Shown here one piece after another: positions 1 through 64,000 of a stretch of 64,000 nucleotides of DNA. The translations under genes and the position numbers were made by a program. The stretch is from contig NZ_BMXA01000003.1 in the NCBI RefSeq assembly GCF_014651515.1, positions 62,001 to 126,000 of the forward strand, in the 5' to 3' direction. Position 1 is the first letter of the stretch. Each line of letters opens with the position of its first letter. Origin of the DNA: Arenicella chitinivorans (GTDB taxonomy: Bacteria > Pseudomonadota > Gammaproteobacteria > Arenicellales > Arenicellaceae). The notes below the pieces were generated by a model that saw nothing but the letters and a program-made list of their open reading frames with translations, had not been told where the DNA came from and searched no databases.

Positions 1-867
1 ATCGATCGCAACTCGGGTGCGACGTGGCAGGTATTGTCGGTTCTGGTAGATCAACCATGCTGCGGTGTCAAAATTTGTGGCGGTAACCGGCGTTGTGGGA
101 AACAGATTAACCAGTTTCTCGCATCGAATAAGATCATCCGCGAGCCAGTGGGGCAATATGCCCACACCAAGATCATTGAGTAAAGCTTGTTGAATCGCCA
201 GCGCGCTGGCGATGGTGAGGGTAGGCTTGATTTTTACTTCCCGAGTGCCGCGCCGTAGTTTAAATTTCCAGGCACGTTTGTAAGCAGGTAGATCGAAAGT
301 CACCACACGATGGTGTGCCAGGTCTTCCGGCGCTTCAAGCTGTGGCGCACTCGATAGGTAAGAACTCGATGCGCAGAGTCGATATTGAGTGGATAACAGC
401 TTGCTGCGGACGACATTGTTTTCAATGGCTGGTGATAAGCGGATCGCAAAGTCTATTTTGTCCGTAACCAAGTCCAGGTTTTGATCGGTAAGTTTCAGGT
501 CAAGATGAATCTTTGGATACGCGCTTAAAAACTCATTCACAAAAGGCATGACACAAGTTTGTCCGAACGCCACCGAGGTGCTGATGCACACACGTCCCTG
601 CATGTGCGCGATATCGTCGACTGAGGATTCTTTTAACTGGGCCACAGCGTCGAGGATGGGCTGAGCGCGTTGGGCCGTCAGGGTGCCAGCTTCCGTAATA
701 GCAAGATGCCGTGTGGTTCGCTGGAAAAGCGTGCAGTTTAACTCCGCTTCCAGTTGTTGAATTGCACGCGAGACCGCAGAAGGGTCTAGGTCCAATACTC
801 TGGCTGCTTTCGCAAAGCTTTGTGTGTTGACAACTTCGATAAATATTTCCAGTAGCTTGGTGTTCAT
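1..867 (-). CDS. LysR-family transcriptional regulator, 3' end outside window
   Basis: The frame reads leftwards from an ATG at 867 and stays open for 289 codons to the window edge, so the C-terminus is missing. Residues 1-60 are a LysR winged helix (NTQSFAKAARVLDLDPSAVS, then RAIQQLEAEL and LFQRTTRHLAITEAG), followed by the effector-binding domain, with typical segments such as KIDFAIRLSP and LNDLGVGILPHW. Only a few residues should be lost, since family members are about 300 aa. It is divergent from the short-chain dehydrogenase at 970, the usual arrangement for a LysR protein controlling its neighbour. The effector is unknown. A longer overlapping frame starting at 871 in another phase is not LysR-like and is rejected. 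Confidence 0.9.
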   Translation of the reverse strand, partial: MNTKLLEIFIEVVNTQSFAKAARVLDLDPSAVSRAIQQLEAELNCTLFQRTTRHLAITEAGTLTAQRAQPILDAVAQLKESSVDDIAHMQGRVCISTSVAFGQTCVMPFVNEFLSAYPKIHLDLKLTDQNLDLVTDKIDFAIRLSPAIENNVVRSKLLSTQYRLCASSSYLSSAPQLEAPEDLAHHRVVTFDLPAYKRAWKFKLRRGTREVKIKPTLTIASALAIQQALLNDLGVGILPHWLADDLIRCEKLVNLFPTTPVTATNFDTAAWLIYQNRQYLPRRTRVAID

Positions 868-969
868 TCATGCATTATATGCAATTAATTGATGTGATTA
901 TGATGCTTTAAGTGCAATAAAATATTTCTATACTGGCGGCTCAAGTTGAGTGATTAAATAGGTTGAGCG

Positions 970-1734
970 ATGAATTTTTTAAACAGTAAGACAGCAGTGA
1001 TTACCGGTGCAAGTCGAGGTATTGGTCGTGCCACTGCGCTTTTCTTAGCTGAGAAAGGTATGAATATTGTGGCAATGGCGCGCCATGAAGCAGCGTTACG
1101 TCACTTGAGTTCAGAGCTGGCTTCGATCGGTGTGGCGTCGATCTGTCACGCAGGCGATGTGGCGGAATTTCAAGACGTTGAGCGGATTGTGAGTGCCGCA
1201 GTCGACCAGTTTGGCGGAGTAGATTTACTGGTTAACAACGCAGGTCTTATCGATCCGATTGCGCGCCTGGCAGAGAGTGATGTCGCTGCTTGGGACTACG
1301 CCATGGATGTGAATGTTAAGGGTGTGTACCATGGCTTGCGTGCGGTGATTCCAGTTATGCAAGAGCGCGGCGGCACCATTATTAATATCAGCTCGGGCGC
1401 AGCAACCAGCACGCTTGAAGGTTGGAGCGCTTACTGCGCGTCAAAGGCAGCGGTGTTGTCGTTGACCAAAAGCGCACATCAAGAGTACCACCACCTTGGA
1501 ATTAATACCGTGGGCCTGAGCCCGGGCACGGTCGCTACGGACATGCAGTCTACGATAAAAGACAGCGGAATTAATCCGGTGAGTCAACTAGACTGGTCTA
1601 GCCATATACCCGCAGAATGGGTCGCACGAGCCGTCGCGTATATTGCCGCGGAAGGCGGTGAAGGTTTCTCGGGTTCGGACTTCTCTCTGAAGACCAATGA
1701 AGGACGAGCTTTAGTAGGGTTGCCGCGGATCTAG
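970..1734 (+). CDS. SDR-family NAD(P)-dependent oxidoreductase
   Basis: A 254-residue classical short-chain dehydrogenase. The N-terminal cofactor motif TGASRGIG is at residues 12-19, NNAG near 89-92, the catalytic Ser in INISSG near 140, and the YCASK active-site Tyr/Lys near 155-159. The PGTVATDM segment is the usual post-catalytic loop. An Arg just after the glycine motif hints at NADP(H) preference, which is inference. The substrate cannot be told from sequence. It is transcribed away from the LysR gene ending at 867, with about 100 bp of shared promoter region, so regulation by that LysR protein is likely. Confidence 0.9.
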   Translation: MNFLNSKTAVITGASRGIGRATALFLAEKGMNIVAMARHEAALRHLSSELASIGVASICHAGDVAEFQDVERIVSAAVDQFGGVDLLVNNAGLIDPIARLAESDVAAWDYAMDVNVKGVYHGLRAVIPVMQERGGTIINISSGAATSTLEGWSAYCASKAAVLSLTKSAHQEYHHLGINTVGLSPGTVATDMQSTIKDSGINPVSQLDWSSHIPAEWVARAVAYIAAEGGEGFSGSDFSLKTNEGRALVGLPRI

Positions 1735-1846
1735 GGTCTGTGTGTAATTGTTAAATTGTGGTGAGAACCAAGCGCGCTTCTTGGACCCAGGCTGTTGGCA
1801 ATTTATAATTGACGGCTATGCCTACCATGTCGCGATTTGAAACCAC

Positions 1847-2881
1847 ATGAGCTCCCGTCAGACTCCTCGATATCAAACGCTGTTGCGTGGATTTGAGCGA
1901 CTATTTTCGCGTTATTTTTGGTTAATCCCGGTCTTCAGTTTTTGTTTTGGTTGGGCGAGTTTCGTTCTGGTTCAACGTGGCGAAAGTCTAGCTCAAATAA
2001 TTGCATTGATGGCTTTTGGCGGTTGGGTTTGGTTGTTTATTCAGCCGTTGGTGGCGAGACGTGTGTTTGGCGACAAACACCAGGCCTTAAGCAGTAATGT
2101 TTCAAATTTTTTGAGTCAGTCGATTCAACAGGAAATTTTCTTCTTTGCCTTACCTTTTTTATTTGCCGCGTTACAGTGGCAGTCGGCAGGACAAATCGTG
2201 TTTACTGGTTTTATTGTTGCTGCGGCCCTGTTGAGCACGATTGATCCGTGGTACGACCGATATATCTCACGGCATCGTTTGATCAGTTTTGCATTTCACG
2301 CGTTGAGCAGTTTTGTAGCCGCGTTGGTGATTTTGCCGATCGCACTTAAATTGCCAACGGAAAAAACGCTGATTGTTGCGCTTGGTATGTTGGTTTTCTG
2401 GATGGTCTTTGCGACGCCCAAGTTAGTCAAGTTAACACCGCATGGCAGGCCACGCGCTTTGGTTGTACTAGCGGTGTGCGCGGTCCCAGCCTTAGTATGG
2501 TTTGGTCGTTCTGGGATTCCCGCAGCAGGATTGGAGGTAACCAGAGCCGTTATTGCGATCGATGTTCAAAACCATGAGCCGGTCGACCTGATCGAACAAC
2601 TCAGTGTGGATCAACTGAAACAGGGTGTGTATGCGCATGTCGCGATCAAGGCGCCGAATGGGTTAACTCAAGACATTCTATTTGAGTGGCGCCATCAGGC
2701 CTACACCGAGTCGATCGGGGCGGATATTACGGGTGGTCGAGAGGAGGGTTATCGAACGTACTCTATGAAGAGCAACTTTCCTGAGTCGGCAGTCGGTGCG
2801 TGGTTCGTTGATGTGCGTACGGCACAGGGTCAGCTGCTGCGACGAATTCCGTTTCAGGTTTCGCCTGCGGTTGTACCGTAA
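1847..2881 (+). CDS. Membrane protein with DUF5924-like and DUF2914-like domains
   Basis: A 344-residue protein. The N-terminal two thirds hold about seven hydrophobic helices (residues ~25-45, 50-68, 95-112, 117-135, 145-165, 172-190, 204-222). The last ~110 residues are soluble and end with a pattern typical of DUF2914 (GAWFVDVRTAQGQLLRRIPF). That C-terminal domain would sit on one side of the membrane, probably the periplasm. The domain names come from recognising the pattern; no search was run. The biochemical role is unknown. It stands alone, followed by a 10-bp stem-loop at 2905-2939 that separates it from a convergent gene. Confidence 0.7.
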   Translation: MSSRQTPRYQTLLRGFERLFSRYFWLIPVFSFCFGWASFVLVQRGESLAQIIALMAFGGWVWLFIQPLVARRVFGDKHQALSSNVSNFLSQSIQQEIFFFALPFLFAALQWQSAGQIVFTGFIVAAALLSTIDPWYDRYISRHRLISFAFHALSSFVAALVILPIALKLPTEKTLIVALGMLVFWMVFATPKLVKLTPHGRPRALVVLAVCAVPALVWFGRSGIPAAGLEVTRAVIAIDVQNHEPVDLIEQLSVDQLKQGVYAHVAIKAPNGLTQDILFEWRHQAYTESIGADITGGREEGYRTYSMKSNFPESAVGAWFVDVRTAQGQLLRRIPFQVSPAVVP

Positions 2882-2904
2882 CACACAGAGTGAACGTTTG
2901 TTGA

Positions 2905-2939
2905 TGAGCGTCTATCAGGTTCGCCAACTTAGACGCTCA
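2905..2939. terminator. Perfect 10-bp stem-loop between convergent genes
   Basis: TGAGCGTCTA (2905-2914) pairs perfectly with TAGACGCTCA (2930-2939) around a 15-nt loop. It lies between the ends of the membrane protein gene (2881) and the convergent secreted-protein gene (2953). There is no U-tract on either side, so a bidirectional terminator is an inference from position and stem strength. Confidence 0.5.
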
Positions 2940-2952
2940 GTAATACTTGGGC

Positions 2953-3399
2953 TTATTTTGGATCAGTAGGCCCGTCGATACCTTGTTCAGCATTACCTGA
3001 CGACTTCAATTTCGAAGACGGCGCAGAATAGGCTGTGAACGCGAATGCAGAATCGACACCACTTCCTTGGGTGTTTTGAATTGTGACGGTAAATGAATTG
3101 GCGCTTAACACTCCGTAACCAACTATTTTTGGCGTGCCGGGGCTAGCGGTATAGGGAGAGACAATGATGATCGGGTTCTGAGGGTTAATCGTACCTGTGC
3201 AGTTGATGGTGTAAGATCCGTCCGCAGTATGTGTCACCGAGGAGATTCCGTAACCTGAGCGGATGGTTCCGTCAAAGTTTATCGAGCCGACGGCAACCGG
3301 TATTCGAGCCTGATTTACCGAGTCGCCCGCCATCGGCACTACAACGACCTTATTTTGTGCGTGTGAGGAAGCGTTAACGAGAAATGCTAAGCTGAGCAC
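2953..3399 (-). CDS. Small secreted protein of unknown function
   Basis: The frame from a GTG at 3399 gives 148 residues beginning MLSLAFLVNASSHAQ, a hydrophobic stretch ending in a signal-peptidase-like ASSHA|Q. That start lacks the basic n-region. In the same frame the reading continues upstream to a TAA near 3477, adding GKQSHGIIQVLRQAAWLL, which would complete a normal Sec signal peptide. No ATG, GTG or TTG lies in that extension, only an ATT near 3456. The mature part is Ser/Thr/Gly/Pro-rich and predicted beta-rich, with two Cys-containing or hydrophobic patches (SYTINCTGTINP, NSFTVTIQNTQG). I do not recognise the family. The 5' boundary is uncertain. Confidence 0.55.
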   Translation of the reverse strand: MLSLAFLVNASSHAQNKVVVVPMAGDSVNQARIPVAVGSINFDGTIRSGYGISSVTHTADGSYTINCTGTINPQNPIIIVSPYTASPGTPKIVGYGVLSANSFTVTIQNTQGSGVDSAFAFTAYSAPSSKLKSSGNAEQGIDGPTDPK

Positions 3400-3944
3400 T
3401 AGCAGCCATGCAGCCTGGCGTAATACTTGGATGATGCCATGTGATTGTTTTCCAATGTTATTATGATTTGGCAGTTAATCTTCGTTGTCGCAACTGGGTT
3501 TGTATATAGTCAATAATTGTAACAAGCCACGCGTATCATTCTTAAATGTCATGCTATTCGTGACACATTGGTTGGTCCGTGAGTAAGGCTGCAAAAACAT
3601 TATTTGGTGAGTCGTTCCGGAGTCAATTCAGCCTGCTGAGGTCATGACTAACACTCAATGCTGTCAGCGTAATGGCACGCAAACACCGGCGCTAAGTGAC
3701 AAGCTATTGAGCCTTGCTTCGTTTGCGCCATTTCGCATAGAGTGTTTTGTTCGGCGGCTTATTCGTCTGATCTCGTGCAGTGTTTGCCGCTCTCGTTATA
3801 AGAGTCGAACGAAGAGCCAACTACCACGGCATCGCCTCGTTGGGTCAAGACCTTTTGAGTCTATGTTAGGGAACGGTCATTGATACTGAGAATTTGTCGT
3901 CGCGACCGTTATACTAGAAAAATTAAATCAATCTAAATTAAGGG
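3400..3944. other. Gene-poor stretch, probable promoter region
   Basis: A 79-codon open frame (3644-3883, +) lies here but has no usable ribosome site and an unconvincing Arg/Cys/Ser-rich composition, so I do not call it a gene. A TATACT hexamer at 3910-3915 is a plausible -10 element for the gene at 3945. I see no RNA gene or repeat. Confidence 0.4.
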
Positions 3945-5156
3945 ATGGGTAAGGCAATGCATAATATCGGTCGTAGAATCGCCATTTGTACGCTGACGAC
4001 AACAATGCTGTGCGCGATGCTCTGCGTGTCAGTGTCAGCACAGGCTGAGCCGCCACGTCAGCCAGCGCTGGCTGCAAGCTTTGCTAATTACTTTAATGCG
4101 CGGGATCATGCGCAGATGGATCGACTGTTTGACACAGATGCATTTTGTGCTCGCGTCGCTAATTGGATGCACGATGGCACAGCGCAACAAGTTTTGTTTA
4201 AATTGCGCACATGTGGCGTTTATAAAAAACGCTCGTTTTCGAACATGCTCTTTGCTCAGGCCTATGCCACCAACCCCGTTGCCAAATATATTGGGCAAAC
4301 CAAGCAAGGGCGTCCGGTAATTCGACTTGTCATTGACGGCGGCGGTTACGAATACATAGAGTTGCTGGTCCGCGACAGTGAGTTTGGTGGTGAAAAGAGC
4401 GCGCGTATTCACGACTTGATGTTTGCCTCTAAAGGGCAGTTTCACAGCAAATCAACGGCCACGACGATGGGTTTGTTTGGTGAAGTCAGCGCGAATACCA
4501 TGAAACGTTTGCTTGGAATAGACGATGTGGACAATGATGTCGTGGCCGTCTTCACGAAGATGGCTGAAGCCGGTAAGCGCGGCGACTTTGCTGCTTCGCT
4601 ACAGTTGCTTGACACTTTGCCGGAAGGAATCAGGACGACTAAGGTTATATTGCTACTACGAGCAGGTTACGCAATGCAAACGAGTGAGGTGCTGTATCGC
4701 GATGCATTGAGTGAGTTGAATCAACATTTTGGTGATGACCCAACTCTGGATTTTGCCTTACTAGACCATCATTTTTACCAGAACGATTATCAAAAAGCGT
4801 ATGCCTGTGTTGAGTCGATTGAGCGACGTTATGGGTCCGATGCCTCGGTGCTGAATTTAAAAGCCAATGTGATGTCTGTGCTCGAACGTATGGATGAGGC
4901 ATTTGAGACCATTGACACCGCACTCGTAAAAGAGCCCGAACTTGCCGATTTGTACACCACCAAATTGTATATGTTGACCTTTGAACAGCGTCACCAGGAC
5001 ATGCTGGACTTGATTAAACTGGCCAAGCAATATGGCGTGGCAGTCCAACTTGGGGCATCGTTATCCGATACAGTATTCGATGAGTTCCGTGCCTCAGAAG
5101 TGTATGAAGACTGGGTTGATCAGGCTGTGTACGGTGTTCAAGAGCCCCAAAGTTGA
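3945..5156 (+). CDS. Secreted protein with C-terminal TPR-like repeats, unknown function
   Basis: 403 residues. It has a Sec signal peptide (basic RR near 10-11, hydrophobic core to ~30, SAQA cleavage site), then an alpha/beta domain to about residue 185. The C-terminal ~200 residues are helical and look like degenerate tetratricopeptide repeats (segments LLDTLPEGIRTTKVILLLRAG, DFALLDHHFYQNDYQKAYAC, SVLNLKANVMSVLERMDEAF). A periplasmic location is inferred. Two ATGs are possible, 3945 and 3957; the second has the better spacing from GGGTAAGG. The stop abuts the stop of the convergent acetyltransferase gene with no intervening base. I do not recognise the N-terminal domain. Confidence 0.7.
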   Translation: MGKAMHNIGRRIAICTLTTTMLCAMLCVSVSAQAEPPRQPALAASFANYFNARDHAQMDRLFDTDAFCARVANWMHDGTAQQVLFKLRTCGVYKKRSFSNMLFAQAYATNPVAKYIGQTKQGRPVIRLVIDGGGYEYIELLVRDSEFGGEKSARIHDLMFASKGQFHSKSTATTMGLFGEVSANTMKRLLGIDDVDNDVVAVFTKMAEAGKRGDFAASLQLLDTLPEGIRTTKVILLLRAGYAMQTSEVLYRDALSELNQHFGDDPTLDFALLDHHFYQNDYQKAYACVESIERRYGSDASVLNLKANVMSVLERMDEAFETIDTALVKEPELADLYTTKLYMLTFEQRHQDMLDLIKLAKQYGVAVQLGASLSDTVFDEFRASEVYEDWVDQAVYGVQEPQS

Positions 5157-5678
5157 TTAATCCTGATTGAGTAACTTTTCAACGATCACCACGTCCAACC
5201 ATTGACCATTCACTTGGCCATGTCGTGCATAGAATCCGACTTCTCGAAACCCTGTCTTACGACACAGTGCCAAGCTGGCGTGATTAAAGGTGAATATACG
5301 TGACAGCAATTTGGTATAGCCTAGAGTCTCTGCCCGCTCGATAAGCTGACGCAATAACTTGGTGCCGACACCATGGCCGCGTGCAGCGTTAGTTAAATAG
5401 ATCGAAAACTCCGTATTTTGGCGGTAGCAAGCGCGTGCTCGATATTCGAATATACGTGCAAAGCCAATCAGTTGATCATTCTGCTCAGCGACTAGCACCG
5501 GGTAGTCATCCAGCGTGTTGAACCAGGGTTCGATATCACTCACGCTTCTTGGCGTTGTATCAAAGGTCGATTCACCGGATTCGATACCTTGATTATAGAT
5601 ATCGCGGATTTGAGTGGCATCATCAGGCCGAGTAAGGCGCACCGTGATCGGCGCCGCTGATGAAATAGTGCTGGCCAC
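5157..5678 (-). CDS. arsN1: GNAT acetyltransferase, ArsN1-like
   Basis: 173 residues with a complete GNAT fold of the phosphinothricin acetyltransferase branch. The N-terminal IYNQGIESGESTFDT segment and the acetyl-CoA pyrophosphate loop ARGHGVGTKLL (~residues 99-109) are visible, followed by HASLALCRKTGF. ArsN1 enzymes of this branch N-acetylate arsinothricin, a glutamate-mimic arsenical antibiotic; closely related enzymes acetylate phosphinothricin or methionine sulfoximine. The assignment to ArsN1 rests on the family pattern plus position: last gene of an arsR-arsH operon, only 11 bp after arsH. A general amino-acid-analogue acetyltransferase is the alternative. Confidence 0.7.
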   Translation of the reverse strand: MASTISSAAPITVRLTRPDDATQIRDIYNQGIESGESTFDTTPRSVSDIEPWFNTLDDYPVLVAEQNDQLIGFARIFEYRARACYRQNTEFSIYLTNAARGHGVGTKLLRQLIERAETLGYTKLLSRIFTFNHASLALCRKTGFREVGFYARHGQVNGQWLDVVIVEKLLNQD

Positions 5679-5689
5679 GTTAACCTACA

Positions 5690-6406
5690 TTAAATTGAGC
5701 GTTGGTTCACGCGCTGGCTGAGTTGTTCAGCGGATTCTACGCGTTCGGAATACCGATCCACCAGATAATCTTTTTGATGTCTTACCAGCAAGGTGAACTT
5801 CACCAGTTCTTCCATTACGTCTACGATACGATTGTAATAAGACGAAGGTTTCATTCGATCATCATCGTCAAATTCCAGATAAGCTTTGGCTACGCTGGAT
5901 TGATTGGGAATGGTGACCATGCGCATCCAGCGTCCTAAAACCCGCAGTTGATTAACCACATTGAATGATTGTGAACCACCGCAGACTTGCATGACCGCCA
6001 GCGTTTTCCCTTGTGTCGGACGGACAGCACCAAGACTCAAAGGTACCCAGTCGATCTGACTTTTGAAGATGCTGGTCATGGACCCATGTCGCTCAGGCGA
6101 ACACCAAACCTGGCCTTCCGACCACACCATCAGTTCCAGCAGCTCCTTGACCTTCGGGTGGTCAAAATCAGTGGTGTCTGGTTGAGGTAGACCTTCTGGG
6201 TTAAATACACGCACTTCGGCACCAAAATGTTCGAGTAAGCGCGCAGCTTCCTCGGTCACTAAGCGGCTGAAAGACCGTTTGCGTAAAGAGCCGTACAGCA
6301 TCAGGATGCGTGGTGCATGCGTGAGCTTGTTGTCCGATTTTTTGTCGAACAAGGGCGTCTCTAGTTGAGATGAGTCAATGTTTGGTAATGAAGTTGCGTT
6401 AGACAT
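5690..6406 (-). CDS. arsH: Organoarsenical oxidase ArsH (NADPH-dependent FMN reductase)
   Basis: 238 residues, usual length for ArsH. The flavodoxin-like phosphate loop [10 protein letters not shown] is near residue 40. The highly conserved ArsH blocks [20 protein letters not shown] and [20 protein letters not shown] are both present. ArsH uses NADPH and FMN to oxidise trivalent methylated and aromatic arsenicals to the less toxic pentavalent forms in the cytoplasm. It is the second gene of the operon, 52 bp after arsR, and is presumably repressed by it. No arsenite efflux pump (ArsB, Acr3) or arsenate reductase accompanies it in the window. Confidence 0.95.
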
Positions 6407-6458
6407 GGTTTGCGATTCTAGTTAGTAAGGGTGAGAGATCGGCGCGATTCTGTGTTGA

Positions 6459-6794
6459 TCAGCAGCATAATTTAGTAAGCCGTTCACGTGCTTCTTGGAA
6501 AAAATCTCCATTGTTTGCCAGAGTGGTCTGGATAACCGTTTGAGCCCACGATGGTAAGTTTGCATCGAGTTGGTAATAGACCCATCGTCCGCGTCGTTCG
6601 CCATACAATACCTGGCAGTTCCTTAGTTCTGCCAAATGGCGAGAAATCTTGGGTTGTTCCAAGTCCAGCGCGTCGGTTAGATCACAGACGCAGACTTCTT
6701 TGCGTGTTGCCACCAACAGTACGAGTTTGAGTCGAGTGTCATCGGCTAAGCACTTGAAAAGTTGTAAGGGGTTCATTGTTTGTGCGAAAGACAT
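6459..6794 (-). CDS. arsR: ArsR-family metalloid-responsive repressor
   Basis: 111 residues with the ArsR/SmtB winged helix: LADDTRLKLVLLV, then the recognition helix region LEQPKISRHLAEL, then the wing GERRGRWVYYQL. The arsenic-site motif EVCVCDL places Cys35 and Cys37 exactly as in E. coli-type ArsR. A further Cys pair ends the protein (KLCC), which could complete a three-thiolate site; that is inference. A second Met at residue 7 is an alternative start. It heads arsR-arsH-arsN1, and an inverted repeat directly abuts its start codon (6798-6817), implying autoregulation. Confidence 0.93.
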   Translation of the reverse strand: MSFAQTMNPLQLFKCLADDTRLKLVLLVATRKEVCVCDLTDALDLEQPKISRHLAELRNCQVLYGERRGRWVYYQLDANLPSWAQTVIQTTLANNGDFFQEARERLTKLCC

Positions 6795-6797
6795 AAT

Positions 6798-6817
6798 ATA
6801 TATGGAATATCATATAT
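6798..6817. promoter_or_regulatory. Inverted repeat abutting arsR, candidate ArsR operator
   Basis: ATATATG (6798-6804) and CATATAT (6811-6817) form a 7-bp inverted repeat with a 6-bp spacer, three bases upstream of the arsR start. The 10-bp palindrome CATATATATG (6811-6820) overlaps it. Position and symmetry fit a repressor dimer site. The sequence is AT-rich, so some symmetry could be chance. Confidence 0.5.
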
Positions 6818-6935
6818 ATGAAAATGCATATGTCAATATCCTATTACGTGTCGCTTTACACCGCTGGCTGTGACGCGGTATGGTAATTCTTGGCCCGGAC
6901 ACGGGTAATTAAAACGTACGCACTTGGAGTTTTCG

Positions 6936-7583
6936 ATGGAATTGACGAGCGTAATGGGGTTTGTGGTCATGGCAACACTATTGGTGATTTCGCCTGGGCC
7001 CAATGGTCTGCTGGTTACCAAGACTTTTTATGCCGCGGGCAGGCCAATGGCGATTGCTAATATCGTCGGTTTTATCGGCGCATTCTATGTGCACGGCACA
7101 CTAGCGGTTTTTGGCATCTCAATGTTGATTGTGCAGTCGGCACAGGCGTATCAGATATTTAAATTCTGTGGTGCGGCTTATCTGATCTGGCTCGGATTAC
7201 GGTCCTTGATTGATGCTTGGCGGAGTGATTCAACCATCGCGCCGGTCCGTACAGTCGGACGAGCACAGTCCTACTCAATCCGCACAGGTGTCACGGAGGG
7301 CTTTTTAACTAACGTGCTTAATCCAAAGGTATCAATTTTTTATCTTGCCGCGTTTCCTCAATTTCTGCCATTAGAGGGCAGCTCGACGGTCGCGTACATG
7401 CTGGTGACCACACATATGCTGATTAATGTAGTTTGGTTTTCACTGATGGTAATGTTGTTGAGTCAAATAGACGTCGGTGCGACTGGCAAGAGATTACGTC
7501 GGGTGTTGAAATCGATCACTGGTACCTTTTTCATCGGATTTGGAATAAAACTGCTGCTGTTAAAACCAATGGACAGTGACTAG
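6936..7583 (+). CDS. LysE-family amino-acid/metabolite exporter
   Basis: The ATG at 6936 is chosen over an in-frame TTG at 6924 because GGAG at 6926-6929 gives correct ribosome-site spacing. The 215-residue product carries the LysE/RhtB N-terminal signature (ISPGPNGLLVTKTFYAAGR) and about six transmembrane helices, with the conserved EGFLTNVLNPKVSIFYLA loop in the middle. The family exports amino acids or derivatives by proton exchange at the inner membrane. It is divergent from arsR with about 140 bp between, so shared regulation with the arsenic genes is possible but unproven. The substrate is unknown. Confidence 0.88.
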   Translation: MELTSVMGFVVMATLLVISPGPNGLLVTKTFYAAGRPMAIANIVGFIGAFYVHGTLAVFGISMLIVQSAQAYQIFKFCGAAYLIWLGLRSLIDAWRSDSTIAPVRTVGRAQSYSIRTGVTEGFLTNVLNPKVSIFYLAAFPQFLPLEGSSTVAYMLVTTHMLINVVWFSLMVMLLSQIDVGATGKRLRRVLKSITGTFFIGFGIKLLLLKPMDSD

Positions 7584-7597
7584 CAGAGACTAACCTA

Positions 7598-8086
7598 ATG
7601 AGACTTGCCCCGACGCAGATACTTATCATGGTGGTGTTTTTGTTTTGGGTCGCAAAGGCTTGCGCCGCTGACTGTCATTCAATGGCGGCACTGGAGTGGA
7701 TGCAGGGCGATTGGGTATCTGAAACACCAAAACGCAGTTACCACGAGTCTTGGTGGCGGGTCAGTGATCACACCTTTGAAGGGCGAAGCATGGTTCGTCG
7801 GGCTGGTCGAGAGGTGGTCAGTCAAGAATCACTCCGGTTGCTCTTTATGTCCGGTGATGTATTTTACCTTGCAAAAGTGCCTGAAAATCCGTTGCCAATT
7901 GCGTTCAAACTCAGTGTGTGTGGTGAGAAAAGTGCGACATTCACCAATCCTGAACACGACTTTCCTCAACGAATCCGCTACACACGGAAGCCCGATCACC
8001 GTCTCGCAGTCGAGGTTGGAACCTTGGAAAAGACAGCGTTCAAAATTATGTTTACGCAAAGTCGTGATTCCAATCCAAGGAAGTGA
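7598..8086 (+). CDS. DUF6265-family secreted protein
   Basis: 162 residues with an N-terminal hydrophobic signal segment (ILIMVVFLFWVAKACAA) and a beta-rich domain. The landmarks LEWMQGDWVSE, YHESWW and NPEHDFPQRIRY are the pattern I associate with DUF6265, an uncharacterised small periplasmic or surface family. It lies 14 bp after the LysE-type exporter and is probably co-transcribed. A longer open frame (7605-8246) overlaps it in another phase but is Arg/Lys-rich nonsense and is treated as a shadow. The function is unknown. Confidence 0.75.
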   Translation: MRLAPTQILIMVVFLFWVAKACAADCHSMAALEWMQGDWVSETPKRSYHESWWRVSDHTFEGRSMVRRAGREVVSQESLRLLFMSGDVFYLAKVPENPLPIAFKLSVCGEKSATFTNPEHDFPQRIRYTRKPDHRLAVEVGTLEKTAFKIMFTQSRDSNPRK

Positions 8087-8702
8087 CGTTCGCCTGAAGA
8101 ATCTTTATCTCGGTGTTAGGCCTGGTCAGCGCAACTTTAAGCGCAATTACAGAAAACGCATGACAGTCTCAGATCTCGTGAAGCGTTGGTCCGTCCGCGT
8201 AGCCTGCCAGCCCACCTGTGATCAACGTTTAGCAACGCAAACATGAGATTGGCGCTACGACACCGGGGCGTTGCTATCCACCGCTGATATCGATCCGAGC
8301 GCGACTGGCAAAGAGGCTGATTCATCAAGGGGCTGCGTACGAGTAGATCCTCATTTCAGTCGCCGCGCGTAACAATATCAGCATGACCTTCGGCACCGCG
8401 CAAGACGGAATCAGATCATTGCCATCTTAGCGACCGTCCACTGCGTCACCAGCCAAGGGTTAGGTCTGATAGACGGTTTTTGAACCTTTCTCGAGATGTG
8501 TTATTGGTTTAGGTCGCATCGGGTGATTGAAATTCAGTGGTTTGTAAGTGTTTGATTTTAAATAAATAAAAAATCATTAACTAATCATTACGCAGACATT
8601 AAACAAGTCGGTCGCGATCTTTTTATAGTTTTCTCATCGCAACACAGCAGCGTCAACGCAATGCAGGTTTGATGTTCTGCTAGAAGGTTACAAGAGGACA
8701 CT
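8087..8702 (+). other. Gene-free region with AT-rich promoter for 8703
   Basis: No convincing reading frame or RNA. The left 430 bp resemble decayed sequence with no family match I can see. The right part becomes AT-rich, carries the direct-repeat element at 8574-8592, and has a TATAGT hexamer at about 8625-8630 that could be a -10 site for the gene at 8703. Confidence 0.4.
8574..8592 (+). promoter_or_regulatory. TCATTA direct repeat, 11-bp period
   Basis: TCATTA begins at 8574 and again at 8585, the second copy extended to TCATTACG. The period is one helical turn, typical of tandem winged-helix (OmpR/CadC-type) binding. The same element with the same 11-bp period is at 11787-11805, on the other side of the CadC-like regulator gene. 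It lies about 110 bp upstream of the lipoprotein gene at 8703. Confidence 0.45.
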
Positions 8703-9140
8703 TTGTTAAATCGAAATTGCAAATCTCAGGTTAGAAAGCTGTCAATACTGGCGGTTTGCATTGGTCTGACGGGATGTGTGCCTTCGGATGAAGCGGAGGT
8801 TGCGATGGTGGCATTGATTGCGAATGCCAAGCAGTACCAACATCGACAGATTAAGACCTTCGGGTACTTAGCGATGAGCGACGAGCTTCGTTTGTTTTTG
8901 AATCGAGAGGATGCGCTAAACGGCAACTACTACCACTCGGTTTCGATTCAACAACTTACTGAGCGCGATCTGCAAAAAATCGATGCGTGTGTGAATCAAT
9001 ACGTTTCTGTCGCTGGCACATTTGATATGAAAAACAATCAACTCGTTTTCTCTCAAGCTGTGCGGTTTGAGGGCGGGGACAACAACATCTATTCACAACT
9101 CGTTTGTAATCACAACTTTAATATAAGAGGACAACAATGA
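8703..9140 (+). CDS. Putative lipoprotein, unknown function
   Basis: 145 residues from a TTG start preceded by AGAGGA at 8693-8698. The N-terminus has basic residues, a hydrophobic core and the lipobox LTGC (Cys25), so it should be a lipoprotein; the residue after Cys is Val, compatible with outer-membrane sorting. The body contains a fold-like segment (YQHRQIKTFGYLAMSDELRL, then QYVSVAGTFDMKNNQLVF) suggestive of a small beta barrel of OB type; this is a weak inference. Its stop codon overlaps the start of the next gene (ATGA at 9137-9140), implying translational coupling to a secreted Cys-rich peptide. Confidence 0.65.
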   Translation: MLNRNCKSQVRKLSILAVCIGLTGCVPSDEAEVAMVALIANAKQYQHRQIKTFGYLAMSDELRLFLNREDALNGNYYHSVSIQQLTERDLQKIDACVNQYVSVAGTFDMKNNQLVFSQAVRFEGGDNNIYSQLVCNHNFNIRGQQ

Positions 9141-9313
9141 AACTGACAAAACTTATTGCGACTTTGAGTGCGACTTTCATCCTTGGATTGGCAACTAGCC
9201 CGGCTTCTGCGTCGGCGTCATCGGGGGTAAATGCGGTGGATGAGCCAGGTGTTCTTTGTTATGTGTGCCCTCGGTGCTGTTCAAGAGACCCAAACATCGT
9301 GGGGCAAGAGTAA
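9137..9313 (+). CDS. 58-residue secreted Cys-rich peptide
   Basis: A short gene starting at ATG 9137, with AAGAGGA at 9125-9131 five bases upstream, and ending at TAA 9311-9313. The product has a clear Sec signal (MKLTKLIATLSATFILGLAT, then ASA sites near residue 26) and a mature part of about 32 residues. That part carries a tight cysteine cluster, CYVCPRCC, four Cys in eight residues, which could bind metal or form disulfides. Its start overlaps the stop of the lipoprotein gene, so the two are coupled. I recognise no family. A small bacteriocin-like, metal-binding or signalling peptide are all possible. Confidence 0.6.
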   Translation: MKLTKLIATLSATFILGLATSPASASASSGVNAVDEPGVLCYVCPRCCSRDPNIVGQE

Positions 9314-9403
9314 GTTTCCAGATTGTGGTGCTCTTCGACCCGGCACTGCAAATGTCTTGGTCTCAGGCTTACTCCTACCCTGAAGCCTGGGGAATCAAGG
9401 GGA

Positions 9404-9439
9404 TGCCAATGAGAGGACAGGACGTTCTCTCGGCATTTT
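9404..9439 (+). terminator. Stem-loop with T-run after the Cys-rich peptide gene
   Basis: TGCC (9404-9407) pairs with GGCA (9432-9435), and GAGAG (9411-9415) with CTCTC (9427-9431), followed by TTTT at 9436-9439. It could end the 8703-9313 operon before the convergent regulator gene. The stem has a 3-nt internal bulge, so strength is moderate. Confidence 0.4.
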
Positions 9440-9482
9440 CCCCGTTCTACCGTAGAGTTAAACGCAGTCGTGTTTATCGCTG

Positions 9483-11582
9483 CTAGTGGCGCTTTTCGAG
9501 AATTTTAATTTCAGTTTCTTCGTTCAAAAATTTGGGGAACAGCACGCGTTTCTGGTCGGCAGAAATGGTGTAATCCAGTAACGGATTGAGTATCGGAAAC
9601 AAAGTCTGGCGGTCCCGCGTTGTGAGATCGACATAAGTCAAAGTATTGGTATCCTTGCCAATCGATAGGTAATAGAACCCATTACCTCGCGCATACAACG
9701 CATCGTAGGCGTAGATGTTGGTGTCGTTGACCAGTTTTTCGACGGATTTGTCGGCAAGGTTCATTTTCCAGATTCCATTCTGGTGGTATTTGTAAAACAA
9801 CATGTCGCCGTTGGCGGTTAGCTCAGGGGCGTAGCCGCCGCGTTCAGTGATTTTCACTGGTGGCTCGTCGGTACCGAGTTGTTTTTGATAAATCTGCCAG
9901 TCGCCGTCCAGGTCCGAGGAAAAGTAGATCGATTTGCCATCCAGAGCCCAGCTGGCGGTTTCAATGCGTGACGGTTTAGAACCCTGCCAAATAGTTTGAT
10001 AGGTCTTTTTAGCGACATCAAAGGTGTATACCTCGGTGTCGGTCGTGGCCAGTATGGCGCTATCATCGGGTGACCAGCGTAAACGCGGGATTAGTCGTCC
10101 ATCGGTGAATTTACTGAGTTGATACTCTCGTTGCTTACTGCGTATCCAGATCTGGGGTTGCCCGCTTCGCAGCGACATAAACGCGACATCATCGGATTGA
10201 TTAGCAAGTTCGGGATACAAATCAATTTCACTGGATTGAATAACCGGTTCGTCAGTATCGCTAGCATCGGTGGTTCGTCCCCATATATCGACGCCGGTTT
10301 CGCCAGTCATGATGGCCAGTTTGTCTTCCAGCGGGTGTGCGCTGATCGCGTGTAAGGTGTCTGTGTTACCTAGGACTTGTTTGTGAAATTTGTGTTTCAG
10401 GGAATACGCGTAAACATCGTCGTTAGTATCTATGTAGTACAGGAATTCCCCATCATGAGACCAGGCCAGGGCTTTTCGCCAACCGTTCAGGTTGAACAAC
10501 GTGGTGATTCTGGAGGTGTGTAGATCAAGCACATTGACCTCGGTATTGCCCCAATTCAGGTCACGCGAGAAGGCCAGGCGACGATTGTCATTGGATAAGG
10601 CAATATGAATATCGCCTTTTGACTTGCCGCTTTCAGGGTTGGTAAGTTGCTCACGCTTTGAAGTCTTGGTGGAATACTTATAAATTTTGTATGGGTCGAC
10701 CGCCGAGAGTGAATCGGTGTAATAAATATGTTCGTCTTGGCCCCAAACGACTTCGTTGGGTAGGCCGCTGGCGTGGCAGTCGACAACTGGCGATGCCGTG
10801 GTATTGGTATCGTGCGTCTTCATTTGCATTATCTGGCACTGGCCTTCATGGTGCCGTACAAACACCAGAGAGCTGCCGTCAGGTGACCAAGATGGCGAAG
10901 TATCGTCACCACTGCCTCGAGTTAGTTGTCTTGGAGATTCGCCATCCACCGACTGCACGTACAGTTTAAAAAATGGTTCGCCTTTCGCTCGATGGGCATA
11001 CGCAATAGAATGCCCATCGGGCGAGTAAGCTGCGTCTTTTTCCTGCCCAATTAGGACACTGAAGGGTTTAATGAGATTAAACGCCTGCATGGCCCGATAA
11101 CTGGCAGACTTGGTCAAATAATACGATCCAACCCAGAAAGCGGCTACGAGCAATGGAAGGGCGACCAATAACGATAAAAATTTTGTTGAGTTAGTCCGAG
11201 TAGGCGACAGTGGCGCTTGGTCAATACTCGTTTGCGTTGGTGCCGGTGAACCAGGATCTGGCGCCGCTTGCCATTGCACTGGTTGCACTAACTGGTAGCC
11301 TTTTTTTCGTATCGTCGTGATATAGGCATTATTTTGGTCTTCGCCAAGTATTTTGCGAATTTGATTTATGACGCGATAGATCGCATGGTCGCCGACGATA
11401 CGCCCCTTCCAAACATGCTGGATCAGTTCCTCCAGACTCACAACTTTGTTGGGATTCTCAGCGAAATGAACTAGAACAGCCATGGCCAACGGTTCCACGA
11501 AGAACTCTTGGTTCCCGAGAGAAAGCTTGTTCTGGTCCGGCGATATTTGCCAGGCGCCAAGGGTAAAGGGTCTACTCATCAA
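9483..11582 (-). CDS. CadC-like transmembrane regulator with TolB/WD40-type propeller
   Basis: 699 residues. Residues ~5-100 form an OmpR/CadC-type winged helix (LGNQEFFVEPLAMAVLVHF, SLEELIQHVWKGRIVGDHAI, TTIRKKGYQLV). A Pro/Ser/Thr linker leads to one transmembrane helix at ~135-155. The rest is a periplasmic beta-propeller with repeated TolB-type blades (DAAYSPDGHSIAYAH, DTSPSWSPDGSSLVFV, ALAWSHDGEFLYYI, ASWALDGKSIYFSSD). Such proteins sense an envelope signal and bind DNA while in the membrane. It is divergent from the precursor-peptide operon, and its gene is bracketed by two copies of a TCATTA direct repeat, so it is the obvious candidate regulator of both neighbours. Confidence 0.88.
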   Translation of the reverse strand: MMSRPFTLGAWQISPDQNKLSLGNQEFFVEPLAMAVLVHFAENPNKVVSLEELIQHVWKGRIVGDHAIYRVINQIRKILGEDQNNAYITTIRKKGYQLVQPVQWQAAPDPGSPAPTQTSIDQAPLSPTRTNSTKFLSLLVALPLLVAAFWVGSYYLTKSASYRAMQAFNLIKPFSVLIGQEKDAAYSPDGHSIAYAHRAKGEPFFKLYVQSVDGESPRQLTRGSGDDTSPSWSPDGSSLVFVRHHEGQCQIMQMKTHDTNTTASPVVDCHASGLPNEVVWGQDEHIYYTDSLSAVDPYKIYKYSTKTSKREQLTNPESGKSKGDIHIALSNDNRRLAFSRDLNWGNTEVNVLDLHTSRITTLFNLNGWRKALAWSHDGEFLYYIDTNDDVYAYSLKHKFHKQVLGNTDTLHAISAHPLEDKLAIMTGETGVDIWGRTTDASDTDEPVIQSSEIDLYPELANQSDDVAFMSLRSGQPQIWIRSKQREYQLSKFTDGRLIPRLRWSPDDSAILATTDTEVYTFDVAKKTYQTIWQGSKPSRIETASWALDGKSIYFSSDLDGDWQIYQKQLGTDEPPVKITERGGYAPELTANGDMLFYKYHQNGIWKMNLADKSVEKLVNDTNIYAYDALYARGNGFYYLSIGKDTNTLTYVDLTTRDRQTLFPILNPLLDYTISADQKRVLFPKFLNEETEIKILEKRH

Positions 11583-11786
11583 TTATGTTTGGGCAGCGTA
11601 GGGTCAATCGCAAACTGTACCATACACTTTGCAGCAGGGACTAGCCGTTCAATCGGCGAAGGCGCGATGAAAATACCCAGGTTGTTGCATGTATTTGCTT
11701 GTCTTGCTGGCGAATTTTTATCGGCCTGTGACCTTTGGGTAGTCTAATTATTTAGGCGTAACATGTTGTATTTATTGATAATTTGT

Positions 11787-11805
11787 TCATTACATCGTCA
11801 TTACA
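11787..11805 (+). promoter_or_regulatory. TCATTACA direct repeat upstream of the precursor peptide gene
   Basis: TCATTACA occurs at 11787-11794 and 11798-11805, an 11-bp period. It lies in the 388-bp gene-free divergent region (11583-11970) between the CadC-like regulator and the precursor peptide gene, about 165 bp before the peptide start. It matches the element at 8574-8592 in both core and spacing. A candidate binding site for the adjacent regulator; this is inferred, not shown. Confidence 0.5.
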
Positions 11806-11970
11806 GTGATGCCAAATCAAAAGCTTGCAAAATTAACAAACTATTAGCCACAAATTACGTACCCATCAAACTCTAACACAGCAAATCTCTAAACTGGTCT
11901 CGTCGGTCAGGCATACACAGGTATGTCACTGACATTTAAATTTAACTTAACAATCAAACAGAGGTTCAAA

Positions 11971-12135
11971 ATGAAAAAGTTAGACCAAGAGAAAAAAGTT
12001 GCAGAGTTGTCAATTGAAAACATGGACATCATCACCGAAGTTGACGATACAGCAGGCGCGGCGCTGGCGAACGACGACCAAAATGAGTGGTTTGAGTTTT
12101 GGACGCTGACTAGCGCGCACAACGTTAACAACTAA
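11971..12135 (+). CDS. Candidate RiPP/microcin-like precursor peptide
   Basis: 54 residues. The ATG at 11971 is chosen because GAGG at 11961-11964 sits 6 nt upstream; an in-frame ATG at 11923 has no ribosome site. The leader is charged and helical (KKLDQEKKVAELSIENMDII). A junction DDTAGA at residues 25-30 fits C39-peptidase cleavage after Gly29-Ala30, with Glu23 at -8 and Val24 at -7. The core would be 24 residues, acidic and aromatic (NEWFEFWTLTSAHNVNN at its end), with no Cys, so lanthionines or disulfides are excluded. It precedes genes for an HlyD adaptor, C39 exporter, kinase and hydroxylase. Likely modification targets are Thr45, Thr47, Ser48 (phosphorylation) and His50 or Asn/Asp residues (hydroxylation); these are inference. 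Confidence 0.78.
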   Translation: MKKLDQEKKVAELSIENMDIITEVDDTAGAALANDDQNEWFEFWTLTSAHNVNN

Positions 12136-12169
12136 GCGAGCGTTCTTTACGCTTACGCGCATTGTGATG

Positions 12170-12239
12170 TGGTGGAGCCTTATGCTGGGAAACCTACCCC
12201 GAGATCCTACGCTCTCAGCTTGAGGCTCCACCATCTTTT
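12170..12239 (+). terminator. Strong hairpin between precursor gene and export/modification genes
   Basis: TGGTGGAGCCT (12170-12180) pairs perfectly over 11 bp with AGGCTCCACCA (12223-12233). An inner GCTG/CAGC can extend the structure, and TCTTTT follows. It lies 34 bp after the peptide stop and ends 23 bp before the HlyD gene. This is the expected place for an attenuator that lets the peptide be made in excess over its enzymes; an mRNA-stabilising structure is the alternative. Confidence 0.8.
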
Positions 12240-12262
12240 CGTCCTTATACGAAGCGTGTCTT

Positions 12263-13501
12263 ATGTCTCGAATTAATTCCAAATACGTCGCTGATCGACT
12301 ACCAATTTTCGTTGGGATCAGCATCTTGCTGTCTCCGATCATCGTGATCGTGCTGCTAAATTTTGTCCCTGTAACGGAACAGATTGAACAGGTCGAAGGT
12401 GTGATCTCAAGTGACAGTGGCCCCCGCAGTCTGCGTGCGGAACGTCAGTTTCTGGTTCGTAAAAACCACGTGCGTGTCAATCAACACGTTCAGAAGGGTG
12501 ATCTGTTGGTGGAGTTCGATGACCAAGAAACACGGCGGACCTTGGAGATGCAACGGTTAACTATCGAGAAGTTGGAATTTCAGATCCAGACTCTGGAATC
12601 TCAGCAAGCTCTGATCAGTGAGAATGTGGCATTGTTGGAAGACATTCATGATCAAAAAGCTCAGAAGAAAGTGTTGCTGGCTGCGCAGCAGGGGTCGCAG
12701 AAAAAGTTGCTGGACCAACAAAAAGAATTGTCAGTCAAAGCGGTTACCACGGCTAAGAAGCTGAGTCAGTCCTTAGCAAATGTTGACAGCCGCAGTATTT
12801 CAGAACTGCGTCGTCTGGAGATACTGCGTTCCACCAACAGCACGATTGGTGAATTGCAAACCCTAGAACAAAAACTAAGCGAACAGCCAATTTTGCATGC
12901 CCTAAAAGATATCGAAGCATCAATCGAGCTGTCATCGATTCGAGAAAAGATTGTCTCTTCTAAGATCGAGCTGAATGAGATTGCGACTCAGCTCAATGAC
13001 GCGCAGCAAAAAATTAAAGAAGAACAGCTGGCATATCAAAACCTAATGACTGAGGTTGCGCGGTTTTCGATTCGAGCACCCATAACCGGCACAGTAGCGC
13101 ACTTGTCTGACAACTTGAATAAGTCCAACATGATCAATAAGGATGAAGTGATTTTGATTATCTCACCTGATGTTGAACCAACGCTGAAAGCGCAACTGGC
13201 ACTGACGGATGAGCAGTATAAGGATGCACGCGTCGCACAGAATGTGAATCTAGAAATCTGGGCTTGGAACCATTTTAAACACGGCGTGGTGACTGGCAAG
13301 GTGGTCGCTATTTCACCAGAAAAAGTGACTTCGGAATTGTTAAATAAGCCGAGCTATATCGCCGATGTCGAAATTCTACAGATGCCCAAGGACTACTACA
13401 CTTTGAAACGGGGTTTCAGCCTCAAGGCAAATATCGATATTGGAACCATCAGTCTGCTTGACTACATTCTGAAGAAATTCAACCTAGAAAAACCGGCATA
13501 A
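12263..13501 (+). CDS. HlyD-family periplasmic adaptor of the peptide exporter
   Basis: 412 residues. There is a short cytoplasmic N-terminus, one transmembrane helix at ~14-35, then a lipoyl half-motif (VRVNQHVQKGDLLVEFDDQE, ~70-90). A long coiled coil follows (~90-270, rich in Gln/Lys/Glu/Leu heptads), then the second lipoyl half (FSIRAPITGTVAHL), and a beta-barrel/membrane-proximal domain to the C-terminus. It bridges the inner-membrane ABC exporter to an outer-membrane TolC-type channel, which is not encoded here. The gene is the first after the attenuator and stops 3 bp before the exporter gene. Confidence 0.9.
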   Translation: MSRINSKYVADRLPIFVGISILLSPIIVIVLLNFVPVTEQIEQVEGVISSDSGPRSLRAERQFLVRKNHVRVNQHVQKGDLLVEFDDQETRRTLEMQRLTIEKLEFQIQTLESQQALISENVALLEDIHDQKAQKKVLLAAQQGSQKKLLDQQKELSVKAVTTAKKLSQSLANVDSRSISELRRLEILRSTNSTIGELQTLEQKLSEQPILHALKDIEASIELSSIREKIVSSKIELNEIATQLNDAQQKIKEEQLAYQNLMTEVARFSIRAPITGTVAHLSDNLNKSNMINKDEVILIISPDVEPTLKAQLALTDEQYKDARVAQNVNLEIWAWNHFKHGVVTGKVVAISPEKVTSELLNKPSYIADVEILQMPKDYYTLKRGFSLKANIDIGTISLLDYILKKFNLEKPA

Positions 13502-13504
13502 ACT

Positions 13505-15970
13505 ATGAACGCTTTCGTCGAAAAAATTGTGTGCAGTAATCTAGGTGACAAACAACGCAACACCAATGATTGCGCCGTTAGCGTCGTCAAGACACTGTAC
13601 AACCTGAAAAAGATAAATATTAATCGTAACCAGATTAAGGCATCGCTGACCCTGGATGAAGAGGGCGTTTCTTTCCAAAGTGTCAAAAGTCATCTGGTGG
13701 CCAATGGTTTTGATTGCGATTACATCGCATTAGGAACCCAGTCCAATCCGCTGGCGCAGCTAGCCGACCGAACACCATTGATTGCAATGGTGACTGCTGG
13801 TTTGCGCAAGCACTTTATCTTGATCAAATCGATCTATAAAAACCACGCCTTGGTGATGGACCCAGCAAACGGTGAGTTTCGAAACTGGTCGCTTGAGACG
13901 TTAGAAGCAAAGCTCACGCATTCGACATCTAAGGTCAATGAAGACATCTTAATTGCACATACGCGACAGTACATTCAGGAGCGATTGGATTCGTATGGAC
14001 TGACAGTCGACGTGTCACTCAAAGCCAATTGCATCGAGACCTACAACAAACTAGGCTATTTTGATTGGTTCGCTAAGCAGCATGGGTTTCACGACACGCA
14101 AGATGAAAAAGCATTTCTAGGTTCGCTGATCGAGGCCGACGAAAAGAAGGTCTTGCCATCGCATTTTCGGAAGCTGCGTTACATCAACGACGCCACGAAC
14201 ATCAAAACTCCGGTGTTACTCACGGTCGATCTTGAAAACTACATTCAACCCGATGGTGTGGTGGAAGACAAACAACACAGTTCGGTGATCGCACGTTTGT
14301 TCGGCATCATTTTGCGTTCCAAGAAATCTTCTTGGTTGCTCTCGAGCTTCATGATGGTCGGATTTTTGGCTGCCATGATGACGTACATAGCTGTCTACGC
14401 GAATCAGATTCTGATCGACGAGATTTTTCCTAAGCGGCATATCCTGACCCTGTATTCATTCGCTTTTGTGCTGTTTATTTTTCGTTTTGGCGAGTTCTTT
14501 TTGAACGTACTCAAAACCGCCAGCCAGATATTTATGGATCAGATACTGGACAAATACTTCTATCAAACCTTCAGTCGCCAGTTGTTGTTTTCCAACGAGG
14601 AGTACATTCGAACCTACAGCAAAGGGGACTTGGCGCAGCGCGTCAATGACATTCTAAAAGTTAAGCAATTAGTCTCTAAATTTATCAACGACGTGTTGTT
14701 GAGTTCCGTCATCGTGGTGTTCTCGATTGGCATGTTGTTTTTCTACAATGCCACGCTTGCATTGATCGTATTTGGTATCGGCGCGCTGTATCTGGTGGTG
14801 TTTCGTTACGCGTCTTCCGTGGTGCGCAATTTGGAATCGACCCTGTTCACCGAGAAAGGCAAGTTGTTAAACACTCTGCTCGACAAAGTAGAGGGACATT
14901 CCATTATCCGCCGTTGTCAAAGCGAAACCTTTTTTATGGACGAAGATGCGGTCATCACTGAGAGCTATCTTCGCGTGCAGCAGAAAGCCCGGTTTACTGG
15001 CTTTTTCCTGTCTTACTTTCCACGCTTTATTAGCGTGATTGGTTCCATCGCGATGGTGATGGTGGCTGGGCGCTTACTCATTAACGATAACGCCTTGTCG
15101 CTGGGCCAGGTGCTGGCGGTGATTGGGCTGGCTGAGATTACCTTCAGTGCCATGCGCACGCTCCTTAGTGCACAACTTATGCTGCAGGAAAGTATTGTGG
15201 TGGTGGAGCGATTCTTTGACTTTTGCGGTGCTGAACCGGTGTCCGCGCCCAAAGTTGGTCAACGTAAGTCGATAAGTCGAATCGATATCCGTGACCTGCA
15301 CTACCAGTTTCCGAATCAGAAATTTGCATTGAACATAGATCGGATAGCATTTCACCAAGGTGAAACAGTGTACGTGGATGGCGCCAATGGCTGTGGTAAA
15401 TCCACGATGCTTAGTTTAATTGGTGGCTCGTTACAACCGACGGAGCCGCACACCATTCAGTACGTCGATCCCGACGGCGGGTTCGTTAGTGAGCCAGATG
15501 CGCGAAAAAGTGTTTTGCTGACACGACCTGAAGACAAGATTTTCAATAACACCCTTAATTTTAATATCTATTTGGGACGAGACACGCGCAATTTCGACAT
15601 CTACTCACTGGCAAAGAAAATCGGCGCCGATGACTTTATTTGTCCGAGCCAGCTTCATGTCGATGCGTTGATCAGCGACGGTGGCAGTAATTTATCGGCT
15701 GGGCAGCGTCGTAAAATACTTTTGTTACGGGCCATCGTGAGTGACTGTAGCGTGCTTATTTTCGATGAGATTTTTCGCGGTGTGGATAAAGCGTCGAAGG
15801 AGAAAATCTGTCACTTCTTCAATGAATTTGATAATCGGACCTTGATCTTCACCTCGCATGAGCCGATTGATCAGCTGCGGGTGGATCGCGTGATTTCGAT
15901 GGCTGGTGGTCGTGTCATTGACGACACCGCGAGTCATGACCAAACCATTATTTGTGAGGAGGCGGTGTAG
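13505..15970 (+). CDS. ABC exporter with N-terminal C39 peptidase (PCAT)
   Basis: 821 residues. The N-terminal C39 domain keeps its catalytic residues: Gln17 (oxyanion), Cys23 in NTNDCAVSVV, His103 in LRKHFILI and Asp119 in VMDPANG. So it should both cleave the leader after a Gly-Ala type site and export the core. A ~110-residue linker follows, then a six-helix transmembrane domain (~260-560). The nucleotide-binding domain has Walker A GANGCGKST (~627-635), signature NLSAGQRRKILLL (~729) and Walker B VLIFDEIF (~750) with the catalytic Glu. It sits between the HlyD gene and the kinase gene, which starts 2 bp after its stop. Confidence 0.93.
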   Translation: MNAFVEKIVCSNLGDKQRNTNDCAVSVVKTLYNLKKININRNQIKASLTLDEEGVSFQSVKSHLVANGFDCDYIALGTQSNPLAQLADRTPLIAMVTAGLRKHFILIKSIYKNHALVMDPANGEFRNWSLETLEAKLTHSTSKVNEDILIAHTRQYIQERLDSYGLTVDVSLKANCIETYNKLGYFDWFAKQHGFHDTQDEKAFLGSLIEADEKKVLPSHFRKLRYINDATNIKTPVLLTVDLENYIQPDGVVEDKQHSSVIARLFGIILRSKKSSWLLSSFMMVGFLAAMMTYIAVYANQILIDEIFPKRHILTLYSFAFVLFIFRFGEFFLNVLKTASQIFMDQILDKYFYQTFSRQLLFSNEEYIRTYSKGDLAQRVNDILKVKQLVSKFINDVLLSSVIVVFSIGMLFFYNATLALIVFGIGALYLVVFRYASSVVRNLESTLFTEKGKLLNTLLDKVEGHSIIRRCQSETFFMDEDAVITESYLRVQQKARFTGFFLSYFPRFISVIGSIAMVMVAGRLLINDNALSLGQVLAVIGLAEITFSAMRTLLSAQLMLQESIVVVERFFDFCGAEPVSAPKVGQRKSISRIDIRDLHYQFPNQKFALNIDRIAFHQGETVYVDGANGCGKSTMLSLIGGSLQPTEPHTIQYVDPDGGFVSEPDARKSVLLTRPEDKIFNNTLNFNIYLGRDTRNFDIYSLAKKIGADDFICPSQLHVDALISDGGSNLSAGQRRKILLLRAIVSDCSVLIFDEIFRGVDKASKEKICHFFNEFDNRTLIFTSHEPIDQLRVDRVISMAGGRVIDDTASHDQTIICEEAV

Positions 15971-15972
15971 TT

Positions 15973-17124
15973 ATGCAGCTTTACCAACAACGAGAATCGA
16001 TTCATTTTGAGGTAGCGAATCCAACCAGCGATCAGGTGATTGCGACGGTCACGCGCGGTCCAAGCAAAGCGCGATTTGCAATTAATCGAGCAATCATGAC
16101 TTTTGTGCAGCAGTTCGAAACACCTTGTACCACCGATGAGGCGATCCGCCGCTATTGTAAGCAAGAAAGAATCCAGTTGACCGACGCACGGCAGCGAGAT
16201 CTTCGTGCGTTCGCGCGCCAGATTGCTGCCACACTGCTCCTAAATCCGATTCACACCAACGCCGAAACCGCGGAGCAGTCGATCGCACCGCTCGGATTCG
16301 AGCACCGACGTACGTTTAAAGACAAGCGTTTTGATGCTGTGTGCTTGGTCAACACGCCAGACGGCTTGCAAGTGATCAAGAATATAAAAGAACAAGTCGT
16401 TACGCAGTCGGCACGTCGTGACATTCTGCGTGATCTCGAGAATGAGTTTCGGGTGCTCACGCGTCTAGACGGTGTGTCTGGGGTTGTTGCTGCGCGGACT
16501 TTCTGTGCTACCTCGCCGGCCTATTTCGCAATGGACTATGTGTGCGGAGATCGGTTGGACAAATACGTGCGTTCGCAGCCATTATGTTTGCTGCAGCGTT
16601 TGGACATGGCGATGCAGCTATTGAGGTTGTTTGCAGAGATCCACGACGCCGGTGTATTGCACGGTGATGTTCATCTTGGCAACTTTATGTGTTCGCCAAC
16701 ACGGCAGATAACCGTTATCGATTTCGGCTGTGCCAGCATGCAGGATTCAGACTACCGTCCTAGCGGTGGTGCAACACCACATTTTGCGCCACCCGAGCGT
16801 GCTTCCGAGAGCTGGACCCGGGTGTGCCATTCACAACCAACGCGAGCAAGCGAGTGTTACCAGCTAGGTATTGTGATTGCCTATGTGATGACCGGCACAC
16901 TGCCGTTTCGGGGTAAAACCTATCGCGAATTGCACCGTGCCATTATGTCCGCTGAATATAGGCTGCCAACAACAACGCCGGATGGGCAGCCGATTCCGCC
17001 AGCGCTGCACAATCTGATTGGCGACATGTTGCAGCGAAACCCCGATGACCGACCATCCGACCTGATGCGTCTGGCTCACCAATTTCAATCTTATGCAAAC
17101 CAGGAGAGTGCCCATGTTATTTAG
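15973..17124 (+). CDS. Protein kinase-fold enzyme with N-terminal RRE/PqqD-like region
   Basis: 383 residues. The kinase core runs from ~108 to 375: Lys136 in LQVIKNIK, a helix-C Glu near 156-158, catalytic loop HGDVHLGN (230-237, Asp232 and Asn237), DFG at 250-252, and the activation-end APPERAS. All catalytic residues are present, so it should be active. Residues ~10-92 have the strand-strand-helix-helix pattern of PqqD-like RiPP recognition elements (FAINRAIMTFVQQF, CTTDEAIRRYC, LRAFARQIAATLLL). That call is from pattern only. There is no lyase or cyclase domain, so it is not a class III/IV lanthipeptide synthetase. Its last 11 bases overlap the hydroxylase gene. Confidence 0.82.
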   Translation: MQLYQQRESIHFEVANPTSDQVIATVTRGPSKARFAINRAIMTFVQQFETPCTTDEAIRRYCKQERIQLTDARQRDLRAFARQIAATLLLNPIHTNAETAEQSIAPLGFEHRRTFKDKRFDAVCLVNTPDGLQVIKNIKEQVVTQSARRDILRDLENEFRVLTRLDGVSGVVAARTFCATSPAYFAMDYVCGDRLDKYVRSQPLCLLQRLDMAMQLLRLFAEIHDAGVLHGDVHLGNFMCSPTRQITVIDFGCASMQDSDYRPSGGATPHFAPPERASESWTRVCHSQPTRASECYQLGIVIAYVMTGTLPFRGKTYRELHRAIMSAEYRLPTTTPDGQPIPPALHNLIGDMLQRNPDDRPSDLMRLAHQFQSYANQESAHVI

Positions 17125-18307
17125 TCAACTTGATGACTCGACACCGGACAATGGTGTTGTCAGTGATTTCACCCTAGAAAGTGTGCTGCGGCCGCTGACC
17201 GCACAGGACTTTTTTGATGATTATTGGGAGAAAAAGCCCTTTATCATTAAACGCAATAACCCAGATTACTATAAAGAGATTCTGAATCTAGAGACCTTGA
17301 ACGAAGTGTTTGCTTCTCGTATGTTTCGAGCGTCGGACATGCGTATTTTTAATAATGGTGAGAAGCGTGAATTCCAAGCATTTTCGAAGAAGAACAAAGC
17401 CAACGGCAACGTGGTGTTGAAAGAATTTGAAAATGGTTCGACAATTATTTTTGAAAACTTGGATCGCAATCATCTGCAGCTCGCCAAATTGATTCGAAAC
17501 CTTGAAAATGAACTGCATATTGATTTGCGTACCAATGTGTATCTCACGCCAGCGCAGGCAACCGGCTTCAAGGCACATTGGGATACACACTGTGTGCTGG
17601 TGATGCAGGTTCACGGCACCAAGCAATGGGAGATTTATGATAACCCGGTACCACTGCCCACAGAGAATCAAAAATACGACCCAGAGACCGGCGCGAAGGC
17701 GCAACACATTACCTCATTTCTAATGGAAGAAGGTGACATTGCTTATATTCCGCGCGGCTTCGTGCACAAAGCCAGTGCGCAGGACCAAGCTAGCTTGCAC
17801 GTGACTATGGGGCTGCGTCCCTTGGCGGTAAAAGACTTGTTGCGTGAGGTATTAAACAGTGTTTGCAAACAACATGTCGATCTTCGGCATGGTTTATTAC
17901 CCAAAGGCGAATTTGATGATGAAGCCTTGCGTGCCCAGTTGGTTGAGATCATGCAGCAGGCCGACTTATCTAAGTACCGCGAGCGGCTATACAAGAAATA
18001 TATTCTAGAACGGTATCCGATTCTGGACACGCAACTCAGCAGTTTGGTCAAAAATAATGTGATCGAGCAAGAAACTGATTGCCAAGTGAAACCCCACATG
18101 GTGTGGAAAGTGTTCGAAAACGAGTCGCAGTTGTCACTGTTGTTCGACGGTAAGTCAATGCATTTTCCGAAAGCCATGAAACCAAGCCTGACGTTCTTCG
18201 AACAATGTCGAAAGTTCTGCGTTGATCAAATTCCGGGTCTTGATCAAAAGAGTCGTCAAATATTAGCACAGCGTCTGGTGCATGAAGGCTTTCTAGAGGT
18301 GCATTAG
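17114..18307 (+). CDS. JmjC-domain Fe(II)/2-oxoglutarate hydroxylase, ribosomal-oxygenase type
   Basis: 397 residues from ATG 17114, chosen over an upstream in-frame ATG at 17093 because AGGAGAG at 17102-17108 is correctly spaced. The cupin/JmjC core carries the iron triad His155-x-Asp157 (FKAHWDTHCVLVM) and His218 (IPRGFVHKA). The basic residue in GTKQWEIY probably contacts 2-oxoglutarate. The C-terminal ~100 residues look like the winged-helix domain of the YcfD/MINA53/NO66 group, which hydroxylates Arg or His of ribosomal proteins. Here it lies inside a peptide export operon, so the precursor peptide is the more likely substrate. Overlap with the kinase gene implies coupled translation. 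Confidence 0.87.
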   Translation: MLFSQLDDSTPDNGVVSDFTLESVLRPLTAQDFFDDYWEKKPFIIKRNNPDYYKEILNLETLNEVFASRMFRASDMRIFNNGEKREFQAFSKKNKANGNVVLKEFENGSTIIFENLDRNHLQLAKLIRNLENELHIDLRTNVYLTPAQATGFKAHWDTHCVLVMQVHGTKQWEIYDNPVPLPTENQKYDPETGAKAQHITSFLMEEGDIAYIPRGFVHKASAQDQASLHVTMGLRPLAVKDLLREVLNSVCKQHVDLRHGLLPKGEFDDEALRAQLVEIMQQADLSKYRERLYKKYILERYPILDTQLSSLVKNNVIEQETDCQVKPHMVWKVFENESQLSLLFDGKSMHFPKAMKPSLTFFEQCRKFCVDQIPGLDQKSRQILAQRLVHEGFLEVH

Positions 18308-18310
18308 CGT

Positions 18311-19588
18311 ATGGTTCGGCGCTGGCGTCGTATAAGTATGTGGATCGGGTTGTCCCTCATTATCATCGCCCTGACGTGGTTTGTCCTTGCCATGTCACGG
18401 GCGGTGGTGGTGTTCACAGAAGGGGGTATTTATCAACGCATCATGATTCCGGTTGGGGCAAAGTTTCTAGCCTGGCGTGCAGACTTGGCAATCCATGCAG
18501 AGCAACCCGATTTGCGTATGCCACAAGGACCAATTGTGGCACCACGCGCGGATAATCGCTATGAAGTTTCTTGGGTGTGTGGTCAAGATGTACAGCGTGA
18601 ACTGGTGACAGCAACCGAAATTGACCTCCAATGTCGAGATCATCGGCGACATATTCATTGGATGACAACACAAGCAACACAGCGGCCCTTCAGCTCAGAC
18701 AACAACGTAGCCGTGATCAGCGATTTAGAGGGGAATTTGGCGTATTTTCTGGATTGGGGTAAACACGCTGGTGTATTAGATGATGCTGGGCGATGGGCCT
18801 TTGGAGATGGTCAGCTGGTGATTCTTGGTGACAGCGTGGATCGTGGTCGCCAGGTTTTCGATTTGCTGTGGAAATTGCATGCACTTGAATATGAAGCAAC
18901 CATCGCGGGTGGTGCGGTACATGTAATTTTAGGCAATCATGAACAGTACGTGTTGCAAGGCCGACTCTCGAGTGTGGAACCGGAACACCTTTGGGCCACT
19001 GAACAAATGATGCCGTATGCGGATGCCTGGTCTGCTCAAACGGTGCTTGGTCGGTGGTTGCGCAGTAAACCAATTATGCTGACGCTGGGCGACACGCTAT
19101 TCGTGCATGGTGGCATCAGTCCCAGTGCATTACAGCTGGGTTTGACGGTGGAACAGTGGAATCAGCGGCATCGCAGTGCCCTTATGCTCAACAATCATGA
19201 TCCTCAAGTATTCGGGCCAACGTCGCCGACGCAATACCGTGGTTACTTATATGCAACCGACGCCTATTCGCTGGCAACCCAATCGCACATTGAAGCAACG
19301 TTAACACAGTTCGGTGTCCAACGAATCGTGGTTGGCCATACGCAGACAGAGGCTCTAACACCGCGTTTTAATAATCGAGTCTTCGCAATCGAGCTGGGCG
19401 AACACGCTGGCGACTATTTAATGATCATGAATCATGAGCCGGTGGTGAAGCAGAGCGAACTACGCAAACAGCGATTTCGTGACCCCAATACACATCAGCG
19501 ACAATTTGAATTACTTAACCGCTCAGACTGGCGAGCATTTTTTGGTGTGTTTATTACGGCAGGTCGATCTGTTTTTGCGTCTATGTGA
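18311..19588 (+). CDS. Membrane-anchored PPP-type metallophosphatase, catalytic domain probably periplasmic
   Basis: 425 residues. A basic N-terminus (RRWRR) precedes a transmembrane helix at ~11-29, so the bulk should lie outside the cytoplasm. After a ~100-residue extra domain come the PPP motifs: SDLEGN (Asp138, Glu140), GDSVDRG (172-178), LGNHE (207-211), VHGG (265-268) and VVGHTQ (340-345). The first motif has Glu where the family normally has His (DxH), which may alter metal choice or activity. The start is 3 bp after the hydroxylase stop, so it is the last gene of the five-gene block. A peptide-phosphate substrate is an inference from context. Confidence 0.83.
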   Translation: MVRRWRRISMWIGLSLIIIALTWFVLAMSRAVVVFTEGGIYQRIMIPVGAKFLAWRADLAIHAEQPDLRMPQGPIVAPRADNRYEVSWVCGQDVQRELVTATEIDLQCRDHRRHIHWMTTQATQRPFSSDNNVAVISDLEGNLAYFLDWGKHAGVLDDAGRWAFGDGQLVILGDSVDRGRQVFDLLWKLHALEYEATIAGGAVHVILGNHEQYVLQGRLSSVEPEHLWATEQMMPYADAWSAQTVLGRWLRSKPIMLTLGDTLFVHGGISPSALQLGLTVEQWNQRHRSALMLNNHDPQVFGPTSPTQYRGYLYATDAYSLATQSHIEATLTQFGVQRIVVGHTQTEALTPRFNNRVFAIELGEHAGDYLMIMNHEPVVKQSELRKQRFRDPNTHQRQFELLNRSDWRAFFGVFITAGRSVFASM

Positions 19589-19703
19589 TGTATTGTGAAT
19601 ACGAATTTCACCACCAGACGGTATGTTAGTTCTGTCGCCGATTAGTAACATAATCGTGGTAATACTATTCTAGACAAAGATGTGATTTGATCAGGGGAAG
19701 GGT

Positions 19704-19919
19704 ATGAAAATTAGACACAAGTTCGATCGTCCTACATCGGAGCACCGTCATCAATGGGTCACGGTCGTGGACCCGTTAAACCGTCGCTCACTGCTCCAAG
19801 CGTGTGACAATTGTGGAGTTGTTAAGTCAGAAAACTCAGTGGTCCGTGCATGTCGGGCACCACAGGGGCAGGCATTGATCTCCTCTGCGATGGCCGTTAA
19901 TCACAATATCGCAGTCTAA
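19704..19919 (+). CDS. Small protein with CxxC motif, unknown
   Basis: 71 residues from an ATG preceded by GGGGAAGGG, a strong ribosome site. Basic N-terminal half with HRHQW, then ACDNCGVVKSENSVVRAC: a CxxC plus a third Cys, suggestive of a small zinc-binding knuckle with His ligands. It is 115 bp after the phosphatase gene and may be a separate transcript. No family recognised; relation to the peptide cluster is unknown. Confidence 0.5.
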   Translation: MKIRHKFDRPTSEHRHQWVTVVDPLNRRSLLQACDNCGVVKSENSVVRACRAPQGQALISSAMAVNHNIAV

Positions 19920-19923
19920 ACCG

Positions 19924-21003
19924 TCACCTTCGCAAGAACTCGCTACCGACCACTTGCTGTTCGAAACATACTAAGTGGTCCGCGTCGATTCGAATGCCGA
20001 TGATGTCATCGATTTCGTAGTCATCGTGACTCGGTACCAGGCACAATAATGTGTCGTTGCTACTGGTAAGCAGTGTGTACAGCGTTTGTGCGCCTTTGAA
20101 TGCCTTGCGGATTACCCGTGCTTGGATTGCACTTTGCGGGTCGTACTTGACATCATCAGGTCGCAGTAATAAGTCCACTTTTTTGCCTGCTAGTGATTGA
20201 TTAACACGCTCGCCGCGCAGCTCACCGAAGCCGGTAATGACTGTATGATCTTCAACCATTTCACCAGACACAAACACACCATCACCAATGAACTTGGCGA
20301 CAAAGCGGCTGTGTGGCGCATGATACAAGTCGAACGAAGTTCCCCATTGCATCAACGCGCCCTGCTGCATTACGCCGATTTGGTCGCCGAGCGCAAAGGC
20401 GTCATGTTGGTCGTGCGTCACCATAATGGCTGTAATGCCAAGGCGTTTTAACAGGGCACGTACTTCATACCCCAGATTCTCGCGTAGACTGGTGTCGAGG
20501 TTTGAGAAAGGTTCGTCCATCAGCAGCAGCTTAGGCCTTGGAGCAATAGCCCGCGCTAAAGCAACTCGTTGACTTTGGCCGCCTGAAAGCTGATGCGGGT
20601 AGACATCGTAATAATCTTGCATACCAACTAATGTCAGCATTTCCATGACGCGGTCACGGCGTTCCGTAGCCTTTAGCTTCGCCAACCCAAAGCCGACATT
20701 GTCGCCAATTTTTAGGTGCGGAAACAACGCATGGTCTTGGAACACCATGCCGACGTTGCGTTGTTCGGGTGGTACAACATGATCCGGTGTCGAAAGAACC
20801 TTACCATCGAGCCTAATGCGTCCGGCGTCGGGTGTTTGAAAGCCACTCAAGGCGCGCAGCACAGTGGTTTTACCGCAGCCGCTGGGTCCCAAGAGACAGG
20901 CCAGTTCGCCTTCCGACAAAGCGAAACTCACATTGTTGACGACAGAGGGTTGCGCATCGTAGCTGATACGTAACTGTTCGACGGTCAGAAACGAATTTGG
21001 CAT
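19924..21003 (-). CDS. ABC transporter ATPase, FbpC/PotA-like
   Basis: 359 residues. The nucleotide-binding domain has Walker A GPSGCGKTT (~39-47), Q-loop MVFQDHALFPHL, signature LSGGQSQRVALARA, Walker B LLLMDEPFSNLD and switch His in VTHDQHDAFAL. A C-terminal TOBE-like domain of ~120 residues follows, as in the ferric-iron/polyamine/thiosulfate importer group; the closest feel is FbpC. No permease or binding-protein gene is adjacent. Instead it follows argF by 2 bp and is the last gene of argD-argF-ATPase. The cognate permease must be elsewhere; the substrate is not defined. Confidence 0.85.
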   Translation of the reverse strand: MPNSFLTVEQLRISYDAQPSVVNNVSFALSEGELACLLGPSGCGKTTVLRALSGFQTPDAGRIRLDGKVLSTPDHVVPPEQRNVGMVFQDHALFPHLKIGDNVGFGLAKLKATERRDRVMEMLTLVGMQDYYDVYPHQLSGGQSQRVALARAIAPRPKLLLMDEPFSNLDTSLRENLGYEVRALLKRLGITAIMVTHDQHDAFALGDQIGVMQQGALMQWGTSFDLYHAPHSRFVAKFIGDGVFVSGEMVEDHTVITGFGELRGERVNQSLAGKKVDLLLRPDDVKYDPQSAIQARVIRKAFKGAQTLYTLLTSSNDTLLCLVPSHDDYEIDDIIGIRIDADHLVCFEQQVVGSEFLRR

Positions 21004-21005
21004 GC

Positions 21006-21908
21006 CTAGGTCAACAAATATTCCAGCAGCGCTTTCTGTGCATGGAGGCGATTTTCGGCTTCTTGCAGCACTGCACTTTGTGTGCCTTCGATGACCTCAT
21101 CCGTAACTTCGAAACCGCGATACGCCGGCAAACAGTGAAGAAACAGCGCGTCTTTATTCGCCAAGTTCATGAGTTGCTGATCAACGCAGTAACCTCGGAA
21201 CGCGGCTTCGCGTTCTGCACGCTCAGATTCTTGCCCCATACTGGCCCACGTATCGGTGACGATGGCGTCGGCATTGCGTACTGCTTCTTGCGGTGACGTC
21301 ATGACCTTCACGTGTGCCTTATTGAGTTCGATCAGTTGTGGTGTTGGAGCGAACTCAGCAGGGGTCGCAATATGTAAGGTAAATCCGAACACACGAGCTG
21401 CGTTCATAAATGAATTACAAACATTGTTACCATCGCCAATCCAAGCAATCGTCGCGCCTTGGATATCGCCACGCAATTCCTGAAATGTTTGCACGTCAGC
21501 CAATAACTGGCATGGATGACAATAGTCAGTCAGTCCGTTAATTACTGGCACACTGGCGTGGTGTGCGAACGCTTCTACATCCGCATGCGACGAGGTTCGG
21601 ATCATGATGCCGTCGACCATGCTGGAGACGACACGGGCTGTGTCTTTGATGGGTTCACCGCGCCCGATTTGTGTATCGCTCGGACTCAGATACAAACTGC
21701 CGCCACCAAGTTGACGCATGCCAACTTCGAACGAAACGCGAGTACGCGTCGATGATTTGCTGAAGATCATTGCCAGACTTTTTTGCTTTAGCGGCAAATG
21801 AGATTTGCCGGCACGTAGATCGGCTTTGAGTTCGATCGCACGATCAATCAGGTCCCGCAAAATCGAGGGGCTTAGGTCATCAAGGGTAAGAAAATGTTGT
21901 ACGGACAT
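21006..21908 (-). CDS. argF: Ornithine carbamoyltransferase
   Basis: 300 residues. It transfers the carbamoyl group of carbamoyl phosphate to ornithine, giving citrulline, in cytoplasmic arginine synthesis. Carbamoyl-phosphate motif KSSTRTRVSFE near residue 50, HPCQLLAD near 130, and the ornithine-loop motif FLHCLPAYRG near 262 are all present. It begins 14 bp after argD and ends 2 bp before the ABC ATPase gene, so the three form an operon. Confidence 0.96.
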   Translation of the reverse strand: MSVQHFLTLDDLSPSILRDLIDRAIELKADLRAGKSHLPLKQKSLAMIFSKSSTRTRVSFEVGMRQLGGGSLYLSPSDTQIGRGEPIKDTARVVSSMVDGIMIRTSSHADVEAFAHHASVPVINGLTDYCHPCQLLADVQTFQELRGDIQGATIAWIGDGNNVCNSFMNAARVFGFTLHIATPAEFAPTPQLIELNKAHVKVMTSPQEAVRNADAIVTDTWASMGQESERAEREAAFRGYCVDQQLMNLANKDALFLHCLPAYRGFEVTDEVIEGTQSAVLQEAENRLHAQKALLEYLLT

Positions 21909-21922
21909 GGTGGAATTTCATT

Positions 21923-23140
21923 TTAAAGTTCAGAAACGATGTCGTGGATCGTATCGGCGATTTGTTTTGCCTGCGATTCGCTCAGCAGAACCGATGGCAG
22001 TAAGCGGATCACTTTGCCAGCGCCAGTAATGTTGACAACCAAGCCGCGTGCCAGGAACAGAGCAGCAAGGTTATCGTAGGCTTTATCGAGTTCCACACCC
22101 AGCATCAATCCGCGTCCGCGAATGTCGACCACTTGTTGCAGTGTGCCGAGTTTTTGACGCAGTTGCTTTTTCAGGAAGTCACCGATCTCGGTGGCTTGCG
22201 CCAGCAGATGCTCTTCTTCGATAATCTGCAGCACCGTATTACCAACATGGCAGGCGAATGGATTGCCGCCAAAGGTCGTACCATGACTCCCGGGCTGGAT
22301 CAGTTCAGCGGCATCGCCGCGAGCGGCGCAGGCTCCAATTGGGATTCCGTTGCCGAGTGCCTTCGCACTGGTAACCACGTCGGGCAGAACGCCGTCATGC
22401 TGATAGCCAAACCATTTGCCGGTACGGCCGATCCCAGCCTGGATTTCGTCCAGTATCATCAACCAGCCATGTTGATCGCAGAGCTGTCGAATTCCAGCCA
22501 GATACCCTTCATCCGGTACAATGATGCCACCTTCGCCTTGAATGGGTTCCAGCATCACAGCCACCACGTTTGGGTTGTCGGCGTGGGCTGCAACCGCGGT
22601 AATATCGTTGTAGTCGACGTGAATAAACTCGGAGACTAAGGGTTCAAAGCCGCGCTGGATGTTCGGGTTGCCGGACGCGGATAGCGTGGCCATCGTACGA
22701 CCATGAAACGCGTGATTCATGGTGATGATGACCGGGTTGGCGATCGACTTTTTGCGCGCATGTAACCGCGCAATTTTAATCGCTGCCTCGTTCGCTTCCG
22801 CACCTGAGTTGCCGAAGAACACCTTGTCCATACCGGAAACCTGGCAGAACTTAGTACCAAGTTTGGATTGCTCTTCAATATGGAACAGGTTGCTGGTGTG
22901 CAGTAACTTAGTCGCCTGCAAGGAGATCGCCTGACTGATTTTGGGGTGACTGTGCCCCAAAAACGTCACCGCAATACCACCCAGAGCGTCTAAATATTGT
23001 TTGCCCTCAGCGTCCCAAAGCTGGCAGCCTTCGCCACGCACAAAACTCACCGGTTGCCGTGCATAGGCGTTCATTAACGCTGGTTCAGGGTACTGCGTTG
23101 GCCTTTCTTTACGAAACTTCTTCAGTAGGTTTTGGAGCAT
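21923..23140 (-). CDS. argD: Acetylornithine aminotransferase
   Basis: 405 residues, class III PLP aminotransferase. It interconverts N-acetylglutamate semialdehyde and N-acetylornithine, and often also acts on succinyl-DAP. Motifs: FFGNSGAEANEAAIK (PLP phosphate), LDEIQAGIGRTG, and the Schiff-base Lys in TSAKALGNGIPIGA. It has about 20 extra N-terminal residues before the usual LMNAYARQPVSFVRGEG start, so a downstream start is possible. First gene of the argD-argF-ATPase operon, insulated from the upstream gene by the terminator at 23199-23220. Confidence 0.94.
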   Translation of the reverse strand: MLQNLLKKFRKERPTQYPEPALMNAYARQPVSFVRGEGCQLWDAEGKQYLDALGGIAVTFLGHSHPKISQAISLQATKLLHTSNLFHIEEQSKLGTKFCQVSGMDKVFFGNSGAEANEAAIKIARLHARKKSIANPVIITMNHAFHGRTMATLSASGNPNIQRGFEPLVSEFIHVDYNDITAVAAHADNPNVVAVMLEPIQGEGGIIVPDEGYLAGIRQLCDQHGWLMILDEIQAGIGRTGKWFGYQHDGVLPDVVTSAKALGNGIPIGACAARGDAAELIQPGSHGTTFGGNPFACHVGNTVLQIIEEEHLLAQATEIGDFLKKQLRQKLGTLQQVVDIRGRGLMLGVELDKAYDNLAALFLARGLVVNITGAGKVIRLLPSVLLSESQAKQIADTIHDIVSEL

Positions 23141-23198
23141 GGTGACAGCACACTGTTCGGCAAAGTAGTGGATGGAAAATAAATGAAATTCAAAAAAT

Positions 23199-23220
23199 AA
23201 AAGCGCCCGGAGGCGCTTTT
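23199..23220 (-). terminator. Rho-independent terminator
   Basis: AAAAGCGCC (23199-23207) and GGCGCTTTT (23212-23220) form a perfect 9-bp stem with a 4-nt loop. On the minus strand it is followed by TTTTATTTTTTG. It ends the transcript of the membrane protein at 23282-23905, before argD. Confidence 0.85.
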
Positions 23221-23281
23221 ATCGTCTGGTTTTACCGAGTTTACTCGGTCTGCAGGGCGTTTGAAAAGCCCCAGGCACGTT

Positions 23282-23905
23282 TTACACGAAGTAAAAAACG
23301 CCAGCCAGTACAGCCGTCAGTAATAGACTCATATGGATTACGCCAGCCACGGATGCCAGCGGGCCCTGTTTGCCGAAAATGGCATTGATTTCCAGCAATG
23401 CAATGATGGCCAAAACAATCCATAGGTCTGTGCCAAGCCCGTCGGTCGGTGATTGTGCTTTGTGGGCCGATGCCAACATAAAATACGCCATTGGACCAGA
23501 AAATAAAGTATTGGTCCGTGACGCCAATAGCGCTTTTGCGCCTGCTGCTGGGCCATCGCCCGGTTTCATGCCAAGGGCAATTTGCTGTGCTGGCCAAATG
23601 ATCAGCCAGACGTTTAAGAACATTAGGGTGCCCATGGTCGCACCGGCAATGATGTATTGGTTAAATTTGAGTGTGGCACCGATGGTGTGCAGTAGATACA
23701 AACCGGTCAAAAACGTGAACATGGCGCCCCAACGAAACCACCACAGGGCGCTGGGCGCGAGTTTTGCTTTGGCGTCCGCTAGGCCTTCGGCACTGGCCGC
23801 CTTGAAATAGCCACCTTGAACAAAGTTAAAGTAATACAGCATACCGATCCACGTTATGCCGAACATCAGATGTAACCAGCGACTAATAAAATTGATTTCT
23901 TCCAT
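23282..23905 (-). CDS. PuuD-like membrane protein (urate hydroxylase N-terminal type)
   Basis: 207 residues, with about five or six transmembrane helices and conserved HLMFGITWIGMLYYFNFVQG near the N-terminus, which includes a His and aromatic residues. This resembles the membrane part of urate hydroxylase PuuD. The C-terminal cytochrome c domain of true PuuD is absent and no purine-catabolism genes are nearby, so urate oxidation cannot be assumed. It is divergent from argG across 224 bp. A general haem- or quinone-linked membrane protein is equally possible. Confidence 0.7.
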   Translation of the reverse strand: MEEINFISRWLHLMFGITWIGMLYYFNFVQGGYFKAASAEGLADAKAKLAPSALWWFRWGAMFTFLTGLYLLHTIGATLKFNQYIIAGATMGTLMFLNVWLIIWPAQQIALGMKPGDGPAAGAKALLASRTNTLFSGPMAYFMLASAHKAQSPTDGLGTDLWIVLAIIALLEINAIFGKQGPLASVAGVIHMSLLLTAVLAGVFYFV

Positions 23906-24068
23906 TTGGAGTTACCTCGTTATGTGTGGTCTCAAGTGAGACGGGGCTGCGCTTCACATCACCAGTCACTGCATCGGTCTTCAATACTGTGAAATCGCGG
24001 TAACCATGGTTATACACCTTTTTCTGTGCTCGCGCACCCGTGCTGCGTGGCTGCCAGCCCTTGACCTT

Positions 24069-24085
24069 TCTGGCATAAAGCCAGA
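24069..24085. promoter_or_regulatory. Inverted repeat upstream of argG
   Basis: TCTGGC-ATAAA-GCCAGA is a perfect 6-bp inverted repeat 44 bp before argG, directly after a TTGACC hexamer (24061-24066) that could be a -35 box. It does not resemble an ARG box. Operator or small hairpin; weak evidence. Confidence 0.3.
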
Positions 24086-24129
24086 CACTACGCGCTCTGC
24101 AGAAGACCTTTGTACGTGTAAAAGAAATC

Positions 24130-25335
24130 ATGTCTGAAATCAAAAAAGTTGTATTGGCGTATTCTGGAGGTTTGGATACCTCTATCATTCTTAAGTGGTT
24201 GCAAGAAGAATACGATTGCGAAGTGGTGACCTTCACGGCGGATATTGGCCAGGGTGAAGAAGTTGAGCCCGCACGTGCCAAAGCCGAAGCCATGGGCGTC
24301 AAGAGTATTTATATTGATGACCTGCGCGAAGAATTTGCGCGTGATTACGTCTATCCCATGATGCGCGCCAACGCGATTTACGAAGGTGAGTATCGTCTTG
24401 GCACCTCGATTGCGCGGCCATTGATTGCCAAGCGCTTAATCGAAATTGCCAATGAAACCGGTGCCGATGCCATCTCGCATGGTGCAACCGGAAAGGGGAA
24501 CGATCAGGTGCGTTTTGAACTGGGCGCATACGCATTGCGACCAGACATAAAAATCATTGCCCCGTGGCGCGAGTGGGACCTGAATTCACGTGAAAAATTG
24601 ATGGCTTACGCGGCGGAACACAATATTTCAGTCGAAAAGAAGAAGGATGGCAAGTCGCAGTATTCGATGGACGCCAACCTGCTGCATATCTCCTACGAAG
24701 GCGGTATTTTAGAGGACCCATGGGCTGAAGCCGAAGACGACATGTGGCGCTGGTCGGTGTCGCCTGAAGAGGCGCCTGATCAAGCTGAGTACGTCGAGCT
24801 GGAGTTCAGTAAGGGTGATATTGTGGCGATAAACGGCAAGGCCAAGACGCCAGCTACGGTCATGGCTTGGTTGAACGAGGTTGGTGGCAAGCATGGCATT
24901 GGTCGGGACGACATCGTGGAAAACCGTTACGTTGGTATGAAGTCCCGTGGTTGTTACGAAACCCCAGCCGGTACGATTATGCTGCGTGCGCATCGCGCGA
25001 TGGAATCATTGACCCTGGATCGTGAAGTGGCTCACCTTAAAGATGAGCTGATGCCAAAGTACGCATCGTTAATTTACAACGGTTACTGGTGGAGTCCGGA
25101 GCGTGAGATGATGCAGGCCATGATCGACCAGTCGCAACGCCATGTAAACGGTACTGTACGGGTAAAACTGTATAAAGGTAATGTGTCTGTGGTCGGGCGT
25201 AAGTCAGATACTGACTCGCTGTTCGACGAACGTATTGCCACGTTTGAAGACGATCAAGGTGCTTATAACCAGGCAGATGCAGAAGGTTTTATCAAGTTAA
25301 ATGCCTTGCGTCTGCGCATCGGTGCCAATCGCTAA
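24130..25335 (+). CDS. argG: Argininosuccinate synthase
   Basis: 401 residues. It joins citrulline and aspartate with ATP to give argininosuccinate, following ArgF in the pathway. The N-terminal PP-loop AYSGGLDTS (~9-17) binds [16 protein letters not shown] and the C-terminal [14 protein letters not shown] are characteristic. Length is standard. The argininosuccinate lyase gene is not in this window. argG is separated from the argD-argF operon by one membrane protein gene and is on the opposite strand, so it has its own promoter. Confidence 0.97.
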
Positions 25336-25372
25336 TCACGCGAACCTCGGGATCAGTGTGGGCACGGATGTC

Positions 25373-26041
25373 ATGCGCTGGTCCATCATTGTGCCGCTGC
25401 TCAACGAGGCAGCGAATATACCGTATCTAACTGAGCACCTGATTGAATCGGGTGCTGATCAAGTCATTCTGGTCGATGGTGGCAGCACCGATGGCACGCG
25501 CGAACTGCTACAAACGGTACCGAACCATTTTAGTGTGTTGCACAGTGACGCAGGGCGCGCGCGTCAGATGAATGCTGGTGCCACCAAAGCCATCTACCCG
25601 ATGCTGGTGTTTCTGCACGCTGATTCACGTCTGCCGATGAATGCTGAGGAATCCTTAAATCGATGTACAAGCTGGGGGCGTTTTGACATTGAGTTTGATG
25701 ACATGTCGATCTCGATGCGTATTATTGCCTTTTTTATCAACCTGCGTTCACGCTTGACTGGCATCGCAACCGGCGATCAGGCTTTGTTTATGACCCGAGA
25801 GGTGTTCGATCAGGTCGGCGGCTTTCCCGTTCAGCCCTTGATGGAAGACATTGAAATATCGAAGCGTATGAAGCGCTTGTTCAAGCCGCTGTGTTCACGT
25901 CAACGTGTGCGTACCAGTGCCCGTCGTTGGCAGCAGCACGGTGTGATTCGGACCGTGCTTAAAATGTGGTGGTACCGGTTCGCCTATTGGTGTGGTGTGT
26001 CATCGCATCGACTCAAGCGTCATTATGACGACACGCGCTGA
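25373..26041 (+). CDS. TIGR04283-type family 2 glycosyltransferase
   Basis: 222 residues from ATG 25373; a GTG at 25358 is an alternative start, and the upstream frame into argG is not used. GT-A fold: SIIVPLLNEAANIP at the N-terminus, ILVDGGSTDGT for UDP-sugar binding, then HSDAGRARQMNAGA and LHADSRLP, the pattern of TIGR04283. That family usually pairs with TIGR04282, and both carry the database name arsenosugar biosynthesis glycosyltransferase. The next gene is a TIGR04282 member overlapping by one base. No arsM or radical-SAM arsS is in the window, so the arsenosugar role is uncertain. Confidence 0.85.
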   Translation: MRWSIIVPLLNEAANIPYLTEHLIESGADQVILVDGGSTDGTRELLQTVPNHFSVLHSDAGRARQMNAGATKAIYPMLVFLHADSRLPMNAEESLNRCTSWGRFDIEFDDMSISMRIIAFFINLRSRLTGIATGDQALFMTREVFDQVGGFPVQPLMEDIEISKRMKRLFKPLCSRQRVRTSARRWQQHGVIRTVLKMWWYRFAYWCGVSSHRLKRHYDDTR

Positions 26042-26676
26042 TGTCTGATATTCCACTCCTGCTGTTTGCCAAAGCGCCTGTGGCTGGCAAAGTGAAAACC
26101 CGCCTACAGCGTCATTGTAGCGCTCAACAAGCGGCGGATATTGCCTGCTTACTGATGCAAGCGTCGTTAAAGCAGGTTTGTCAAAACTGGCCCGGCAATG
26201 TCTACCTCAGTGTTTGGTTGGATCATGAACACCCGTTTTTTCAGCAGATGCTCGATCAGTACCCAATTGCCATGACGCAGCAATGCGACGGCGACCTAGG
26301 TCAAAAGATGCGTCATGCCCTGCATGCGTTTGGTTATCCGGCTGTGGTCATGGGATGTGACGCACCACACGTATCCGCGTCTGCTTTACGCAATGCGCAT
26401 CAGGCCCTACAAGCTGGTCGCCCAGTGATCGGGCCGAGTGTCGATGGTGGCTATTATTTACTTGGATTGACAAATCCGGTTGATGCGCTGTTTAGCGAGA
26501 TGCCGTGGGGCACCAGTGCCGTACTAACTAAAACGCGCGCCGCCGCACAGGCCTCCGGCGTGAACTTGCAGGAACTCGAACCACTCAATGATGTGGACGA
26601 GTGGCGCGACCTGTTAGAGCTTGCTGAAACCGAGGAATCGATTCGATGCTATCTGAACGAGCAAGGCTTAGTCTAA
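26041..26676 (+). CDS. TIGR04282-type (DUF2064) nucleotidyl/glycosyltransferase-like protein
   Basis: 211 residues. N-terminal LLLFAKAPVAGKVKTRL is the MobA/CofC-like nucleotide-binding signature of DUF2064. Further landmarks are GDLGQKMRHAL, VVMGCDAPHV and GPSVDGGYYLLGL. It is the standard partner of the TIGR04283 protein encoded just upstream, with start and stop overlapping (TGATG). The predicted action is on an activated sugar or nucleotide in the cytoplasm; the substrate is unknown. It ends 23 bp before a convergent lipoprotein gene. Confidence 0.87.
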   Translation: MSDIPLLLFAKAPVAGKVKTRLQRHCSAQQAADIACLLMQASLKQVCQNWPGNVYLSVWLDHEHPFFQQMLDQYPIAMTQQCDGDLGQKMRHALHAFGYPAVVMGCDAPHVSASALRNAHQALQAGRPVIGPSVDGGYYLLGLTNPVDALFSEMPWGTSAVLTKTRAAAQASGVNLQELEPLNDVDEWRDLLELAETEESIRCYLNEQGLV

Positions 26677-26699
26677 GCTTAGATACATCGCCGAGCTGG

Positions 26700-28055
26700 T
26701 TAGTTCAATTTTGCCGCGAACAGGGTTTTCACCGCTGCCTTAGGGTCCGGGTGAGTTTGCTGAATGAACGCGAAAACCACCTGAGCAAATTCTGCCGACG
26801 TATTTTGAGCGATTGCTTCAAGGTAGGTTTGCGTATTCGCTTCTGCGCCTTGGGCAGTCATCGTCACATAATTATTCCAGACCTTAATCGCGGAACTGTT
26901 CGTCGCGCGCTCAGCATGCTGTTCTACAGCAAGATGAATGAGTAGTCCGCAATCGTAATGGGTAGAAAATTTTTGTTGCTCGCTTGCGTTCACGAGACTG
27001 GTTTCAGTAAGGCTAGCGTGACATGCGTTGGTGGCATCGAGAACTTTTTGGTGTAAAAAATCCTGCGCTTCGTCAGTGTAGTGTTGCTGCAATGCTTGGT
27101 AGGCGAGCATTTCAGCCATGCCTTCGTGAATCCACGCATCGTTGTGGTCGTTCGGTTTGGCGTGTGATCGCTGGTAAAAATGACCAGCCTCGTGAGCCAA
27201 AAACCAAAGTGTGCTGTTCTGATCGAACGTGCGTTCATGTTCATCCATCTGGGCTTGGTTCAGGTCCCAATGCGTAAATATCTGATCGGTCAGCGTGCCG
27301 CCTTGCGTCGACTTCGTGTTGGGGTTAGCAAATTCGCGCGCGAAAGAGGCGAATAGCGTTGGTGCGTATTGGTTCTGCAATTCACCTAGGTTGGTCTGCA
27401 TAAACTGCATCAGTATCGGCAGATCGACAGTGAGCGATGAGAGTATGCTTGACGGTAAGGCGGGGTCGATGATGGCAAGCAGGCCAGACATCATCTTGGG
27501 TTGTATTCGACCGACGTAGATTTGCTCGCCGCTGTTCCGTCCGACCCACTCAATGTCAGAAGCATGTATTTTGCCTTGAATCACGATGTGTTCATTCTTT
27601 GGTGCAGTCAAACGTATCGGGTAATGATTGCTGGTCATGTCACAGGGTGCAACTGAGCAGGCAAAGAATCGCCCGCTATAGATCGCGACGTCGCCATTGG
27701 AGAACGGCGAGAAGGGCGCATAATCCTTCGGTAACGGTATGTACGTTGGCGTTAGTCTAAATGAGGCTGAGCTAAACAATTTCCCAGTCCGATGACGCAC
27801 CACCTCATTATCATCCTCGATCTCGATTTCAATCTCATTTGACAAGGGCTGCCAGCGTTGTTGTCGAGCATTGTTCGGGTTGCGATGAAAGTAGAGTCTC
27901 TTCACCGGCGAGCCCGCCACGTAATGTGCATACCACATTCCGTCTTCCGACTTCTCAAGATGTGTTCGTACCACCGAGTCAGCGAGCGGTGGGCTGGTCT
28001 GGCAAGCGGTCAGACCAGCGCATGTAAGTAAAAGAATGTATTTTCTACACAGCAT
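26700..28055 (-). CDS. Lipoprotein with HExxH...E metallopeptidase-like domain
   Basis: 451 residues with a lipobox LTAC (Cys18) after a short signal peptide. The N-terminal ~200 residues are beta-rich and unfamiliar. The C-terminal half holds AHEAGHFYQRSH, a zinc-binding HExxH, followed about 20 residues later by WIHEGMAEMLAY. That gives the third Glu ligand and fits the gluzincin (peptidase MA) arrangement. The signature is intact, so peptidase activity is plausible; the substrate is unknown. Probably anchored to the outer membrane facing the periplasm. Monocistronic, facing the glycosyltransferase pair and divergent from the ketosynthase operon. Confidence 0.75.
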   Translation of the reverse strand: MLCRKYILLLTCAGLTACQTSPPLADSVVRTHLEKSEDGMWYAHYVAGSPVKRLYFHRNPNNARQQRWQPLSNEIEIEIEDDNEVVRHRTGKLFSSASFRLTPTYIPLPKDYAPFSPFSNGDVAIYSGRFFACSVAPCDMTSNHYPIRLTAPKNEHIVIQGKIHASDIEWVGRNSGEQIYVGRIQPKMMSGLLAIIDPALPSSILSSLTVDLPILMQFMQTNLGELQNQYAPTLFASFAREFANPNTKSTQGGTLTDQIFTHWDLNQAQMDEHERTFDQNSTLWFLAHEAGHFYQRSHAKPNDHNDAWIHEGMAEMLAYQALQQHYTDEAQDFLHQKVLDATNACHASLTETSLVNASEQQKFSTHYDCGLLIHLAVEQHAERATNSSAIKVWNNYVTMTAQGAEANTQTYLEAIAQNTSAEFAQVVFAFIQQTHPDPKAAVKTLFAAKLN

Positions 28056-28193
28056 TGCCAGAACTTGTGCGTTGTTTAGTCCGAGACGCTGTTTAGACTA
28101 TCTGTGGCGAGTCCGTCTCGCGCTGATATGGCGAATTGGTAATATTTGTCAGTTGTCAGCTAAGAACGCCGTTTGATTTATTTATAACTAATG

Positions 28194-28212
28194 TTGCTTA
28201 AAAAATAAGCAA
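28194..28212. promoter_or_regulatory. Perfect inverted repeat upstream of the ketosynthase operon
   Basis: TTGCTTA (28194-28200) and TAAGCAA (28206-28212) form a perfect 7-bp inverted repeat around AAAAA, 136 bp before the ketosynthase start. Dyad symmetry of this size fits a Fis-type dimer, such as the regulator in the same operon. Functional status is inferred. Confidence 0.4.
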
Positions 28213-28290
28213 TTTCGCCCAAGCAAACCCCACATTTTAACCTACAAGATGTGGAACTATCCAACGTGGATCGCAATGCAATTGCCTTGA

Positions 28291-28306
28291 TTTACGTTAC
28301 AGTAAA
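28291..28306. promoter_or_regulatory. Second inverted repeat near the ketosynthase start
   Basis: TTTAC-GTTACA-GTAAA, a 5-bp dyad 42 bp before the start codon, within the likely core promoter. A different sequence from the repeat at 28194, so it may be a second regulator site or part of the promoter. Confidence 0.3.
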
Positions 28307-28347
28307 CCTCTTGTTTTCAACATGTTTAACAACCGCGAGGGTTTATT

Positions 28348-29397
28348 ATGAATTATCACTCAGATTTTGGGTTTCAAAAAGTCATCACTCATAACACTAA
28401 GATTTTGTCTGTGGGAACGTACCTACCCAATGAAGTGTTAAAGTCAGACCACATGTTCGAAGCATTTGATTCAGAAAAAAATTATGGAATCAAAACAACT
28501 TGGATGTCGAAAGAAATGGGGATCAAAGAGCGTCGAGTATCGGAGCCTGGCACATTACCTTCTCAACTTGCTATACCGGCGGCACGTCGAGCGATTGAGA
28601 ACTGCCCTCATCTGAACCCAGATGAGATCGATTTAGTTATTTTTTGTGGGATTGAGCGAGATCAGGCGGAGCCTGCTACTGCGCATACCATTCAATCTGC
28701 GTTGGGACTCAAAGCAAATCACGCATTTGATGTATCCAATGCGTGTTTTGGATTTATGCATGGTATTGAAGTCGCCAATCATTTTATTAAAAGTGGTGCC
28801 ACAAAGTACGCGCTGGTGGTGACCGGTGAAGTGCCAAGCCGCATTCTTCGTGCCGCGATGAATGGCTTAAATAAGGGAATGAGTCGCGAACGCGCGATGG
28901 ACGTCATTGGTGCCTTGTCTGTTGGAGACGCAGGTGGTGCCGTGGTACTTGGATTGTCGGGCTATGGCGAAAATTGTGGCTTTGAATTATTCAACACGCG
29001 TACCGACAGCTCACACTTGGAAAAGTGCTTTTATCGCGTGAATCCAGATGGGTCGATTGATGGCCAAATGAAGATGGGCCCGATCGTTGGTGCGTCGATC
29101 TGGATGCATAAGAAAATTATCAACGATACCTTGAGTAAGCTAGGTTGGGACAATTTCGACTGGGTGCTGAGTCACCAGACCGGAAAACGCCCATTTGAGA
29201 AGTTTACCGCGATGAGTACGGTGCCAGCAAAGCGAATGATTCGCACTTACCATAAATTAGGCAATATTGCATCCGCAACCTTCCCATTAAACTATGAGAA
29301 ATTGCTAAAAAGTGGTAAAGTGCGCCAAGGAGATCGTATTGGGGGTATCCACTCGGGATCAGGGTTAGTAGTAGGAGAGTTTGGATACCGCGTTTAG
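28348..29397 (+). CDS. Ketoacyl-synthase III (FabH-like) family protein
   Basis: 349 residues, thiolase fold. The KAS III triad is complete: Cys133 in VSNACFGFMHG, His276 in LSHQTGKRP and Asn306 in LGNIASATFPLN. The C-terminal GGIHSGSGLVVGEFGY is also typical. It should condense an acyl thioester with a malonyl-type extender or make a related acyl transfer. It is not in a fab cluster and its sequence is divergent from housekeeping FabH. The only partner is the membrane-bound Fis-type regulator that begins 27 bp downstream. GAGGG seven bases before the ATG is the ribosome site. A signal or special lipid product is an inference. Confidence 0.85.
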   Translation: MNYHSDFGFQKVITHNTKILSVGTYLPNEVLKSDHMFEAFDSEKNYGIKTTWMSKEMGIKERRVSEPGTLPSQLAIPAARRAIENCPHLNPDEIDLVIFCGIERDQAEPATAHTIQSALGLKANHAFDVSNACFGFMHGIEVANHFIKSGATKYALVVTGEVPSRILRAAMNGLNKGMSRERAMDVIGALSVGDAGGAVVLGLSGYGENCGFELFNTRTDSSHLEKCFYRVNPDGSIDGQMKMGPIVGASIWMHKKIINDTLSKLGWDNFDWVLSHQTGKRPFEKFTAMSTVPAKRMIRTYHKLGNIASATFPLNYEKLLKSGKVRQGDRIGGIHSGSGLVVGEFGYRV

Positions 29398-29424
29398 TTA
29401 AAAATACGGGTTAGGAGAGGTACT

Positions 29425-30345
29425 ATGGAATATTTTGTGTTGCCCGCGCTAATCGCGCTGCTGATTAAAATTGTCGTGCTGGTGCTGGCGCGGAAATCTG
29501 AGAAAACATCTCGTTTATTTCTCACCATGGTGGTGCTTTTTGCGCTCCATAACCTGACCGAGGTGGTGGTTATCTTTGGCTTGTTCAGCGGAGAGATATC
29601 AACCTACATGTTGCGAGCTTATTATGCGGTGACTATGGTGTCATTGGCTTATATCGTAGTCTACGCACTGGAAGTCACAAAACAGGGCGCTATCCGCAGC
29701 TGGATGACAGCTTTGTTGCCATCCTCATTGCTGATGGTCGGTTTGGTCGTCACCACCGATCTGGTAATCGCAGGATCCCAGTCAATTGGGTACACTGTGA
29801 CCGCTGTTCGTGGCGATTACTATGTCGCATTCCAGTTGTTTTCGTTGGCAATGGTAGCCTTGGCGATGTCGGTATTATTACGTGGCTTCTTGAAAGCACG
29901 TGATGAGCTGACGCAAGTGCAGAGTTTGTATACTGCCATCGCGGTGACGCCGGTGTTTTTAGTCGGCTTAATCGTGATGATTGTCATGCACTTAGGGATT
30001 CAAATGTCTGCGGCGTTGTTAATGCCAGTGGCTACTTCAGCTTTCTTGTTTTTTACTTTTCGAAGTGAGCGCGAACATGGTCTCACCGATATAGGTGCCA
30101 TTATCGGATCTTCCAGAAAACGGATCACCGCCAATATCGTGGCGGATTTGACGCAGCAGTATTTGGACGATCGAGTGAGCTTGAAAGACGCAAAAAATGA
30201 GTTTGAACGCCAGTTGCTACAGCATAATCTAGACCGCTTCGGTAACAATGTATCCAAAACCGCACGTGAATTAGGTATGAAACGCACAACGATCTATTCC
30301 ATGGTCAAAAAGCATGGAATTAGTGTGCAAGAGAAAGAAGCCTAA
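29425..30345 (+). CDS. Seven-helix membrane protein with C-terminal Fis-type DNA-binding domain
   Basis: 306 residues. The first ~215 residues form about seven hydrophobic helices (3-20, 31-54, 59-83, 93-113, 130-148, 165-185, 190-212). A ~40-residue linker leads to a Fis/HTH_8 domain (residues ~258-300: EFERQLLQHNLDRFGNNVSK, TARELGMKRTTIYSMVKKHG). There is no AAA+ domain, so it is not a sigma-54 activator of NtrC type. The layout is a one-component sensor: membrane ligand perception directly coupled to DNA binding. It is co-transcribed with the ketosynthase and is probably its regulator. I know no described example with this pairing. Confidence 0.85.
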   Translation: MEYFVLPALIALLIKIVVLVLARKSEKTSRLFLTMVVLFALHNLTEVVVIFGLFSGEISTYMLRAYYAVTMVSLAYIVVYALEVTKQGAIRSWMTALLPSSLLMVGLVVTTDLVIAGSQSIGYTVTAVRGDYYVAFQLFSLAMVALAMSVLLRGFLKARDELTQVQSLYTAIAVTPVFLVGLIVMIVMHLGIQMSAALLMPVATSAFLFFTFRSEREHGLTDIGAIIGSSRKRITANIVADLTQQYLDDRVSLKDAKNEFERQLLQHNLDRFGNNVSKTARELGMKRTTIYSMVKKHGISVQEKEA

Positions 30346-30364
30346 CGTTCGTGAATTGTAATTG

Positions 30365-30401
30365 ACTCCCGCCCGCGCACCTGATGCCGGACGGGAGTTT
30401 T
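30365..30401 (+). terminator. Stem-loop terminator after the ketosynthase/regulator operon
   Basis: ACTCCCG (30365-30371) pairs with CGGGAGT (30392-30398), with inner CC/GG pairs, followed by TTTT. It is 20 bp after the regulator stop and before the convergent dehydrogenase gene. Confidence 0.7.
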
Positions 30402-30426
30402 ACGTTTACGGCGCGTGACACGCAGC

Positions 30427-31305
30427 TCAGTCAAAGCTGAGTATGGGATCATCCACGATGTCTTGTAGTAAGGGACTCTGAGCAGCACGTGCGAAGGCGT
30501 CGTCAATTGCTTTAAATCGTGCCGCAATGGATTGGCGATGACTGGGATGAGTAAAAATATACAGTTCGCCGGCAGCTAGGGCCTCGATTACTCGTTTACC
30601 AACGAGGTCGACAGGAATTCCGTTCTCAACCAGCTCTTGGGCCGCATTCTTCTTGCCCTTGTTCTCTTCTTGTACGCTAGTCTCTAGCTTGTACTCAGCC
30701 TGGCGGTTGCGGTGCGACAGGTGAATTCGGGTTTGCACGAAAGCCGGGCAAAGCACGGAAACATGGATGTTATGTTTGGCCAGCTCGACATGCCAGGATT
30801 CTGACATCCCAACCACAGCGACCTTGGTCGCCGTGTACGCACCGGCATATGGTATTCCAGCCATGCCTGCCATAGAGGCAACATTGATGACCCAGCCGCC
30901 TTCACCGTGCTGTTTAATCAACGGCACAGCCGCCTCCATGCCGTAGAGCACACCCATTAGGTTGACGTCGGTCACCCATCGCCAATCTTGATGACTGGTC
31001 CGTTCGATGGGCCCCGGAGCACCGCTAACGCCGGCGTTATTCACGATCATATGCACTTTGTCGAAGCGGTCGATTGCGGCCTGACACAATGTCTGCCAAT
31101 CTTCTGGTTTAGTGACGTCCATGGGCACACTGAGACATGGGATCTTAAGCTCGGTCAAAGCTTGATCGGCGAGCGCAAGCTGCGCTTCGTCGATATCACC
31201 TAGTACGATGTTCATACCTTGCTCGCCCAAGGCTTTCGCAATACTTAAGCCGATACCTTCCGCACCGCCACTGATGAGCGCGGTCTTGTTTGTTAAATTC
31301 ATCAC
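30427..31305 (-). CDS. SDR-family oxidoreductase
   Basis: 292 residues, classical short-chain dehydrogenase with a longer C-terminus. Cofactor motif SGGAEGIG at ~11-18 with an acidic Asp at the end of strand 2 (LGDID), suggesting NAD(H). NNAGVSG near 90, catalytic Ser in NVASMAG, and active-site Tyr/Lys in YTATK. The substrate is unknown. It is convergent with the ketosynthase operon across a terminator, so a joint pathway (ketoreduction of the ketosynthase product) is possible but not supported by co-transcription. Confidence 0.88.
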   Translation of the reverse strand: MMNLTNKTALISGGAEGIGLSIAKALGEQGMNIVLGDIDEAQLALADQALTELKIPCLSVPMDVTKPEDWQTLCQAAIDRFDKVHMIVNNAGVSGAPGPIERTSHQDWRWVTDVNLMGVLYGMEAAVPLIKQHGEGGWVINVASMAGMAGIPYAGAYTATKVAVVGMSESWHVELAKHNIHVSVLCPAFVQTRIHLSHRNRQAEYKLETSVQEENKGKKNAAQELVENGIPVDLVGKRVIEALAAGELYIFTHPSHRQSIAARFKAIDDAFARAAQSPLLQDIVDDPILSFD

Positions 31306-31454
31306 TGAAGCCCTAATATTTCTAATATGAACGTGTATTGTAATTTGATGTTGGTCAGCCTGTCTAAAATCTTGTAAAAATGCTGTGCGACGTTGGAGCA
31401 GCTGAGGTCAGCTGTTAGTATGACAAGGATTGGAGACCGTATCGGGGGAGGTTT

Positions 31455-33185
31455 TTGCAGACACAGACCTTCAAGTTGCACAAAGAGCACCGCCTATTGT
31501 TCGCCGTGGCGGGGGCCTGCTGCGCGCATTTTCTCGTGTTTTGGCTATTGCATACAGGGATTTGGTGGGATGTTAAAGCTGCGCATGAGCAGCGCGTGCT
31601 CACACTCTCGTTGGTGTCAGGTGAATTGGATCAAGAACGCGAGTCGGCTACACCGGTGCAAGCCACTCAGGACCAAGTTCAGAAAAAGCAAGCGACGAAC
31701 CTTAGTCCGCGCACTAAGGCGGGTAGCCTGAGTGCAGCTGCGCAGCTGAACCCAGAGGGTCGCCACTTGGCAAACCCTGAGCCGGATACTGCCGATAGTG
31801 TCATCCATCAGCAGATGGATCCGATAAATAAGAGTTTAACTTCGTCACCGACCGGCGCATTACAGGCGAAGGCGTTGCAGAGTAGTGCAGAGGTTCGACT
31901 TACGAACGTCTTGGATGCAGCGCACTCCCCACAGCAAGCAGAGGTGCTCCATACTAGCGACAAGGGTGGTGTCGTGGTAGCAACCACACGTCAATCCGCC
32001 ATGCCGAACCAGGCTGAGAGCATCCAAGTCACCGAGTCTGAACAGCGCATGTTGGATCAAAAACTACAGCACTGGGCACAGGAATTTGCCGACTCGGACG
32101 AGGTTGGTGCACTGGAAACGTGGCAAGAATTGGGGCAAACGTACGAAGCAAGGTTTACGCGAGTCCCTGCTAGTGGCGATATGGATCTCGACCAGGTTGC
32201 GGTGGAAGTTCGGACACAGAGGAACGGTCAGGCAGTGCGCACGTCGATGCGTCTACAAAAACTCGCGTTCTCTAATTTTGGTCAGTTTGTGCACCGCTGG
32301 GACCCAAACGTCAGTATGCATGATGATGAAGTCAGTGGTCGATTTCACTCAAACTCGCGTTTTAACTTGGATTACACACGACGGGCCGGCACGGTGTTTT
32401 CGGACAAAGTAACGACGGCAGCGCGCCGAGTTAATTTTTCAGGACCAGCATCAAAGCAACAGGTATTTAAAGGTGGGTTAGAGACGGGTGTTCAGCGAAT
32501 TGCGATGCCGCAACCGGTCCTCTTGTTTGAACGGGATGAGAACCAACGGTCGGACGCACCACAGACACACTTGATTGAACAAGATACCAGTATCCGATTC
32601 TTGTCGAGTGGTCGCGTAGAGTTGCTACCAATGAACGGGAATAACCAACCAATTAAAACCGTGATGCTTGCGGACAATCCTGTGTACTTCATTGCCGATT
32701 CAAAAGTCGTGGTAGGTGTGCAAGGCGTCGTGAATGGAGCGGTCGCCGTGTATTCTCCTCGTAGCATCGTGATCGAAGGTAACCTAGTTTACCAGAGCAG
32801 TGCCTCATTGGCTGATGGTGGTGACTTTCTGGGTTTGATCTCAGCACGTAATATTGTGGTTCCAGGCCGCAAAAAAATCGGGCAGGGTGACCTTGAAATT
32901 CATGCTGCGCTGTATGCTCGAAGACGTTTTGTGGTGACCCAAGCCGAAGGTCGACGGGTCGGGACTTTACGCGTGTTTGGCAGCGTTAGTGCGGGCAGCT
33001 TGTCGATTACGGAACCGCGCTACGCGACTCGTATCGATTTTGATCGTCGACTCGAAACCTTGCGACCACCTGGTTTCCCGGTCACGAGCCGGTATGAGTT
33101 GATGGCGCATGAGCAGACATGGGAATTGCAGTCAGACGATGGTGGTTGGGCGGCAGACTTCAATACAGATGCAATGCCACAGTGA
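31455..33185 (+). CDS. Single-pass membrane protein with TonB-like N-terminus and DUF4900-like C-terminal part
   Basis: 576 residues from a TTG with GGGGGAGG upstream. One transmembrane helix at ~14-33 (FAVAGACCAHFLVFWLLHTG) is preceded by basic residues, as in TonB/energy-transducer proteins. A Gln/Ser/Ala-rich region of low complexity follows to ~200. The C-terminal ~330 residues include HDDEVSGRFHSNSRF, TVFSDKVTTAARRV and a run of short beta segments (SIVIEGNLVYQSS, LISARNIVVPGRKKIG). These resemble DUF4900/pilus-associated or bactofilin-like repeats. The assignment is by resemblance only. It stands alone; the function is unknown. Confidence 0.6.
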   Translation: MQTQTFKLHKEHRLLFAVAGACCAHFLVFWLLHTGIWWDVKAAHEQRVLTLSLVSGELDQERESATPVQATQDQVQKKQATNLSPRTKAGSLSAAAQLNPEGRHLANPEPDTADSVIHQQMDPINKSLTSSPTGALQAKALQSSAEVRLTNVLDAAHSPQQAEVLHTSDKGGVVVATTRQSAMPNQAESIQVTESEQRMLDQKLQHWAQEFADSDEVGALETWQELGQTYEARFTRVPASGDMDLDQVAVEVRTQRNGQAVRTSMRLQKLAFSNFGQFVHRWDPNVSMHDDEVSGRFHSNSRFNLDYTRRAGTVFSDKVTTAARRVNFSGPASKQQVFKGGLETGVQRIAMPQPVLLFERDENQRSDAPQTHLIEQDTSIRFLSSGRVELLPMNGNNQPIKTVMLADNPVYFIADSKVVVGVQGVVNGAVAVYSPRSIVIEGNLVYQSSASLADGGDFLGLISARNIVVPGRKKIGQGDLEIHAALYARRRFVVTQAEGRRVGTLRVFGSVSAGSLSITEPRYATRIDFDRRLETLRPPGFPVTSRYELMAHEQTWELQSDDGGWAADFNTDAMPQ

Positions 33186-33269
33186 CTTATCACTGCATAC
33201 AAACTTAAGGACGTTGTGATCGATGTGCTGATGGGCGGGCCCGATCTCGTTTAATTACTGGTGCGCAGA

Positions 33270-34004
33270 CTAAATGGGCGGGTAGTCAGGGGTATAGAGA
33301 TTGTTGAATTGATTCTTTGATCGCAACTTGAAGCACGCGTTACACACGCGTGCACGCCGAATTCGGTCAATTCGGAAAACTCTGGATGCATCTCGTAAGT
33401 GATCCCACGCAATGACGTACCAAATTGGCCACTTTAATAGAATATAGTGTGGCTCTATGATGCGGCTTGTTGGCTCGCCAGCTTCAGACTCGTAATGGAT
33501 CTCGAGATTGCGAAATGCGATAAAGGCTTCGGTCAAGCTCGCAGAAATTGTTTGTGGCGGCGTGGCGTAGTTCATGACGACGTTCGCGCCGGCGCTATCA
33601 CCAATCATAATGCGTTTTCGGAGGCTATTGACGGCGGCGCGCTGATCACTCGGGAAGGCCAGGAAGAGCTTTTGCTTGATTGCCTTCAACTTGCCAGTCA
33701 GCAAAGGTGATTGCAAGGATTCCATGACGGTCAGGGCAAAAATCAGCTCCGTCACTTCTTGGTGATCAAGGGTTAAGCGCTCAACTCCCCATCGACCATT
33801 CAGGCGAATGCCGCCGCCGCGGCCGCGTTCTGACTCAATTGGGTACCCGGACTCCCGCAAACCGGCCAGTTCGCGCATCAAGGTCCGCTGACTGACCCCA
33901 AGTTCAAGGCGCAGATCTTTGCTGGTCCAAACCATTTCAGAGCGCAGCAAGCCGATTAGTTGTTGTCGTCGTCGTGTGCGTGTATCAAAGCTCGTCTTGG
34001 CCAT
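33270..34004 (-). CDS. HTH-WYL family transcriptional regulator
   Basis: 244 residues from the ATG at 34004 (MAKTSFDTRTRRR); an in-frame start at 34070 would add 22 untypical residues and reach into the divergent promoter. An N-terminal HTH_11-type winged helix (WTSKDLRLELGVSQRTLMRE, then LRESGYPIESERGRGGGIRL) is followed by a linker. The WYL domain includes HYILLKWPIWYVIAWDHLRD and RIDRIRRARV. WYL regulators sense a ligand through this domain. It is divergent from the glutathione transferase gene, which it probably controls. Confidence 0.87.
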   Translation of the reverse strand: MAKTSFDTRTRRRQQLIGLLRSEMVWTSKDLRLELGVSQRTLMRELAGLRESGYPIESERGRGGGIRLNGRWGVERLTLDHQEVTELIFALTVMESLQSPLLTGKLKAIKQKLFLAFPSDQRAAVNSLRKRIMIGDSAGANVVMNYATPPQTISASLTEAFIAFRNLEIHYESEAGEPTSRIIEPHYILLKWPIWYVIAWDHLRDASRVFRIDRIRRARVCNACFKLRSKNQFNNLYTPDYPPI

Positions 34005-34015
34005 ATTATAAATGT

Positions 34016-34030
34016 GCCATAAAACGGCAT
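34016..34030. promoter_or_regulatory. Short dyad between WYL regulator and GST genes
   Basis: TGCC-ATAAAAC-GGCA is a 4-bp dyad embedded in AT-rich sequence just upstream of the regulator start, in the shared divergent promoter. A possible operator; the arms are short, so this is weak. Confidence 0.25.
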
Positions 34031-34096
34031 ATATGACCATATACTGCGTTGCAATCTCATCACCTTTCACTCTTAAACATAAATGGAGATTAACCG

Positions 34097-34705
34097 ATGA
34101 AGCACTATTTCAACCCGTTCAGCCGCGGCGCGATTACGCACTGGATGCTTAAGGAGCTAAATGTGGCGCATGAGAGCGTCCATATTGATTTCGCCGCAGG
34201 TGAAAACGATTCGCCTGACTTTCGTGCGCTAAACCCGATGGGCAAAATACCCGTGCTCGTTGATGAGGGCATCGTAGTGACCGAAGTCGCGGCCATATGC
34301 GCGTATCTCGCGGATAAGTTCCCGCACAAGAAGCTTGCGCCACCGCCGGATAGCCTTGATCGCGGTGCATATTACCGATATCTCTTTATGGCTGGAAATA
34401 CTCTAGAACCGGCGATGACACTCAATGCATCGGGTATGACGCACCCTGAACCAAAAACAGCTGGGTGGGGCGACATGGAACGAGTGCAGCTAACCATCGA
34501 ACAAATGACGCCGGATTCTGATTGGGCACTAGGGGCACGGTTCACAGCCGCGGACGTGGTATTTGGCGGCCTATTAGACTCAGCGCTACGTTTTAAACTT
34601 ATCTCGGACTCGGGCAGAGTTAGTCGATATGTTGAGCGTATTCGCATTCGGCCGGCATACCTAGCAGCACATGACGTAAGCTTGAAGACACCGGATGCTC
34701 TATAG
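34097..34705 (+). CDS. Glutathione S-transferase family protein
   Basis: 202 residues. N-terminal thioredoxin-like domain with the probable catalytic Ser in NPFSRGAI, the cis-Pro segment NPMGKIPVLVD and the glutathione-binding Glu/Ala in VVTEVAAICAYLAD (normally ES). The C-terminal all-helical domain contains RFTAADVVFGG. Cytosolic glutathione conjugation or isomerisation; the substrate is unknown. GGAG at 34084 is the ribosome site. Divergent WYL regulator upstream and a strong terminator downstream make it a single-gene unit. Confidence 0.88.
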   Translation: MKHYFNPFSRGAITHWMLKELNVAHESVHIDFAAGENDSPDFRALNPMGKIPVLVDEGIVVTEVAAICAYLADKFPHKKLAPPPDSLDRGAYYRYLFMAGNTLEPAMTLNASGMTHPEPKTAGWGDMERVQLTIEQMTPDSDWALGARFTAADVVFGGLLDSALRFKLISDSGRVSRYVERIRIRPAYLAAHDVSLKTPDAL

Positions 34706-34730
34706 ACTCGAGTTAAGCGGCTGGTTGAAT

Positions 34731-34760
34731 AATAAAGCGCCTCAGATGAGGCGCTTTATT
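34731..34760. terminator. Bidirectional rho-independent terminator
   Basis: AATAAAGCGCCTC (34731-34743) and GAGGCGCTTTATT (34748-34760) form a perfect 13-bp stem with a 4-nt loop. It lies between the convergent glutathione transferase and BamE-like genes and has T-rich ends on both strands. Confidence 0.9.
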
Positions 34761-34813
34761 GGTAAGTGAAGTCGTACTCGGCCGTTGACTTGGACGGCGT
34801 GTGTCATCGATAT

Positions 34814-35377
34814 TTAGTAAAGTCCGCGACCGCGTGTCAACTTGCCGTTTTCAAATACAATGGTTAGTTGAACAAAGCGGCTGGTCCAATAGACCCAGTT
34901 GTTGGCTTTAGTCGAGGCAGTTTTATGTCGCGGCGGATAACCACGCGTCATAATCGCTTCTTCCTTAGTCATGCCCAAGCGAAGAATGCCACTTTCAATG
35001 TCGGCCTGCCGGTCCTTTGAATACTTGCTCAGTGACACCTTATTCCGGCCAAGCATTTCTTCAGCGATAGTGTCGATGCCGCGCTGAGTATATTTTTGCT
35101 TGTTCTCGATCATGATTTTACGGCCATCAACATCCAGCAACATGGTTTTGCCACCGATTGATTCAACGGTGACCGCAGTGTTCAACGGAATCAGCTCGCC
35201 ACGAGAGTAATTGGTGGTAACGTGTCTTTCCTTTTCTACCCAAAAATTGTACTGCGTGTAGTATTGTTGACCAACTTCAATTTTGGCGTGTGCTACCGAG
35301 TTGATGCCCAAGGCAAATAAACCGATGCTCAGCACGAGCATACGGCGTCCAAGAGCGGTAAGGGTATTGTGCGACAT
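34814..35377 (-). CDS. Periplasmic protein with BamE/SmpA-like C-terminus
   Basis: 187 residues with a Sec signal peptide (basic n-region RR, hydrophobic core, VAHA|K). The middle holds a small beta domain. The C-terminal ~60 residues (LRLGMTKEEAIMTRGYPP, then WVYWTSRFVQLTIVFENGKL) follow the BamE/OmlA pattern of a helix-helix plus three-strand unit seen in many envelope proteins. It has no lipobox. GGAG seven bases before the ATG supports the start. It lies downstream of the sapC gene, separated by a stem-loop. Confidence 0.68.
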   Translation of the reverse strand: MSHNTLTALGRRMLVLSIGLFALGINSVAHAKIEVGQQYYTQYNFWVEKERHVTTNYSRGELIPLNTAVTVESIGGKTMLLDVDGRKIMIENKQKYTQRGIDTIAEEMLGRNKVSLSKYSKDRQADIESGILRLGMTKEEAIMTRGYPPRHKTASTKANNWVYWTSRFVQLTIVFENGKLTRGRGLY

Positions 35378-35435
35378 AGTGATTCTCCGTTTCAGGAATA
35401 TGGTTGTCAGGGCGTATTCTTATAAAATTAGATAA

Positions 35436-35468
35436 CTGCCGGAGGCGTATCTACGCTCTGTACGGCAG
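35436..35468 (-). terminator. Stem-loop downstream of sapC
   Basis: CTGCCG (35436-35441) pairs with CGGCAG (35463-35468), with inner GCGTA/TACGC. On the minus strand it is followed by TTATCTAATTTT. A probable terminator of the sapC transcript. Confidence 0.5.
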
Positions 35469-35477
35469 AGAGATCAA

Positions 35478-36248
35478 TCAGGACTCTGGTGCCGTGTCGT
35501 CCTTAGCAGGGTCAAGTTTTACCTGAACCACGGGTTTTAGATCGCCGTATTGATTATGCCGTTTCAACAAGGCGTTCAATTGATAAATTGACATCAGCAT
35601 GCCGTAGATCGGGCCAAGGTAGCCTTTGCTGCGAAGCTCTTCAAGCTGATTGATATCGAGTTTCTGCAATTTCTCTTCATCGACCGTATGCAACCCTTTC
35701 AGTGTGTTGACCGCACCATGTTGGTAATGGACGTGTAGGTCCATGGGCTTAACAAGGTCAAGCTCTTCTAGTTTGCGTACGAACTGGAAGCTGTGATACT
35801 CATTTTTGATGTCGCTCTCTAGTTGCACAGCAACTCGGCTCAGGTAATCGGATGCTTTGTCTTCGGCAACAAAAACCGCCTCGCCGTCATCGTTTGAAAA
35901 TGCCGGGTTGTCGACGTCAATGCCCACTGTGAATTGACCGTCTTTGGCGGGTGAGTTCATTAGGAAAAACGGATAGGTCTGCATGCCGCTTGGAATATAA
36001 GTAGCGTCCCAGTCATTGTCTTTAACGAACAAATTACCCTCAATTTCGAAGCTGGTAATGGCGGATATCGACCAGTCCTTTTGGTTCTGCGCACGCGTGA
36101 TGAATATCGGGAAGCAGGTCATGGCATTGCCAACCTCATTAACTTTGATATTAATCAAATGTTGGTTACGTGCGACCTGGATCGCACAATCCGGTTTCAC
36201 CTTGAGATTGCGGTGGTCTTTGGGGTTTAGTTCTACTAGATCAGCCAT
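35478..36248 (-). CDS. SapC family protein
   Basis: 256 residues, no signal peptide. The pattern LNPKDHRNLKVKPDCAIQVA, NEVGNAMTCFPIFIT, TYIPSGMQTYPFFL, then FVAEDKASDYL and the C-terminal YGMLMSIYQLNALLKRHN match the SapC family (PF07277 in my recollection). SapC was first linked to S-layer secretion in Campylobacter. In marine gammaproteobacteria it often sits near tryptophan halogenases and TonB receptors; neither is adjacent here. The biochemical role is unknown. Confidence 0.85.
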   Translation of the reverse strand: MADLVELNPKDHRNLKVKPDCAIQVARNQHLINIKVNEVGNAMTCFPIFITRAQNQKDWSISAITSFEIEGNLFVKDNDWDATYIPSGMQTYPFFLMNSPAKDGQFTVGIDVDNPAFSNDDGEAVFVAEDKASDYLSRVAVQLESDIKNEYHSFQFVRKLEELDLVKPMDLHVHYQHGAVNTLKGLHTVDEEKLQKLDINQLEELRSKGYLGPIYGMLMSIYQLNALLKRHNQYGDLKPVVQVKLDPAKDDTAPES

Positions 36249-36392
36249 AGTGGTCTCTTGAGGTTTAATGGGTAGCGCGAACGCCCGCAGTGCATTCGTC
36301 TTGACCGGGGTCAGTGCAACTGAGCGTAGATACGATAGGGCTAGATATTATCGTTTTCTGATCCGCTTTGCTACGAGCAAATTTCGCGGTTG

Positions 36393-36424
36393 ACTGGACG
36401 GAGTTGGTTTGCTCTCCGTCCAGT
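36393..36424 (-). terminator. Perfect 11-bp stem-loop after the MDR gene
   Basis: ACTGGACGGAG (36393-36403) and CTCCGTCCAGT (36414-36424) pair perfectly around a 10-nt loop, 13 bp beyond the stop of the MDR dehydrogenase gene. There is no U-tract, so terminator function is inferred from position. Confidence 0.45.
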
Positions 36425-36436
36425 GAGGTAGGTGAA

Positions 36437-37561
36437 TTACGCGTCCAGGCTTGGGTTGATCAAATATTTTTCACCGGTTTTCTTGGCGTTATAACGCGCA
36501 ACGTTCTCTGGTTGCAAGGCTTGCTCTAGGCTAAGCTCGGCGCTGAAATGGTTGGCGAACGTGGAACTGATTTCATCAGCGACGCGCTTGTGCAATGCCA
36601 TCACACGGGTCGGTTCAACTTTGCTTAGGAAACGCATCAACAACCAGCCACCGATGCCCCATGACATACCATAGGCGCGGTTTAGAATTGTTGGTGAGAT
36701 ATCAAGGCTGCCATATAAATACACCTGCTTATGTGTCAGCGAACCATAGGTGTTAAGGCCCACGGCATCCTTGCTGCCGACGCGTTCCATGGCAGTCAGA
36801 ATGTCGCTCACCAATTCGCCACCACCAATGGCGTCGAAACCAAGCGTCGCCCCGGTTTGATCAATTGCGTTATACAGATCCTGCTTGAACGTCTCATCGG
36901 ATGAGTTGAGGACAATTTTGGCGCCCTGTGAGCGCAAGATATCTTGCTGTTCGGCTTTGCGGACGATGTTGACCAGTGGGACATCTTCAGCAAGACAAAT
37001 TTTGTTCAGCATTTGCCCCAAGCTGCTGGCCGCTGCCGTGTGGACTAAAGCGGTGTGCCCTTCCATCCGCATGGTGTCGACCATACCAAGTGCGGTTAGT
37101 GGGTTGACGAATGACGATGCGGCCTGTTTGGGCGTGGTATCTGCGTGGTGAGCGATACACGCTTGTACGGGAACACAGCAGTAGTTGGCGTAAGTTGCGC
37201 CAGAAATTAAGCCAACGGTTTTACCCATCAAGGCTTTCGCCGCGTCACTATCACCAGTGGCGACCACGGTGCCGGCGCCTTCATTGCCAATCGGAAGTGT
37301 TTGGTCTAGACGCGATGAGACGCGTTTTGCTGTACCCGGGAACAGTGGCGCTAAGAGCGCCTTTTGGCCAGCATCATATGTTGCTTGAGATAGATCGGCA
37401 GGACCAAACATCGGCCACATGTCTGACGGGTTGATTGGGGCAGCTTCCATTTTCACCAACACTTCGTGTGGCTTTGGAGTCGGTACGTCTTGCTCAACGA
37501 GGTTGACTTTGAGTTGGCCATCAGACGTGACAGTGGAAAATAATTGTTGCATAGTTTTCAT
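36437..37561 (-). CDS. MDR-family zinc-independent oxidoreductase (quinone-reductase/enoyl-reductase-like)
   Basis: 374 residues. N-terminal GroES-like domain (PKPHEVLVKMEAAPINPSDM, IGNEGAGTVVATG), then a Rossmann domain (LVHTAAASSLGQMLNKIC, LGFDAIGGGELV). The zinc-ligand Cys/His pattern of alcohol dehydrogenases is absent, which places it with quinone or trans-2-enoyl reductases of the medium-chain family. NADP(H) is the probable cofactor; the substrate is unknown. A Met at residue 4 is an alternative start. It is divergent from the gamma-glutamyltransferase gene. Confidence 0.83.
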   Translation of the reverse strand: MKTMQQLFSTVTSDGQLKVNLVEQDVPTPKPHEVLVKMEAAPINPSDMWPMFGPADLSQATYDAGQKALLAPLFPGTAKRVSSRLDQTLPIGNEGAGTVVATGDSDAAKALMGKTVGLISGATYANYCCVPVQACIAHHADTTPKQAASSFVNPLTALGMVDTMRMEGHTALVHTAAASSLGQMLNKICLAEDVPLVNIVRKAEQQDILRSQGAKIVLNSSDETFKQDLYNAIDQTGATLGFDAIGGGELVSDILTAMERVGSKDAVGLNTYGSLTHKQVYLYGSLDISPTILNRAYGMSWGIGGWLLMRFLSKVEPTRVMALHKRVADEISSTFANHFSAELSLEQALQPENVARYNAKKTGEKYLINPSLDA

Positions 37562-37729
37562 GGAGTGGATCCCTTGAGGAAGTAAATAAGACTTAAATAT
37601 CGTGCGTCATTGTCCATGAGATTGGGGTTTTAGGCAAATCGATGCCGCTGAATGCTGGCAACAAACAGTGGTTGCGAAATTCACGTTTCAGAGTATGTTG
37701 TGCGTTACAGCAACAAATACGATAACGAT

Positions 37730-39406
37730 ATGAACCATACTTCGCGTTTGATTTCACTTTGTGTGTGCTTACTGTTCCTCGCCGCGTGTTCTACAGTCCC
37801 GCATCGCGCCGACTCGGGTGTCGCTGCCTATGCTATGCCGGATAAATACGCGGCACGCGTGGTAGAACAGGTTCTCAGTGATGGTGGAAATGCCGTGGAT
37901 GCGGCTGTGGCGGCTGCATTTGTGTTGGCGGTGACGTTTCCGGAGGCGGGAAATATTGGCGGCGGTGGATTTATGTTGATTCATGACGACCAGCAAAATT
38001 ATTTTCTCGATTATCGTGAGAGAGCACCGCAAGCCGCGCACCGTGACATGTATCTGAATGCCAACGGCGACGTGGATGGGCGCAAAAGCTTGGTCGGTAT
38101 TCTGGCCGCGGGCGTTCCGGGTACCGTGGATGGCTTGTGGCGTGCGCACCAGCGTTTTGGTACTCAGCCTTGGCGCGGCCTCGTGATGCCGGCCGTCGAG
38201 CTTGCTAAAAATGGATTTGACGTGCATCCGAAAAAGGCCAAAGCGGTGCAGGAAACGGTTGAGTGGTTTAATGGTGAGGTTAACTTTGCAGCGCATTTTG
38301 GCGCAATGGCGCAGGGCGGCGTATTTAAGCAGCCTGAGCTCGCCGCCGTGTTGCAGCGCATTGCAGATCAAGGGCCGGACGATTTCTACCGAGGGAAGAC
38401 CGCTGAACTCTTCTTGGCGCATTCCGAGCAAGCAGGTGGGCTGTTTACCGCGGTGGATTTGAGCAGCTATGAATCGGTATGGCGTACGCCGTTGGAAGCG
38501 GATTGGCGCGACTACCGTGTCATCACCGCGCCACCGCCGAGTTCAGGTGGCTTTGCAGTAATTCAATTGCTAAAAATGAAAGCGTTTCATGATCAGGCTT
38601 TCGCAGGGGTAGCGCACAATAGCTCGCAGTATGTGCATCTTATTGCTGAAATGGAAAAGCGCGTATTCGCTGACCGTGCTCAGTATTTCGGCGATCCAGA
38701 CTACGTCTCAGTGCCGATTAAAAAACTCATCAGTGACGAGTATATCCAGCGCCGTGCAGCAGAGGTGCAGCTTGCTGAAATCAGTCATCTTGAGTCGGTA
38801 AAACCGGGACTCGAGTCGCCCAATACCACGCATTTCTCGATTTTAGATAAATGGGGAAACGCGGTCTCAAATACCTACACGCTGAACTGGAGTTACGGCA
38901 GTGGTGACGTGGTCGAAGGCACGGGTATCCTATTGAATAATGAGATGGATGACTTCAGTGTCAAACCGGGTGTGGCGAATGTGTATGGTGTAATTGGCGG
39001 AACGGCCAACGAAATTCAACCTGGGAAGCGTATGTTGTCGTCCATGAGCCCGACCATTTTGTTGTCCGATGGCGAAGTCGACATGGTGGTGGGTACGCCT
39101 GGTGGATCAACCATTTTCACTTCAGTATTTCAGGCTATTACCAATGTCGTCGACAACGGCATGACAGCGCAGCAAGCGGTGTCGGCAGCGCGGTTTCATC
39201 ACCAGTTATTGCCGCCGGAGCTGGTGACAATGAGTATTCAGTTTCCTTTGCCGGATGCGACAATTAAGGCTTTGTCAGAGCGCGGATATCGGCTAGAACC
39301 ACATGGTTGGGAATTTGGCGATCTGCAGATGATTAAGCGCCGTGGTATGACTTATGAGGCAGCGTCGGATGCCCGAGGGATCGGTGTTTCTGGTGTGATT
39401 GAGTAG
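37730..39406 (+). CDS. ggt: Gamma-glutamyltransferase, lipoprotein form
   Basis: 558 residues from ATG 37730; the upstream in-frame extension to 37652 lacks a signal sequence and is not used. Signal peptide with lipobox LAAC. The proenzyme has the autocleavage/nucleophile motif NTTHFSILD near 370, N-terminal GGNAVDAAVAAAFVLAV and the C-terminal GTPGGSTIFTSVFQAI. It cleaves gamma-glutamyl bonds of glutathione and related compounds outside the cytoplasm. A second ggt at 52379 shares this layout but is clearly divergent. It is the first gene upstream of udk, but a 73-bp gap makes co-transcription uncertain. Confidence 0.92.
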   Translation: MNHTSRLISLCVCLLFLAACSTVPHRADSGVAAYAMPDKYAARVVEQVLSDGGNAVDAAVAAAFVLAVTFPEAGNIGGGGFMLIHDDQQNYFLDYRERAPQAAHRDMYLNANGDVDGRKSLVGILAAGVPGTVDGLWRAHQRFGTQPWRGLVMPAVELAKNGFDVHPKKAKAVQETVEWFNGEVNFAAHFGAMAQGGVFKQPELAAVLQRIADQGPDDFYRGKTAELFLAHSEQAGGLFTAVDLSSYESVWRTPLEADWRDYRVITAPPPSSGGFAVIQLLKMKAFHDQAFAGVAHNSSQYVHLIAEMEKRVFADRAQYFGDPDYVSVPIKKLISDEYIQRRAAEVQLAEISHLESVKPGLESPNTTHFSILDKWGNAVSNTYTLNWSYGSGDVVEGTGILLNNEMDDFSVKPGVANVYGVIGGTANEIQPGKRMLSSMSPTILLSDGEVDMVVGTPGGSTIFTSVFQAITNVVDNGMTAQQAVSAARFHHQLLPPELVTMSIQFPLPDATIKALSERGYRLEPHGWEFGDLQMIKRRGMTYEAASDARGIGVSGVIE

Positions 39407-39479
39407 TTGCAACTGCCATCGACGACGACTCGTGGTATCTTACGCAGTTTAATCGTTGGTCATTGTGTAGGAGAGTCCG

Positions 39480-40109
39480 TTGGCCCAATCAATCATTGCC
39501 ATCGTCGGTGCGTCTGCCTCGGGTAAAACCCTGTTCACGCAAACGGTCTACAAAGAACTCAGTGCGGAATTGGGTGGAAGCCCACTGGCCGTGCTGGAAG
39601 AAGATGCGTACTACCGGGATCAAAGTCACTTGCCGATCAAGCTGCGTGAGAAAACTAATTACGACCACCCAGACGCCTTTGAGCACGACCTGTTGTTGTC
39701 CCACTTAGAGTCATTGCGGGCGGGACAAGCAATTGATGTGCCGATCTACGATTTCACGCAACATAATCGTTCCCCCAATACGCGACGAGTCTCACCAGCC
39801 GGTGTGGTGATCGTGGAAGGCATTTTGTTGTTGACCAATCCACAACTTCGTGACTTTTTTGATATCAAAGCGTTTATCGATACGCCACTGGATATCTGTC
39901 TATTGCGTCGAATTGAGCGTGATATGCGTGAGCGGGGCCGCAGTTTCGACTCAATTGCTGAGCAATACGAGGACACTGTACGGCCTATGTATTATGAATT
40001 TATCGAGCCGTGCAAGCAGCATGCGGATATTGTGGTGACTGGCGGCGGTAAGAACCGCGTAGCCATTGATATGGTCAAGCACAATATTCGATCAACATTG
40101 GCGTCATAG
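39480..40109 (+). CDS. udk: Uridine kinase
   Basis: 209 residues from a TTG start preceded by AGGAGAG. P-loop GASASGKT (~9-16), LEEDAYYRD, the base-binding YDHPDAFEHDLLL, YDFTQHNR and the LID-region RRIERDMRERGRS are all typical. It phosphorylates uridine and cytidine to their monophosphates with GTP or ATP, the salvage step that traps imported nucleosides. The CNT transporter gene begins 33 bp after its stop, so the two form a nucleoside uptake-and-trapping unit. Confidence 0.94.
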   Translation: MAQSIIAIVGASASGKTLFTQTVYKELSAELGGSPLAVLEEDAYYRDQSHLPIKLREKTNYDHPDAFEHDLLLSHLESLRAGQAIDVPIYDFTQHNRSPNTRRVSPAGVVIVEGILLLTNPQLRDFFDIKAFIDTPLDICLLRRIERDMRERGRSFDSIAEQYEDTVRPMYYEFIEPCKQHADIVVTGGGKNRVAIDMVKHNIRSTLAS

Positions 40110-40142
40110 ACGGCGCGCATCAAATTCTGAGAGGACACTGAA

Positions 40143-41372
40143 TTGACGACCCTAATCAGTTTATTGGGGATTGCATCCCTGTTGGCGGTGGCAATCGCTG
40201 GTTCAAAATATCGTGCATCGATCAATTGGCGAACGGTGATTCTTGCCTTCCTGTTGCAGTTTATGCTCGGCGCGTTCGCTCTGTACTTACCCTTTGGGAA
40301 AACCGTGTTGGCATCGGTTTCCAGTGGCGTTACTGGCGTTCTTACCTATGCTCAGTCCGGAATCGATTTTCTGTTCGGTAATCTGGGTCGCAGCAGCAGT
40401 GATGGTATTGGCTTTGTTTTTGCATTTCAGGTTTTACCGATCATCATTTTTTTCTCAGCCCTAGTCTCTGTGTTGTACTACATCGGGATTATGGGATTGG
40501 TGATTCGTGCAATTGGTGGTGCCTTACAGAAACTGTTGGGTACTAGCCGCGCTGAATCCATGTCCGCCACGGCCAATATTTTTGTCTCACAGACTGAAGC
40601 GCCCCTGGTTATCAAGCCGTTCATTGGCAAAATGACCAACTCCGAATTGTTCGCGGTCATGGTTGGTGGCATGGCCACCGTGTCGGGTTCGGTGCTTGCT
40701 GGCTATGTGGCGCTTGGTGTAGAAATGAAATACCTTTTGGCGGCCAGTTTTATGGCCGCGCCGGGCGGATTTCTAATGGCCAAACTGTTGTTGCCAGAGA
40801 CCGATGAACTGGATGATCACGAGGAAGTGATTCAAGAGGAGCATGATCAATACGCTAACGTGATTGATGCGGCGGCCGGGGGGGCAACGGCAGGTCTTCG
40901 TTTAGCTGTGAATATTGGAGCTATGTTAATCGCGTTTGTGGCCTTAATAGCGATGCTCAACGGCCTGTTGGCGTGGGCCGGTGGTTTGTTTGGGATGCCC
41001 GAGCTTTCCATGCAACAGATCCTAGGCGTGGTGTTCAAGCCCGTGGCGTTTTTGCTCGGAGTCTCTTGGGAAGAGGCCGGTGTTGCCGGTAGTTTAATCG
41101 GTCAAAAATTGGTGTTAAATGAGTTTATCGCATTTGTCGGCTTTGCTGACAGCGCCGCCGCGTTGAGCGAACATGCGAAAGCGATCATCACCTTTGCTTT
41201 GTGCGGCTTCGCAAACTTCTCGTCAATTGCTATTTTATTGGGTGGTTTGGCGACCTTGGCACCGCATCGGCGGTCTGACGTCGCTCGACTCGGTTTACGT
41301 GCGGTGAGTGCAGCGTTTATGGCAAATTTGATGAGTGCCGCCATTGCCGGCTTTTTTCTCTCGATTGTATAG
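40143..41372 (+). CDS. nupC: CNT-family nucleoside transporter
   Basis: 409 residues from a TTG start, with GAGAGGAC just upstream. About ten transmembrane segments. CNT landmarks: [50 protein letters not shown] and [15 protein letters not shown]. It is a cation-coupled inner-membrane nucleoside importer. Second gene after udk. A paralogue lies at 45956, beyond a TonB-dependent receptor gene, so nucleoside import appears duplicated in this neighbourhood. Confidence 0.94.
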
Positions 41373-41400
41373 AGCTTGTGGCGAGCTAGCTTTCTTAGGG

Positions 41401-42423
41401 TTAGGGGTACGGGACGAACCCTAATAGAGTGGTCGGATAGCGATCGGTGATCAATAAAAAGCCCAGATCGTCCAAGCGAGCTATCCCTTCCCAGTTGCGA
41501 CCTTCGCGTCCCTCGAGTTTGAGTTGGATGGGCGGTCGTTTAACTCGTTGTATTCCAGCATCACTGTATTGAAATTCGACCAATCGTTCAACGTTGTAAT
41601 TGATCTGATGGGTCTTGCCAATGCCGTACTGCGCGCCCAGTGGGTCGCGCCCCTCGCGGCTAAAGTCATCACCGCTATAAAGGTAGTTGATTACCCAAAA
41701 ACGGCCGAGTTGATCCGCCGTGGTACTGTCAGTGATGCGATAGGGCAGGTTAGGGAAGGCAACAGTGCTAAGCGAACGGTTGTGAGGCGCGTATCGATAA
41801 GCCTGACTCGGCGAGCCTAGGCGGACGTCGTTTATTTCGTGCATAGAGAGGATGTCGTTTCCGATTTTGACAATGGCTTCCTCACTCATATTGTGAATTT
41901 TGCTGTAGGACGATAGGGAGACAACGCTGAGATCATCCAGCTCAATGCTTTCTTGATGGTCGGTACCAGTACGGTGTCCGCGCACCAACCATGCTTGGTG
42001 GTGGCCCAATTTATTCACGCCTTCAATCGTTAACCAGACCTGAGTGTCATCGCAGATAGCCGCTTCATAGCCTTCAAATTTCGTTGGAATTGATCGAATA
42101 GTGCCTTCCTTGAGCGGTAGCGGTGTAGGGGTCAATCGAGCGGTGTCAGGATCGTCGATCGCGTCCAGAATTGCAGATTTGCTAAGTGTGTAAAACTGCG
42201 CGTAGCCGCCGGTCACATGACGCTCTGGAAACTGTGGAACCATGAGTAATTTGTCACCACACCAGGTCAGTGCAGAGTATTCTAGGTCTGGGTCGTCAAA
42301 CGGTGCTGTCAGCGGTAACAGCGTGATCGCAATTTCACGGTTTTGCGGCACCAGTAGGCAAGCGCAGAGCGACAAGCTTAAGAGCAGGCTAAGTACGAAG
42401 CGCAAGGGTGGTGGAGAAAACAT
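41401..42423 (-). CDS. Putative lipoprotein, beta-propeller/esterase-like, unknown
   Basis: 340 residues from ATG 42423; an upstream in-frame TTG at 42453 would precede the signal peptide with a charged stretch, so I prefer the ATG. The signal peptide ends in a lipobox-like LSLCAC. The mature part has segments typical of a beta-propeller (LEYSALTWCGDKLLMVPQFP, YEAAICDDTQVWLTIEG, NWEGIARLDDLGFLLITDR). The last motif is reminiscent of phytase-like or SdiA-regulated propellers. No catalytic assignment is possible. It is convergent with nupC and downstream of the TonB receptor gene across a terminator. Confidence 0.65.
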   Translation of the reverse strand: MFSPPPLRFVLSLLLSLSLCACLLVPQNREIAITLLPLTAPFDDPDLEYSALTWCGDKLLMVPQFPERHVTGGYAQFYTLSKSAILDAIDDPDTARLTPTPLPLKEGTIRSIPTKFEGYEAAICDDTQVWLTIEGVNKLGHHQAWLVRGHRTGTDHQESIELDDLSVVSLSSYSKIHNMSEEAIVKIGNDILSMHEINDVRLGSPSQAYRYAPHNRSLSTVAFPNLPYRITDSTTADQLGRFWVINYLYSGDDFSREGRDPLGAQYGIGKTHQINYNVERLVEFQYSDAGIQRVKRPPIQLKLEGREGRNWEGIARLDDLGFLLITDRYPTTLLGFVPYP

Positions 42424-42483
42424 TCTGACTTGGTCCCGGATAGGAGCATTCAATTGTATTATAACGGTTCGGTTAACATGGAT

Positions 42484-42515
42484 AAAAAAAGGGCCAGCGT
42501 TGCTGACCCTTTTTT
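42484..42515 (-). terminator. Rho-independent terminator of the TonB receptor gene
   Basis: AAAAAAAGGG-C-CAGC (42484-42498) pairs with GCTG-A-CCCTTTTTT (42502-42515) around a GTT loop, with one C/A mismatch. The minus strand ends in a run of T. It is 18 bp after the receptor stop. Confidence 0.82.
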
Positions 42516-42532
42516 ATGCTTTTCGCGTGGTA

Positions 42533-45500
42533 TTAGAATTTAACTTCGATACCAACACGTGCTTCCCAGACTGAGAAGTCAGGAATCAGCACAGTGGTGC
42601 TTGGATCAAGGAAACGTTCATAAACCAATTGACCTTGGTCGTTCACGCTGCTCTCAACCGCTTGCGCATTAACGAAACGTGCGTCGTATTGTGCGCCCCA
42701 GCTTTTGTTCAGCATGTTCAACAGGTTGTTCACCTTGAAATACAAGCTTGGTTTAAAGCCAGCAATGCTTGGCAAATCTTGATCAATACGAAGGTCGATA
42801 CGTGCACTGGCGTCTGATCCAGCTTCGTTTCGGCCAACAAATTGACCGCGAGCCAGACCTTCAGAAGCGATAAACGCATCGAAAGAGGCACGATCAAAGC
42901 TTTCGCCATACAGAACCGCAGTGTCGTTAGTGCGTGGCACGTACAATAATTGACGGCTGCCGAAAGTGTTGTCTTCCAAGCCTTCGTTGCTCATGGTGTA
43001 GCTGGTGCCTTGACCATCTTTCAATACACCGTAGAGTGCAACACGCGTGTTCAAGTCGCTGACCAGGTTGAACTCATGAGTCAATTTCATGGTTAAACGA
43101 TGCTCAACACTGTATTCAGACGTACCGGCTTCAACGTTGTTTGGGTTGTTAGTCGCTACCAGATCAAAGTTAGATCCAGCCACTGACGAGTTCATACCGG
43201 CAACGTCTTCTGCGTTACTGTAGGCATAGCCTAAACTCAGCTCAGCACCGTTCTCGAAAGCTTGACGCAAAGCCACAGACAATGTGTATGAGTCGGCGTC
43301 ATTTTTCGAGTTAGTCAGCATGTAGTTGTCAGCACCACGGTTGGTTGTTGCATAGATCGGCGCACCGAATGCAGTCTGACCAACAACGCTTTGTGCTAGA
43401 TCAACGTAAACTGCTGAGTCACGTTGTTTTGAGTACAACAAATCCAAATCAGCGGTTAGGTCGCCTTTCAATTGGAACGTCGCGCCTAAAGCCAGTTTAA
43501 GTTCATTGGGTTGCTCGTAGTTAGGATCAACCAATGCCAGGCCGCTGGTCGCCGCAGAGTCGGCAGTTGTGCTCGCCACGCCGTCAACCAGTGCTTGTGG
43601 TACGTCGAAACCTGGGCGGCCTTGACCGCTCAGTGGCAAATCAAAGATGGAATCTTCAAACGATTGACGCAACTGAACGTTAGTGATGCCGTCGTTGCTG
43701 TAAGAGTTGGAGATCCAAACATTTGGATTACCGCCTGCGAAGACACCGATACCACCACGCAGAGTTGTGTCGTCAGTGATGTTCCAAGTGAAACCCAATC
43801 GAGGCATCAACAAATCAACACCATCAATGTTGGCGTTGTTGGGAATGCCATTCAGCGCTGTGAACGCTGGGTTGAAGACTGGACGATCATCGATACTGAA
43901 CTTTTCGTAACGCAAGCCACCAACTACGGTCAGGTCAAGATCTGCAAAGAAATACTCGTCCTGAACATACAAAGATTGCTTCGTTGTTGTGAAGTTCGCA
44001 GCCGCGTCATTCGGGTCGTTGGTGCCACCGGCACTACCGTAGTAGATTCGGTCTGGCAGACCAAGTTCGAACTTATCAATACCACTCAGACCACCATCAA
44101 ATGAGTCATCAAAGAAGTCGTATTCACCACCGCGAGAGTGTTGCACGAATAGGTTGAAAACTTCTAACTCATCACGCTCGTAGCCAGCTGTGATCACGTG
44201 ATCACCAACCAGGTACTGCATGTTCAACTTGATCAAATCTGAGTTGTAGTTCAATGCGTTAGATTGACGAGAGTCGTCCGCACCTAGGTAAACCACATCG
44301 CGATCAATGCTGATTTGAAAATCAGCAAATTCACGGTTACCAACAGTAACTTGTGAATCTTCCAGCTCATTTCGACCGATGAACAGCTCAGTTGAGAACG
44401 CATCCGTCCACTGAGAGTTCAGTTTCAGTACGGTTGTGCTCAGATCGCTGCCTTTTTGGTAGTAGTGATTTGAAAACTCAAATTCGAATGGGTCGCCGTC
44501 AGACGCACGATCCTCAAAACCTTCAAATTGGTTGTAAATCAATGACGCGCGGTGTTGGTCATTAATGTCCCAGTCCACACGAGCCAACAGTTTCTCGACA
44601 TCGTTTACACCATCGCCTGGTTGACCACCTGGGTCGTAGCCGTAGATGTTTTGCGCGATGTTGCGAATGCGGTTGTAGTCCGCTTCACTCAACCAGTCGC
44701 GTTGTGTGCCTGTACCGCCGTTATAGCCTTGAGAGATAAAGCGCGGTGACTCTTCTTGTTCATATGCCATGAAAAAGAAGAGTTTGTCCTCGATTAGTGA
44801 GCCGCCCAAAGTGAAACCATAGGTTTCTTCGGTAAAATCGTTATCGCCACCAACTTTGATTTGCTCACCGTCAACGTCGATTCGATCGCCACGCAGGCTG
44901 TCGCCCGAGTATTCATAGAATACGTTGCCGAACCATTCGTTGCTGCCGGACTTGGTTACCGCATTGATCGCACACGCCGAGAAACCACCGTAGGTGACGT
45001 CAAATGGTGCCAGTTCAACAGAAACCTGAGAGATTGCGTCGAATGGAAACGGCTGACCGTTTGCGGTCGCGTAACCATTGTTGTTCAAACCAAAACGGTC
45101 ATTTTGTGACACACCGTCGATCGAGATACCGTTAAAGCGTGGGTTTTTGCCCGCGCAGTTAACACCTGAACCTCGGCTTGAATCGTCTAGGTTGATTCGC
45201 GGGTCGTTGCTGAATACATCTTTGATGTCACGCTCGAATGCAACTGCAGTTTCCAAGTCATATAGCGAGAATACGGCTGACGGGCCAGAGGCAACGTCTT
45301 CCAGACCCAGTGCTTGACCGGTAACCACGACTTCTTCCATCGGCGCATCAGCACCAGCAACAGGAAGGTCGTCGATATTCAGTTGATAGATGTCACCAAG
45401 AGAAATGTTTTCTACAGCCACTGATTTTTGGCCGTTGATGGTAACAAGGAATGGGCCACCAACAACTAAGTTGGAAGCGAAGAAAGTACCAGAATTGTTA

Positions 45501-45697
45501 GAGCTAACGCGACGAGTGGCTCCTGTTCTCTGGTCAGTTACAACGATTTCAGCGTTGCTGACTGGATTCCCATCGGTATCCAACAGCTTGCCTCGGATCG
45601 AGGATGTTGTACTCTGCGCGAGCGCGGCGGCTGAAAATAAGCCGAGCACAACTATGGTTAAGGCTTTAGATAAGCCGGAAGCAAATCTTTGCGACAT
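42533..45697 (-). CDS. TonB-dependent outer-membrane receptor with CarboxypepD_reg-like N-terminal domain
   Basis: 1054 residues. Signal peptide (LFSAAALAQ), then an Ig-like regulatory domain (SIRGKLLDTDGNPVSNAEIV, residues ~32-110). A plug follows (ISIDGVSQNDRFGLNNNGYA, QVSVELAPFDVTYGGFSACA), then a large beta-barrel ending in the C-terminal Phe (VGIEVKF) required for outer-membrane insertion. The layout is Oar-like, as used for large or unusual substrates. It lies between two nupC genes, divergent from the second, so a nucleoside or nucleic-acid breakdown product is a reasonable guess for its cargo; that is inference. Confidence 0.93.
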   Translation of the reverse strand: MSQRFASGLSKALTIVVLGLFSAAALAQSTTSSIRGKLLDTDGNPVSNAEIVVTDQRTGATRRVSSNNSGTFFASNLVVGGPFLVTINGQKSVAVENISLGDIYQLNIDDLPVAGADAPMEEVVVTGQALGLEDVASGPSAVFSLYDLETAVAFERDIKDVFSNDPRINLDDSSRGSGVNCAGKNPRFNGISIDGVSQNDRFGLNNNGYATANGQPFPFDAISQVSVELAPFDVTYGGFSACAINAVTKSGSNEWFGNVFYEYSGDSLRGDRIDVDGEQIKVGGDNDFTEETYGFTLGGSLIEDKLFFFMAYEQEESPRFISQGYNGGTGTQRDWLSEADYNRIRNIAQNIYGYDPGGQPGDGVNDVEKLLARVDWDINDQHRASLIYNQFEGFEDRASDGDPFEFEFSNHYYQKGSDLSTTVLKLNSQWTDAFSTELFIGRNELEDSQVTVGNREFADFQISIDRDVVYLGADDSRQSNALNYNSDLIKLNMQYLVGDHVITAGYERDELEVFNLFVQHSRGGEYDFFDDSFDGGLSGIDKFELGLPDRIYYGSAGGTNDPNDAAANFTTTKQSLYVQDEYFFADLDLTVVGGLRYEKFSIDDRPVFNPAFTALNGIPNNANIDGVDLLMPRLGFTWNITDDTTLRGGIGVFAGGNPNVWISNSYSNDGITNVQLRQSFEDSIFDLPLSGQGRPGFDVPQALVDGVASTTADSAATSGLALVDPNYEQPNELKLALGATFQLKGDLTADLDLLYSKQRDSAVYVDLAQSVVGQTAFGAPIYATTNRGADNYMLTNSKNDADSYTLSVALRQAFENGAELSLGYAYSNAEDVAGMNSSVAGSNFDLVATNNPNNVEAGTSEYSVEHRLTMKLTHEFNLVSDLNTRVALYGVLKDGQGTSYTMSNEGLEDNTFGSRQLLYVPRTNDTAVLYGESFDRASFDAFIASEGLARGQFVGRNEAGSDASARIDLRIDQDLPSIAGFKPSLYFKVNNLLNMLNKSWGAQYDARFVNAQAVESSVNDQGQLVYERFLDPSTTVLIPDFSVWEARVGIEVKF

Positions 45698-45745
45698 GAT
45701 AAGCGACCTCTGGACGGTTATTTGTCCGGTTGCGTTGACGTGAAT

Positions 45746-45793
45746 ACGCTCAAAACTACTGAGCGTGTGAACTAAATTTAACGTGGGCGTTAA
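45746..45793. promoter_or_regulatory. Two adjacent inverted repeats in the TonB receptor/nupC divergent promoter
   Basis: ACGCTCA-N7-TGAGCGT (45746-45766) is a perfect 7-bp dyad. TTAACG-TGGG-CGTTAA (45778-45793) is a perfect 6-bp dyad 11 bp further on. Both lie between the receptor start (45697) and the second nupC (45956). Candidate operator sites for joint control; the cognate regulator is not in the window. Confidence 0.45.
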
Positions 45794-45955
45794 TTGTTGT
45801 TTTTATACAGCGGAAGTGTTGCAGAAAAGTTACAGCGAGTCTAATAACCTGACGTAATAATTAGCATTCCGTTTCCCCTAATTTTGCTTATTTCTTGTTA
45901 GGTCAGCCAAAGCACAGTAAAGTTGCGGCTTATATAACAAAATCCTCGTTCCGAT

Positions 45956-47215
45956 ATGGATTATCTTCCCAATCTTCAGAGTGCGCTAGGGCTGATTGGC
46001 TTTCCGCTGATTGCATTGCTTTTCTGCCGTGGCAAGAAGCGGCTGAATATGCGTTTGTGGCTGGCGGCGGTTGGTTTGCAAATGGCTCTGGCCCTGATTT
46101 TTCTGAAAGTGCCTCTATTTCAAACGATGTTTGGCGTTATGAATAAGGCGGTGTTGGCATTGCAGGCTGCCACCACGGCAGGAACCTCGTTTGTGTTCGG
46201 TTATCTAGGTGGTGCTGCGTTGCCATTTGAGGAGTTGCAACCCGGTTCGAGTTACATTCTTGCCTTTCAGGCATTTCCGCTCATTATTGTTCTTGGGGCA
46301 TTGACCGCGTTGTTGTCACATTGGCGCGTGCTGCCTTGGATTATTGAGGGGTTGGCCAAAATCTTTTCGCGCACGCTTAATATAGGTGGCGCAGTAGCGC
46401 TTTCAGGTGGTGCAAATATCTTTATCGGCATGGTCGAAGCGCCTTTATTCATCCGTAATAGTATCAAGCAGCTCTCTCGTTCTGAGTTATTTATGGTGAT
46501 GACTCTTGGTATGTCAACGGTGGCAGGTACGGTGTTGGTGCTGTACTCAACGTTTTTGAATCAGGTGATTTCGGATGCGGTCGGTCATATTTTGACCGCC
46601 TCAATTATGAGTGTGCCCGCTGCGGTCATGATTTCTCTGACCATGATTCCGCAGGATGGTGAGCCCACATCGTCGGATGCGGAAGTGGCGTTTGATTATT
46701 CTGGACCTATGGATGCTATTACGCAAGGTGCCGTCAGCGCCATGCAAATGATGTTGGGTATTCTGGCCTTAATTATTACCTTTATCGCGTTGGTGACACT
46801 GACCAATTCGATCCTTGATTTGCTGCCCAACGTCGGTGGCACGGCTTTGTCGCTAGAGCGTATTTTAGGCTGGATTATGGCACCGTTGTGTTGGTTGATG
46901 GGCATACCTTGGGAGGAAGCAACTTCCGCTGGCACTTTGATGGGCGTAAAGACGGTTTTCAACGAGTTCTTAGCGTTTATTCAGCAAAGTCAGTTGCCAG
47001 CAGACACCTTAAGTCCACGCAGTGATTTGATTATTACTTACGCGCTGTGTGGATTTGCCAACTTTGGCAGTCTCGGGATTCTGATTGGTGGTTTGTCGGC
47101 CATGGCCCCGGAACGTCGTAAGGAAATCACGCAGATGGGACTTCTAAGTATCGTTAGCGGCACGCTGGCGACGTGCATGACGGCCAGCGTGATTGGCGTA
47201 TTGACGGTGGTTTAG
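45956..47215 (+). CDS. nupC: CNT-family nucleoside transporter, second copy
   Basis: 419 residues, about ten transmembrane helices. It shows the CNT pattern GMVEAPLFIRNSIKQ, MSTVAGTVLVLYS, PWEEATSAGTLMGVKTVFNE and CGFANFGSLGILIGG. It has Val where the first copy has QTEAP, so nucleoside specificity may differ. It is divergent from the TonB receptor with paired inverted repeats between, and convergent with the AGCS symporter gene. No strong ribosome site is visible before the ATG. Confidence 0.92.
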   Translation: MDYLPNLQSALGLIGFPLIALLFCRGKKRLNMRLWLAAVGLQMALALIFLKVPLFQTMFGVMNKAVLALQAATTAGTSFVFGYLGGAALPFEELQPGSSYILAFQAFPLIIVLGALTALLSHWRVLPWIIEGLAKIFSRTLNIGGAVALSGGANIFIGMVEAPLFIRNSIKQLSRSELFMVMTLGMSTVAGTVLVLYSTFLNQVISDAVGHILTASIMSVPAAVMISLTMIPQDGEPTSSDAEVAFDYSGPMDAITQGAVSAMQMMLGILALIITFIALVTLTNSILDLLPNVGGTALSLERILGWIMAPLCWLMGIPWEEATSAGTLMGVKTVFNEFLAFIQQSQLPADTLSPRSDLIITYALCGFANFGSLGILIGGLSAMAPERRKEITQMGLLSIVSGTLATCMTASVIGVLTVV

Positions 47216-47225
47216 CGGATCTTTC

Positions 47226-48629
47226 TTACCAGATGCCCGGTTCAACATTACCTTGAACTGGGCAATTGTCTTTACTAAAGCTGGGTGTTTTGCCGGCTTG
47301 TCGCTGGCGGAAATAATCTTTGCTAACGGCTGTGATCGTTGGTGTTAACAAAATCAGCGCGGTCACATTCACCACGGTCATTAATCCAAGTGCCATATCC
47401 GCTGCGCCCCAGACTTCTTTTAGGCTCGCGTTCGATCCCCAGAACACCATAGTTAAATATGCGATTGTGTAGCCAATATTCCCAGCTTTAGTATCGAGAT
47501 TAAAGATGCGCAAATTGCTTTGGGCATAGGCGTAATTTGCGACCACCGAGGTAAACGCAAATAGGCTGATTGCAATCGAGACGAAGTGGAGTCCAAAGCC
47601 GCCAATATGGTGTGTCATGGCATCTTGGGTAAGTCGGATGCCGGTCATTTCGCCGCTGCCGCTGGTGCCGGCGAGCAGGATGATTAAGGCGGTGCATGTG
47701 CAGAGTACTAGCGTATCGAAGAAGACACCGAGCATTTGGATATACCCCTGGGTCGCTGGATGGTTGGGTCTTGGCGACGCACCGGCTGCAGCGTGTGGTG
47801 CGCTACCGGACCCTGCTTCATTTGAATACAAGCCACGCTGGATGCCCGCTTTGATCGCGGCACCTAATGCCCCGGCACCGGCTTCCTGCAATCCAAACGC
47901 CGATTGCACGATCTGCATCAGCATGTCAGGCACCAGTTGATAGTTCATGATGGTAATCGCTAATGCGGTGATGACATAGAGCACACCCATCACGGGTACC
48001 ACTAACTCAGCGAACCGAGCGATCTTACGCAGGCCGCCAATGACAATCAGACCGGCGGCGACGGTGATAATCAAGCCAGAGTAGTGAGTTTTGATGGTGT
48101 ACGCATTGTTTAATGCATCAGTAATAGTGTTGGCCTGCATCGCGCTGAAGAACAGTCCGTAACCGAGAAATAAGCAAACGGAAAACAGGATCGCGAGCCA
48201 GCGAGAACCGAGTCCCATTTGAATGTAGTAGGCTGGACCGCCTCGAAACTCTTTGTGGCTATCGCGCACCTTATAGACCTGGGCCAACACACTCTCAGCA
48301 AACCCGGTCGCCATACCCAGTAGCGCTATTATCCACATCCAGAATACGGCACCGGGTCCACCGACGGAAATAGCCATGGCCACACCGGCCAAATTCCCAG
48401 TGCCGACGCGCGCCGACAGACTGGTGCACAACGCCTGAAACGAACTGATCCCGTTTTGATCGTCCTGCGTGCTGCCGCGAATTAGGGTGAACATATGGCC
48501 GAAATGGCGAAACTGCACGGCACCGAGTCGAACGGTGAACCAGAGGCCAGCAAGTACCAGCAAAACAATCAGTACCTGCCACTGGCCCCAGAGGACATCA
48601 TTGATAAAGGTTATCAGGTCGTTAAGCAT
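47226..48629 (-). CDS. AGCS-family sodium:alanine/glycine symporter
   Basis: 467 residues, about eleven transmembrane segments. Signature RVGTGNLAGVAMAISVGGPG near residue 75, followed by FWMWIIALLGMATGF, KEFRGGPAYYIQ and YSNEAGSGSAPHAAA, all typical of the AlsT/DagA (AGCS) family. It imports alanine or glycine with sodium. It is a single gene, convergent with nupC (10-bp gap) and divergent from the DUF6279 lipoprotein. I see no glycine riboswitch in the 142-bp upstream region. Confidence 0.94.
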   Translation of the reverse strand: MLNDLITFINDVLWGQWQVLIVLLVLAGLWFTVRLGAVQFRHFGHMFTLIRGSTQDDQNGISSFQALCTSLSARVGTGNLAGVAMAISVGGPGAVFWMWIIALLGMATGFAESVLAQVYKVRDSHKEFRGGPAYYIQMGLGSRWLAILFSVCLFLGYGLFFSAMQANTITDALNNAYTIKTHYSGLIITVAAGLIVIGGLRKIARFAELVVPVMGVLYVITALAITIMNYQLVPDMLMQIVQSAFGLQEAGAGALGAAIKAGIQRGLYSNEAGSGSAPHAAAGASPRPNHPATQGYIQMLGVFFDTLVLCTCTALIILLAGTSGSGEMTGIRLTQDAMTHHIGGFGLHFVSIAISLFAFTSVVANYAYAQSNLRIFNLDTKAGNIGYTIAYLTMVFWGSNASLKEVWGAADMALGLMTVVNVTALILLTPTITAVSKDYFRQRQAGKTPSFSKDNCPVQGNVEPGIW

Positions 48630-48771
48630 GAAGATGGTGGGTCCTCGTTGGTAGCGTCATAGCGAGCATGATAACGCGAGCAGCAATCCACAACAATTTT
48701 GCTCTCAAAATGGAGATTACGAGTTGATCAAACTTCAATGCGTCGTCACACTGCAGTGCTAGGATCGCCCT

Positions 48772-49695
48772 ATGAATACGTATCGAGTTTGTTTTGTTGC
48801 CGGCTTGGTGTTGGTGCTTACTGGCTGTGGCGTGGCCGAGTTTCTAATTAAGCGCACGATCAGTAACTTAGAGCAAAAAGTGGCTACAGAGATCAAGGAT
48901 TACGCCGATTTTACGCCAGCACAAGAGCGGCATATCGACCAAATCGCTTATCGCATCGCGAGTCGAATTCGTGGTGAACGATTGCCTTTACTGGTGCAGC
49001 ACTTGGAGTTACTAGCGAGTGAAATTGAACAAGAACAGCGTATTAGTGCGGATGCATGGCGTACTCTGACTTTATTTCTCGAGTCGCCTGTCGCTCTGTC
49101 AGACAAGCCCGACTTAATCCATTTGATTGCCGATCTGACGTATGACATGACACAGGAACAACGGGACTCAACCATTACAAACGTCGAGCAGATGTATGAA
49201 AAACGCCTTGAAAATTTGCAAGCGAGTAGTCCAGATGACCGGAACGATAAAATACTCAAAATGACTCGCAGAGCGTTTAATGAGCTGGGTTTATCTCGCA
49301 GTCGCGCACAGTGGAAGTCGGCTCGTGAATTTTTGAGCGCGCGCGAAAGCTATCTGCCGCTCGAAATAGAAGCGGCGCAACGAAATTATGAGCGTTTTAT
49401 TGGGTTGCTGCGTACCAGAGGCGACTCGCGCCAGGCATACCGGCGCGATTTTCTCGACGCGTGGCGGTTGGCAGAGCAACCTTATGTAAAAAGAGCGCCA
49501 GCGACTTGGCAAAAAAACTTTTTGGTCAGTCACGAGATGGTGAGCCGTTTGCTGCAAGACGTCGACGTTGATGAGGCACAGGAAGCCGCGTATGAATTGC
49601 GTGAGTATGCGGCGTTGTTGACCGAATTGTCGTGGACATCAGGTCAGGCCGAACTCACGTTTGCCGACGCAGATTGTGCTTCAGGGTGTTTGTAA
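48772..49695 (+). CDS. DUF6279-type lipoprotein
   Basis: 307 residues with a lipobox LTGC (Cys19) and a wholly helical body. Landmarks are FLIKRTISNLEQKV, DYADFTPAQERHIDQIAYRI and YDMTQEQRDSTI, which I associate with DUF6279, an uncharacterised envelope lipoprotein family. Residue +2 is Gly, compatible with the outer membrane. The last 15 bases overlap tail-to-tail with the convergent TAXI gene. The function is unknown. Confidence 0.75.
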   Translation: MNTYRVCFVAGLVLVLTGCGVAEFLIKRTISNLEQKVATEIKDYADFTPAQERHIDQIAYRIASRIRGERLPLLVQHLELLASEIEQEQRISADAWRTLTLFLESPVALSDKPDLIHLIADLTYDMTQEQRDSTITNVEQMYEKRLENLQASSPDDRNDKILKMTRRAFNELGLSRSRAQWKSAREFLSARESYLPLEIEAAQRNYERFIGLLRTRGDSRQAYRRDFLDAWRLAEQPYVKRAPATWQKNFLVSHEMVSRLLQDVDVDEAQEAAYELREYAALLTELSWTSGQAELTFADADCASGCL

Positions 49696-50769
49696 GCTGA
49701 CTTGGTTGGCGCTGGTGTCGCTTTTTAGTAGACCCGCTTCGCGAAAATAACGTATAGCGCCCTCATGCAGTGGGATCTGCGGATTACGCGGCACCATTTC
49801 TTGTTTCACCAGTGCCTCGAATGCCGGATGCATCTTCTGCATCGAGTCGAGGTTTTCGAACACATCTTTCACGATATGGTAGATCGTGTCCTCCGAGGTC
49901 GCGGTCGACGCGATTAAGGCCGCACGGACACCGAGTGTGTCCGTGTCGCGATTTACGCCGCGATAAATTCCACTTGCGATCCGCATTCGCTGGTAGTAAC
50001 TGTGCTGTGCGACCAGTGAATTAACCGCCTCTTGTGACACGGAAATCAGTTTGATCTTGCAGCTATCGGCAGCTTCAGTGATCGAACCAGCAGGATGACC
50101 AACTGTATACACGAAGGCGTCAATCGCGTCATCACACAGTGCCCGAGCATGATGGATAGCAGTCAATTCATGAACTTCGTCAAAATCCTCCATCTGCCAA
50201 CCTTTGGCCGTCATTAACGCCTGCATAGTTTGCCGTTGGCCGGAGCCGGGCCTTCCGATGCTAACGCGTTTGCCTTTAAGATCATCAAAGGTTTGGATGC
50301 CAGAGCGTTCTGAAACCACCACCGTAAATGGTTCAACATGCAGATTGAACAGGGTGCGAAGATGACGATTCGCTGGCATGTCGGCAAACACGTCAGTGCC
50401 GTTATAGGCATGAAACTGAGTGTCCGATTGCGCGATGGCGAGATCAATGTCGCCGCTGCCCAAGGTGTTTAAGTTCGCGACGGAGCCTCGTGTGCTCTCA
50501 ACCGAACAGCGAATACCTTGTTGTTTGCGATAGCGATTGACGATGCGGCAGATGGCGCTGCCAGCAGGGTAATAAATGCCAGATAAACCGCCAGTTCCAA
50601 CAATCAGAAACTCGGGCTTAGGTTTGGCATTTGTCGGTCCTACAAATACCAGACACAGGCTGAAGACCAGAAGCCAGGTGCGAGTTGTCTGAGTCACCAC
50701 CAACGTGTGCCCCAGCCAACTCTTGGCTAGGCGGTGCAGTATGGTTGATGTATTGGCGGGCTTGGTCAT
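49681..50769 (-). CDS. TAXI-family TRAP transporter solute-binding protein
   Basis: 362 residues. Signal peptide, then EFLIVGTGGLSGIYYPAGSA and RGSVANLNTLGSGDIDLAIAQSD, the ligand-site blocks of TAXI proteins, with KGKRVSIGRPGSGQRQTMQAL later. Periplasmic binding proteins of this group feed TRAP permeases, often for glutamate-like or dicarboxylate solutes. No DctQ/M permease gene is adjacent, so the partner must be elsewhere or the protein acts as a sensor ligand-binder. The 3' end overlaps the DUF6279 gene by 15 bp. Confidence 0.9.
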   Translation of the reverse strand: MTKPANTSTILHRLAKSWLGHTLVVTQTTRTWLLVFSLCLVFVGPTNAKPKPEFLIVGTGGLSGIYYPAGSAICRIVNRYRKQQGIRCSVESTRGSVANLNTLGSGDIDLAIAQSDTQFHAYNGTDVFADMPANRHLRTLFNLHVEPFTVVVSERSGIQTFDDLKGKRVSIGRPGSGQRQTMQALMTAKGWQMEDFDEVHELTAIHHARALCDDAIDAFVYTVGHPAGSITEAADSCKIKLISVSQEAVNSLVAQHSYYQRMRIASGIYRGVNRDTDTLGVRAALIASTATSEDTIYHIVKDVFENLDSMQKMHPAFEALVKQEMVPRNPQIPLHEGAIRYFREAGLLKSDTSANQVSLQTP

Positions 50770-50936
50770 CGGAATTCAGTGCGCAGGCGCGACATGCGTG
50801 TCTGTGTCTTTCATTGTGAGGTATAGCACGCGTGACGGTGGCTGACAATGTGACAAAATTAATGATTGTGTACTGCTGCACAACATGGCTATGGTCCGCA
50901 CGCTCGGCAAGTGGCTACTACGGTAGCCGACAGCAC

Positions 50937-52265
50937 TTACCTGAGACGTTTTAGATGCGGCGTGATCAGAGCATTCACGTTGACTCTAGCACCTAGCCGG
51001 GTAGCCAGCATAAACACGCCACCGAGCTTACGGTGTAAGTACAAGATGTCGGTCGGCGGAGTCTGCCAGAACTCTTTAAATCCGTACACGGCTTCCGTCA
51101 TTTCTGATAACCGATCAGACAAGCGGGCGGTGGTAAAGTCGTACACGCCGTCATAGGCCAGAGGCTCAAGCGCAACCCGAAAAACCTCAACTAGAAAACG
51201 CTGATACTGATCACTGGCCGTGCTGGCCTGATAGCCGAGGCGATCTGCGGCTGCGATAATTTGTGTCGGATTGTCGGCTAACACCGCCCGAAGTAATCGC
51301 TTATAGTTACTCGAAAATTGCTTGCTGAAGTGGCGCGTGGCACCGAAGTCCAGCAGCACGATCTTCCTGCTGCTGGATTGGTAACGATAGTTGGCGAAAT
51401 TGGCATCGGTCTGCATCATGCGCAATTCAAAAGCTTCGTCAAAGGTCAGAGCAAACAGCTTTTGCACCATGAGGTCCAAGTCGGACGGGTCGAGGTCCGT
51501 GAGTGCCTCAATCGGTGCGGAGTCGATGTATTCCATGGCCAGCACGTTTGCAGTACTCAGTTCGGTATACAGCTTGGGAACCAGGTAGTCGTTATGCGTG
51601 CCAAACAGGGTGTAGAAACTCTGTAGATGATCGGCCTCGAGTCGGTAGTCGGCTTCTTCGTGCAGTTGTGCTTTGGCATCCTTGAGCAAAGGCGCGATAT
51701 CCATGTGCTTGGGCAGCAAATTGGTGACACGCAGCAGCGCAGCAATATTATCGACATCGCTGTCGATGCTCTCAGCCACGCCTGGATACTGGATCTTTAA
51801 TGCAATTTCCTCACCATTCAAGGTCGTGGCGCGGTGTACCTGACCGATTGAAGCGGCGGCCAGCGGTTCATAATCAAAATCTGCAAAGCGCTGTTGCCAC
51901 TGTTCGCCGTAGGCCGTGTGAAGTTGTGCTTCAAGTTGAGACCGCGGCATGGTGAAGGCTTTATCGCGTAACTGAGCCAAAATGTCCGACAGCTCTTTAG
52001 GTAGATACTCGCTGGTTTCCATTGAAAGTAGCTGACCAACCTTCATGGCTGCGCCACGCATGGTTGATAATTGTTTCGCTACGCGTTTGGCATTCGATGG
52101 CGTCAACAACATTTGGCTCATTTTAGGACGATTTCCCTGACTAAGTTGGCGTGCGCCTTCACTTAGCATGCCGGCTGCAACGCCGCCAGCCATACGAGCC
52201 ACACGACTAAAACGGCCGAAGCGTGATTTGGGAATTGCCTTTGATTTCGGTTTGTCCTTACTCAT
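50937..52265 (-). CDS. ABC1/UbiB-family atypical kinase
   Basis: 442 residues. The family marker KxGQ is present as AMKVGQLLSM, followed by the Ala-rich loop AAASIGQVHRA, the Lys strand EIALKIQYPGV, the ExD-type helix, and the metal-binding ILLDFGATRHF motif (as IVLLDFGATR). The catalytic-loop segment is MQTDANFANY rather than the common HPDPGN, as in some ADCK-type members. These proteins support coenzyme Q synthesis or lipid homeostasis through ATPase activity. It has no ubiquinone genes around it; single gene, divergent from ggt. Confidence 0.88.
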   Translation of the reverse strand: MSKDKPKSKAIPKSRFGRFSRVARMAGGVAAGMLSEGARQLSQGNRPKMSQMLLTPSNAKRVAKQLSTMRGAAMKVGQLLSMETSEYLPKELSDILAQLRDKAFTMPRSQLEAQLHTAYGEQWQQRFADFDYEPLAAASIGQVHRATTLNGEEIALKIQYPGVAESIDSDVDNIAALLRVTNLLPKHMDIAPLLKDAKAQLHEEADYRLEADHLQSFYTLFGTHNDYLVPKLYTELSTANVLAMEYIDSAPIEALTDLDPSDLDLMVQKLFALTFDEAFELRMMQTDANFANYRYQSSSRKIVLLDFGATRHFSKQFSSNYKRLLRAVLADNPTQIIAAADRLGYQASTASDQYQRFLVEVFRVALEPLAYDGVYDFTTARLSDRLSEMTEAVYGFKEFWQTPPTDILYLHRKLGGVFMLATRLGARVNVNALITPHLKRLR

Positions 52266-52378
52266 GTATGCAGTTTAACTCAGGCGGTCGTTGTTGGATG
52301 TGTAAATGCGCTGAGGCGTCACACAAGCGGACCGAAACGAGTACAATAACCGAATTGCAAATACCCAAAGAGAGAGCC

Positions 52379-54142
52379 ATGCGCCTATTGATTTCCCTTG
52401 CCAGCGTACTGTTGATGTCGGCGTGTACAACGTCGGTCACACAGGCGCCGGTGTCGCAACCATTGTCCCTATCCGAACGACCACGGGAAGGCATGGTGGT
52501 GACCGCCAATCCGCACGCCACACAAGCCGGTGCAGATGTGTTGAATGCTGGTGGTTCGGCAGTGGATGCGGCGATTGCTATTCAGGCTGTGTTGAGCTTG
52601 GTTGAGCCGCAGAGTTCGGGTTTAGGCGGCGGTGGCTTCATGGTCTACTACGACGCCAAAAGCAAGCAATTGACGGTGTACGACGGGCGTGAAACCGCGC
52701 CAGCGGGTGCCATTGATACTCAGTTTTTGACTGAGTCCGGCGAATCGATCGGGTTTTTGAATGCCAAGCACAGCGGATTATCGACCGGTGTGCCGGGTAT
52801 GGTGTCATTACTCACGTTGGCGCACGCAGATCATGGTGTCTTACCCTGGGGTAGTCAGTTTAACAACGCGATTGCGCTCGCAGAAAATGGCTTTGCTATC
52901 TCACCCAGGTTGCACAGTTTGATTGAACGGTTTGGAAAGTATTTGCCCAAGCAGGCGTCAGAAGGGCCAACCGACGCATACCATTACTTTTATGATAAAA
53001 ATGGTCAGCCGCGTGTGGTTGGCAGCATCCTTTTGAATCCGGATTACGCCCAGACCTTACGTCGATTAGCCCAAGATCCGGCCGATTTTTATCGTGGTGA
53101 GATCGCGCAACAGATTGTGGCTCAAACGAGCATGAGTCCACGGGCTGGCAGTTTGAGTATGACGGATATGGCTGCGTATAAGGCGGTGAAGCGCGATGTG
53201 GTTTGCGCAGGGTATCGTGGGTATAAACTTTGCGGTCCTCCGCCAGCATCGTCGTGGTTGGCGGTTGGTATGATCGCAGGCATTCTCGAGTCGGGCCCAG
53301 CATTTCGACCAGGCGGCCCAGAGTCCGCAGTGAACTGGCAATTGTTCGCCGATGCGCAGCGACTTGCCTACGCCGATCGTGACCAGTACGTTGCAGACAC
53401 CGAATATGTGTCGGTGCCGGTTCTGGGTATGCTGGATTCGGACTACTTAGCATCTCGTGCCGCGCAACTCAAAGCTGGGAAAGGCTTGCCGGTGGTTGAG
53501 CCTGGTGATCCATGGGTATATGAGTCGCGGGCGGCGAGCTATTATGGCAAAGACGCCACCGAAGATATGGCGGGCACCACGCACTTTGTGGTGGTCGATG
53601 GGGATGGTAACGTGGTGTCCATGACTGCTAGTGTGGAAAGTATTTTTGGATCTGCGCGCATGGCCGGCGGCATGTTTTTGAATAATCAACTCACTGATTT
53701 TTCCTTCCAGCCGCGTGATGAGCAAGGCCAGCCAATAGCCAATCGTGTGCAGCCAGGTAAGCGACCTCGTTCCTCGATGTCGCCGACCATTGTGTTAAAT
53801 CAAGCGGATGAGTTTGTTATGGCCACCGGCTCGCCAGGCGGTAATTCCATTATTGCATACACTGCCAAGACCTTGGTTGGTGTGTTGGGCTGGGGTTTGA
53901 CGCCGCAACAGGCGGTTGATCTTCCAAACATGGTCGCACGCGGTAACAAAGTACGTATTGAGCGAGAGCGTGCCAGCGCCGAGTTGGTGGATGGATTGCG
54001 TGCTATGGGGCTGACCGTTGCCGAAAGTGAAGGTGAGAACTCCGGACTGTCTGTGGTGTTAAAGGATCAGAACGGCGCCCTTCACGGCGGTGTGGACCCG
54101 CGCCGTGAAGGTGTGATCGAGCGTGTGGTATTTGATCAATAA
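52379..54142 (+). CDS. ggt: Gamma-glutamyltransferase, second lipoprotein form
   Basis: 587 residues from ATG 52379 (AAAGAGAGAG upstream); the 52-codon in-frame upstream extension overlaps the divergent kinase gene and lacks a signal. Lipobox MSAC. Motifs: GGSAVDAAIAIQAVLSLVEP, SSGLGGGGFMVYYD, the nucleophile Thr in AGTTHFVVVDGDGN near 395, and GSPGGNSIIAYTAK. The role is as for the first copy, outside the cytoplasm. Identity to the copy at 37730 is visibly low outside motifs, so different gamma-glutamyl substrates are likely. Confidence 0.92.
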   Translation: MRLLISLASVLLMSACTTSVTQAPVSQPLSLSERPREGMVVTANPHATQAGADVLNAGGSAVDAAIAIQAVLSLVEPQSSGLGGGGFMVYYDAKSKQLTVYDGRETAPAGAIDTQFLTESGESIGFLNAKHSGLSTGVPGMVSLLTLAHADHGVLPWGSQFNNAIALAENGFAISPRLHSLIERFGKYLPKQASEGPTDAYHYFYDKNGQPRVVGSILLNPDYAQTLRRLAQDPADFYRGEIAQQIVAQTSMSPRAGSLSMTDMAAYKAVKRDVVCAGYRGYKLCGPPPASSWLAVGMIAGILESGPAFRPGGPESAVNWQLFADAQRLAYADRDQYVADTEYVSVPVLGMLDSDYLASRAAQLKAGKGLPVVEPGDPWVYESRAASYYGKDATEDMAGTTHFVVVDGDGNVVSMTASVESIFGSARMAGGMFLNNQLTDFSFQPRDEQGQPIANRVQPGKRPRSSMSPTIVLNQADEFVMATGSPGGNSIIAYTAKTLVGVLGWGLTPQQAVDLPNMVARGNKVRIERERASAELVDGLRAMGLTVAESEGENSGLSVVLKDQNGALHGGVDPRREGVIERVVFDQ

Positions 54143-54148
54143 GTGAAC

Positions 54149-54448
54149 TTACTCTGCGTCGGCAGATTCTGGAAATTGCTTAGTGAACTTCTCTTCCAGA
54201 TCTTCGATGTCCGAGATCAATAGTGCCGGTATCGCAATGATGCCGGCGATGACACCGCAGGCCGCAATAAACAACACGGAATAAAACGGTCCCAGGCTTT
54301 TGGCAATAATGACCTTACCTGCCACCACGCCAGCGCCGATTGAAATCACAATCAGGTACACAGCGGCATAGCGACGAATAACCGAGTAAACGCCGAACAT
54401 AACAAGTAATGCACCAACGATGCTGCCGAGATAAATTAAAAAAGTCAT
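54149..54448 (-). CDS. Small membrane protein, unknown
   Basis: 99 residues from ATG 54448, chosen because GGAGG lies 7 bases upstream; an in-frame start at 54538 adds a non-membrane leader overlapping the LysR terminus. Three or four hydrophobic helices (FLIYLGSIVGALLVMFGVYS, YLIVISIGAGVVAGKVI, FIAACGVIAGIIAIPALLI) and an acidic C-terminal tail. No family recognised. It lies downstream of the LysR gene and is convergent with ggt. Confidence 0.6.
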   Translation of the reverse strand: MTFLIYLGSIVGALLVMFGVYSVIRRYAAVYLIVISIGAGVVAGKVIIAKSLGPFYSVLFIAACGVIAGIIAIPALLISDIEDLEEKFTKQFPESADAE

Positions 54449-54538
54449 TGAAGAGCCTCCATGCTGTCGAACAGCGGTTTGGTTGAGTCGATGTGTTCCC
54501 AAACGAGTGGCCAGTATACCGTGAGTCCAAGTTGACAA

Positions 54539-55426
54539 CTAGTTGACGATTCCGCGCTGGTGCAAAAATGAGAGCAGTCGTGTGCGGATTTCATTGTCCA
54601 CAGTGGTGTTTGGCCACAGGGCATAATAGGGAATTGGGGTCACTTGCCAGCCTGGTAACACCTCGATCAGAATACCCTGTTCTATTGCGTTGGTCACCAT
54701 CTGTGCTGGTGGCGTACATAGGCCCATACCCGCAACGCAATATTGCGTCATCGCGACCACACTATTGACGGTGAGCCGGCTTCGGCCGCGAATTGCTTGA
54801 GTCTCCCCCTCAGGACTGGTCAGAGTGCGTTCCAATGGCATCATGCCAAGTTGTACCCAGTCCCACTGTGCCAGATCGTGCGGCGATGTCGGCGCTGCTT
54901 GATTGTCAAAATATGCTTTGCTGCAAACCAGTGTGCGTGGTATCTGCCCAAGTCGGCGTGACTTCAGGCTGCTGTCTTCAAGTTGACCAGCGCGAATCGC
55001 CAGATCTACACCACGACCGATCAGGTCGGTTTGTTGATCTGAATACTCAAGGTTCAAGTATACGCTGGGATGCTGTACCAGAAAAGCCGATAAGGCCTCG
55101 TTCAATGCAGACTCCAACAATGCTGACGTGATCGAAATGGAGAGGCGGCCACGTAACTCATGCTGAGATTGGTTTATGGCGTTCAGACCTCGACTGGCTG
55201 CGTCGAGCATAATTACTGCGTGGCGATACAAGGATTCCCCCTCGGCGGTTAAGGAGAGTTTTCGAGTTGATCGGTACAGTAAGGTGGTCTGTAGCCTTTT
55301 TTCTAAGGCAGTAATGGTGTAACTCACCACAGAGGGCGATAGGTTCAGTTGCTTAGCTGCAGCACGAAAGGTGCCATGTTGAACCGTGGTGGCGAAGATT
55401 GCCATGGCACGTAAATCGTCTATCAT
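54539..55426 (-). CDS. LysR-family transcriptional regulator
   Basis: 295 residues. N-terminal winged helix (GTFRAAAKQLNLSPSVVSYT, LEKRLQTTLLYRSTRKLSLT), then the effector domain (VDLAIRAGQLEDSSLKSRRL, VAGMGLCTPPAQMV). The layout resembles the CrgA/DsdC-like group with RSTRKLSLTAEG. It is divergent from a LysE-family exporter gene, the same partnership seen for ArgP/ArgO and LysG/LysE, so control of that exporter in response to an amino acid is likely. Confidence 0.92.
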   Translation of the reverse strand: MIDDLRAMAIFATTVQHGTFRAAAKQLNLSPSVVSYTITALEKRLQTTLLYRSTRKLSLTAEGESLYRHAVIMLDAASRGLNAINQSQHELRGRLSISITSALLESALNEALSAFLVQHPSVYLNLEYSDQQTDLIGRGVDLAIRAGQLEDSSLKSRRLGQIPRTLVCSKAYFDNQAAPTSPHDLAQWDWVQLGMMPLERTLTSPEGETQAIRGRSRLTVNSVVAMTQYCVAGMGLCTPPAQMVTNAIEQGILIEVLPGWQVTPIPYYALWPNTTVDNEIRTRLLSFLHQRGIVN

Positions 55427-55527
55427 TAGTCAAATAATTGGAACAGTAAAACCAAATTGTACTGAATAGTATTGCTAATAGCGGCACCATATACTGAGAA
55501 AACCTGAATTGTTCGTGGTGCTTGTCC

Positions 55528-56136
55528 ATGTTTGCCAGTATTTTGTCAATGTCGTTGTTCGCCTTGCTGATGTCGGTGTCACCGGGTCCAGTGAATTTGA
55601 TCGCATTGAGTACCGGCACACGAACTGGGCTACTCTCCGCAGTACCGTTCGTCTTGGGTGCGACGCTGGGGTTTACCTTGCTCTTGATCGTGGTTGGGCT
55701 TGGGTTGTATGGCTTAACCGGTGACTCGCCCGTTGTGCGGTTCATCTTATCCCTAGTCGGCGCTTCGTATTTGGTGTACTTAGGGCGTCTGATTTATGCT
55801 GCTGAGCCCGCAGCGAGTAAGCATCAGGTGGTGTCGAAAGGCTTTGTAAGCGGGGCGTTGTTGCAGTGGCTGAATCCAAAAGCATGGAGTGCGAGTGCCA
55901 GTGGTGTCGTTATGTTTGAATTAGCGGGGTCAGCATCCAAGTTGGCACTGTTTGTCGCCTTGTATGCCCCGATCTGCTTGCTGGGTATTGGTGTTTGGGC
56001 ATGGCTGGGGGCGCGACTGCGACAGCGACAACTGCCTGAATCGGCGATGCTTCGGTTAAACCAAGCGCTTGGTTTATGTTTAATGGTTCTGGCCTTACTC
56101 TTGGTGATAAATCAATTACTGGAACTGTTGGGCTAA
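55528..56136 (+). CDS. LysE-family exporter
   Basis: 202 residues from ATG 55528; an in-frame TTG at 55522 is the alternative. The LysE/RhtB motif appears as LMSVSPGPVNLIALSTGTRTG near the N-terminus, then about six transmembrane helices, with QWLNPKAWSASASGVVMF in the middle. Export of an amino acid or analogue across the inner membrane. It is divergent from the LysR gene. The final four bases overlap the convergent hydrolase gene. Confidence 0.88.
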   Translation: MFASILSMSLFALLMSVSPGPVNLIALSTGTRTGLLSAVPFVLGATLGFTLLLIVVGLGLYGLTGDSPVVRFILSLVGASYLVYLGRLIYAAEPAASKHQVVSKGFVSGALLQWLNPKAWSASASGVVMFELAGSASKLALFVALYAPICLLGIGVWAWLGARLRQRQLPESAMLRLNQALGLCLMVLALLLVINQLLELLG

Positions 56137-57188
56137 TCTGATTCAGATGCTGTGACTGTTTGATTTAAGCTACTCCACTCGGCGACCAAGTTAGCGATGT
56201 CTCGAAACAATAAAACACTGTCTCTGGATGCGCCAGGGAGCTTCGATTCCCGCGCTAGGATGCCTAGATAGTTATATTCCGTATCCCAAAATGGGTAAGC
56301 GCCCCATGCGCCGGGACTGGAGTAGCGATACGGAGCCAGACAATTGAATGTCTGTGCCACGCATTCAAGCCACACACCGTACCCGTAGTGCCAGTCTTCT
56401 TGATACGACGAGCGGCTCGGGGAATTGACGATCTCTGCATTCGTCAGTCGATCAGTGAGTAGTAGCGACGTACTATTCTGATTAAGTACCTGGCCACCTG
56501 AAAGCGCCTTCAAGAACGCGAGATATTCTTCAGCCGTCCAAATCATGCCGCCGGCCAGGCGCGGGTTGGCGGTAGATGGTTTCGCATAACGTGAAGTTTG
56601 AAACAGCTGGGTTTCGGATTTAAAACGATTAAAAACAGCGTGCCAGTCCTCGACACCTAATGCCGTAATCAACATGGCGCCAGCCACTTGCATGTGCGCA
56701 GAACCGTAGTAGAACTGGGTGCCGGGTTCCCGCGGGCTGGGGTTTAGCCCAGGTATTTGTTCAACACACTCAGCGAATTGGGTGAATGGGTTGTTGATGC
56801 AGTCTGGCGCATTATTCAAGCCGGAAGTAAAGCTGAGTAGCTGACTCAGCGTAATCTCAGCAAGGTTTCCGTTGCTCGGCCAGTAGGGCAGGTAGGTTTG
56901 TGGTGTGTCTTGTAGATTGATCAGCTTGCGTTCTGCGTACCATAGCACCACGGTCGCGGTAACCAGTTTGGACGTCGATGCGGATTCTGTTTCAGTGTCT
57001 GGGCGATACTCGCCCACGCTGTGTACAAGACGGTGACCACTGGGCGCTTCCAACATGATCGTGAAGGGGGCGAGGTCACTGGCCTGGTTAAGTCGCATAC
57101 GAATCTGTTGCTCTAACTCGTCACTGCTGGTGCCGCCGGACGGGTCGGTTAGCAGTAACATGAGAGTTGGTATCAGTGATTTCAGCAT
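56133..57188 (-). CDS. Beta-lactamase-fold serine hydrolase (class C/esterase-type)
   Basis: 351 residues. The catalytic SxxK is Ser71-x-x-Lys74 (ASTSKLVTA) and the second motif is YYGSAHM (Tyr-Gly-Ser). A class C-like architecture follows, with LSQLLSFTSGLNN. These enzymes are usually esterases, D-aminopeptidases or PBP-like proteins rather than true beta-lactamases. The N-terminus is hydrophobic (LIPTLMLLLTD), so export is probable though the signal is short. The 3' end overlaps the LysE gene by 4 bp. Confidence 0.83.
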   Translation of the reverse strand: MLKSLIPTLMLLLTDPSGGTSSDELEQQIRMRLNQASDLAPFTIMLEAPSGHRLVHSVGEYRPDTETESASTSKLVTATVVLWYAERKLINLQDTPQTYLPYWPSNGNLAEITLSQLLSFTSGLNNAPDCINNPFTQFAECVEQIPGLNPSPREPGTQFYYGSAHMQVAGAMLITALGVEDWHAVFNRFKSETQLFQTSRYAKPSTANPRLAGGMIWTAEEYLAFLKALSGGQVLNQNSTSLLLTDRLTNAEIVNSPSRSSYQEDWHYGYGVWLECVAQTFNCLAPYRYSSPGAWGAYPFWDTEYNYLGILARESKLPGASRDSVLLFRDIANLVAEWSSLNQTVTASESD

Positions 57189-57269
57189 GGTCTGTCACCG
57201 CGGCAGCGTCGTGTATTTCTCATGATACGCAGAACCATCCTTGCATCCTGCGCAAAAAGCCGAGGCAAA

Positions 57270-57301
57270 AAAAAGCGCAGCCTTGATTCGCTGCGCTTTT
57301 T
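57270..57301 (-). terminator. Rho-independent terminator of ahpCF
   Basis: AAAAAGCGCAGC (57270-57281) and GCTGCGCTTTTT (57290-57301) form a perfect 12-bp stem with an 8-nt loop; on the minus strand a T-run follows. It is 33 bp after the ahpF stop. Confidence 0.9.
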
Positions 57302-57333
57302 AGTTTCCCTATTCGGACAAAGTAGAGACCGTT

Positions 57334-58908
57334 TTATGCGGCAATGTCTTCCGCCGTTTCGTAGGTCATGAGGTATTCAAAGGCGGCCAACGATGCTTTT
57401 GAACCTTCGCCCATGGCGATCACGATTTGTTTGTACGGTACTGTCGTCACATCACCGCAGGCAAAGATGCCGGGCTCGGAGGTATTGCACTTCTCGTCAA
57501 TAATCACTTCGCCGTACTGCGTCATGTCGACCAAATTTTTTGCAAACTGACTGTTTGGTACTAAGCCGATTTGCACGAACACACCAGCGAGGTCCAAGGA
57601 ATTAACTTCTTCAGTCGCGCGATCTATGTATTCAATCGAGCTAACCTTGCCGTCGGTTGCATTGATTTGTTTGGTCGCAACGTTCTTAATAATGGTGATG
57701 TTGTCACGTTTTTCTGCTTGTTCAATCAGTACCTGATCCGCTTTAAGTTGCGGTAAAAATTCAAAAACAGTGACTGATTTGACAATCCCAGCCAGGTCGA
57801 TGGCCGCCTCAATGCCGGAGTTGCCACCGCCAATGACTGCGACGTCTTTGCCTTTGAAGAACGGGCCATCACAGTGTGGGCAATAAGCAACGCCGTTACC
57901 GATGTTCTCTTTCTCTCCGGGTACACCGAGTTCTCTCCAGCGTGCGCCAGTTGCCAAAATCACGGATTTACTGGTGATCGCTTCGCCTGAAGACAGTCGA
58001 ATTGTCTTAACGTGGCCTTTGTCGATGGATTTAACTCGCACGTGTTCCTTGATGGTGATTTCGTAGTCATCAAGATGTGCCTGCATATTACCAGCGAGCT
58101 CTGGTCCGGTTGTTTTGGGTACTGAGATTAGGTTCTCAATTCCCATCGTGTCTTTGACCTGACCACCCAATCGTTCAGCAACCAGTGTTACAGCCAAGCC
58201 TTTACGGGCGCTGTAAATTGCGGCTGCGACACCAGCTGGGCCACCACCGATCACGGTCACGTCTTGCAGCGGCAGTTGTGGCTCGTCACTGGCTTGTGTC
58301 ATGGCCGGAAACTTTTCGATCAGTTTGTTGACCAGGTCAGCAACCTCAACTTTGCCGTTCGCAAACAATTCACCGTCAAGGTACACCGAGGGTACGCCTT
58401 GGATATCACGTTCGTCGATCAAGTTCTGGAATAATCCACCGTCGATCATCTCTGTCGTGATGTTCGGATTCAGTAGAGCAAATTGGTTGAGTGCCTGTAC
58501 GACATCGGGGCAGTTGTGACAGCTCAAGCTGATAAAAACTTCAAAATGCACTTTCTCATCCAAACGCCCAATCATGGATTGCAGATTGGCGTCTAGTTTC
58601 ATTGCGGTGCCTGAAGCCCACAAGATGGCCAAGATTAGCGAGTTAAATTCGTGGCCGCTGGGAATGCCTGAGAACTGGACGCCGGTATTAACATCAGTCT
58701 CGAGTGCAAAAGTGATTGGACTGCGCAGGCCAGCATCGCGCTCGTCCAGTGCCAGATTGTCGGAAACATTGGCAATCTGACTCAGAAAATCAACCAGTTC
58801 AGCACGTTTTGAGTGCTCACCAGTTTGCAACACGAACGTGACCTTATTCTGCATATTCGCGGTGTAGGTTTTCAGAGCATTTAAAATATCGTCGTTTAAC
58901 ATGGTCAA
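57334..58908 (-). CDS. ahpF: Alkyl hydroperoxide reductase subunit F
   Basis: 524 residues, standard length. An N-terminal double thioredoxin-like domain with the LSCHNCPD dithiol (~128-134) is followed by a thioredoxin-reductase module. That module has FAD motif [16 protein letters not shown], redox-active [12 protein letters not shown] motif [15 protein letters not shown] and C-terminal [10 protein letters not shown]. It passes electrons from NADH to AhpC. The gene starts 65 bp after ahpC in the same direction, so the two are an operon, facing the terminator at 57270. Confidence 0.97.
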
Positions 58909-58973
58909 TTCCTCGTAATTCGGTCATGTCTGGCCGGGCGCCTCGCCCGGCCAGCAAATTCGGCTGTTGCCGT

Positions 58974-59537
58974 TTAGATTTTGCCTACTAAATCTAATGA
59001 TGGCGCCAGAGTGGCTTCACCTTCTTTCCATTTAGCAGGGCATACTTCGCCTGGATTGTTGCGGACGTATTGGGCCGCTTTTACTTTGCGCAACAGGTCA
59101 TCTGCGTCACGGCCAATGCCTTCAGCAGTGATTTCCATTGCTTGGATGATGCCGTCTGGGTCAACGATGAAAGTTGCACGGTCAGCCAGACCAACGCCAG
59201 GACGCATTACTTCGAAGTTGTTGGTAATTACGCCGTTCGGGTCACCCAGCATGGTGTATTCGATTTTGCCGATCGTGTCAGACGCGTCGTGCCATGCTTT
59301 GTGTACGAAGTGCGTGTCAGTTGATACTGAATATACTTCGACATCACGGCTTTTCAATTCAGCGTATTTGTCTTGCACGTCACCCAGTTCAGTCGGGCAA
59401 ACGAATGTGAAGTCGGCAGGGTAGAAGAAGAATACGGCCCATTTGCCTTCCACGTCTTTCTCGGTTACTTCGACAAACTCACCGTTTTTGAACGCTTGAG
59501 TAGTAAACGGTTTGATTTTGGTATTGATTAACGCCAT
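58974..59537 (-). CDS. ahpC: Alkyl hydroperoxide reductase subunit C (peroxiredoxin)
   Basis: 187 residues, typical 2-Cys peroxiredoxin. The peroxidatic Cys47 is in [11 protein letters not shown] and the resolving Cys166 in GEVCPAKW. It reduces peroxides and organic hydroperoxides in the cytoplasm, recycled by AhpF encoded next to it. It is divergent from oxyR, which commonly activates this operon under peroxide stress. Confidence 0.98.
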
Positions 59538-59843
59538 TTTGATTTCTCCAAATACTGCAGTTTTAAGTTAACAATTAAATTTAATTTTTCGGATCGAATG
59601 GGGTCTGAAGCGTTTGACTCAGACGGCTTTACAGATCAGCCGGTGTGTCAGTTGCACGACCTCGAAACCGAATGGATGAGTGAATAATACGAGAAGATAA
59701 ACAATTTACAAAATTGATTGATTTGATCATCATGTTCAATATTATAGATTACTGAAGTCCTTAAACAAGACGTAAACTGGTTGTCAGTGTCACATATTGG
59801 CATCACAGTCAGATAAATACGTTCAGCAACAGGTACCTTTAAT
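59538..59843. promoter_or_regulatory. oxyR-ahpC divergent promoter region
   Basis: 306 bp without a gene. A perfect 14-bp palindrome AATTAAATTTAATT lies at 59573-59586, 36 bp before the ahpC start; it may be an AT-rich promoter element rather than an OxyR site. I could not pick out a clear four-ATAG OxyR site by eye, though several TATAG/ATAG fragments are near 59745. Confidence 0.4.
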
Positions 59844-60746
59844 ATGGTCTCATTGAAGCAAATCAAATACGCCCTAGCGATCCAGAAGCATTTGCACTTT
59901 CGCAATGCCGCGGAGGAATGTGCAGTATCACAATCTGCCCTGAGTACGGCCTTGTCGGAAATGGAACGCGTTTTGGGTTTTGTAATTTTTGAGCGCGACA
60001 ACAAGAAAGTGTTGGTGACACCTATTGGTGAACAATTCTTATCTAAGGCTAAAGCGATCCAATTACAAGTTGATGACCTCATGTCGTTGACCCAGTCGCG
60101 CGGGGCAGTATTAAGTCATCCAATGACGGTCGGGATAATCCCGACCATCTGTCCTTACATCCTGCCTAAGGTATTGCCTGCGTTGAGCACGCAGTACCCG
60201 GATTTTCAATTCAACGTGGTGGAAGAGCAGTCTGCTCAGCTGATTGATATGCTGCGTGATGGCGAGCTTGATGCGGCTATTCTGGCGTTGCCGTACAAAA
60301 TCGACGGTTTACTGACCTTCGAGTTCTGGAAAGAAGACCTGTTTTGGATAAGTCATAGAGAGATGATCAGTCACAAGAGTGACGTGGTCACCGCCAAAGA
60401 GCTTGAGAGCAAGGGTTTGATGTTACTGAAAGATGGTCATTGTTTGAAAGACCAAGCCCTAAGCGCGTGTCGCATTGGCAGTGATAAAGCGCAAAGCCTC
60501 AGTGCTACCAGCTTGAGTACCTTGATTCAGCTGGTGATTGGCAAGGTCGGCACTACCTTAATACCCGAAATGGCCCTGGAGCAGTTGGTGGCGACGAATC
60601 CGGATCTGGTGGCCAAACGTTTGGCCGAGCCGGGCCCGCATCGGCGTATCGCTTTTGTGGTTCGACCTAACTACCCGAACTTGCACAACGTTGAAGCGCT
60701 TATGGATCTATTCAAAAAGCAACTCGCCAAAGCAGCCGAACACTAA
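59844..60746 (+). CDS. oxyR: Peroxide-sensing regulator OxyR
   Basis: 300 residues, LysR family. Helix-turn-helix RNAAEECAVSQSALSTALSE (~20-40). The OxyR redox pair is exact: Cys200 in DGHCLKDQ and Cys209 with eight residues between, as in E. coli OxyR Cys199/Cys208. Oxidation to a disulfide switches it to activate peroxide-defence genes. It is divergent from ahpC-ahpF. Its end overlaps the convergent amidohydrolase by 4 bp. Confidence 0.96.
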   Translation: MVSLKQIKYALAIQKHLHFRNAAEECAVSQSALSTALSEMERVLGFVIFERDNKKVLVTPIGEQFLSKAKAIQLQVDDLMSLTQSRGAVLSHPMTVGIIPTICPYILPKVLPALSTQYPDFQFNVVEEQSAQLIDMLRDGELDAAILALPYKIDGLLTFEFWKEDLFWISHREMISHKSDVVTAKELESKGLMLLKDGHCLKDQALSACRIGSDKAQSLSATSLSTLIQLVIGKVGTTLIPEMALEQLVATNPDLVAKRLAEPGPHRRIAFVVRPNYPNLHNVEALMDLFKKQLAKAAEH

Positions 60747-62170
60747 GGTGTCGGATTGGTAACGGCTTGACGCTTGATGCGTCGTCCACCGATGATGACT
60801 TCACGAATCTCGGCCAGTTGACGGATGTCTTGAGTTGGATCACCGTCGACTAACAGCAGGTCTGCTTGTGCTCCGACGCGCATAACGCCGAACTTTGGTG
60901 ACATGCTTTGAGTGAGATATTGTGCCGGGTCTGAGGTGGCGGATCGAATCACTTCGGCAGGCGACATGCCTGCGCTAACCAAGGTGTTCAATTCTCGATG
61001 CAGACTGGCACCCGGAAACACGCCCGATTGCGCGTCGCTGCCAGCGAAGAGGAGCATACCCGCTTGATGCAGGCGTGCAACATTGTCACGCCTGACATCG
61101 ATGGTCGACGCCATCAATTCGCCCCAACTACGAAACGGACCAGGATCGAAATCAGCCGGCAATGGATAAAACGATGTCAGCACCGACTGGGGCACGGTTT
61201 CGCGTTCCAACTTGGTTGGCGTGATGGGACCTAAGGTGGTGCGCCCATAGCGATCAAATACTTCACTGGTTGGGATCATGGGAATGTTGTACGCCACCAG
61301 TTTACTGATTAGCTCGTCTGGGATGCGTTCTTTGTACACACCGTGTATCCACATGGCGACACCAGCGTCCGCGGCTGCGATGGCATCGCTGGTGGTGCCG
61401 ATGTGCGCGACGGCACGCAAACCACGCTGCGTCGCTTGTTTGACAATCGCCGAGGACAGCTCGGTGTTTAAGCTGGCGGCATCCAGTGGAATTTGATCAA
61501 TGACAATTTTGATCGCGTCGGCACCGGCACCGGCGCGGTCGTTAACGACCGCTTGCGCTTGGTTTTCATTGGCCACCGGCGACCCAATGCGAGGCTCCAG
61601 ATACCAACGAATCCACCACGGGGCCAGCTCCTGAATTCGCGTACGTGGATGGCCATGAGGATGGGTGACGATGCGGCCGGCAGTGTAGATTCGTGGTCCA
61701 AGCAAGCTGCCATCGGCGGTGGCTGCGCGTCGTTCGTAAGCGTCGTCGGAAGAATCACCTGGATCAAATACTGTGGTCACACCAGCATAGAGATAGGCGC
61801 GAAGATTCGCCTCTGGGTCGGGAAACGCGAACTCCCAAGGCGGGCCGGTCGGGATATTGATATGCGCATGCATGTCGATTAGGCCTGGCAGCAAGGTTTG
61901 CCCCTGCGCTTCAATGATGCTGGCATCGATAGGTGCGGTGAGGCTGTCTGTCGTTTCGATTTGGTGAATTTTACCGTCTTTGATTAAGACGTCCTGAGCG
62001 GGTATCAATTGCAATTGGCTGGGGTAGAACACGGATACATTGCGTATCAGGATCGGTGTGTCGGCAGATGATTGAACCTGAAGTGCAACTCCGGGTGTGT
62101 TGTTGCCACACGCGGTTAGGCAAAGAGTGATGCAGAGCACCATGGCTGATCGAAACATAAGCAAATCCAT
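60743..62170 (-). CDS. Amidohydrolase-family lipoprotein
   Basis: 475 residues. Signal peptide with lipobox LTAC; a Met at residue 5 (62158) is an alternative start. A metal-dependent hydrolase core follows: GLIDMHAHINIP (first His pair), a Lys/Asp region KIVIDQIP, RAVAHIG and the terminal Asp in LFAGSDAQSG. The family acts on imidazolonepropionate-like, dipeptide or cyclic imide bonds. Surface or periplasmic by its lipobox; the substrate is unknown. It lies between oxyR and the Lrp-type regulator. Confidence 0.88.
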   Translation of the reverse strand: MDLLMFRSAMVLCITLCLTACGNNTPGVALQVQSSADTPILIRNVSVFYPSQLQLIPAQDVLIKDGKIHQIETTDSLTAPIDASIIEAQGQTLLPGLIDMHAHINIPTGPPWEFAFPDPEANLRAYLYAGVTTVFDPGDSSDDAYERRAATADGSLLGPRIYTAGRIVTHPHGHPRTRIQELAPWWIRWYLEPRIGSPVANENQAQAVVNDRAGAGADAIKIVIDQIPLDAASLNTELSSAIVKQATQRGLRAVAHIGTTSDAIAAADAGVAMWIHGVYKERIPDELISKLVAYNIPMIPTSEVFDRYGRTTLGPITPTKLERETVPQSVLTSFYPLPADFDPGPFRSWGELMASTIDVRRDNVARLHQAGMLLFAGSDAQSGVFPGASLHRELNTLVSAGMSPAEVIRSATSDPAQYLTQSMSPKFGVMRVGAQADLLLVDGDPTQDIRQLAEIREVIIGGRRIKRQAVTNPTP

Positions 62171-62242
62171 AAGCGACGTTCTAGTAACAGCGATGATGTC
62201 ACAAAATTTGTGTGAGATAAAAGTGCGCCTAACGCAGAGTGT

Positions 62243-62710
62243 TTATTTGTCGCTGGGAGCCAGTTGCCAGTTCTTGACTTCCTGATAAATAATTGCGGTC
62301 TCAATATGGGCGACTTCGGGGCGTTCCGCGAATGAATCAAGCACGAAGTCGCGTAGCGTCTCGGCGTCTTTAACCGCGATGTGTACCATAAAATCATTCG
62401 CGCCACTTAGGTGATAGACCTGCAATACCTCACTGAAACTCAGAACATAGCTTTGAAACGCTTCCAAGCCGACACGGGAATGCTGGGCTAAGCGAATTGC
62501 CACCATGGCTTGCAAGCCCAGGCCGAGCGCCGCCAGATTCACCTCCATGTGCGCGTCACGGATGTAACCGCGAGCGCGCAAATAGCGTACGCGTTCCAAG
62601 CAACTGGATGGGGCCAAATCCACTTTTTGTGCCAGGTCTTTATTGGTTATCCGTGCATTATTTCTCAACGCCGCGATTATTTCGAAGTCTATTTGGTCTA
62701 TATCGCTCAT
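62243..62710 (-). CDS. Lrp/AsnC-family transcriptional regulator
   Basis: 155 residues. N-terminal helix-turn-helix (DQIDFEIIAALRNNARITNK, DLAQKVDLAPSSCLERVRYL) and a C-terminal RAM/ASNC ligand domain (VYHLSGANDFMVHIAVKDAE). It is divergent from the PLP enzyme of sulfur amino-acid type at 62801, separated by 90 bp, so it probably controls that gene in response to an amino acid. Such Lrp/PLP-enzyme pairs are common. Confidence 0.93.
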   Translation of the reverse strand: MSDIDQIDFEIIAALRNNARITNKDLAQKVDLAPSSCLERVRYLRARGYIRDAHMEVNLAALGLGLQAMVAIRLAQHSRVGLEAFQSYVLSFSEVLQVYHLSGANDFMVHIAVKDAETLRDFVLDSFAERPEVAHIETAIIYQEVKNWQLAPSDK

Positions 62711-62800
62711 TCAGGTTTTAATAGAATTTTATTCGGTGATGATCGTTTATATCAAATTATGTATATGATTGGTGCATTATCCACGAATAACAAAAATAAA

Positions 62801-64000
62801 ATGACTGACCACCAAAACCAATTATTCAATTCAGCCAAAAAGCTGTCTCCTCGACGTAATACCACCACGGCTACGGACATCAAGCAGCTTGCCGCAGAGC
62901 AACTGGCGCACTTTAATATTGAAGTCGACGGGGAACTCGGGCGTTCATTGCTCGATGCCGTCGAACAGGTATATCAGTGCCAGGGCAACATTGAACGCAT
63001 GTGGGAAGCGACCATGCAAAGCATGCAATCGCTGGATGCGACTGAGAAAACCGCCTTGTTTAATGCCAAGAAGTTCCTGTCTTTCCAGTTGGCAAAAGTG
63101 CTGGATACCCTGCAAAACCCATTTCGTGCTAGTTATCAACAATTGCAATTTAGTCAATCGACTTTAAGCGCCAAGTCCGCATACCCGGTGTTTGACAACG
63201 TCAATGCCATTTTCTCTGCCACACCGGTAATTACGCGCACCGCTACCTACATTTACGCTTGTGCGGAATGGATTGGGGATGCGTTCGAAGGCAAGGAGAT
63301 GATGCTCGACATCTATTCGCGGCTGTTGAACCCAACGTCAATCTCGTTGGCAAACCATATCGTGGACCTTGAAGCCGGCCCGTATGCTAATGAGTACCTA
63401 GCCTGGAACTTTAACAGTGGCATGGCGGCAATTGACGCGACTTTATCGCACGTGTTGGGGCACGAAGACATTTTGATCGCGAGCCAGAATATTTATGGTG
63501 GGGCGCATCAATTGATCCACGACTGGTTTGCCAAGCCATCGAACTTGAATGTCGCTGTTAAGCAGTTCTCTGGTGAAGAGACTCAAGGCTTCGTTGATGC
63601 CCTAGCGGAAGTGCGCACCACCTACGCAGACCGCCTCGCGGCTGGTAAGCAAATCTACCTGTATATTGAGTCGCCCTGTAATCCGCATGGCTACGTGTTG
63701 GACGTGCCGCAACTTTGCAAGCTAGCGCACGACGCCGGGATTCGCGTTATTCTGGATGCCACCGTCGGCACGCCATTTTTGGTGCAACCGCTACAGCGTG
63801 AAGATGCTGCTGAGCGTCCCGATTTTGTGATCCACAGTTACACCAAAGATCTAACCGGTTCTGGGTCGGTGATTGCGGGCTGTGTGATCGCGCGCAACGA
63901 GGACATGTTTATTCCCAAGGGGATGCAAGGCTGGGATGACACCATGTTCTGGAACGTTTACTACGTGAAGGGGGCCTTCTTGAATGCCGATACGGCGTTT
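62801..64000 (+). CDS. PLP-dependent Cys/Met metabolism enzyme, 3' end outside window
   Basis: Open for 400 codons from ATG 62801 to the window edge. The catalytic half is of the cystathionine-synthase/lyase fold: YLAWNFNSGMAAIDATLSHV, SQNIYGGAHQLIHDWF, then LDATVGTPF and the PLP Lys in HSYTKDLTGSGS. It has an extra ~100 N-terminal residues compared with MetB/MetC-type enzymes. A methionine gamma-lyase or related C-S lyase is the most likely role, given the divergent Lrp regulator. No stop is seen, so the exact length and end are unknown. Confidence 0.82.
   Translation, partial: MTDHQNQLFNSAKKLSPRRNTTTATDIKQLAAEQLAHFNIEVDGELGRSLLDAVEQVYQCQGNIERMWEATMQSMQSLDATEKTALFNAKKFLSFQLAKVLDTLQNPFRASYQQLQFSQSTLSAKSAYPVFDNVNAIFSATPVITRTATYIYACAEWIGDAFEGKEMMLDIYSRLLNPTSISLANHIVDLEAGPYANEYLAWNFNSGMAAIDATLSHVLGHEDILIASQNIYGGAHQLIHDWFAKPSNLNVAVKQFSGEETQGFVDALAEVRTTYADRLAAGKQIYLYIESPCNPHGYVLDVPQLCKLAHDAGIRVILDATVGTPFLVQPLQREDAAERPDFVIHSYTKDLTGSGSVIAGCVIARNEDMFIPKGMQGWDDTMFWNVYYVKGAFLNADTAF

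Follow-up and report, generated by a model that had tools for sequence, protein, structure and literature searches.

Two exact copies of the tandem repeat TCATTA-N5-TCATTA, each followed by a C, lie 3.2 kb apart on either side of the gene for a CadC-like regulator, at positions 8574-8590 (C at 8591; site A) and 11787-11803 (C at 11804; site B) of the window, i.e. the whole stretch of 64,000 nucleotides of the Arenicella chitinivorans genome analysed here. We propose, with a probability of roughly 0.78, that both repeats are operators of the regulator encoded between them, and that this protein controls a regulon of three units, its binding, its activating effect and its signal being inferred. 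The most likely units of this putative regulon are a lipoprotein/Cys-peptide operon behind site A, a RiPP-like operon behind site B, and a gene for a 702-aa secreted protein behind a third site (site C). The first-pass annotation had described the repeats at 8574-8592 and 11787-11805, of which the starts are correct and the ends overrun by one or two bases. It had also proposed that the regulator links the Cys-rich peptide genes and the RiPP operon; this link is supported by the rarity of the repeat, by footprints in three other genomes, by gene co-occurrence and by held-out scoring, and both units are retained, but the third member lies outside the window. The features concerned are listed in Table 1.

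Table 1. Features around the two repeats (positions in the window)
Feature	Position	Strand	Remarks
Site A	8574..8601	+	TCATTA 8574-8579, TCATTA 8585-8590, ACATTA 8596-8601; 11-bp period, in phase
Likely lipoprotein-operon promoter	8600..8629	+	-35-like TAAACA 8600-8605, 18-nt spacer, -10 TATAGT 8624-8629
Lipoprotein-like secreted protein	8703..9140	+	145 aa, TTG start; leads the operon behind site A
Small secreted Cys-rich peptide	9137..9313	+	58 aa, C-x2-C-x2-C-C motif
ToxR/CadC-like regulator	9483..11582	-	start TTG 11582 or ATG 11579
Segment absent from closest relative (G006)	11630..19592	.	about 84 bp there in G006; holds site B and RiPP-like operon
Site B	11787..11803	+	TCATTA 11787-11792 and TCATTA 11798-11803, 5-bp spacer; upstream of RiPP-like operon
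Putative RiPP precursor	11971..12135	+	54 aa, ATG 11971
HlyD-type membrane fusion protein	12263..13501	+	PF13437; TIGR01843 below curated cut-off
C39-peptidase ABC exporter	13505..15970	+	PF03412, PF00664, PF00005
Stand-alone protein-kinase-like enzyme	15973..17124	+	PF00069; LanL kinase region below curated cut-off
JmjC/cupin hydroxylase-like enzyme	17093..18307	+	PF08007
Calcineurin-like metallophosphoesterase	18311..19588	+	PF00149

The regulator is predicted to belong to the ToxR/CadC-like membrane-anchored one-component regulators. Its N-terminal winged helix (residues ~7-104) contains an OmpR-type PF00486 domain at residues 30-98 (52.6 bits versus a cut-off of 26.2) and no receiver domain, and is followed by a hydrophobic stretch at residues ~136-157, FLSLLVALPLLVAAFWVGSYYL, which is visible by reading the sequence and is a candidate for a single transmembrane helix, and by a C-terminal PD40/TolB-like beta-propeller (residues about 180-697), which has the place of an extracytoplasmic sensor domain and would lie outside the membrane. 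The closest PDB match of the DNA binding domain is CadC (5ju7, E 7e-19), with which the protein shares the order of winged helix, hydrophobic segment and C-terminal sensor as well as the base-contacting His66 at the same position, whereas Thr69 and Gln70 of CadC are replaced by Tyr69 and Arg70, and the sensor here is a TolB/PD40-like beta-propeller. The curated cut-off of the CadC equivalog NCBIfam PRK10153 was not reached (90.6 versus 400 bits), and the match to it is confined to residues 1-129.

The genome was scanned with patterns and with a motif model. Exact TCATTA-N5-TCATTA occurs twice in the window, compared with none in 100 dinucleotide shuffles, and these two copies, sites A and B, are the only ones in the whole genome (4,031,349 bases, 4.03 Mb), where ~0.38 would be expected by chance (second-order estimate) and where the reversed control pattern has no match. 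The claim that matching repeats flank the CadC-like gene is therefore confirmed, and the scan that might have turned up many copies at random positions leaves the regulon reading unrefuted. The first-pass annotation had seen no third copy, which holds for exact copies, but a related CCATTA-N5-CCATTA is present at C2:83052 (site C). The looser pattern CATTA-N6-CATTA has nine matches in this genome, of which sites A, B and C account for four; four of the other five lie within or at the start of coding sequences, and the fifth, at C1:124988, is intergenic without a correctly oriented gene downstream. The motif model, even at E<=10, found nothing in the genome beyond sites A, B and C. The scores that it gives to the eight sites are partly circular, as it was built from the same eight; the non-circular evidence is the held-out matrix test and the absence of further sites. 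It could be argued that a short AT-rich word has simply recurred by chance, since single TCATTA is not rare (31 in the window, both strands), and since the genomes of the genus that lack the regulator hold 0-3 exact tandem copies each, which themselves look like chance occurrences, several being intragenic and none sharing a context. However, in a scan of all tandem hexamers at periods 7-24, made as a guard against post hoc choice of the motif, no other hexamer pair recurred within 4 kb in the window; together with the orthologous positions of the sites in other genomes and the held-out ranking of site B, both described below, this renders coincidence highly implausible.

The regulator is found in only four of the 18 genomes of the genus; outside the genus, a search of 369 genomes of the class at E<=1e-100 yielded no orthologue. 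The lipoprotein/Cys-peptide operon and the 702-aa protein are present in these four genomes and absent from all others among 100 relatives, and homologues of the Cys-rich peptide are found in all four. In G005, whose regulator is 58% identical, there are exactly two motif copies genome-wide, one before the lipoprotein gene and one before the 702-aa gene, 3.17 kb apart and again with the regulator between them. G006 and G008 have near-matches at the position of the lipoprotein promoter, with the half-sites and most of the -10 among the invariant columns; the two module sites in G008 have two mismatches each, a level that same-region shuffles reach in 1-6%. Site C precedes the 702-aa gene with up to five in-phase half-site positions, and (T/C)CATTAC-N4-(T/C)CATTAGA stands before this gene in three genomes with three different genomic arrangements, which indicates that the site follows the gene. 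The predicted ancestral module comprises the regulator, the lipoprotein, the Cys-rich peptide and the 702-aa protein. As for the nature of the latter, a MACPF-like pore-former was considered, but no Pfam or PDB match was obtained and the structure model was useless (mean pLDDT 30.5). A distant homologue (22% identity) is encoded on a Salinimonas plasmid, with a winged-helix gene ~7 kb away and no lipoprotein operon annotated nearby.

At site A, the half-site columns are nearly invariant in G005, G006 and G008, a third half-site is kept in the relatives, and the -10 of the lipoprotein operon stands at the same spacing in all four genomes. The putative promoter matches 9 of 12 consensus positions, in a promoter scan that was not enriched over shuffles. 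The lipoprotein-like protein belongs to no Pfam or NCBIfam family, and its gene overlaps that of the Cys-rich peptide by 4 bases. The promoter-proximal third half-site overlaps the -35-like hexamer, which suggests activation by contact with the RNA polymerase. The same overlap could also mean that the regulator blocks the -35 and represses its units, as ToxR-like proteins are able to do (PMC8517210); we consider this unlikely, as the -35 hexamer is poor, which is the usual sign of activator dependence, the sites lie at or upstream of the -35 and not over the -10 or the start, and CadC activates its target operon (PMC5430869).

Site B lies within the 8-kb segment that is missing from the closest relative, and is hence part of the RiPP unit. 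It ranks first of 127,964 window positions with a matrix for which the promoters of the 702-aa gene were the sole training set, and held-out matrices for the 19-bp core place it at the top of the window or with site A alone above it; only this core is strong, as over the full 31 bp site B is ordinary (ranks 4, 6 and 10 of 127,940). Its third half-site is weak, no good -10 was found at the matching position, and it lies farther from the start codon (167 bp versus about 91-101). The RiPP operon was found in no other genome searched, so that no footprint of site B is possible; searches with the JmjC and kinase proteins returned only distant single-enzyme matches of at most 32-34% identity. Judged by this distribution, the putative RiPP operon is a lineage-specific addition with its own copy of the site. 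Being intergenic between the regulator and the RiPP operon, site B might instead serve only the autoregulation of the divergent regulator gene, but its orientation fits the rightward unit, and in G008 the corresponding site precedes the 702-aa gene, not the regulator. Furthermore, G006 has no site before the regulator gene itself, which speaks both against autoregulation, a reading that we regard as very improbable, and against the regulator gene being a mere target of another protein.

The latter possibility is that the sites are operators of another OmpR/PhoB-family protein, such as a two-component response regulator, with the CadC-like gene as a target or bystander. All sites consist of head-to-tail half-sites with an 11-bp period upstream of a promoter, as in OmpR/PhoB-type operators, and the 6-N5-6 repeat is generic in this superfamily: the KdpE site is made of the 6-bp AT-rich direct repeats TTTATA and TTTACA with 5 bp between them (PMC3264566), although KdpE and PhoB are soluble, phosphorylated two-component regulators. 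The genome also encodes more proteins of similar type (18 first-look candidates with the regulator profile). On the other hand, a general response regulator would be expected to have more than three sites, and none further was found, while the sites, the lipoprotein, the 702-aa protein and the CadC-like regulator are confined to the same four genomes; we consider this alternative quite improbable. In favour of the CadC-like regulator, the recognition region of its DNA binding domain is almost unchanged across the four orthologues. Among its relatives, ToxR of Vibrio cholerae is likewise a membrane-anchored winged helix that binds direct repeats with a 5-bp gap (tox-box, TNAAA-N5-TNAAA; PMC8517210), but its half-site and sensor are different, and no ToxS-like partner was identified here. 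The sites of E. coli CadC differ in being head-to-head (TTAxxxxT) and weakly specific (PMC5430869). By description, a similar case is WmpR of the marine gammaproteobacterium Pseudoalteromonas tunicata, a ToxR-like regulator of bioactive compounds (PMC12153261).

In the mechanism that we propose, the cytoplasmic winged helices of a membrane-anchored dimer or oligomer would contact head-to-tail NCATTA half-sites spaced by one helical turn, in the manner of OmpR/PhoB-family proteins, and the TolB-like propeller outside the membrane would sense some envelope or extracellular signal. As the same repeats precede the same neighbouring genes in the relatives, the RiPP operon has apparently been placed under an older switch. 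More tentatively, and with the odds somewhat against it, the propeller may sense an envelope or competitor signal, perhaps via the regulon's own lipoprotein and Cys-peptide products, the regulator may thereby coordinate secreted proteins, and the 8-kb kinase/JmjC RiPP operon may have been recruited to this response through its operator. A literature search found no described DNA site or regulon for regulators that combine a winged helix with a TolB-like propeller as sensor; if this more tentative reading is true, PD40-type CadC-like regulators would have here their first defined operator and regulon. Operator, regulon and regulator are readable together from sequence in the present case, with exact half-sites available to mutate. 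It would also offer a handle for switching on the RiPP-like operon, by expression of the regulator or of its DNA binding domain, and would illustrate from nature how a biosynthetic operon can enter a regulon that is already in place.

The first-pass annotation noticed matching TCATTA tandem repeats around the gene of a CadC-like regulator, and this paired arrangement is real: one copy (site A) precedes a lipoprotein and Cys-peptide operon, the other (site B) precedes a RiPP-like operon, and the regulator gene lies between them on the opposite strand. These are the only exact TCATTA-N5-TCATTA copies on either strand of the whole genome (4,031,349 bases, 17 contigs), where ~0.38 copies would be expected and a control with the pattern reversed gave no match; the scattered random copies that would have spoken against a regulon were thus not found. 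Because the motif had been picked by eye, we also searched the window for exact tandem pairs of any hexamer, at periods of 7-24, that recur within 4 kb, and the TCATTA pair was the only one.

Coordinates of the repeats and of the genes associated with them
Feature	Position	Strand	Remark
Site A, TCATTA-N5-TCATTA	8574-8590	+	followed by C
Site A, third in-phase half-site, ACATTA	8596-8601	+	
Site B, TCATTA-N5-TCATTA	11787-11803	+	followed by C
Lipoprotein-like gene, 145 aa	8703		first gene behind site A
Secreted peptide, 58 aa, C-x2-C-x2-C-C	9137-9313		overlaps lipoprotein gene
702-aa secreted protein, own genome	G000:C2:83161-85269 (L075 7161-9269)		on a contig other than the window's

Site A lies 101 bp before the lipoprotein-like gene; the Cys peptide encoded next, whose core LC-x2-C-x-[KRP]-C-C is conserved in four genomes, is possibly a metal-binding, redox or signal peptide. 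Site B lies 167 bp before the ATG (11971) of a putative 54-aa precursor, which is followed by genes for HlyD, a C39-peptidase ABC exporter, a protein-kinase-like enzyme, a JmjC protein and a metallophosphoesterase. By its OmpR-type winged helix and its TolB/PD40-like propeller the regulator has the DNA-binding domain and sensor layout of the ToxR/CadC-like class; a hydrophobic segment lies between the two. CadC is the nearest solved relative of its winged helix, and CadC itself is ruled out by an equivalog score far under the cut-off.

The regulator occurs in only four of the 18 genus genomes (the own genome, G005, G006 and G008), and the lipoprotein in the same four alone of 100 relatives. 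A 702-aa secreted protein without any Pfam family, first encountered adjoining the regulator in G005 and G008, co-occurs only with the regulator: among the 100 relatives it is confined to these four genomes (partial in G006), and a single distant homologue (22%) was found, on the Salinimonas iocasae plasmid NZ_CP039853.1. The own-genome protein is 72% identical to that of G005 (69-72% across G005 and G008). The 702-aa gene promoters of the own genome (CCATTACTTTTCCATTAGATC; site C, C2:83052), G005 (TCATTACTTTGTCATTAGACT) and G008 (CCATTACGTTTCCATTAGATC) are indel-free over ~60 bp, with weaker downstream copies at exact 11-bp multiples (ACTTA/CCTTA/CCTTA, then CATAA in all three). Since the gene is divergent from the regulator in G005, upstream of it on the same strand in G008 and remote in the own genome, the site follows the 702-aa gene, not the regulator. 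Although the regulator of G005 is only 58% identical and its lipoprotein 45-47%, the sole two exact motif copies in that genome, 3.17 kb apart with the regulator between them, precede the lipoprotein and 702-aa genes. The lipoprotein promoter reads TCATTA-N5-AAATTA-N5-ACATTA in G008 and TCATTA-N5-ACATTA-N5-ACATTA in G006; an alignment of all four such promoters has mostly invariant columns in the half-sites and in the -10 hexamer (TATAGT; TACAGT in G005), against variation over much of the remaining sequence. Other 11-bp arrays were seen as well. At G005:C1:142162 (L047), four tandem units (CATTACCTAGT CATTATCTAAT CGTTATCTAAT CATTATCTGGC) lie in what looks like non-coding DNA and may be either a mini-satellite or an operator for a different winged-helix regulator; an intergenic triple TCATTA stands at L032:5539-5566 (G012:C181), in a genome without the regulator.

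A 19-bp matrix built from the three 702-aa gene promoters only gave site B the top score among 127,964 window positions (17.1 vs 13.4 for the runner-up). With the lipoprotein promoters only, site B came second, behind site A, and with other genomes' sites only, sites A and B ranked first and second. Under full 31-bp matrices site B drops to rank 4-10, its third position being unlike that of A, so its support comes from the core of two half-sites. When all eight sites, A, B and C included, were combined in one model, the own genome yielded A (25.1 bits), C (20.1), B (19.4) and nothing else even at E<=10; across eight genomes, the highest score reached outside the module was 15.4 bits. The sites are best explained as predicted operators of the regulator; as the first-pass annotation proposed, it would link the Cys-peptide genes to the RiPP-like operon, with the 702-aa gene as a probable third, ancestral target.

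G006 and the window are collinear as far as 11629 and from 19593 onward; in G006 ~84 bp separate these two parts, so that site B falls within a segment missing there. The putative RiPP operon (11971-19588) combines the C39 exporter with a stand-alone kinase, the JmjC protein and the metallophosphoesterase; a JmjC search of 100 relatives and a kinase search of 369 class genomes revealed nothing similar to the operon, and in the genomes searched its enzymes had only distant single-enzyme matches. The segment may instead have been lost in G006, and its G+C content (47.7% vs 48.7 and 50.8% in the surroundings) is so close that composition cannot separate gain from loss. On the simplest reading, the operon is specific to this lineage and carries, or has acquired, the regulator's predicted operator. 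Another JmjC-containing cluster of the genus (L084:1038-6148, G002:C69) adjoins a transposase-like gene; its 738-aa JmjC protein shares 32% identity with that of the window across ~220 residues.

Like sites A and B, the boxes of KdpE (6-bp direct repeats, 5-bp gaps; PMC3264566) and ToxR (TNAAA-N5-TNAAA; PMC8517210) are direct repeats with a 5-bp gap, the units being 6 bp in KdpE as well. The system would work like the ToxR/CadC/PhoB type. The DNA-binding domain of CadC contacts bases via His66, Gln70 and Lys95 and requires Thr69 for activity (PMC5430869); in alignment, His66 is retained and positions 69 and 70 are Tyr69 and Arg70 in the regulator, identically in all four orthologues, in keeping with a half-site unlike CadC's. 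The third half-site of site A overlaps a poor -35 (TAAACA, 18 nt, TATAGT), resembling activators that substitute for the -35; activation is therefore favoured over repression by about three to one. The propeller, with the co-encoded lipoprotein and Cys peptide, suggests an envelope or extracellular cue as the signal. No description of an operator for a PD40-type member was found in the literature searched, which took in a minority of subscription journals. A ToxR-like regulator already known to control bioactive compounds is WmpR of Pseudoalteromonas tunicata (PMC12153261). The regulator, its predicted operators and their target genes make up a complete, testable regulator-operator-regulon set, which includes an uncharacterised RiPP-like operon.

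What the first reader, a model, noticed from the sequence alone, without database searches (positions are those of the whole stretch)
11971..19588. Candidate new RiPP/microcin-type cluster: peptide, HlyD, C39 exporter, kinase, JmjC hydroxylase, phosphatase
Seen: a short peptide gene followed by five genes with gaps of 2-3 bp or overlaps (13501/13505, 15970/15973, 17114-17124 overlap, 18307/18311). Known: C39 ABC exporters mature and export double-glycine-type peptides; kinases and 2-oxoglutarate hydroxylases are separate tailoring chemistries. Inferred: all act on one peptide. I know no described family with this enzyme set, and the usual RiPP enzymes (LanM, YcaO, radical SAM, lasso, graspetide) are absent.
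Basis: partly seen in the sequence, partly recalled or inferred. Interest (0 to 1): 0.92.

Follow-up and report, generated by a model that had tools for sequence, protein, structure and literature searches.

The report
Phosphorylated, hydroxylated exported peptide gene cluster
A six-gene bacterial cluster appears to make a small peptide, tag it with phosphate and hydroxyl groups using a protein kinase and a histone-demethylase-like oxygenase, and export it; a distant marine bacterium carries the same gene set with a recognisably related peptide, so it looks like an undescribed kind of modified peptide.

Summary
In detail: a 54-aa peptide gene with a ribosome-binding site and a terminator-like hairpin is followed by five tightly packed genes (HlyD adaptor, C39 peptidase-ABC exporter, Ser/Thr kinase, JmjC_2 oxygenase, membrane-anchored metallophosphatase).

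The only other genome found with the whole set (Aliikangiella sp. G2MR2-5, another order, 25-33% protein identity) has a homologous peptide just upstream of HlyD (0 of 5000 shuffles score as high; best of 201 and of 786 ORFs). Leader (EL....[DE][IL]IT.V...AG) and core (D.NEW..WT[LI]T) motifs are shared; the two JmjC proteins are sisters (100/95).

Best reading: a linear RiPP. A LanL-like kinase without lyase or cyclase phosphorylates Thr in WT[LI]T, JmjC hydroxylates a side chain, the exporter cuts and exports, and the phosphatase acts in the periplasm. Co-conservation, domains and catalytic residues are shown; chemistry, order of steps and bioactivity are inferred. Canonical double-glycine spacing is not met, and His hydroxylation is unlikely. 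JmjC in RiPP neighbourhoods and phosphorylated linear RiPPs are each already reported; this combination I could not find.

The parts
11960..11964 (+). AGAGG ribosome-binding site of the peptide gene
   Evidence: sequence, 6 nt before ATG 11971
11971..12135 (+). precursor peptide gene, 54 aa: MKKLDQEKKVAELSIENMDIITEVDDTAG/AALANDDQNEWFEFWTLTSAHNVNN (slash = guessed cut after the conserved AG)
   Evidence: homologue at L068:1944-2096; sole match of that homologue in the window genome
12166..12239 (+). hairpin followed by TTTT between peptide and HlyD genes (terminator/attenuator-like)
12263..13501 (+). HlyD-type periplasmic adaptor
   Evidence: PF13437; 24.6% identical to the L068 HlyD
13505..15970 (+). 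C39 peptidase-ABC exporter, catalytic C23/H103/D119
   Evidence: PF03412, PF00664, PF00005; 33% identical to the L068 exporter
15973..17124 (+). Ser/Thr-type kinase, nearest to LanL kinase domain; N-terminal residues 8-87 RRE-like (low confidence)
17093..18307 (+). JmjC_2 2-oxoglutarate oxygenase of NO66/MINA53 fold with C-terminal winged-helix (RRE-like) domain; start may be 17114
18311..19588 (+). membrane-anchored metallophosphatase, probably periplasmic, related to Shewanella protein-tyrosine phosphatase

Best explanation
The operon makes a linear, phosphorylated and hydroxylated RiPP. The 54-aa precursor has a leader (conserved EL....[DE][IL]IT.V...AG) read by RRE-like domains on the kinase (N-terminal) and the JmjC enzyme (C-terminal). 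In the cytoplasm the kinase phosphorylates Ser/Thr in the core, most likely Thr of the conserved W-T-[LI]-T motif; there is no lyase or cyclase and no Cys, so the phosphate is not turned into a lanthionine. The JmjC enzyme hydroxylates a conserved side chain, most likely Asp/Asn in D-x-N-E-W (Trp not excluded). The C39 exporter, with HlyD and a TolC encoded elsewhere, removes the leader near A-G and exports the core. The anchored phosphatase faces the periplasm and removes phosphate from the peptide or tunes its activity. Shown: gene set, conservation, domains, catalytic residues. Inferred: substrates, sites, order of steps, phosphatase role.
For: All five downstream proteins have counterparts in Aliikangiella (exporter E=2e-141, JmjC 2e-72, phosphatase 5e-55, kinase 4e-34, HlyD 1e-26) with a homologous peptide upstream of HlyD; that peptide's only hit in the window genome is the window peptide. 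The two JmjC proteins are sisters at 100/95 although gene order differs, and Aliikangiella is not in the window's order. Catalytic residues conserved. Kinase closest to LanL kinases; both cores lack Cys. JmjC model matches NO66/MINA53 over its whole length; JmjC relatives lie beside NHLP, Nif11 and Asp-rich peptides. Phosphatase closest to a protein-tyrosine phosphatase, with one N-terminal TM and a conserved Cys pair. TolC-family proteins elsewhere in the genome.
Against: Only two operons found, so motif conservation rests on two peptides. The RRE-like domains do not match PqqD or each other by sequence, and the kinase model is poor (pLDDT 53.6). The leaders lack canonical GG spacing, so the C39 cut is uncertain. 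One phosphatase metal ligand is changed (H to E) in the window copy. No direct evidence of any modification.
Confidence: 0.64

Rival explanations
1. Phosphate as a protecting group: the kinase keeps a toxic peptide inactive in the cytoplasm and the periplasmic phosphatase activates it after export, as with streptomycin phosphate (analogy recalled, not tested). This is a sharper form of the best explanation.
For: Kinase has no TM, phosphatase has an N-terminal TM with basic N-terminus and a conserved Cys pair on the presumed outside; both genes conserved in both operons; phosphatase related to a protein phosphatase; no other obvious immunity gene in the operon.
Against: Topology is predicted only; one metal ligand of the window phosphatase is Glu; no toxicity shown.
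Confidence: 0.28
2. The peptide is a secreted signal, and kinase/phosphatase set its active state; it is sensed by the neighbouring CadC-like membrane regulator.
For: Divergent regulator with one TM and a beta-propeller domain next to the operon.
Against: No such regulator beside the Aliikangiella operon; divergent adjacency alone is weak.
Confidence: 0.12
3. Ordinary C39/HlyD microcin with an unmodified or singly modified peptide; kinase and/or JmjC act on another protein (exporter, regulator, ribosome).
For: JmjC fold is that of ribosomal oxygenases; RRE claims are weak by sequence.
Against: Kinase, JmjC and phosphatase travel with the peptide across orders with altered gene order; JmjC relatives sit beside many different RiPP-type precursors.
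Confidence: 0.15
4. Lanthipeptide-like chemistry: phosphorylated Ser/Thr are eliminated to dehydro residues or cyclised.
For: Kinase domain nearest to LanL/LanKC.
Against: No lyase or LanC domain in any of the operon proteins; no Cys in either core.
Confidence: 0.04

Closest known systems
Linear polyphosphorylated peptides (LPP; Nat Commun 2026, PMC13381572)
   Same: Linear RiPP whose primary modification is phosphorylation, guided by a leader and an RRE, with a dedicated exporter
   Different: LPP use an HprK-like kinase, a discrete RRE, a SpI-like peptidase and an NTP transferase, in Bacillota; here a eukaryotic-type kinase with a fused RRE-like domain, JmjC, C39 exporter and a phosphatase
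Class III/IV lanthipeptide synthetases (LanKC/LanL)
   Same: Kinase domain is the nearest NCBIfam match (E=9e-28)
   Different: No lyase, no LanC cyclase, no Cys in the core; the kinase stands alone behind an RRE-like domain
JmjC enzymes in RiPP pathways: BipG (biphenomycin ornithine hydroxylase, PMC12707348) and JmjC-RRE proteins in RiPP-like contexts (PMC12710340)
   Same: JmjC hydroxylase in a RiPP cluster; RRE-like fold fused to JmjC
   Different: Biphenomycin uses MNIO, B12-binding rSAM and HExxH enzymes; no kinase, C39 exporter or phosphatase
MINA53 / NO66 ribosomal histidyl oxygenases
   Same: Whole-length fold and metal site
   Different: Their target is a ribosomal His; the second core here has no His, and the gene sits in a peptide operon
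Class II microcins / double-glycine bacteriocins with C39 exporter and HlyD
   Same: Peptide + C39-ABC + HlyD layout, catalytic C39 triad
   Different: Non-canonical leader, three extra enzymes, exporter far below the cut-offs of all curated families

Membership tests
RiPP (general) | gene-encoded short precursor with conserved leader and core next to modifying enzymes | tested here: met
RiPP (general) | post-translational modification of the core | not testable with these tools
   needs mass spectrometry
Double-glycine / class II microcin peptides | leader ending L-x-x-V-x-G-[GAS] at canonical spacing | tested here: not met
   both leaders read I-x-x-V-x-x-x-A-G
Double-glycine / class II microcin peptides | C39 exporter with catalytic Cys/His/Asp | tested here: met
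   C23, H103, D119 conserved
Lanthipeptide class III/IV | lyase and LanC-type cyclase | tested here: not met
   kinase domain only
Lanthipeptide class III/IV | Cys in the core | tested here: not met
   no Cys in either core
Linear polyphosphorylated peptides (LPP) | HprK-like kinase, discrete RRE, SpI peptidase | tested here: not met
   against PMC13381572
Ribosomal-oxygenase (ROX) type JmjC_2 enzyme | HxD...H metal triad and full-length fold with winged helix | tested here: met
RRE | three-strand, three-helix domain in kinase residues 8-87 | tested here: inconclusive
   topology fits but pLDDT is about 40-70
RRE | sequence match to the PqqD family (PF05402) | tested here: not met
   no match in the kinase or in 33 JmjC proteins
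Shewanella-type metallo protein-tyrosine phosphatase | homology over the catalytic domain | tested here: met
Shewanella-type metallo protein-tyrosine phosphatase | intact DxH, GDxxDR and GNHE metal motifs | tested here: inconclusive
   DLE in place of DxH in the window copy; GD..D and GNHE kept

The most novel reading that the evidence does not exclude
A new RiPP class in which a eukaryotic-type kinase places a phosphate on the core as a reversible cap that a periplasmic phosphatase removes after export, giving producer self-protection, combined with JmjC hydroxylation of the same core.
Probability: 0.25. Interest if true: 0.85.

Novelty: new variant of a known kind. Interest (0 to 1): 0.72.

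Why it matters
It would add a RiPP class made with signalling-type enzymes (protein kinase, JmjC hydroxylase, protein phosphatase) instead of the usual peptide cyclases, and would link a bacterial branch of the MINA53/NO66 family to peptide substrates. Two short precursors with named enzymes make it directly testable in E. coli. The recurring JmjC + Asp-rich peptide pairs seen on the way point to a wider JmjC-linked peptide family.

Tried and rejected
The single JmjC protein as a query of genome contigs found nothing; a 10-sequence alignment worked. The kinase alone finds generic kinases. The exporter finds no close match in plasmids or viral contigs, and no third operon in 395 genomes of the Aliikangiella order or 40 of its family. 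Lanthipeptide reading rejected (no lyase, cyclase or Cys). Histidine hydroxylation by analogy with MINA53 rejected as the conserved function, because the Aliikangiella core has no His. RRE by sequence: no PqqD match, no profile match between the two RRE-like domains. The nearest phosphatase on a plasmid (Parabacteroides) has no peptide neighbourhood. The Trp halogenase beside the Aliikangiella operon has no counterpart in the window, so it was left out of the system.

Full report
WHAT IS THERE. The peptide ATG at 11971 has an AGAGG site six bases upstream; a strong hairpin followed by TTTT separates it from the HlyD gene (12166-12239; the intergenic stretch folds at -52.9 kcal/mol), a layout that would give much peptide and less enzyme. 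The five following genes are separated by 2-3 bases or overlap; the JmjC start is either 17093 or 17114. Domains: HlyD (PF13437), C39 peptidase + ABC transporter (PF03412, PF00664, PF00005), protein kinase (PF00069; nearest NCBIfam model class IV lanthipeptide synthetase LanL, E=9e-28, far below that model's cut-off), JmjC_2 (PF08007), metallophosphatase (PF00149). The peptide matches no Pfam or NCBIfam family.

IS THE SET REAL? JmjC homologues were collected from the 109 held genomes of the window's order, from class and phylum samples, plasmids and GTDB contigs. In the order only one other genome has a JmjC relative at that threshold, in a different setting. Among the 80 best GTDB loci one holds the whole set: L068, Aliikangiella sp. 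G2MR2-5: HlyD 24.6%, exporter 32.6% (E=2e-141), kinase 26.5% (4e-34), phosphatase 27.8% (5e-55), JmjC 31.4% (2e-72), in the order peptide-HlyD-exporter-kinase-second JmjC-phosphatase-JmjC-degenerate cupin. Its genome did not appear in the search of the window's order, although its JmjC would have passed the threshold, so it belongs to another order. The two JmjC proteins are sisters in a 63-protein tree (100/95; some branches are long).

THE PEPTIDE. Upstream of the Aliikangiella HlyD gene lies MKTETENKVNKELDLNDVELITNVETKAGVWETPPGEVDKNEWWTITRNF. Against the window peptide it scores 66 (local, BLOSUM62); 5000 shuffles reach at most 57; it is the best of 201 ORFs in L068 (next 36), and the reverse search picks the window peptide out of 786 ORFs (next 42). 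In the whole 4.03 Mb window genome its only reported match is the window peptide (E=0.2, as expected for so short and diverged a query). Shared positions include EL, IT-V and AG in the leader and D-x-NEW, WT-x-T in the core. Neither core has Cys; the second has no His.

HOW IT MAY WORK. Kinase: catalytic Lys, HGDxHxxN and the DF of DFG are conserved; it has no lyase or cyclase, and its first 90 residues are predicted as three strands and three helices, the RRE order given in PMC12710340, but at low confidence and without PqqD sequence similarity. Thr of WT[LI]T is the most economical phosphate site. JmjC: metal triad and the 2-oxoglutarate lysine are invariant in 33 homologues; a confident model (pLDDT 90.9) matches NO66 and MINA53 over the whole length including the C-terminal winged-helix domain. 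Exporter: C39 triad intact, TolC-family proteins elsewhere in the genome. Phosphatase: nearest solved relatives are a Shewanella protein-tyrosine phosphatase, also called psychrophilic phosphatase I; one N-terminal TM and a conserved Cys pair suggest a periplasmic domain. A kinase inside and a phosphatase outside invite a protecting-group model (analogy with streptomycin, recalled), which is inference. The window copy has Glu for the His of its first metal motif, so its activity is not assured.

WHAT IS NOT SUPPORTED. The +16 Da site is unlikely to be His. That JmjC enzymes occur with RiPPs is already in print (PMC12710340; BipG in PMC12707348), as are phosphorylated linear RiPPs (LPP, PMC13381572, HprK-like kinase). 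I found no report of a eukaryotic-type kinase, JmjC, phosphatase and C39 exporter together; most subscription papers are not in that library, including one on 2-oxoglutarate-dioxygenase macrocyclisation in RiPPs (10.1021/jacs.5c07332) that may concern a related enzyme.

WIDER PATTERN. Short ORFs beside many JmjC relatives carry a leader-like L[TS]x[DE][DE]I-x-T followed by Asp-rich or DADNG-repeat tails, often after a twin-arginine signal; others are NHLP or Nif11 type. By a strict pattern 14 of 602 near ORFs and 9 of 927 far ORFs match, a modest excess by count, but most near matches are visibly one kind of peptide. The pattern was chosen after seeing some of these peptides, so it is a lead, not a test. 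The window leader (MDIIT) resembles it only loosely.

VERDICT. A real, conserved, probably undescribed RiPP-type operon. Kinase and JmjC acting on the peptide is the best-supported reading; the phosphatase role is open.

Noticed in passing
L034, L059, L070, L071, L081, L082, L090, L109, L116, L117, L132 (beside JmjC): Recurrent short peptides with leader L[TS]x[DE][DE]I-x-T and Asp-rich/DADNG-repeat tails, many with a twin-arginine signal, next to MINA-like JmjC genes.
   Followed up: partly
L068:47-1555 (-) and L068:11213-11863 (+): Next to the Aliikangiella operon: a tryptophan halogenase (its core is Trp-rich) and a third JmjC-like protein lacking the HxDxH motif.
   Followed up: partly
window 9483-11582 (-): Divergent CadC-like winged-helix regulator with one TM and a beta-propeller domain beside the operon; none beside the Aliikangiella operon.
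   Followed up: partly
window 8703-9313 (+): Lipoprotein-like ORF overlapping a 58-aa ORF with a signal-like N-terminus and a Cys-rich end (CYVCPRCC); no family match.
   Followed up: no
L049:1038-6148 (+) (same genus, G012): JmjC fused to a sulfotransferase-like region, preceded by HPr-kinase-like and asparagine-synthetase-like genes: another JmjC + kinase pairing in a lasso-like context (reading by eye).
   Followed up: no
window 18722-18730 (+): Phosphatase metal motif DxH reads DLE in the window copy, DLH in Aliikangiella and DVH in the Shewanella enzyme.
   Followed up: no

What the first reader, a model, noticed from the sequence alone, without database searches (positions are those of the whole stretch)
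11971..12135. Cysteine-free aromatic precursor core
Seen: Gly29-Ala30 junction, 24-residue core with two Trp, two Phe, Thr/Ser cluster and a His/Asn-rich tail, no Cys. Known C39 peptidases accept Gly-Gly, Gly-Ala and Gly-Ser. Without Cys, neither lanthionine nor disulfide chemistry is possible, so any maturation must use other side chains, consistent with the kinase and hydroxylase next door.
Basis: partly seen in the sequence, partly recalled or inferred. Interest (0 to 1): 0.8.

Follow-up and report, generated by a model that had tools for sequence, protein, structure and literature searches.

The report
Cysteine-free exported peptide with tailoring operon
A bacterium carries an 8-kb, six-gene cassette that appears to make a small cysteine-free peptide, decorate it with a kinase and an oxygenase instead of the usual sulfur chemistry, and cut and export it, which would make it an unusual, apparently undescribed kind of bacterial peptide product; no product has yet been shown.

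Summary
A 54-aa ORF at 11971-12135 (+) has a Shine-Dalgarno site, a strong coding signal (higher than all 190 spurious ORFs), a Gly29-Ala30 junction and a Cys-free 24-aa core. It heads a tight operon: HlyD adaptor, ABC exporter with an intact C39 peptidase, Hanks-type kinase, JmjC_2 oxygenase (NO66/MINA53 histidyl-hydroxylase fold) and a membrane-anchored PPP-type phosphatase. The closest genus mate has the same flanking genes joined by 83 bp where this genome has 7,963 bp, so the six genes occur or are absent as one unit. The genome has no HopA1-type lyase or LanC. Relatives of the JmjC enzyme sit in lasso, LanM/Nif11, NHLP and radical-SAM peptide clusters, and JmjC enzymes of this kind are proven precursor-peptide hydroxylases (BipG). 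Most likely (inferred): a RiPP precursor phosphorylated on its Thr/Ser cluster and hydroxylated in its His/Asn tail, cut after Gly-Ala and exported, with the phosphatase perhaps unmasking it in the periplasm. No homologous operon was found, so leader conservation could not be tested. New variant of a known kind.

The parts
11630..19592 (.). 7,963-bp unit holding promoter region and all six genes; replaced by 83 bp in the closest genus mate (G006, locus L063)
   Evidence: blastn of window against L063: 9111-11629 and 19593-24000 align to 8439-5940 and 5856-1467; no flanking repeats
11960..11964 (+). Shine-Dalgarno AGAGG of the precursor ORF
   Evidence: sequence
11971..12135 (+). precursor peptide ORF, 54 aa, Cys-free
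11971..12060 (+). proposed leader, residues 1-30, ending Gly29-Ala30
   Evidence: pattern test; cleavage itself inferred
12061..12132 (+). proposed core ALANDDQNEWFEFWTLTSAHNVNN
   Evidence: sequence; inferred from the Gly-Ala site
12169..12234 (+). long hairpin between precursor and hlyD, possible attenuator or 3' end protector
   Evidence: 127-nt gap folds at -52.9 kcal/mol against -32.5 +/- 3.7 for shuffles, z -5.5; not a canonical terminator
12263..13501 (+). HlyD-family periplasmic adaptor, 412 aa
   Evidence: PF13437 2e-7, TIGR01843 1e-20, the latter below its curated cut-off
13505..15970 (+). peptidase-containing ABC exporter, 821 aa; C39 Cys23, His103, Asp119 present; Walker A and LSAGQ present
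   Evidence: PF03412 9e-12, PF00664 1e-17, PF00005 5e-15; motif positions
15973..17124 (+). Hanks-type kinase, 383 aa; Lys136, HGD Asp232, DFG Asp250, APPE present; N-terminal about 95 aa of unknown family
   Evidence: PF00069 1e-24; best NCBIfam model is the kinase part of LanL, 9e-28, below its cut-off for the whole synthetase
17093..18307 (+). JmjC_2 Fe(II)/2OG oxygenase, 404 aa, triad His162/Asp164/His225; overlaps the kinase gene by 32 bp
   Evidence: PF08007 6e-26; triad invariant in 12 aligned sequences; MINA53 6e-26; NO66 Z 29 over 373 residues
18311..19588 (+). PPP-type metallophosphatase, 425 aa, N-terminal membrane anchor, motif I D-x-E
   Evidence: PF00149 1e-11; Shewanella protein-tyrosine phosphatase 2z72 1e-43; hydropathy and paralogue

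Best explanation
The ORF is the precursor of a ribosomally made, post-translationally modified peptide (RiPP). Shown: a real coding ORF, first gene of a six-gene unit that is present or absent as a whole. Inferred: in the cytoplasm the Hanks-type kinase phosphorylates hydroxyl side chains of the core (Thr45, Thr47, Ser48), with no lyase to turn them into dehydroamino acids, and the NO66/MINA53-like JmjC oxygenase hydroxylates a tail residue (the single His50, or an Asn, being the best candidates). The C39 domain of the ABC exporter cuts after Gly29-Ala30 and the transporter with HlyD (and presumably a housekeeping TolC) exports the core. The membrane-anchored phosphatase faces the periplasm and can remove the phosphate after export, so that phosphorylation may keep the peptide inert inside its maker. 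The hairpin after the precursor gene probably lets it be made in excess over the enzymes.
For: Coding signal and Shine-Dalgarno; intact C39, HlyD, kinase, JmjC and phosphatase in gaps of 2-3 bp or overlapping; one presence/absence unit of exactly these genes; hairpin z -5.5; Gly-Ala used by a known C39 exporter; kinase closest to LanL/LanKC kinases, which phosphorylate precursor Ser/Thr (PMC10604976; PMC9486802); JmjC relatives in lasso clusters where a kinase gene directly precedes the JmjC gene (L027, L028), between a Nif11 peptide and LanM (L082), near an NHLP peptide (L019), near a radical SAM gene (L009); BipG is a proven precursor-peptide JmjC hydroxylase (PMC12707348); bacterial PF08007 proteins noted in RiPP-like contexts (PMC12710340); phosphatase N-terminal RRWRR followed by a hydrophobic segment, and a Cys pair shared with the Shewanella enzyme.
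Against: No homologous operon, so no leader conservation or core variability. Leader matches the double-glycine consensus only in part. Leader-binding (RRE) domains in the kinase N-terminus and JmjC C-terminus are not significant by profile comparison, and the kinase model is unreliable (pLDDT 34). Several JmjC relatives lie outside recognisable RiPP clusters (L020, L021, L076-L081). Phosphatase motif I carries Glu for the usual metal-binding His, though its genome paralogue does too.
Confidence: 0.65

Rival explanations
1. Unmodified class II microcin-like peptide: the ORF is a C39-processed, exported peptide, while kinase, JmjC and phosphatase act on something else (regulation, immunity, a second substrate).
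For: C39-ABC plus HlyD is the standard export pair of such peptides (general knowledge); Hanks-type kinases and PPP phosphatases are often signalling proteins; some JmjC_2 relatives lie outside RiPP clusters.
Against: All six genes form one operon-like unit that is present or absent together; the kinase is nearest to lanthipeptide-synthetase kinases and has no recognised sensor domain; JmjC relatives recur beside RiPP precursors.
Confidence: 0.2
2. An atypical lanthipeptide-like pathway: kinase phosphorylation is followed by elimination by an unrecognised activity, giving dehydroamino acids without thioether rings.
For: Kinase similarity to LanL and LanKC; Thr/Ser cluster in the core.
Against: No lyase in the operon; no HopA1-type lyase or LanC in the genome; no Cys. 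A lyase of another family was not searched for.
Confidence: 0.1
3. The small ORF is not a precursor; the C39 exporter handles a substrate encoded elsewhere.
For: Partial match to the leader consensus; no family hit.
Against: Coding score above all spurious ORFs, good Shine-Dalgarno, first gene of the unit; no other candidate small ORF of 40 aa or more outside the large genes of the unit; no second copy or similar peptide in the genome.
Confidence: 0.05

Closest known systems
Class III/IV/V lanthipeptide kinases (LanKC, LanL, LanK/CaoK)
   Same: Kinase phosphorylating Ser/Thr of a precursor; best NCBIfam match of this kinase is the kinase part of LanL.
   Different: No lyase, no cyclase, no Cys in the core; the kinase is a separate protein with its own N-terminal region.
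BipG/PbsQ JmjC hydroxylases of biphenomycin biosynthesis
   Same: JmjC-type Fe/2OG hydroxylase acting on a precursor peptide.
   Different: BipG acts on ornithine in a pathway with MNIO, arginase and B12 radical SAM, none of which is here; this core has no Arg and no Lys. Direct sequence comparison with BipG was not made.
Lasso peptide clusters with a C-terminal-Ser kinase (paeninodin type) and the Acaryochloris lasso clusters L027/L028
   Same: Kinase gene directly followed by a JmjC gene beside a RiPP core machinery (L027/L028); kinase without lyase decorating a peptide (PMC8498205).
   Different: HPr-type rather than Hanks-type kinase; B2 protease and Asn-synthetase-like cyclase absent here.
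Double-glycine (C39) exported peptides: class II microcins, mersacidin (MrsT, Gly-Ala)
   Same: C39-ABC exporter, HlyD adaptor in the Gram-negative case, Gly-Ala junction.
   Different: Kinase, JmjC and phosphatase in one operon; partial leader consensus.
Ribosomal oxygenases NO66, MINA53, YcfD/RoxA
   Same: Same full-length fold including the C-terminal domain.
   Different: Encoded in a peptide-export operon; presumed substrate is a small peptide.
Shewanella PPP protein-tyrosine phosphatase (2z72, 1v73)
   Same: Motifs GDxxDRG, GNHE, HGGI, VGHT and a Cys pair.
   Different: N-terminal membrane anchor, and D-x-E in place of D-x-H.

Membership tests
C39-exported double-glycine peptide | Adjacent exporter with C39 domain carrying Cys, His, Asp | tested here: met
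   PF03412 9e-12; Cys23, His103, Asp119
C39-exported double-glycine peptide | HlyD-family adaptor in a Gram-negative host | tested here: met
   PF13437 32 bits against cut-off 22.2
C39-exported double-glycine peptide | GG/GA/GS site with hydrophobic -4, -7, -12 and acidic -8 | tested here: inconclusive
   GA, Glu-8 and Val-7 fit; Thr-4 weak; Asp-12 does not fit
C39-exported double-glycine peptide | Cleavage after the site | not testable with these tools
   needs protein
Lanthipeptide | Cys in the core | tested here: not met
   no Cys in 54 aa
Lanthipeptide | HopA1-type lyase or LanC-like cyclase available | tested here: not met
   none in the operon; PF17914 and PF05147 not found in the genome
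Lasso peptide | B2 transglutaminase-like protease and Asn-synthetase-like cyclase | tested here: not met
   none among the operon proteins
JmjC_2 (PF08007) Fe/2OG oxygenase | Family score above cut-off and HxD...H triad | tested here: met
   91 bits against cut-off 22; triad invariant; fold match
RRE-dependent RiPP | PqqD-like leader-binding domain | tested here: inconclusive
   no Pfam hit; profile comparison not significant; low-confidence strand-strand-helix-helix-helix order in kinase 10-89; strands then helices in the C-terminal part of the JmjC model
PPP phosphatase | Motifs GDxHG, GDxxDRG, GNHE, HGG, GHT | tested here: inconclusive
   all but the first; motif I is SDLEG, and SDVES in the genome paralogue
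RiPP | Modified peptide product observed | not testable with these tools
   needs mass spectrometry

The most novel reading that the evidence does not exclude
A new RiPP class in which a stand-alone Hanks-type kinase and a histidyl-hydroxylase-like JmjC enzyme modify a Cys-free core, the phosphorylated peptide is exported as a harmless pro-form, and a membrane-anchored periplasmic phosphatase releases the active peptide: phosphorylation used as reversible self-protection of a ribosomal peptide.
Probability: 0.25. Interest if true: 0.8.

Novelty: new variant of a known kind. Interest (0 to 1): 0.6.

Why it matters
Kinases in RiPP pathways are known mainly as the first half of dehydration, or as decorators of lasso tails. 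An operon with a kinase and a phosphatase but no lyase would make reversible phosphorylation of a ribosomal peptide directly testable in one 8-kb unit, and would add a candidate bacterial peptide substrate for the NO66/MINA53-type hydroxylase fold.

Tried and rejected
Searches for sister operons: exporter in 100 relatives at 1e-40 (a strict cut-off with only 9 candidates scored per genome); its C39 part in 369 genomes of the class at 1e-6; kinase in class and order samples; JmjC by single-protein scan of genome contigs (nothing), by a three-sequence profile (six loci) and in class and phylum samples. None gave a sister operon. These are samples or pattern scans, so rarity is likely but absence is not proven. 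The kinase hit L005 is a generic Ser/Thr kinase beside unrelated genes. Plasmid hits for HlyD and C39 (L017, L018) are other systems. Anti-phage defence was considered: PADLOC hits are to generic kinase and ATPase domains. A dedicated regulator was considered: the divergent OmpR-type gene is also present next to the empty site, so it is not part of the unit. RRE domains in kinase and JmjC were suspected from sequence, but the profile comparison was no better than shuffles.

Full report
What is there. The ORF at 11971-12135 reads MKKLDQEKKVAELSIENMDIITEVDDTAGAALANDDQNEWFEFWTLTSAHNVNN. All stated features hold. It has an AGAGG ribosome site 6 nt upstream. Its codon score is 0.40 bits per codon; 190 spurious ORFs of the window average -0.10 and none reaches it. 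No Pfam, NCBIfam or informative PHROGs family matches it, and the genome holds no second copy.

The operon. Downstream on the same strand lie hlyD (12263-13501), a C39-ABC exporter (13505-15970), a Hanks-type kinase (15973-17124), a JmjC_2 oxygenase (17093-18307) and a PPP-type metallophosphatase (18311-19588); from hlyD on, gaps are 2-3 bp, with a 32-bp overlap between kinase and JmjC. The 127 nt between precursor and hlyD fold into a long hairpin, -52.9 kcal/mol, z -5.5. It was not scored as a canonical terminator. Such a structure after a precursor gene commonly raises precursor dosage over the enzymes (general knowledge); that role is inferred here.

One unit. In the closest genus mate G006 the divergent regulator (9483-11582, -) and the ABC-ATPase gene (19924-21003, -) occur next to each other (84% and 93% protein identity). 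Aligning its contig L063 with the window gives matches up to 11629 and from 19593, with 83 bp there against 7,963 bp here. The boundaries fall about 340 bp before the precursor and 4 bp after the phosphatase stop codon, so the six genes form one presence/absence unit. No flanking repeats were seen. Gain here is more likely than loss there, because in 17 genus mates the exporter was not found at 1e-40 nor the kinase at 1e-30. Base composition is not clearly foreign.

Enzymes. The C39 domain keeps Cys23, His103 and Asp119, unlike the degenerate domain of HlyB-type exporters (general knowledge); the nucleotide-binding domain keeps Walker A and LSAGQ. The kinase keeps Lys136, Asp232, the DFG Asp250 and APPE, and its best NCBIfam model is the kinase region of LanL (9e-28). 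The JmjC protein keeps its metal triad in all 12 aligned sequences, is nearest to MINA53 and NO66 by sequence and matches NO66 over nearly its whole length (Z 29.3, rmsd 6.3, 373 residues; model pLDDT 77). These are histidyl hydroxylases, and the core has a single His. That is a lead on the target residue, not a proof: the RiPP enzyme BipG hydroxylates ornithine (PMC12707348). The phosphatase matches the Shewanella protein-tyrosine phosphatase (1e-43), with a hydrophobic N-terminal segment preceded by RRWRR, which by the positive-inside rule puts the enzyme in the periplasm. Its motif I is D-x-E rather than D-x-H; the genome paralogue has the same change and an N-terminal hydrophobic segment, so this looks like a subfamily trait rather than decay.

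Context of the JmjC family. Relatives at 24-33% identity recur in RiPP clusters: Acaryochloris lasso clusters with PqqD, B2, an HPrK-like kinase directly before JmjC, and a lasso cyclase (L028: NF033535 5e-255; L027); Nif11-type peptide, JmjC, LanM (L082); NHLP peptide (L019); LanM, Nif11 and NHLP export genes (L007); radical SAM (L009). Others lie in surroundings without RiPP genes (L020, L021, L076-L081). The literature agrees that bacterial PF08007 proteins occur in RiPP-like contexts (PMC12710340).

Mechanism. Shown by sequence: a coding, Cys-free precursor-like ORF in a unit with active-site-intact exporter-peptidase, kinase and oxygenase. Inferred: phosphorylation of the Thr/Ser cluster, hydroxylation of the tail, cleavage after Gly-Ala with export, and removal of phosphate outside. 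The pro-form idea is by analogy with streptomycin, which its producer keeps as the 6-phosphate and dephosphorylates on export (own knowledge, not tested). Lanthionine formation is excluded for this peptide by the lack of Cys, and the genome has no HopA1-type lyase or LanC.

Limits. Leader recognition domains remain a guess. No product is known.

Noticed in passing
window 9137-9313 (+): 58-aa ORF with a signal-peptide-like start and a Cys-rich end (LCYVCPRCC), downstream of the regulator; a similar small ORF lies beside the regulator in G006 (L063) and G005 (L065, LCLICKPCC).
   Followed up: partly
window 9483-11582 (-): OmpR-type DNA-binding domain and PD40/TolB-like propeller in one protein, divergent from the precursor; kept in relatives that lack the operon.
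   Followed up: partly
L027 and L028 (Acaryochloris): Lasso peptide clusters that combine an HPrK-like kinase with a JmjC oxygenase (L027 also has a second 2OG oxygenase); no paper on this pairing was found in the library searched.
   Followed up: partly
L082:3309-8013: Nif11-type precursor, JmjC oxygenase and LanM in a row, suggesting a hydroxylated class II lanthipeptide.
   Followed up: partly
L076-L079: JmjC relatives in one family of the phylum stand near small proteins with twin-arginine-like signals (L079 scored by TIGR01409), possibly their substrates.
   Followed up: no
L039:8693-9898 (G000 contig C1): Membrane-anchored phosphatase paralogue in the same genome sharing the unusual D-x-E motif I.
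   Followed up: partly

Follow-up and report, generated by a model that had tools for sequence, protein, structure and literature searches.

When a protein kinase gene lies directly behind the gene of a peptide exporter, what does the kinase phosphorylate, and how does it find its substrate? The gene in question lies in a 64,000-nucleotide stretch of Arenicella chitinivorans DNA (the window), and the preliminary description had proposed that it encodes an RRE fused to a stand-alone kinase. Both halves of that proposal are supported by our sequence comparisons. RREs serve as docking domains for many RiPP enzymes, and the genes around the kinase run in the order candidate precursor, hairpin, HlyD, PCAT, RRE-kinase, JmjC, phosphatase (Table 1), with gaps of 3, 2, -32 and 3 bp between the five large genes. 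We read this as a RiPP operon in which a leader-guided peptide kinase is the class-defining enzyme and whose secreted product is a linear phospho-RiPP, with a probability of roughly 70%. The strongest support for a leader-guided kinase is this setting, which the preliminary description missed: a candidate precursor, a leader-cleaving exporter, two further modifying enzymes and synteny in Bacteroidota.

Table 1. Positions of the operon's features within the window
Feature	Coordinates	Strand	Details
Candidate precursor peptide gene	11971..12135	+	54 codons; AGAGG a few nt before the ATG; first gene ahead of the transporter genes
Long RNA hairpin between precursor gene and hlyD	12169..12234	+	fold of 12136-12262
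HlyD-family periplasmic adaptor (type I secretion)	12263..13501	+	PF13437 E 2e-7; TIGR01843 E 1e-20
PCAT, C39 peptidase and ABC exporter	13505..15970	+	PF03412 E 9e-12; PF00664 E 1e-17; PF00005 E 5e-15
Stand-alone RRE-kinase	15973..17124	+	383 aa; PF00069 (Pfam Pkinase) E 1.4e-24, from residue 134
RRE/PqqD-like N-terminal domain of the kinase	15973..16260	+	profile-profile match to PqqD family
Kinase domain of the RRE-kinase	16315-17088 (residues ~115-372)	+
JmjC 2-oxoglutarate/Fe hydroxylase, MINA53/NO66-like	17093..18307	+	PF08007 E 6e-26
Membrane-anchored PPP-type phosphatase	18311..19588	+	PF00149 E 1e-11; N-terminal TM helix

The kinase open reading frame is a real gene. It is preceded by GAGGAGG, starts 2 bp past the PCAT stop codon and overlaps the next gene at its end. 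We found the catalytic set of a Hanks-type kinase in full, with Lys136 in a VIK motif (the VAIK lysine), the alpha-C Glu158, HGD at 230-232 (HxD), Asn237, DFG at 250-252 and PPE at 273-275 (PPE/APE); the complete core that had been claimed from Lys136, Asp232, Asn237 and the DFG is thus confirmed. The Gly-rich loop is without the usual glycines of GxGxxG, both here and in all aligned relatives. The best NCBIfam match of the kinase part, ahead of signalling kinases, is the class IV lanthionine synthetase LanL (E 9e-28), although the match stays far below the cut-off of that model. The RRE-kinase is the single copy of its kind in the window genome. We found no homologue in the genus sample or the order sample, and a scan of the genome contigs with the whole kinase as query returned nothing useful.

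The N-terminus had been called RRE/PqqD-like. We built a profile from the window sequence and seven homologous N-termini from kinases of other genomes, and compared it with 27 PqqD-family proteins from related genomes. The two aligned in register over 98 columns, the full length of the beta-beta-beta and three-helix PqqD alignment, with a probability of 96.8% and a score of 57.8, as against a maximum of 15.1 among 200 column shuffles and 10.6 for the reversed profile, and so the earlier call holds. The window N-terminus alone scored 24.05 against the PqqD profile (maximum of 200 shuffles, 19.9; probability 35%). Its identity to the other members is 12-19%, residues 1 to about 110 by themselves gave no convincing match in Pfam, NCBIfam or the PDB, and a single-sequence search with the N-terminus in the class sample gave nothing useful. 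When all eight N-termini were scanned singly against Pfam, PF05402 (PqqD) matched two of them (best E 1.9e-4), and every other family matched once, with E > 0.05. Likewise, three of the six weak NCBIfam matches of the N-termini are PqqD-family chaperones, and a search of the whole PDB with the profile returned a single, weak match (E 1.2), to TbiB1, the RRE of a lasso peptide system. Membership of the N-terminal ~95 residues in the PqqD/RRE family is therefore well supported by these comparisons; leader guidance of the kinase is a well-founded prediction. Two other weak matches from the N-terminus and kinase searches, L038 and L040, are unrelated proteins.

The candidate precursor at the head of the operon reads MKKLDQEKKVAELSIENMDIITEVDDTAGA followed by ALANDDQNEWFEFWTLTSAHNVNN, with C39 cleavage probable near the GA. 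Its core (...EWFEFWTLTSAHNVNN) is acidic and has only three Ser/Thr and no Cys. Among the 570 window ORFs of 30-130 aa, it ranks first by local leader score (40, against 39 for the next; shuffle p ~0.001), and 9 of 18 positions are identical between its leader and that of the Bacteroidota small ORF L155 over ELS..E.(I/M)D....VD..AG. With an HMM of five leaders it does not stand out, coming at rank 8 with an E value of 13. The leaders of the Bacteroidota small ORFs end in GG or AG and that of the window in AGA, and the similarity between them is marginal; position and ribosome-binding site weigh more in the precursor call than sequence does. The fold of the region between this gene and hlyD has an energy of -52.9 kcal/mol (z -5.5), which none of 200 shuffles equalled. 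A terminator scan at the hairpin found no classical T-tract terminator. The hairpin is possibly an attenuator, and it could limit read-through so that the precursor is made in excess of the enzymes. Near the operon, we found neither a promoter consensus nor a terminator. A divergent gene for a CadC-like regulator with a winged helix and a PD40 beta-propeller (window 9483-11582, minus strand) adjoins the operon and may control it.

The PCAT retains Gln17, Cys23, His103 and Asp119 as well as Walker A, and thus the catalytic residues of its C39 part and the ABC motif; it should cut off the leader and export the core. The closest PDB entries to the JmjC protein are the human histidyl hydroxylases MINA53 (E 6e-26) and NO66 (E 1e-16), followed by YxbC (E 7e-14), and the protein keeps HxD at 162-164 and the distal His225. 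Its open reading frame overlaps the end of the kinase gene (17093-17124); a second ATG at 17114 stands behind AGGAGAG and is plausibly the likelier start. In a test of the JmjC C-terminus for an RRE, the score of 15.7 was below the null maximum of 17.2, and by this measure we rejected it as one. JmjC proteins are known as RiPP hydroxylases from the biphenomycin pathways (BpmG and BipG; PMC12257519, PMC12707348), and one survey describes RREs fused to JmjC (PF08007) proteins, with bacterial relatives in RiPP-like contexts (PMC12710340). By analogy with both, the window JmjC protein is plausible as a tailoring enzyme. In a sister species of the same genus (L041, G002:C69, 1038-6148), a lasso-type cyclase, an HprK-related kinase and a fusion of JmjC and sulfotransferase-like parts are encoded in a row, which is another pairing of kinase and JmjC in a RiPP-like cluster.

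The phosphatase has its best match in Shewanella psychrophilic phosphatase I (2z72/1v73; E 1e-43), which the PDB lists as a protein-tyrosine phosphatase. GDSVDRG and GNHE are kept, whereas the first metal motif reads SDLEG in place of the SDVHG of the Shewanella enzyme; given this change, activity should not be assumed and is here a prediction. The protein has a hydrophobic stretch near residues 10-35, with RRWRR ahead of the helix, and if this single N-terminal helix has the usual orientation, the catalytic domain is probably periplasmic.

We then asked whether the same arrangement occurs elsewhere. Stand-alone kinases with the same N-terminal domain are present in four Bacteroidota genomes (L050, L154, L155, L156), all found with the kinase query alone. 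An early-alignment scan found L050, a Segetibacter contig on which a 398-aa stand-alone kinase is followed by PCAT, HlyD and TolC. A two-sequence profile of the window kinase and L050 then found three more among 298 genomes of the Segetibacter order, with E values of 1e-55 to 1e-62, as against 1e-27 or weaker for all other kinases of that sample. In all three Bacteroidota loci with enough DNA beyond the RRE-kinase, the next genes downstream encode PCAT and HlyD; none of the other 79 loci from the kinase scan matches the whole PCAT or its C39 part. The window PCAT is 28-29% identical along its length to the PCATs beside the Bacteroidota RRE-kinases (28% for that of L050). Directly upstream of the kinase, all four Bacteroidota loci carry a small ORF with a GG/AG-ending leader and a Ser/Thr-rich core. 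These cores are basic, in contrast to the acidic core of the window; that of L154, KHGKTKTRTKTKTKTRTRTRTRKHGTKYY, is a (K/R)T repeat without Cys. L156 has two such ORFs with like leaders and unlike cores, a pattern that RiPP precursors would be expected to show. The genes beside the Bacteroidota RRE-kinases include no lanthionine lyase or cyclase, and the JmjC and phosphatase genes are not part of these clusters. Extending the search to a larger sample of Bacteroidia and to a phylum sample yielded generic kinases only, so the family looks rare. One candidate, L217, was rejected as a generic kinase. Viral contigs and the phage and plasmid collections held no stand-alone member.

A homologous N-terminal RRE-like domain also occurs in kinases that are fused to LanC. 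Such RRE-kinase-LanC proteins are encoded in Cupriavidus (L042), Paenibacillus (L048) and an Acidobacteriota MAG (L078), and in all three loci a conserved ~390-aa companion protein adjoins the fusion gene. Because of the LanC fusion and this companion gene, these loci are probably a lanthipeptide system. In a tree of kinase domains, from which the N-terminus was left out, stand-alone and LanC-fused RRE-kinases form one group (96/95), to which none of 17 generic kinases belongs; the branch of the window kinase is long, and its exact place inside the group is unsure. On the Cupriavidus oxalaticus plasmid NZ_CP038636.1 (L042, 9824-19009), the RRE-like domain is found on the kinase-LanC protein and also on a neighbouring 2OG-Fe(II) oxygenase, and thus the domain seems to have spread together with peptide-modifying enzymes. 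The same region, where the record is unannotated, also holds a LanB dehydratase and a cupin/JmjC protein. On the Paenibacillus peoriae plasmid NZ_CP011513.1 (L048, 6801-11403), the RRE-kinase-LanC gene has upstream of it an ORF in which three almost identical internal repeats end in Cys-containing segments (DCGITCLASCG), likely a multi-core lanthipeptide precursor.

The sequences themselves show the domain identities, the catalytic residues, the layout of the operon, the conserved synteny and the absence of LanC from the genome. From sequence and synteny we infer that the leader is bound and that the peptide is phosphorylated and hydroxylated, and likewise in which direction and for what purpose the phosphatase acts. 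In the mechanism that we propose, the candidate precursor (11971-12135) would dock with its leader on the RRE domain, its core would thereby be presented to the Ser/Thr kinase part of the fusion, and Thr/Ser of the core would be phosphorylated. Hydroxylation of a core residue, with His, Asn or an aromatic residue as candidates, is the probable task of the JmjC enzyme. The C39 domain of the PCAT would cut the leader, and PCAT, HlyD and a TolC encoded elsewhere would export the phosphorylated linear peptide. We did not find LanC in the window genome, nor in three of the four Bacteroidota genomes. As LanC is missing from the genome and Cys from the core, we expect the phosphate to remain on the exported peptide and not to be eliminated; these absences, together with the Cys-free core of L154, make lanthionine rings unlikely. 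A phosphatase facing the periplasm probably strips the phosphate, either for self-protection, acting on returning peptide, or for activation; the sequence does not decide between these. More tentatively, and with considerable doubt, we suggest that the operon represents a new class of RiPPs, whose hallmark would be a Hanks-type kinase that carries a fused RRE of its own. In its window version, a switch of phosphorylation by the cytoplasmic kinase and dephosphorylation by the periplasmic phosphatase would protect the producer or arm the peptide, and a JmjC enzyme of the ribosomal-oxygenase type would add a hydroxyl.

Other explanations of the kinase have to be weighed against this one. As in lanthipeptide classes III-V, the kinase step could be only the first half of a dehydration that yields dehydroamino acids, the phosphate being eliminated afterwards by an unlinked lyase. 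Among annotated kinases, LanL/LanKC are indeed nearest, and the kinase domain groups with the RRE-kinase-LanC proteins that adjoin the ~390-aa companion. However, a search of the window genome with a profile of that companion, run without a positive control, was empty, LanC was not found there, the window core has no Cys, and the operon holds a phosphatase rather than a lyase, all of which makes this explanation quite improbable.

Hanks-type kinases usually signal, and a regulatory kinase that phosphorylates the exporter, the JmjC protein or another protein and so controls secretion, with the RRE-like domain merely sensing the leader, would agree with the phosphatase in the operon and with the ability of the PqqD fold to serve as an adaptor. 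Yet in the Bacteroidota clusters the kinase is kept although neither a phosphatase nor any other obvious target accompanies it, and the cores of the small ORFs there are rich in Ser/Thr, one being a (K/R)T repeat; we regard regulation as unlikely. A third explanation, in which the N-terminus is what remains of a winged helix and has nothing to do with leader binding, and the kinase lies beside the PCAT by chance, is very improbable. The lack of a database match for the window N-terminus alone and its low identity to the other members would fit such a remnant, but the in-register profile match stands far above its null, Pfam, NCBIfam and the PDB point independently to PqqD/RRE, and the synteny recurs in all three complete distant loci.

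The leader-guided peptide kinase that we favor can be compared with known systems. By outcome, the closest are the Linear Polyphosphorylated Peptides (LPP; LppA/LppK/LppB; PMC13381572), which, like the product proposed here, are RRE-dependent, kinase-made linear phosphopeptide RiPPs without a cyclase and with a dedicated exporter. The LPP systems of Bacillota have an HprK-like kinase, a discrete RRE, an SpI-type leader peptidase and an MsbA-like pump (PMC13381572), whereas in the window a Hanks-type kinase carries the RRE as a fused domain, the C39 domain of the PCAT is the peptidase, and a JmjC protein and a phosphatase are added. The window operon has no HprK-like kinase, discrete RRE or SpI peptidase, and such differences in the fold of the kinase, the arrangement of the RRE and the peptidase exclude it from the LPP. 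The paeninodin-type lasso peptides are also phosphorylated RiPPs with RRE-dependent maturation, but they differ in having an HprK-like kinase, a lasso cyclase and B1/B2 proteins, none of which is encoded in the window operon.

The synthetases of lanthipeptide classes III, IV and V (LanKC, LanL, LxmK) resemble the proposed window system in that a Ser/Thr kinase acts on a RiPP precursor, and LanL/LanKC are the nearest RiPP models of its kinase domain. No RRE is identifiable in class II-V lanthipeptide enzymes (PMC10604976). The window kinase, unlike these synthetases, has an RRE, and its operon has no phospho-Ser/Thr lyase; the LanC cyclase is missing from the window genome and Cys from the window and L154 cores. 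By the tests made, it is not a lanthipeptide synthetase. The RRE-kinase-LanC proteins resemble it in their homologous RRE-like domain and kinase, and differ in the LanC fusion and the companion. The word kinase is absent from the main texts of two RRE surveys (PMC7470986, PMC12710340), and we did not find the combination of precursor, exporter, RRE-kinase, hydroxylase and phosphatase genes in the open-access papers that we searched.

If the proposed reading is true, the built-in docking domain would make this peptide kinase a programmable one, in which the leader picks the substrate and the core is free to vary. Phosphorylated linear RiPPs would then be made by two unrelated routes, this one and that of the LPPs, and the operon would offer a testable case of a kinase/phosphatase pair that serves the self-protection of the producer or the activation of a secreted peptide.
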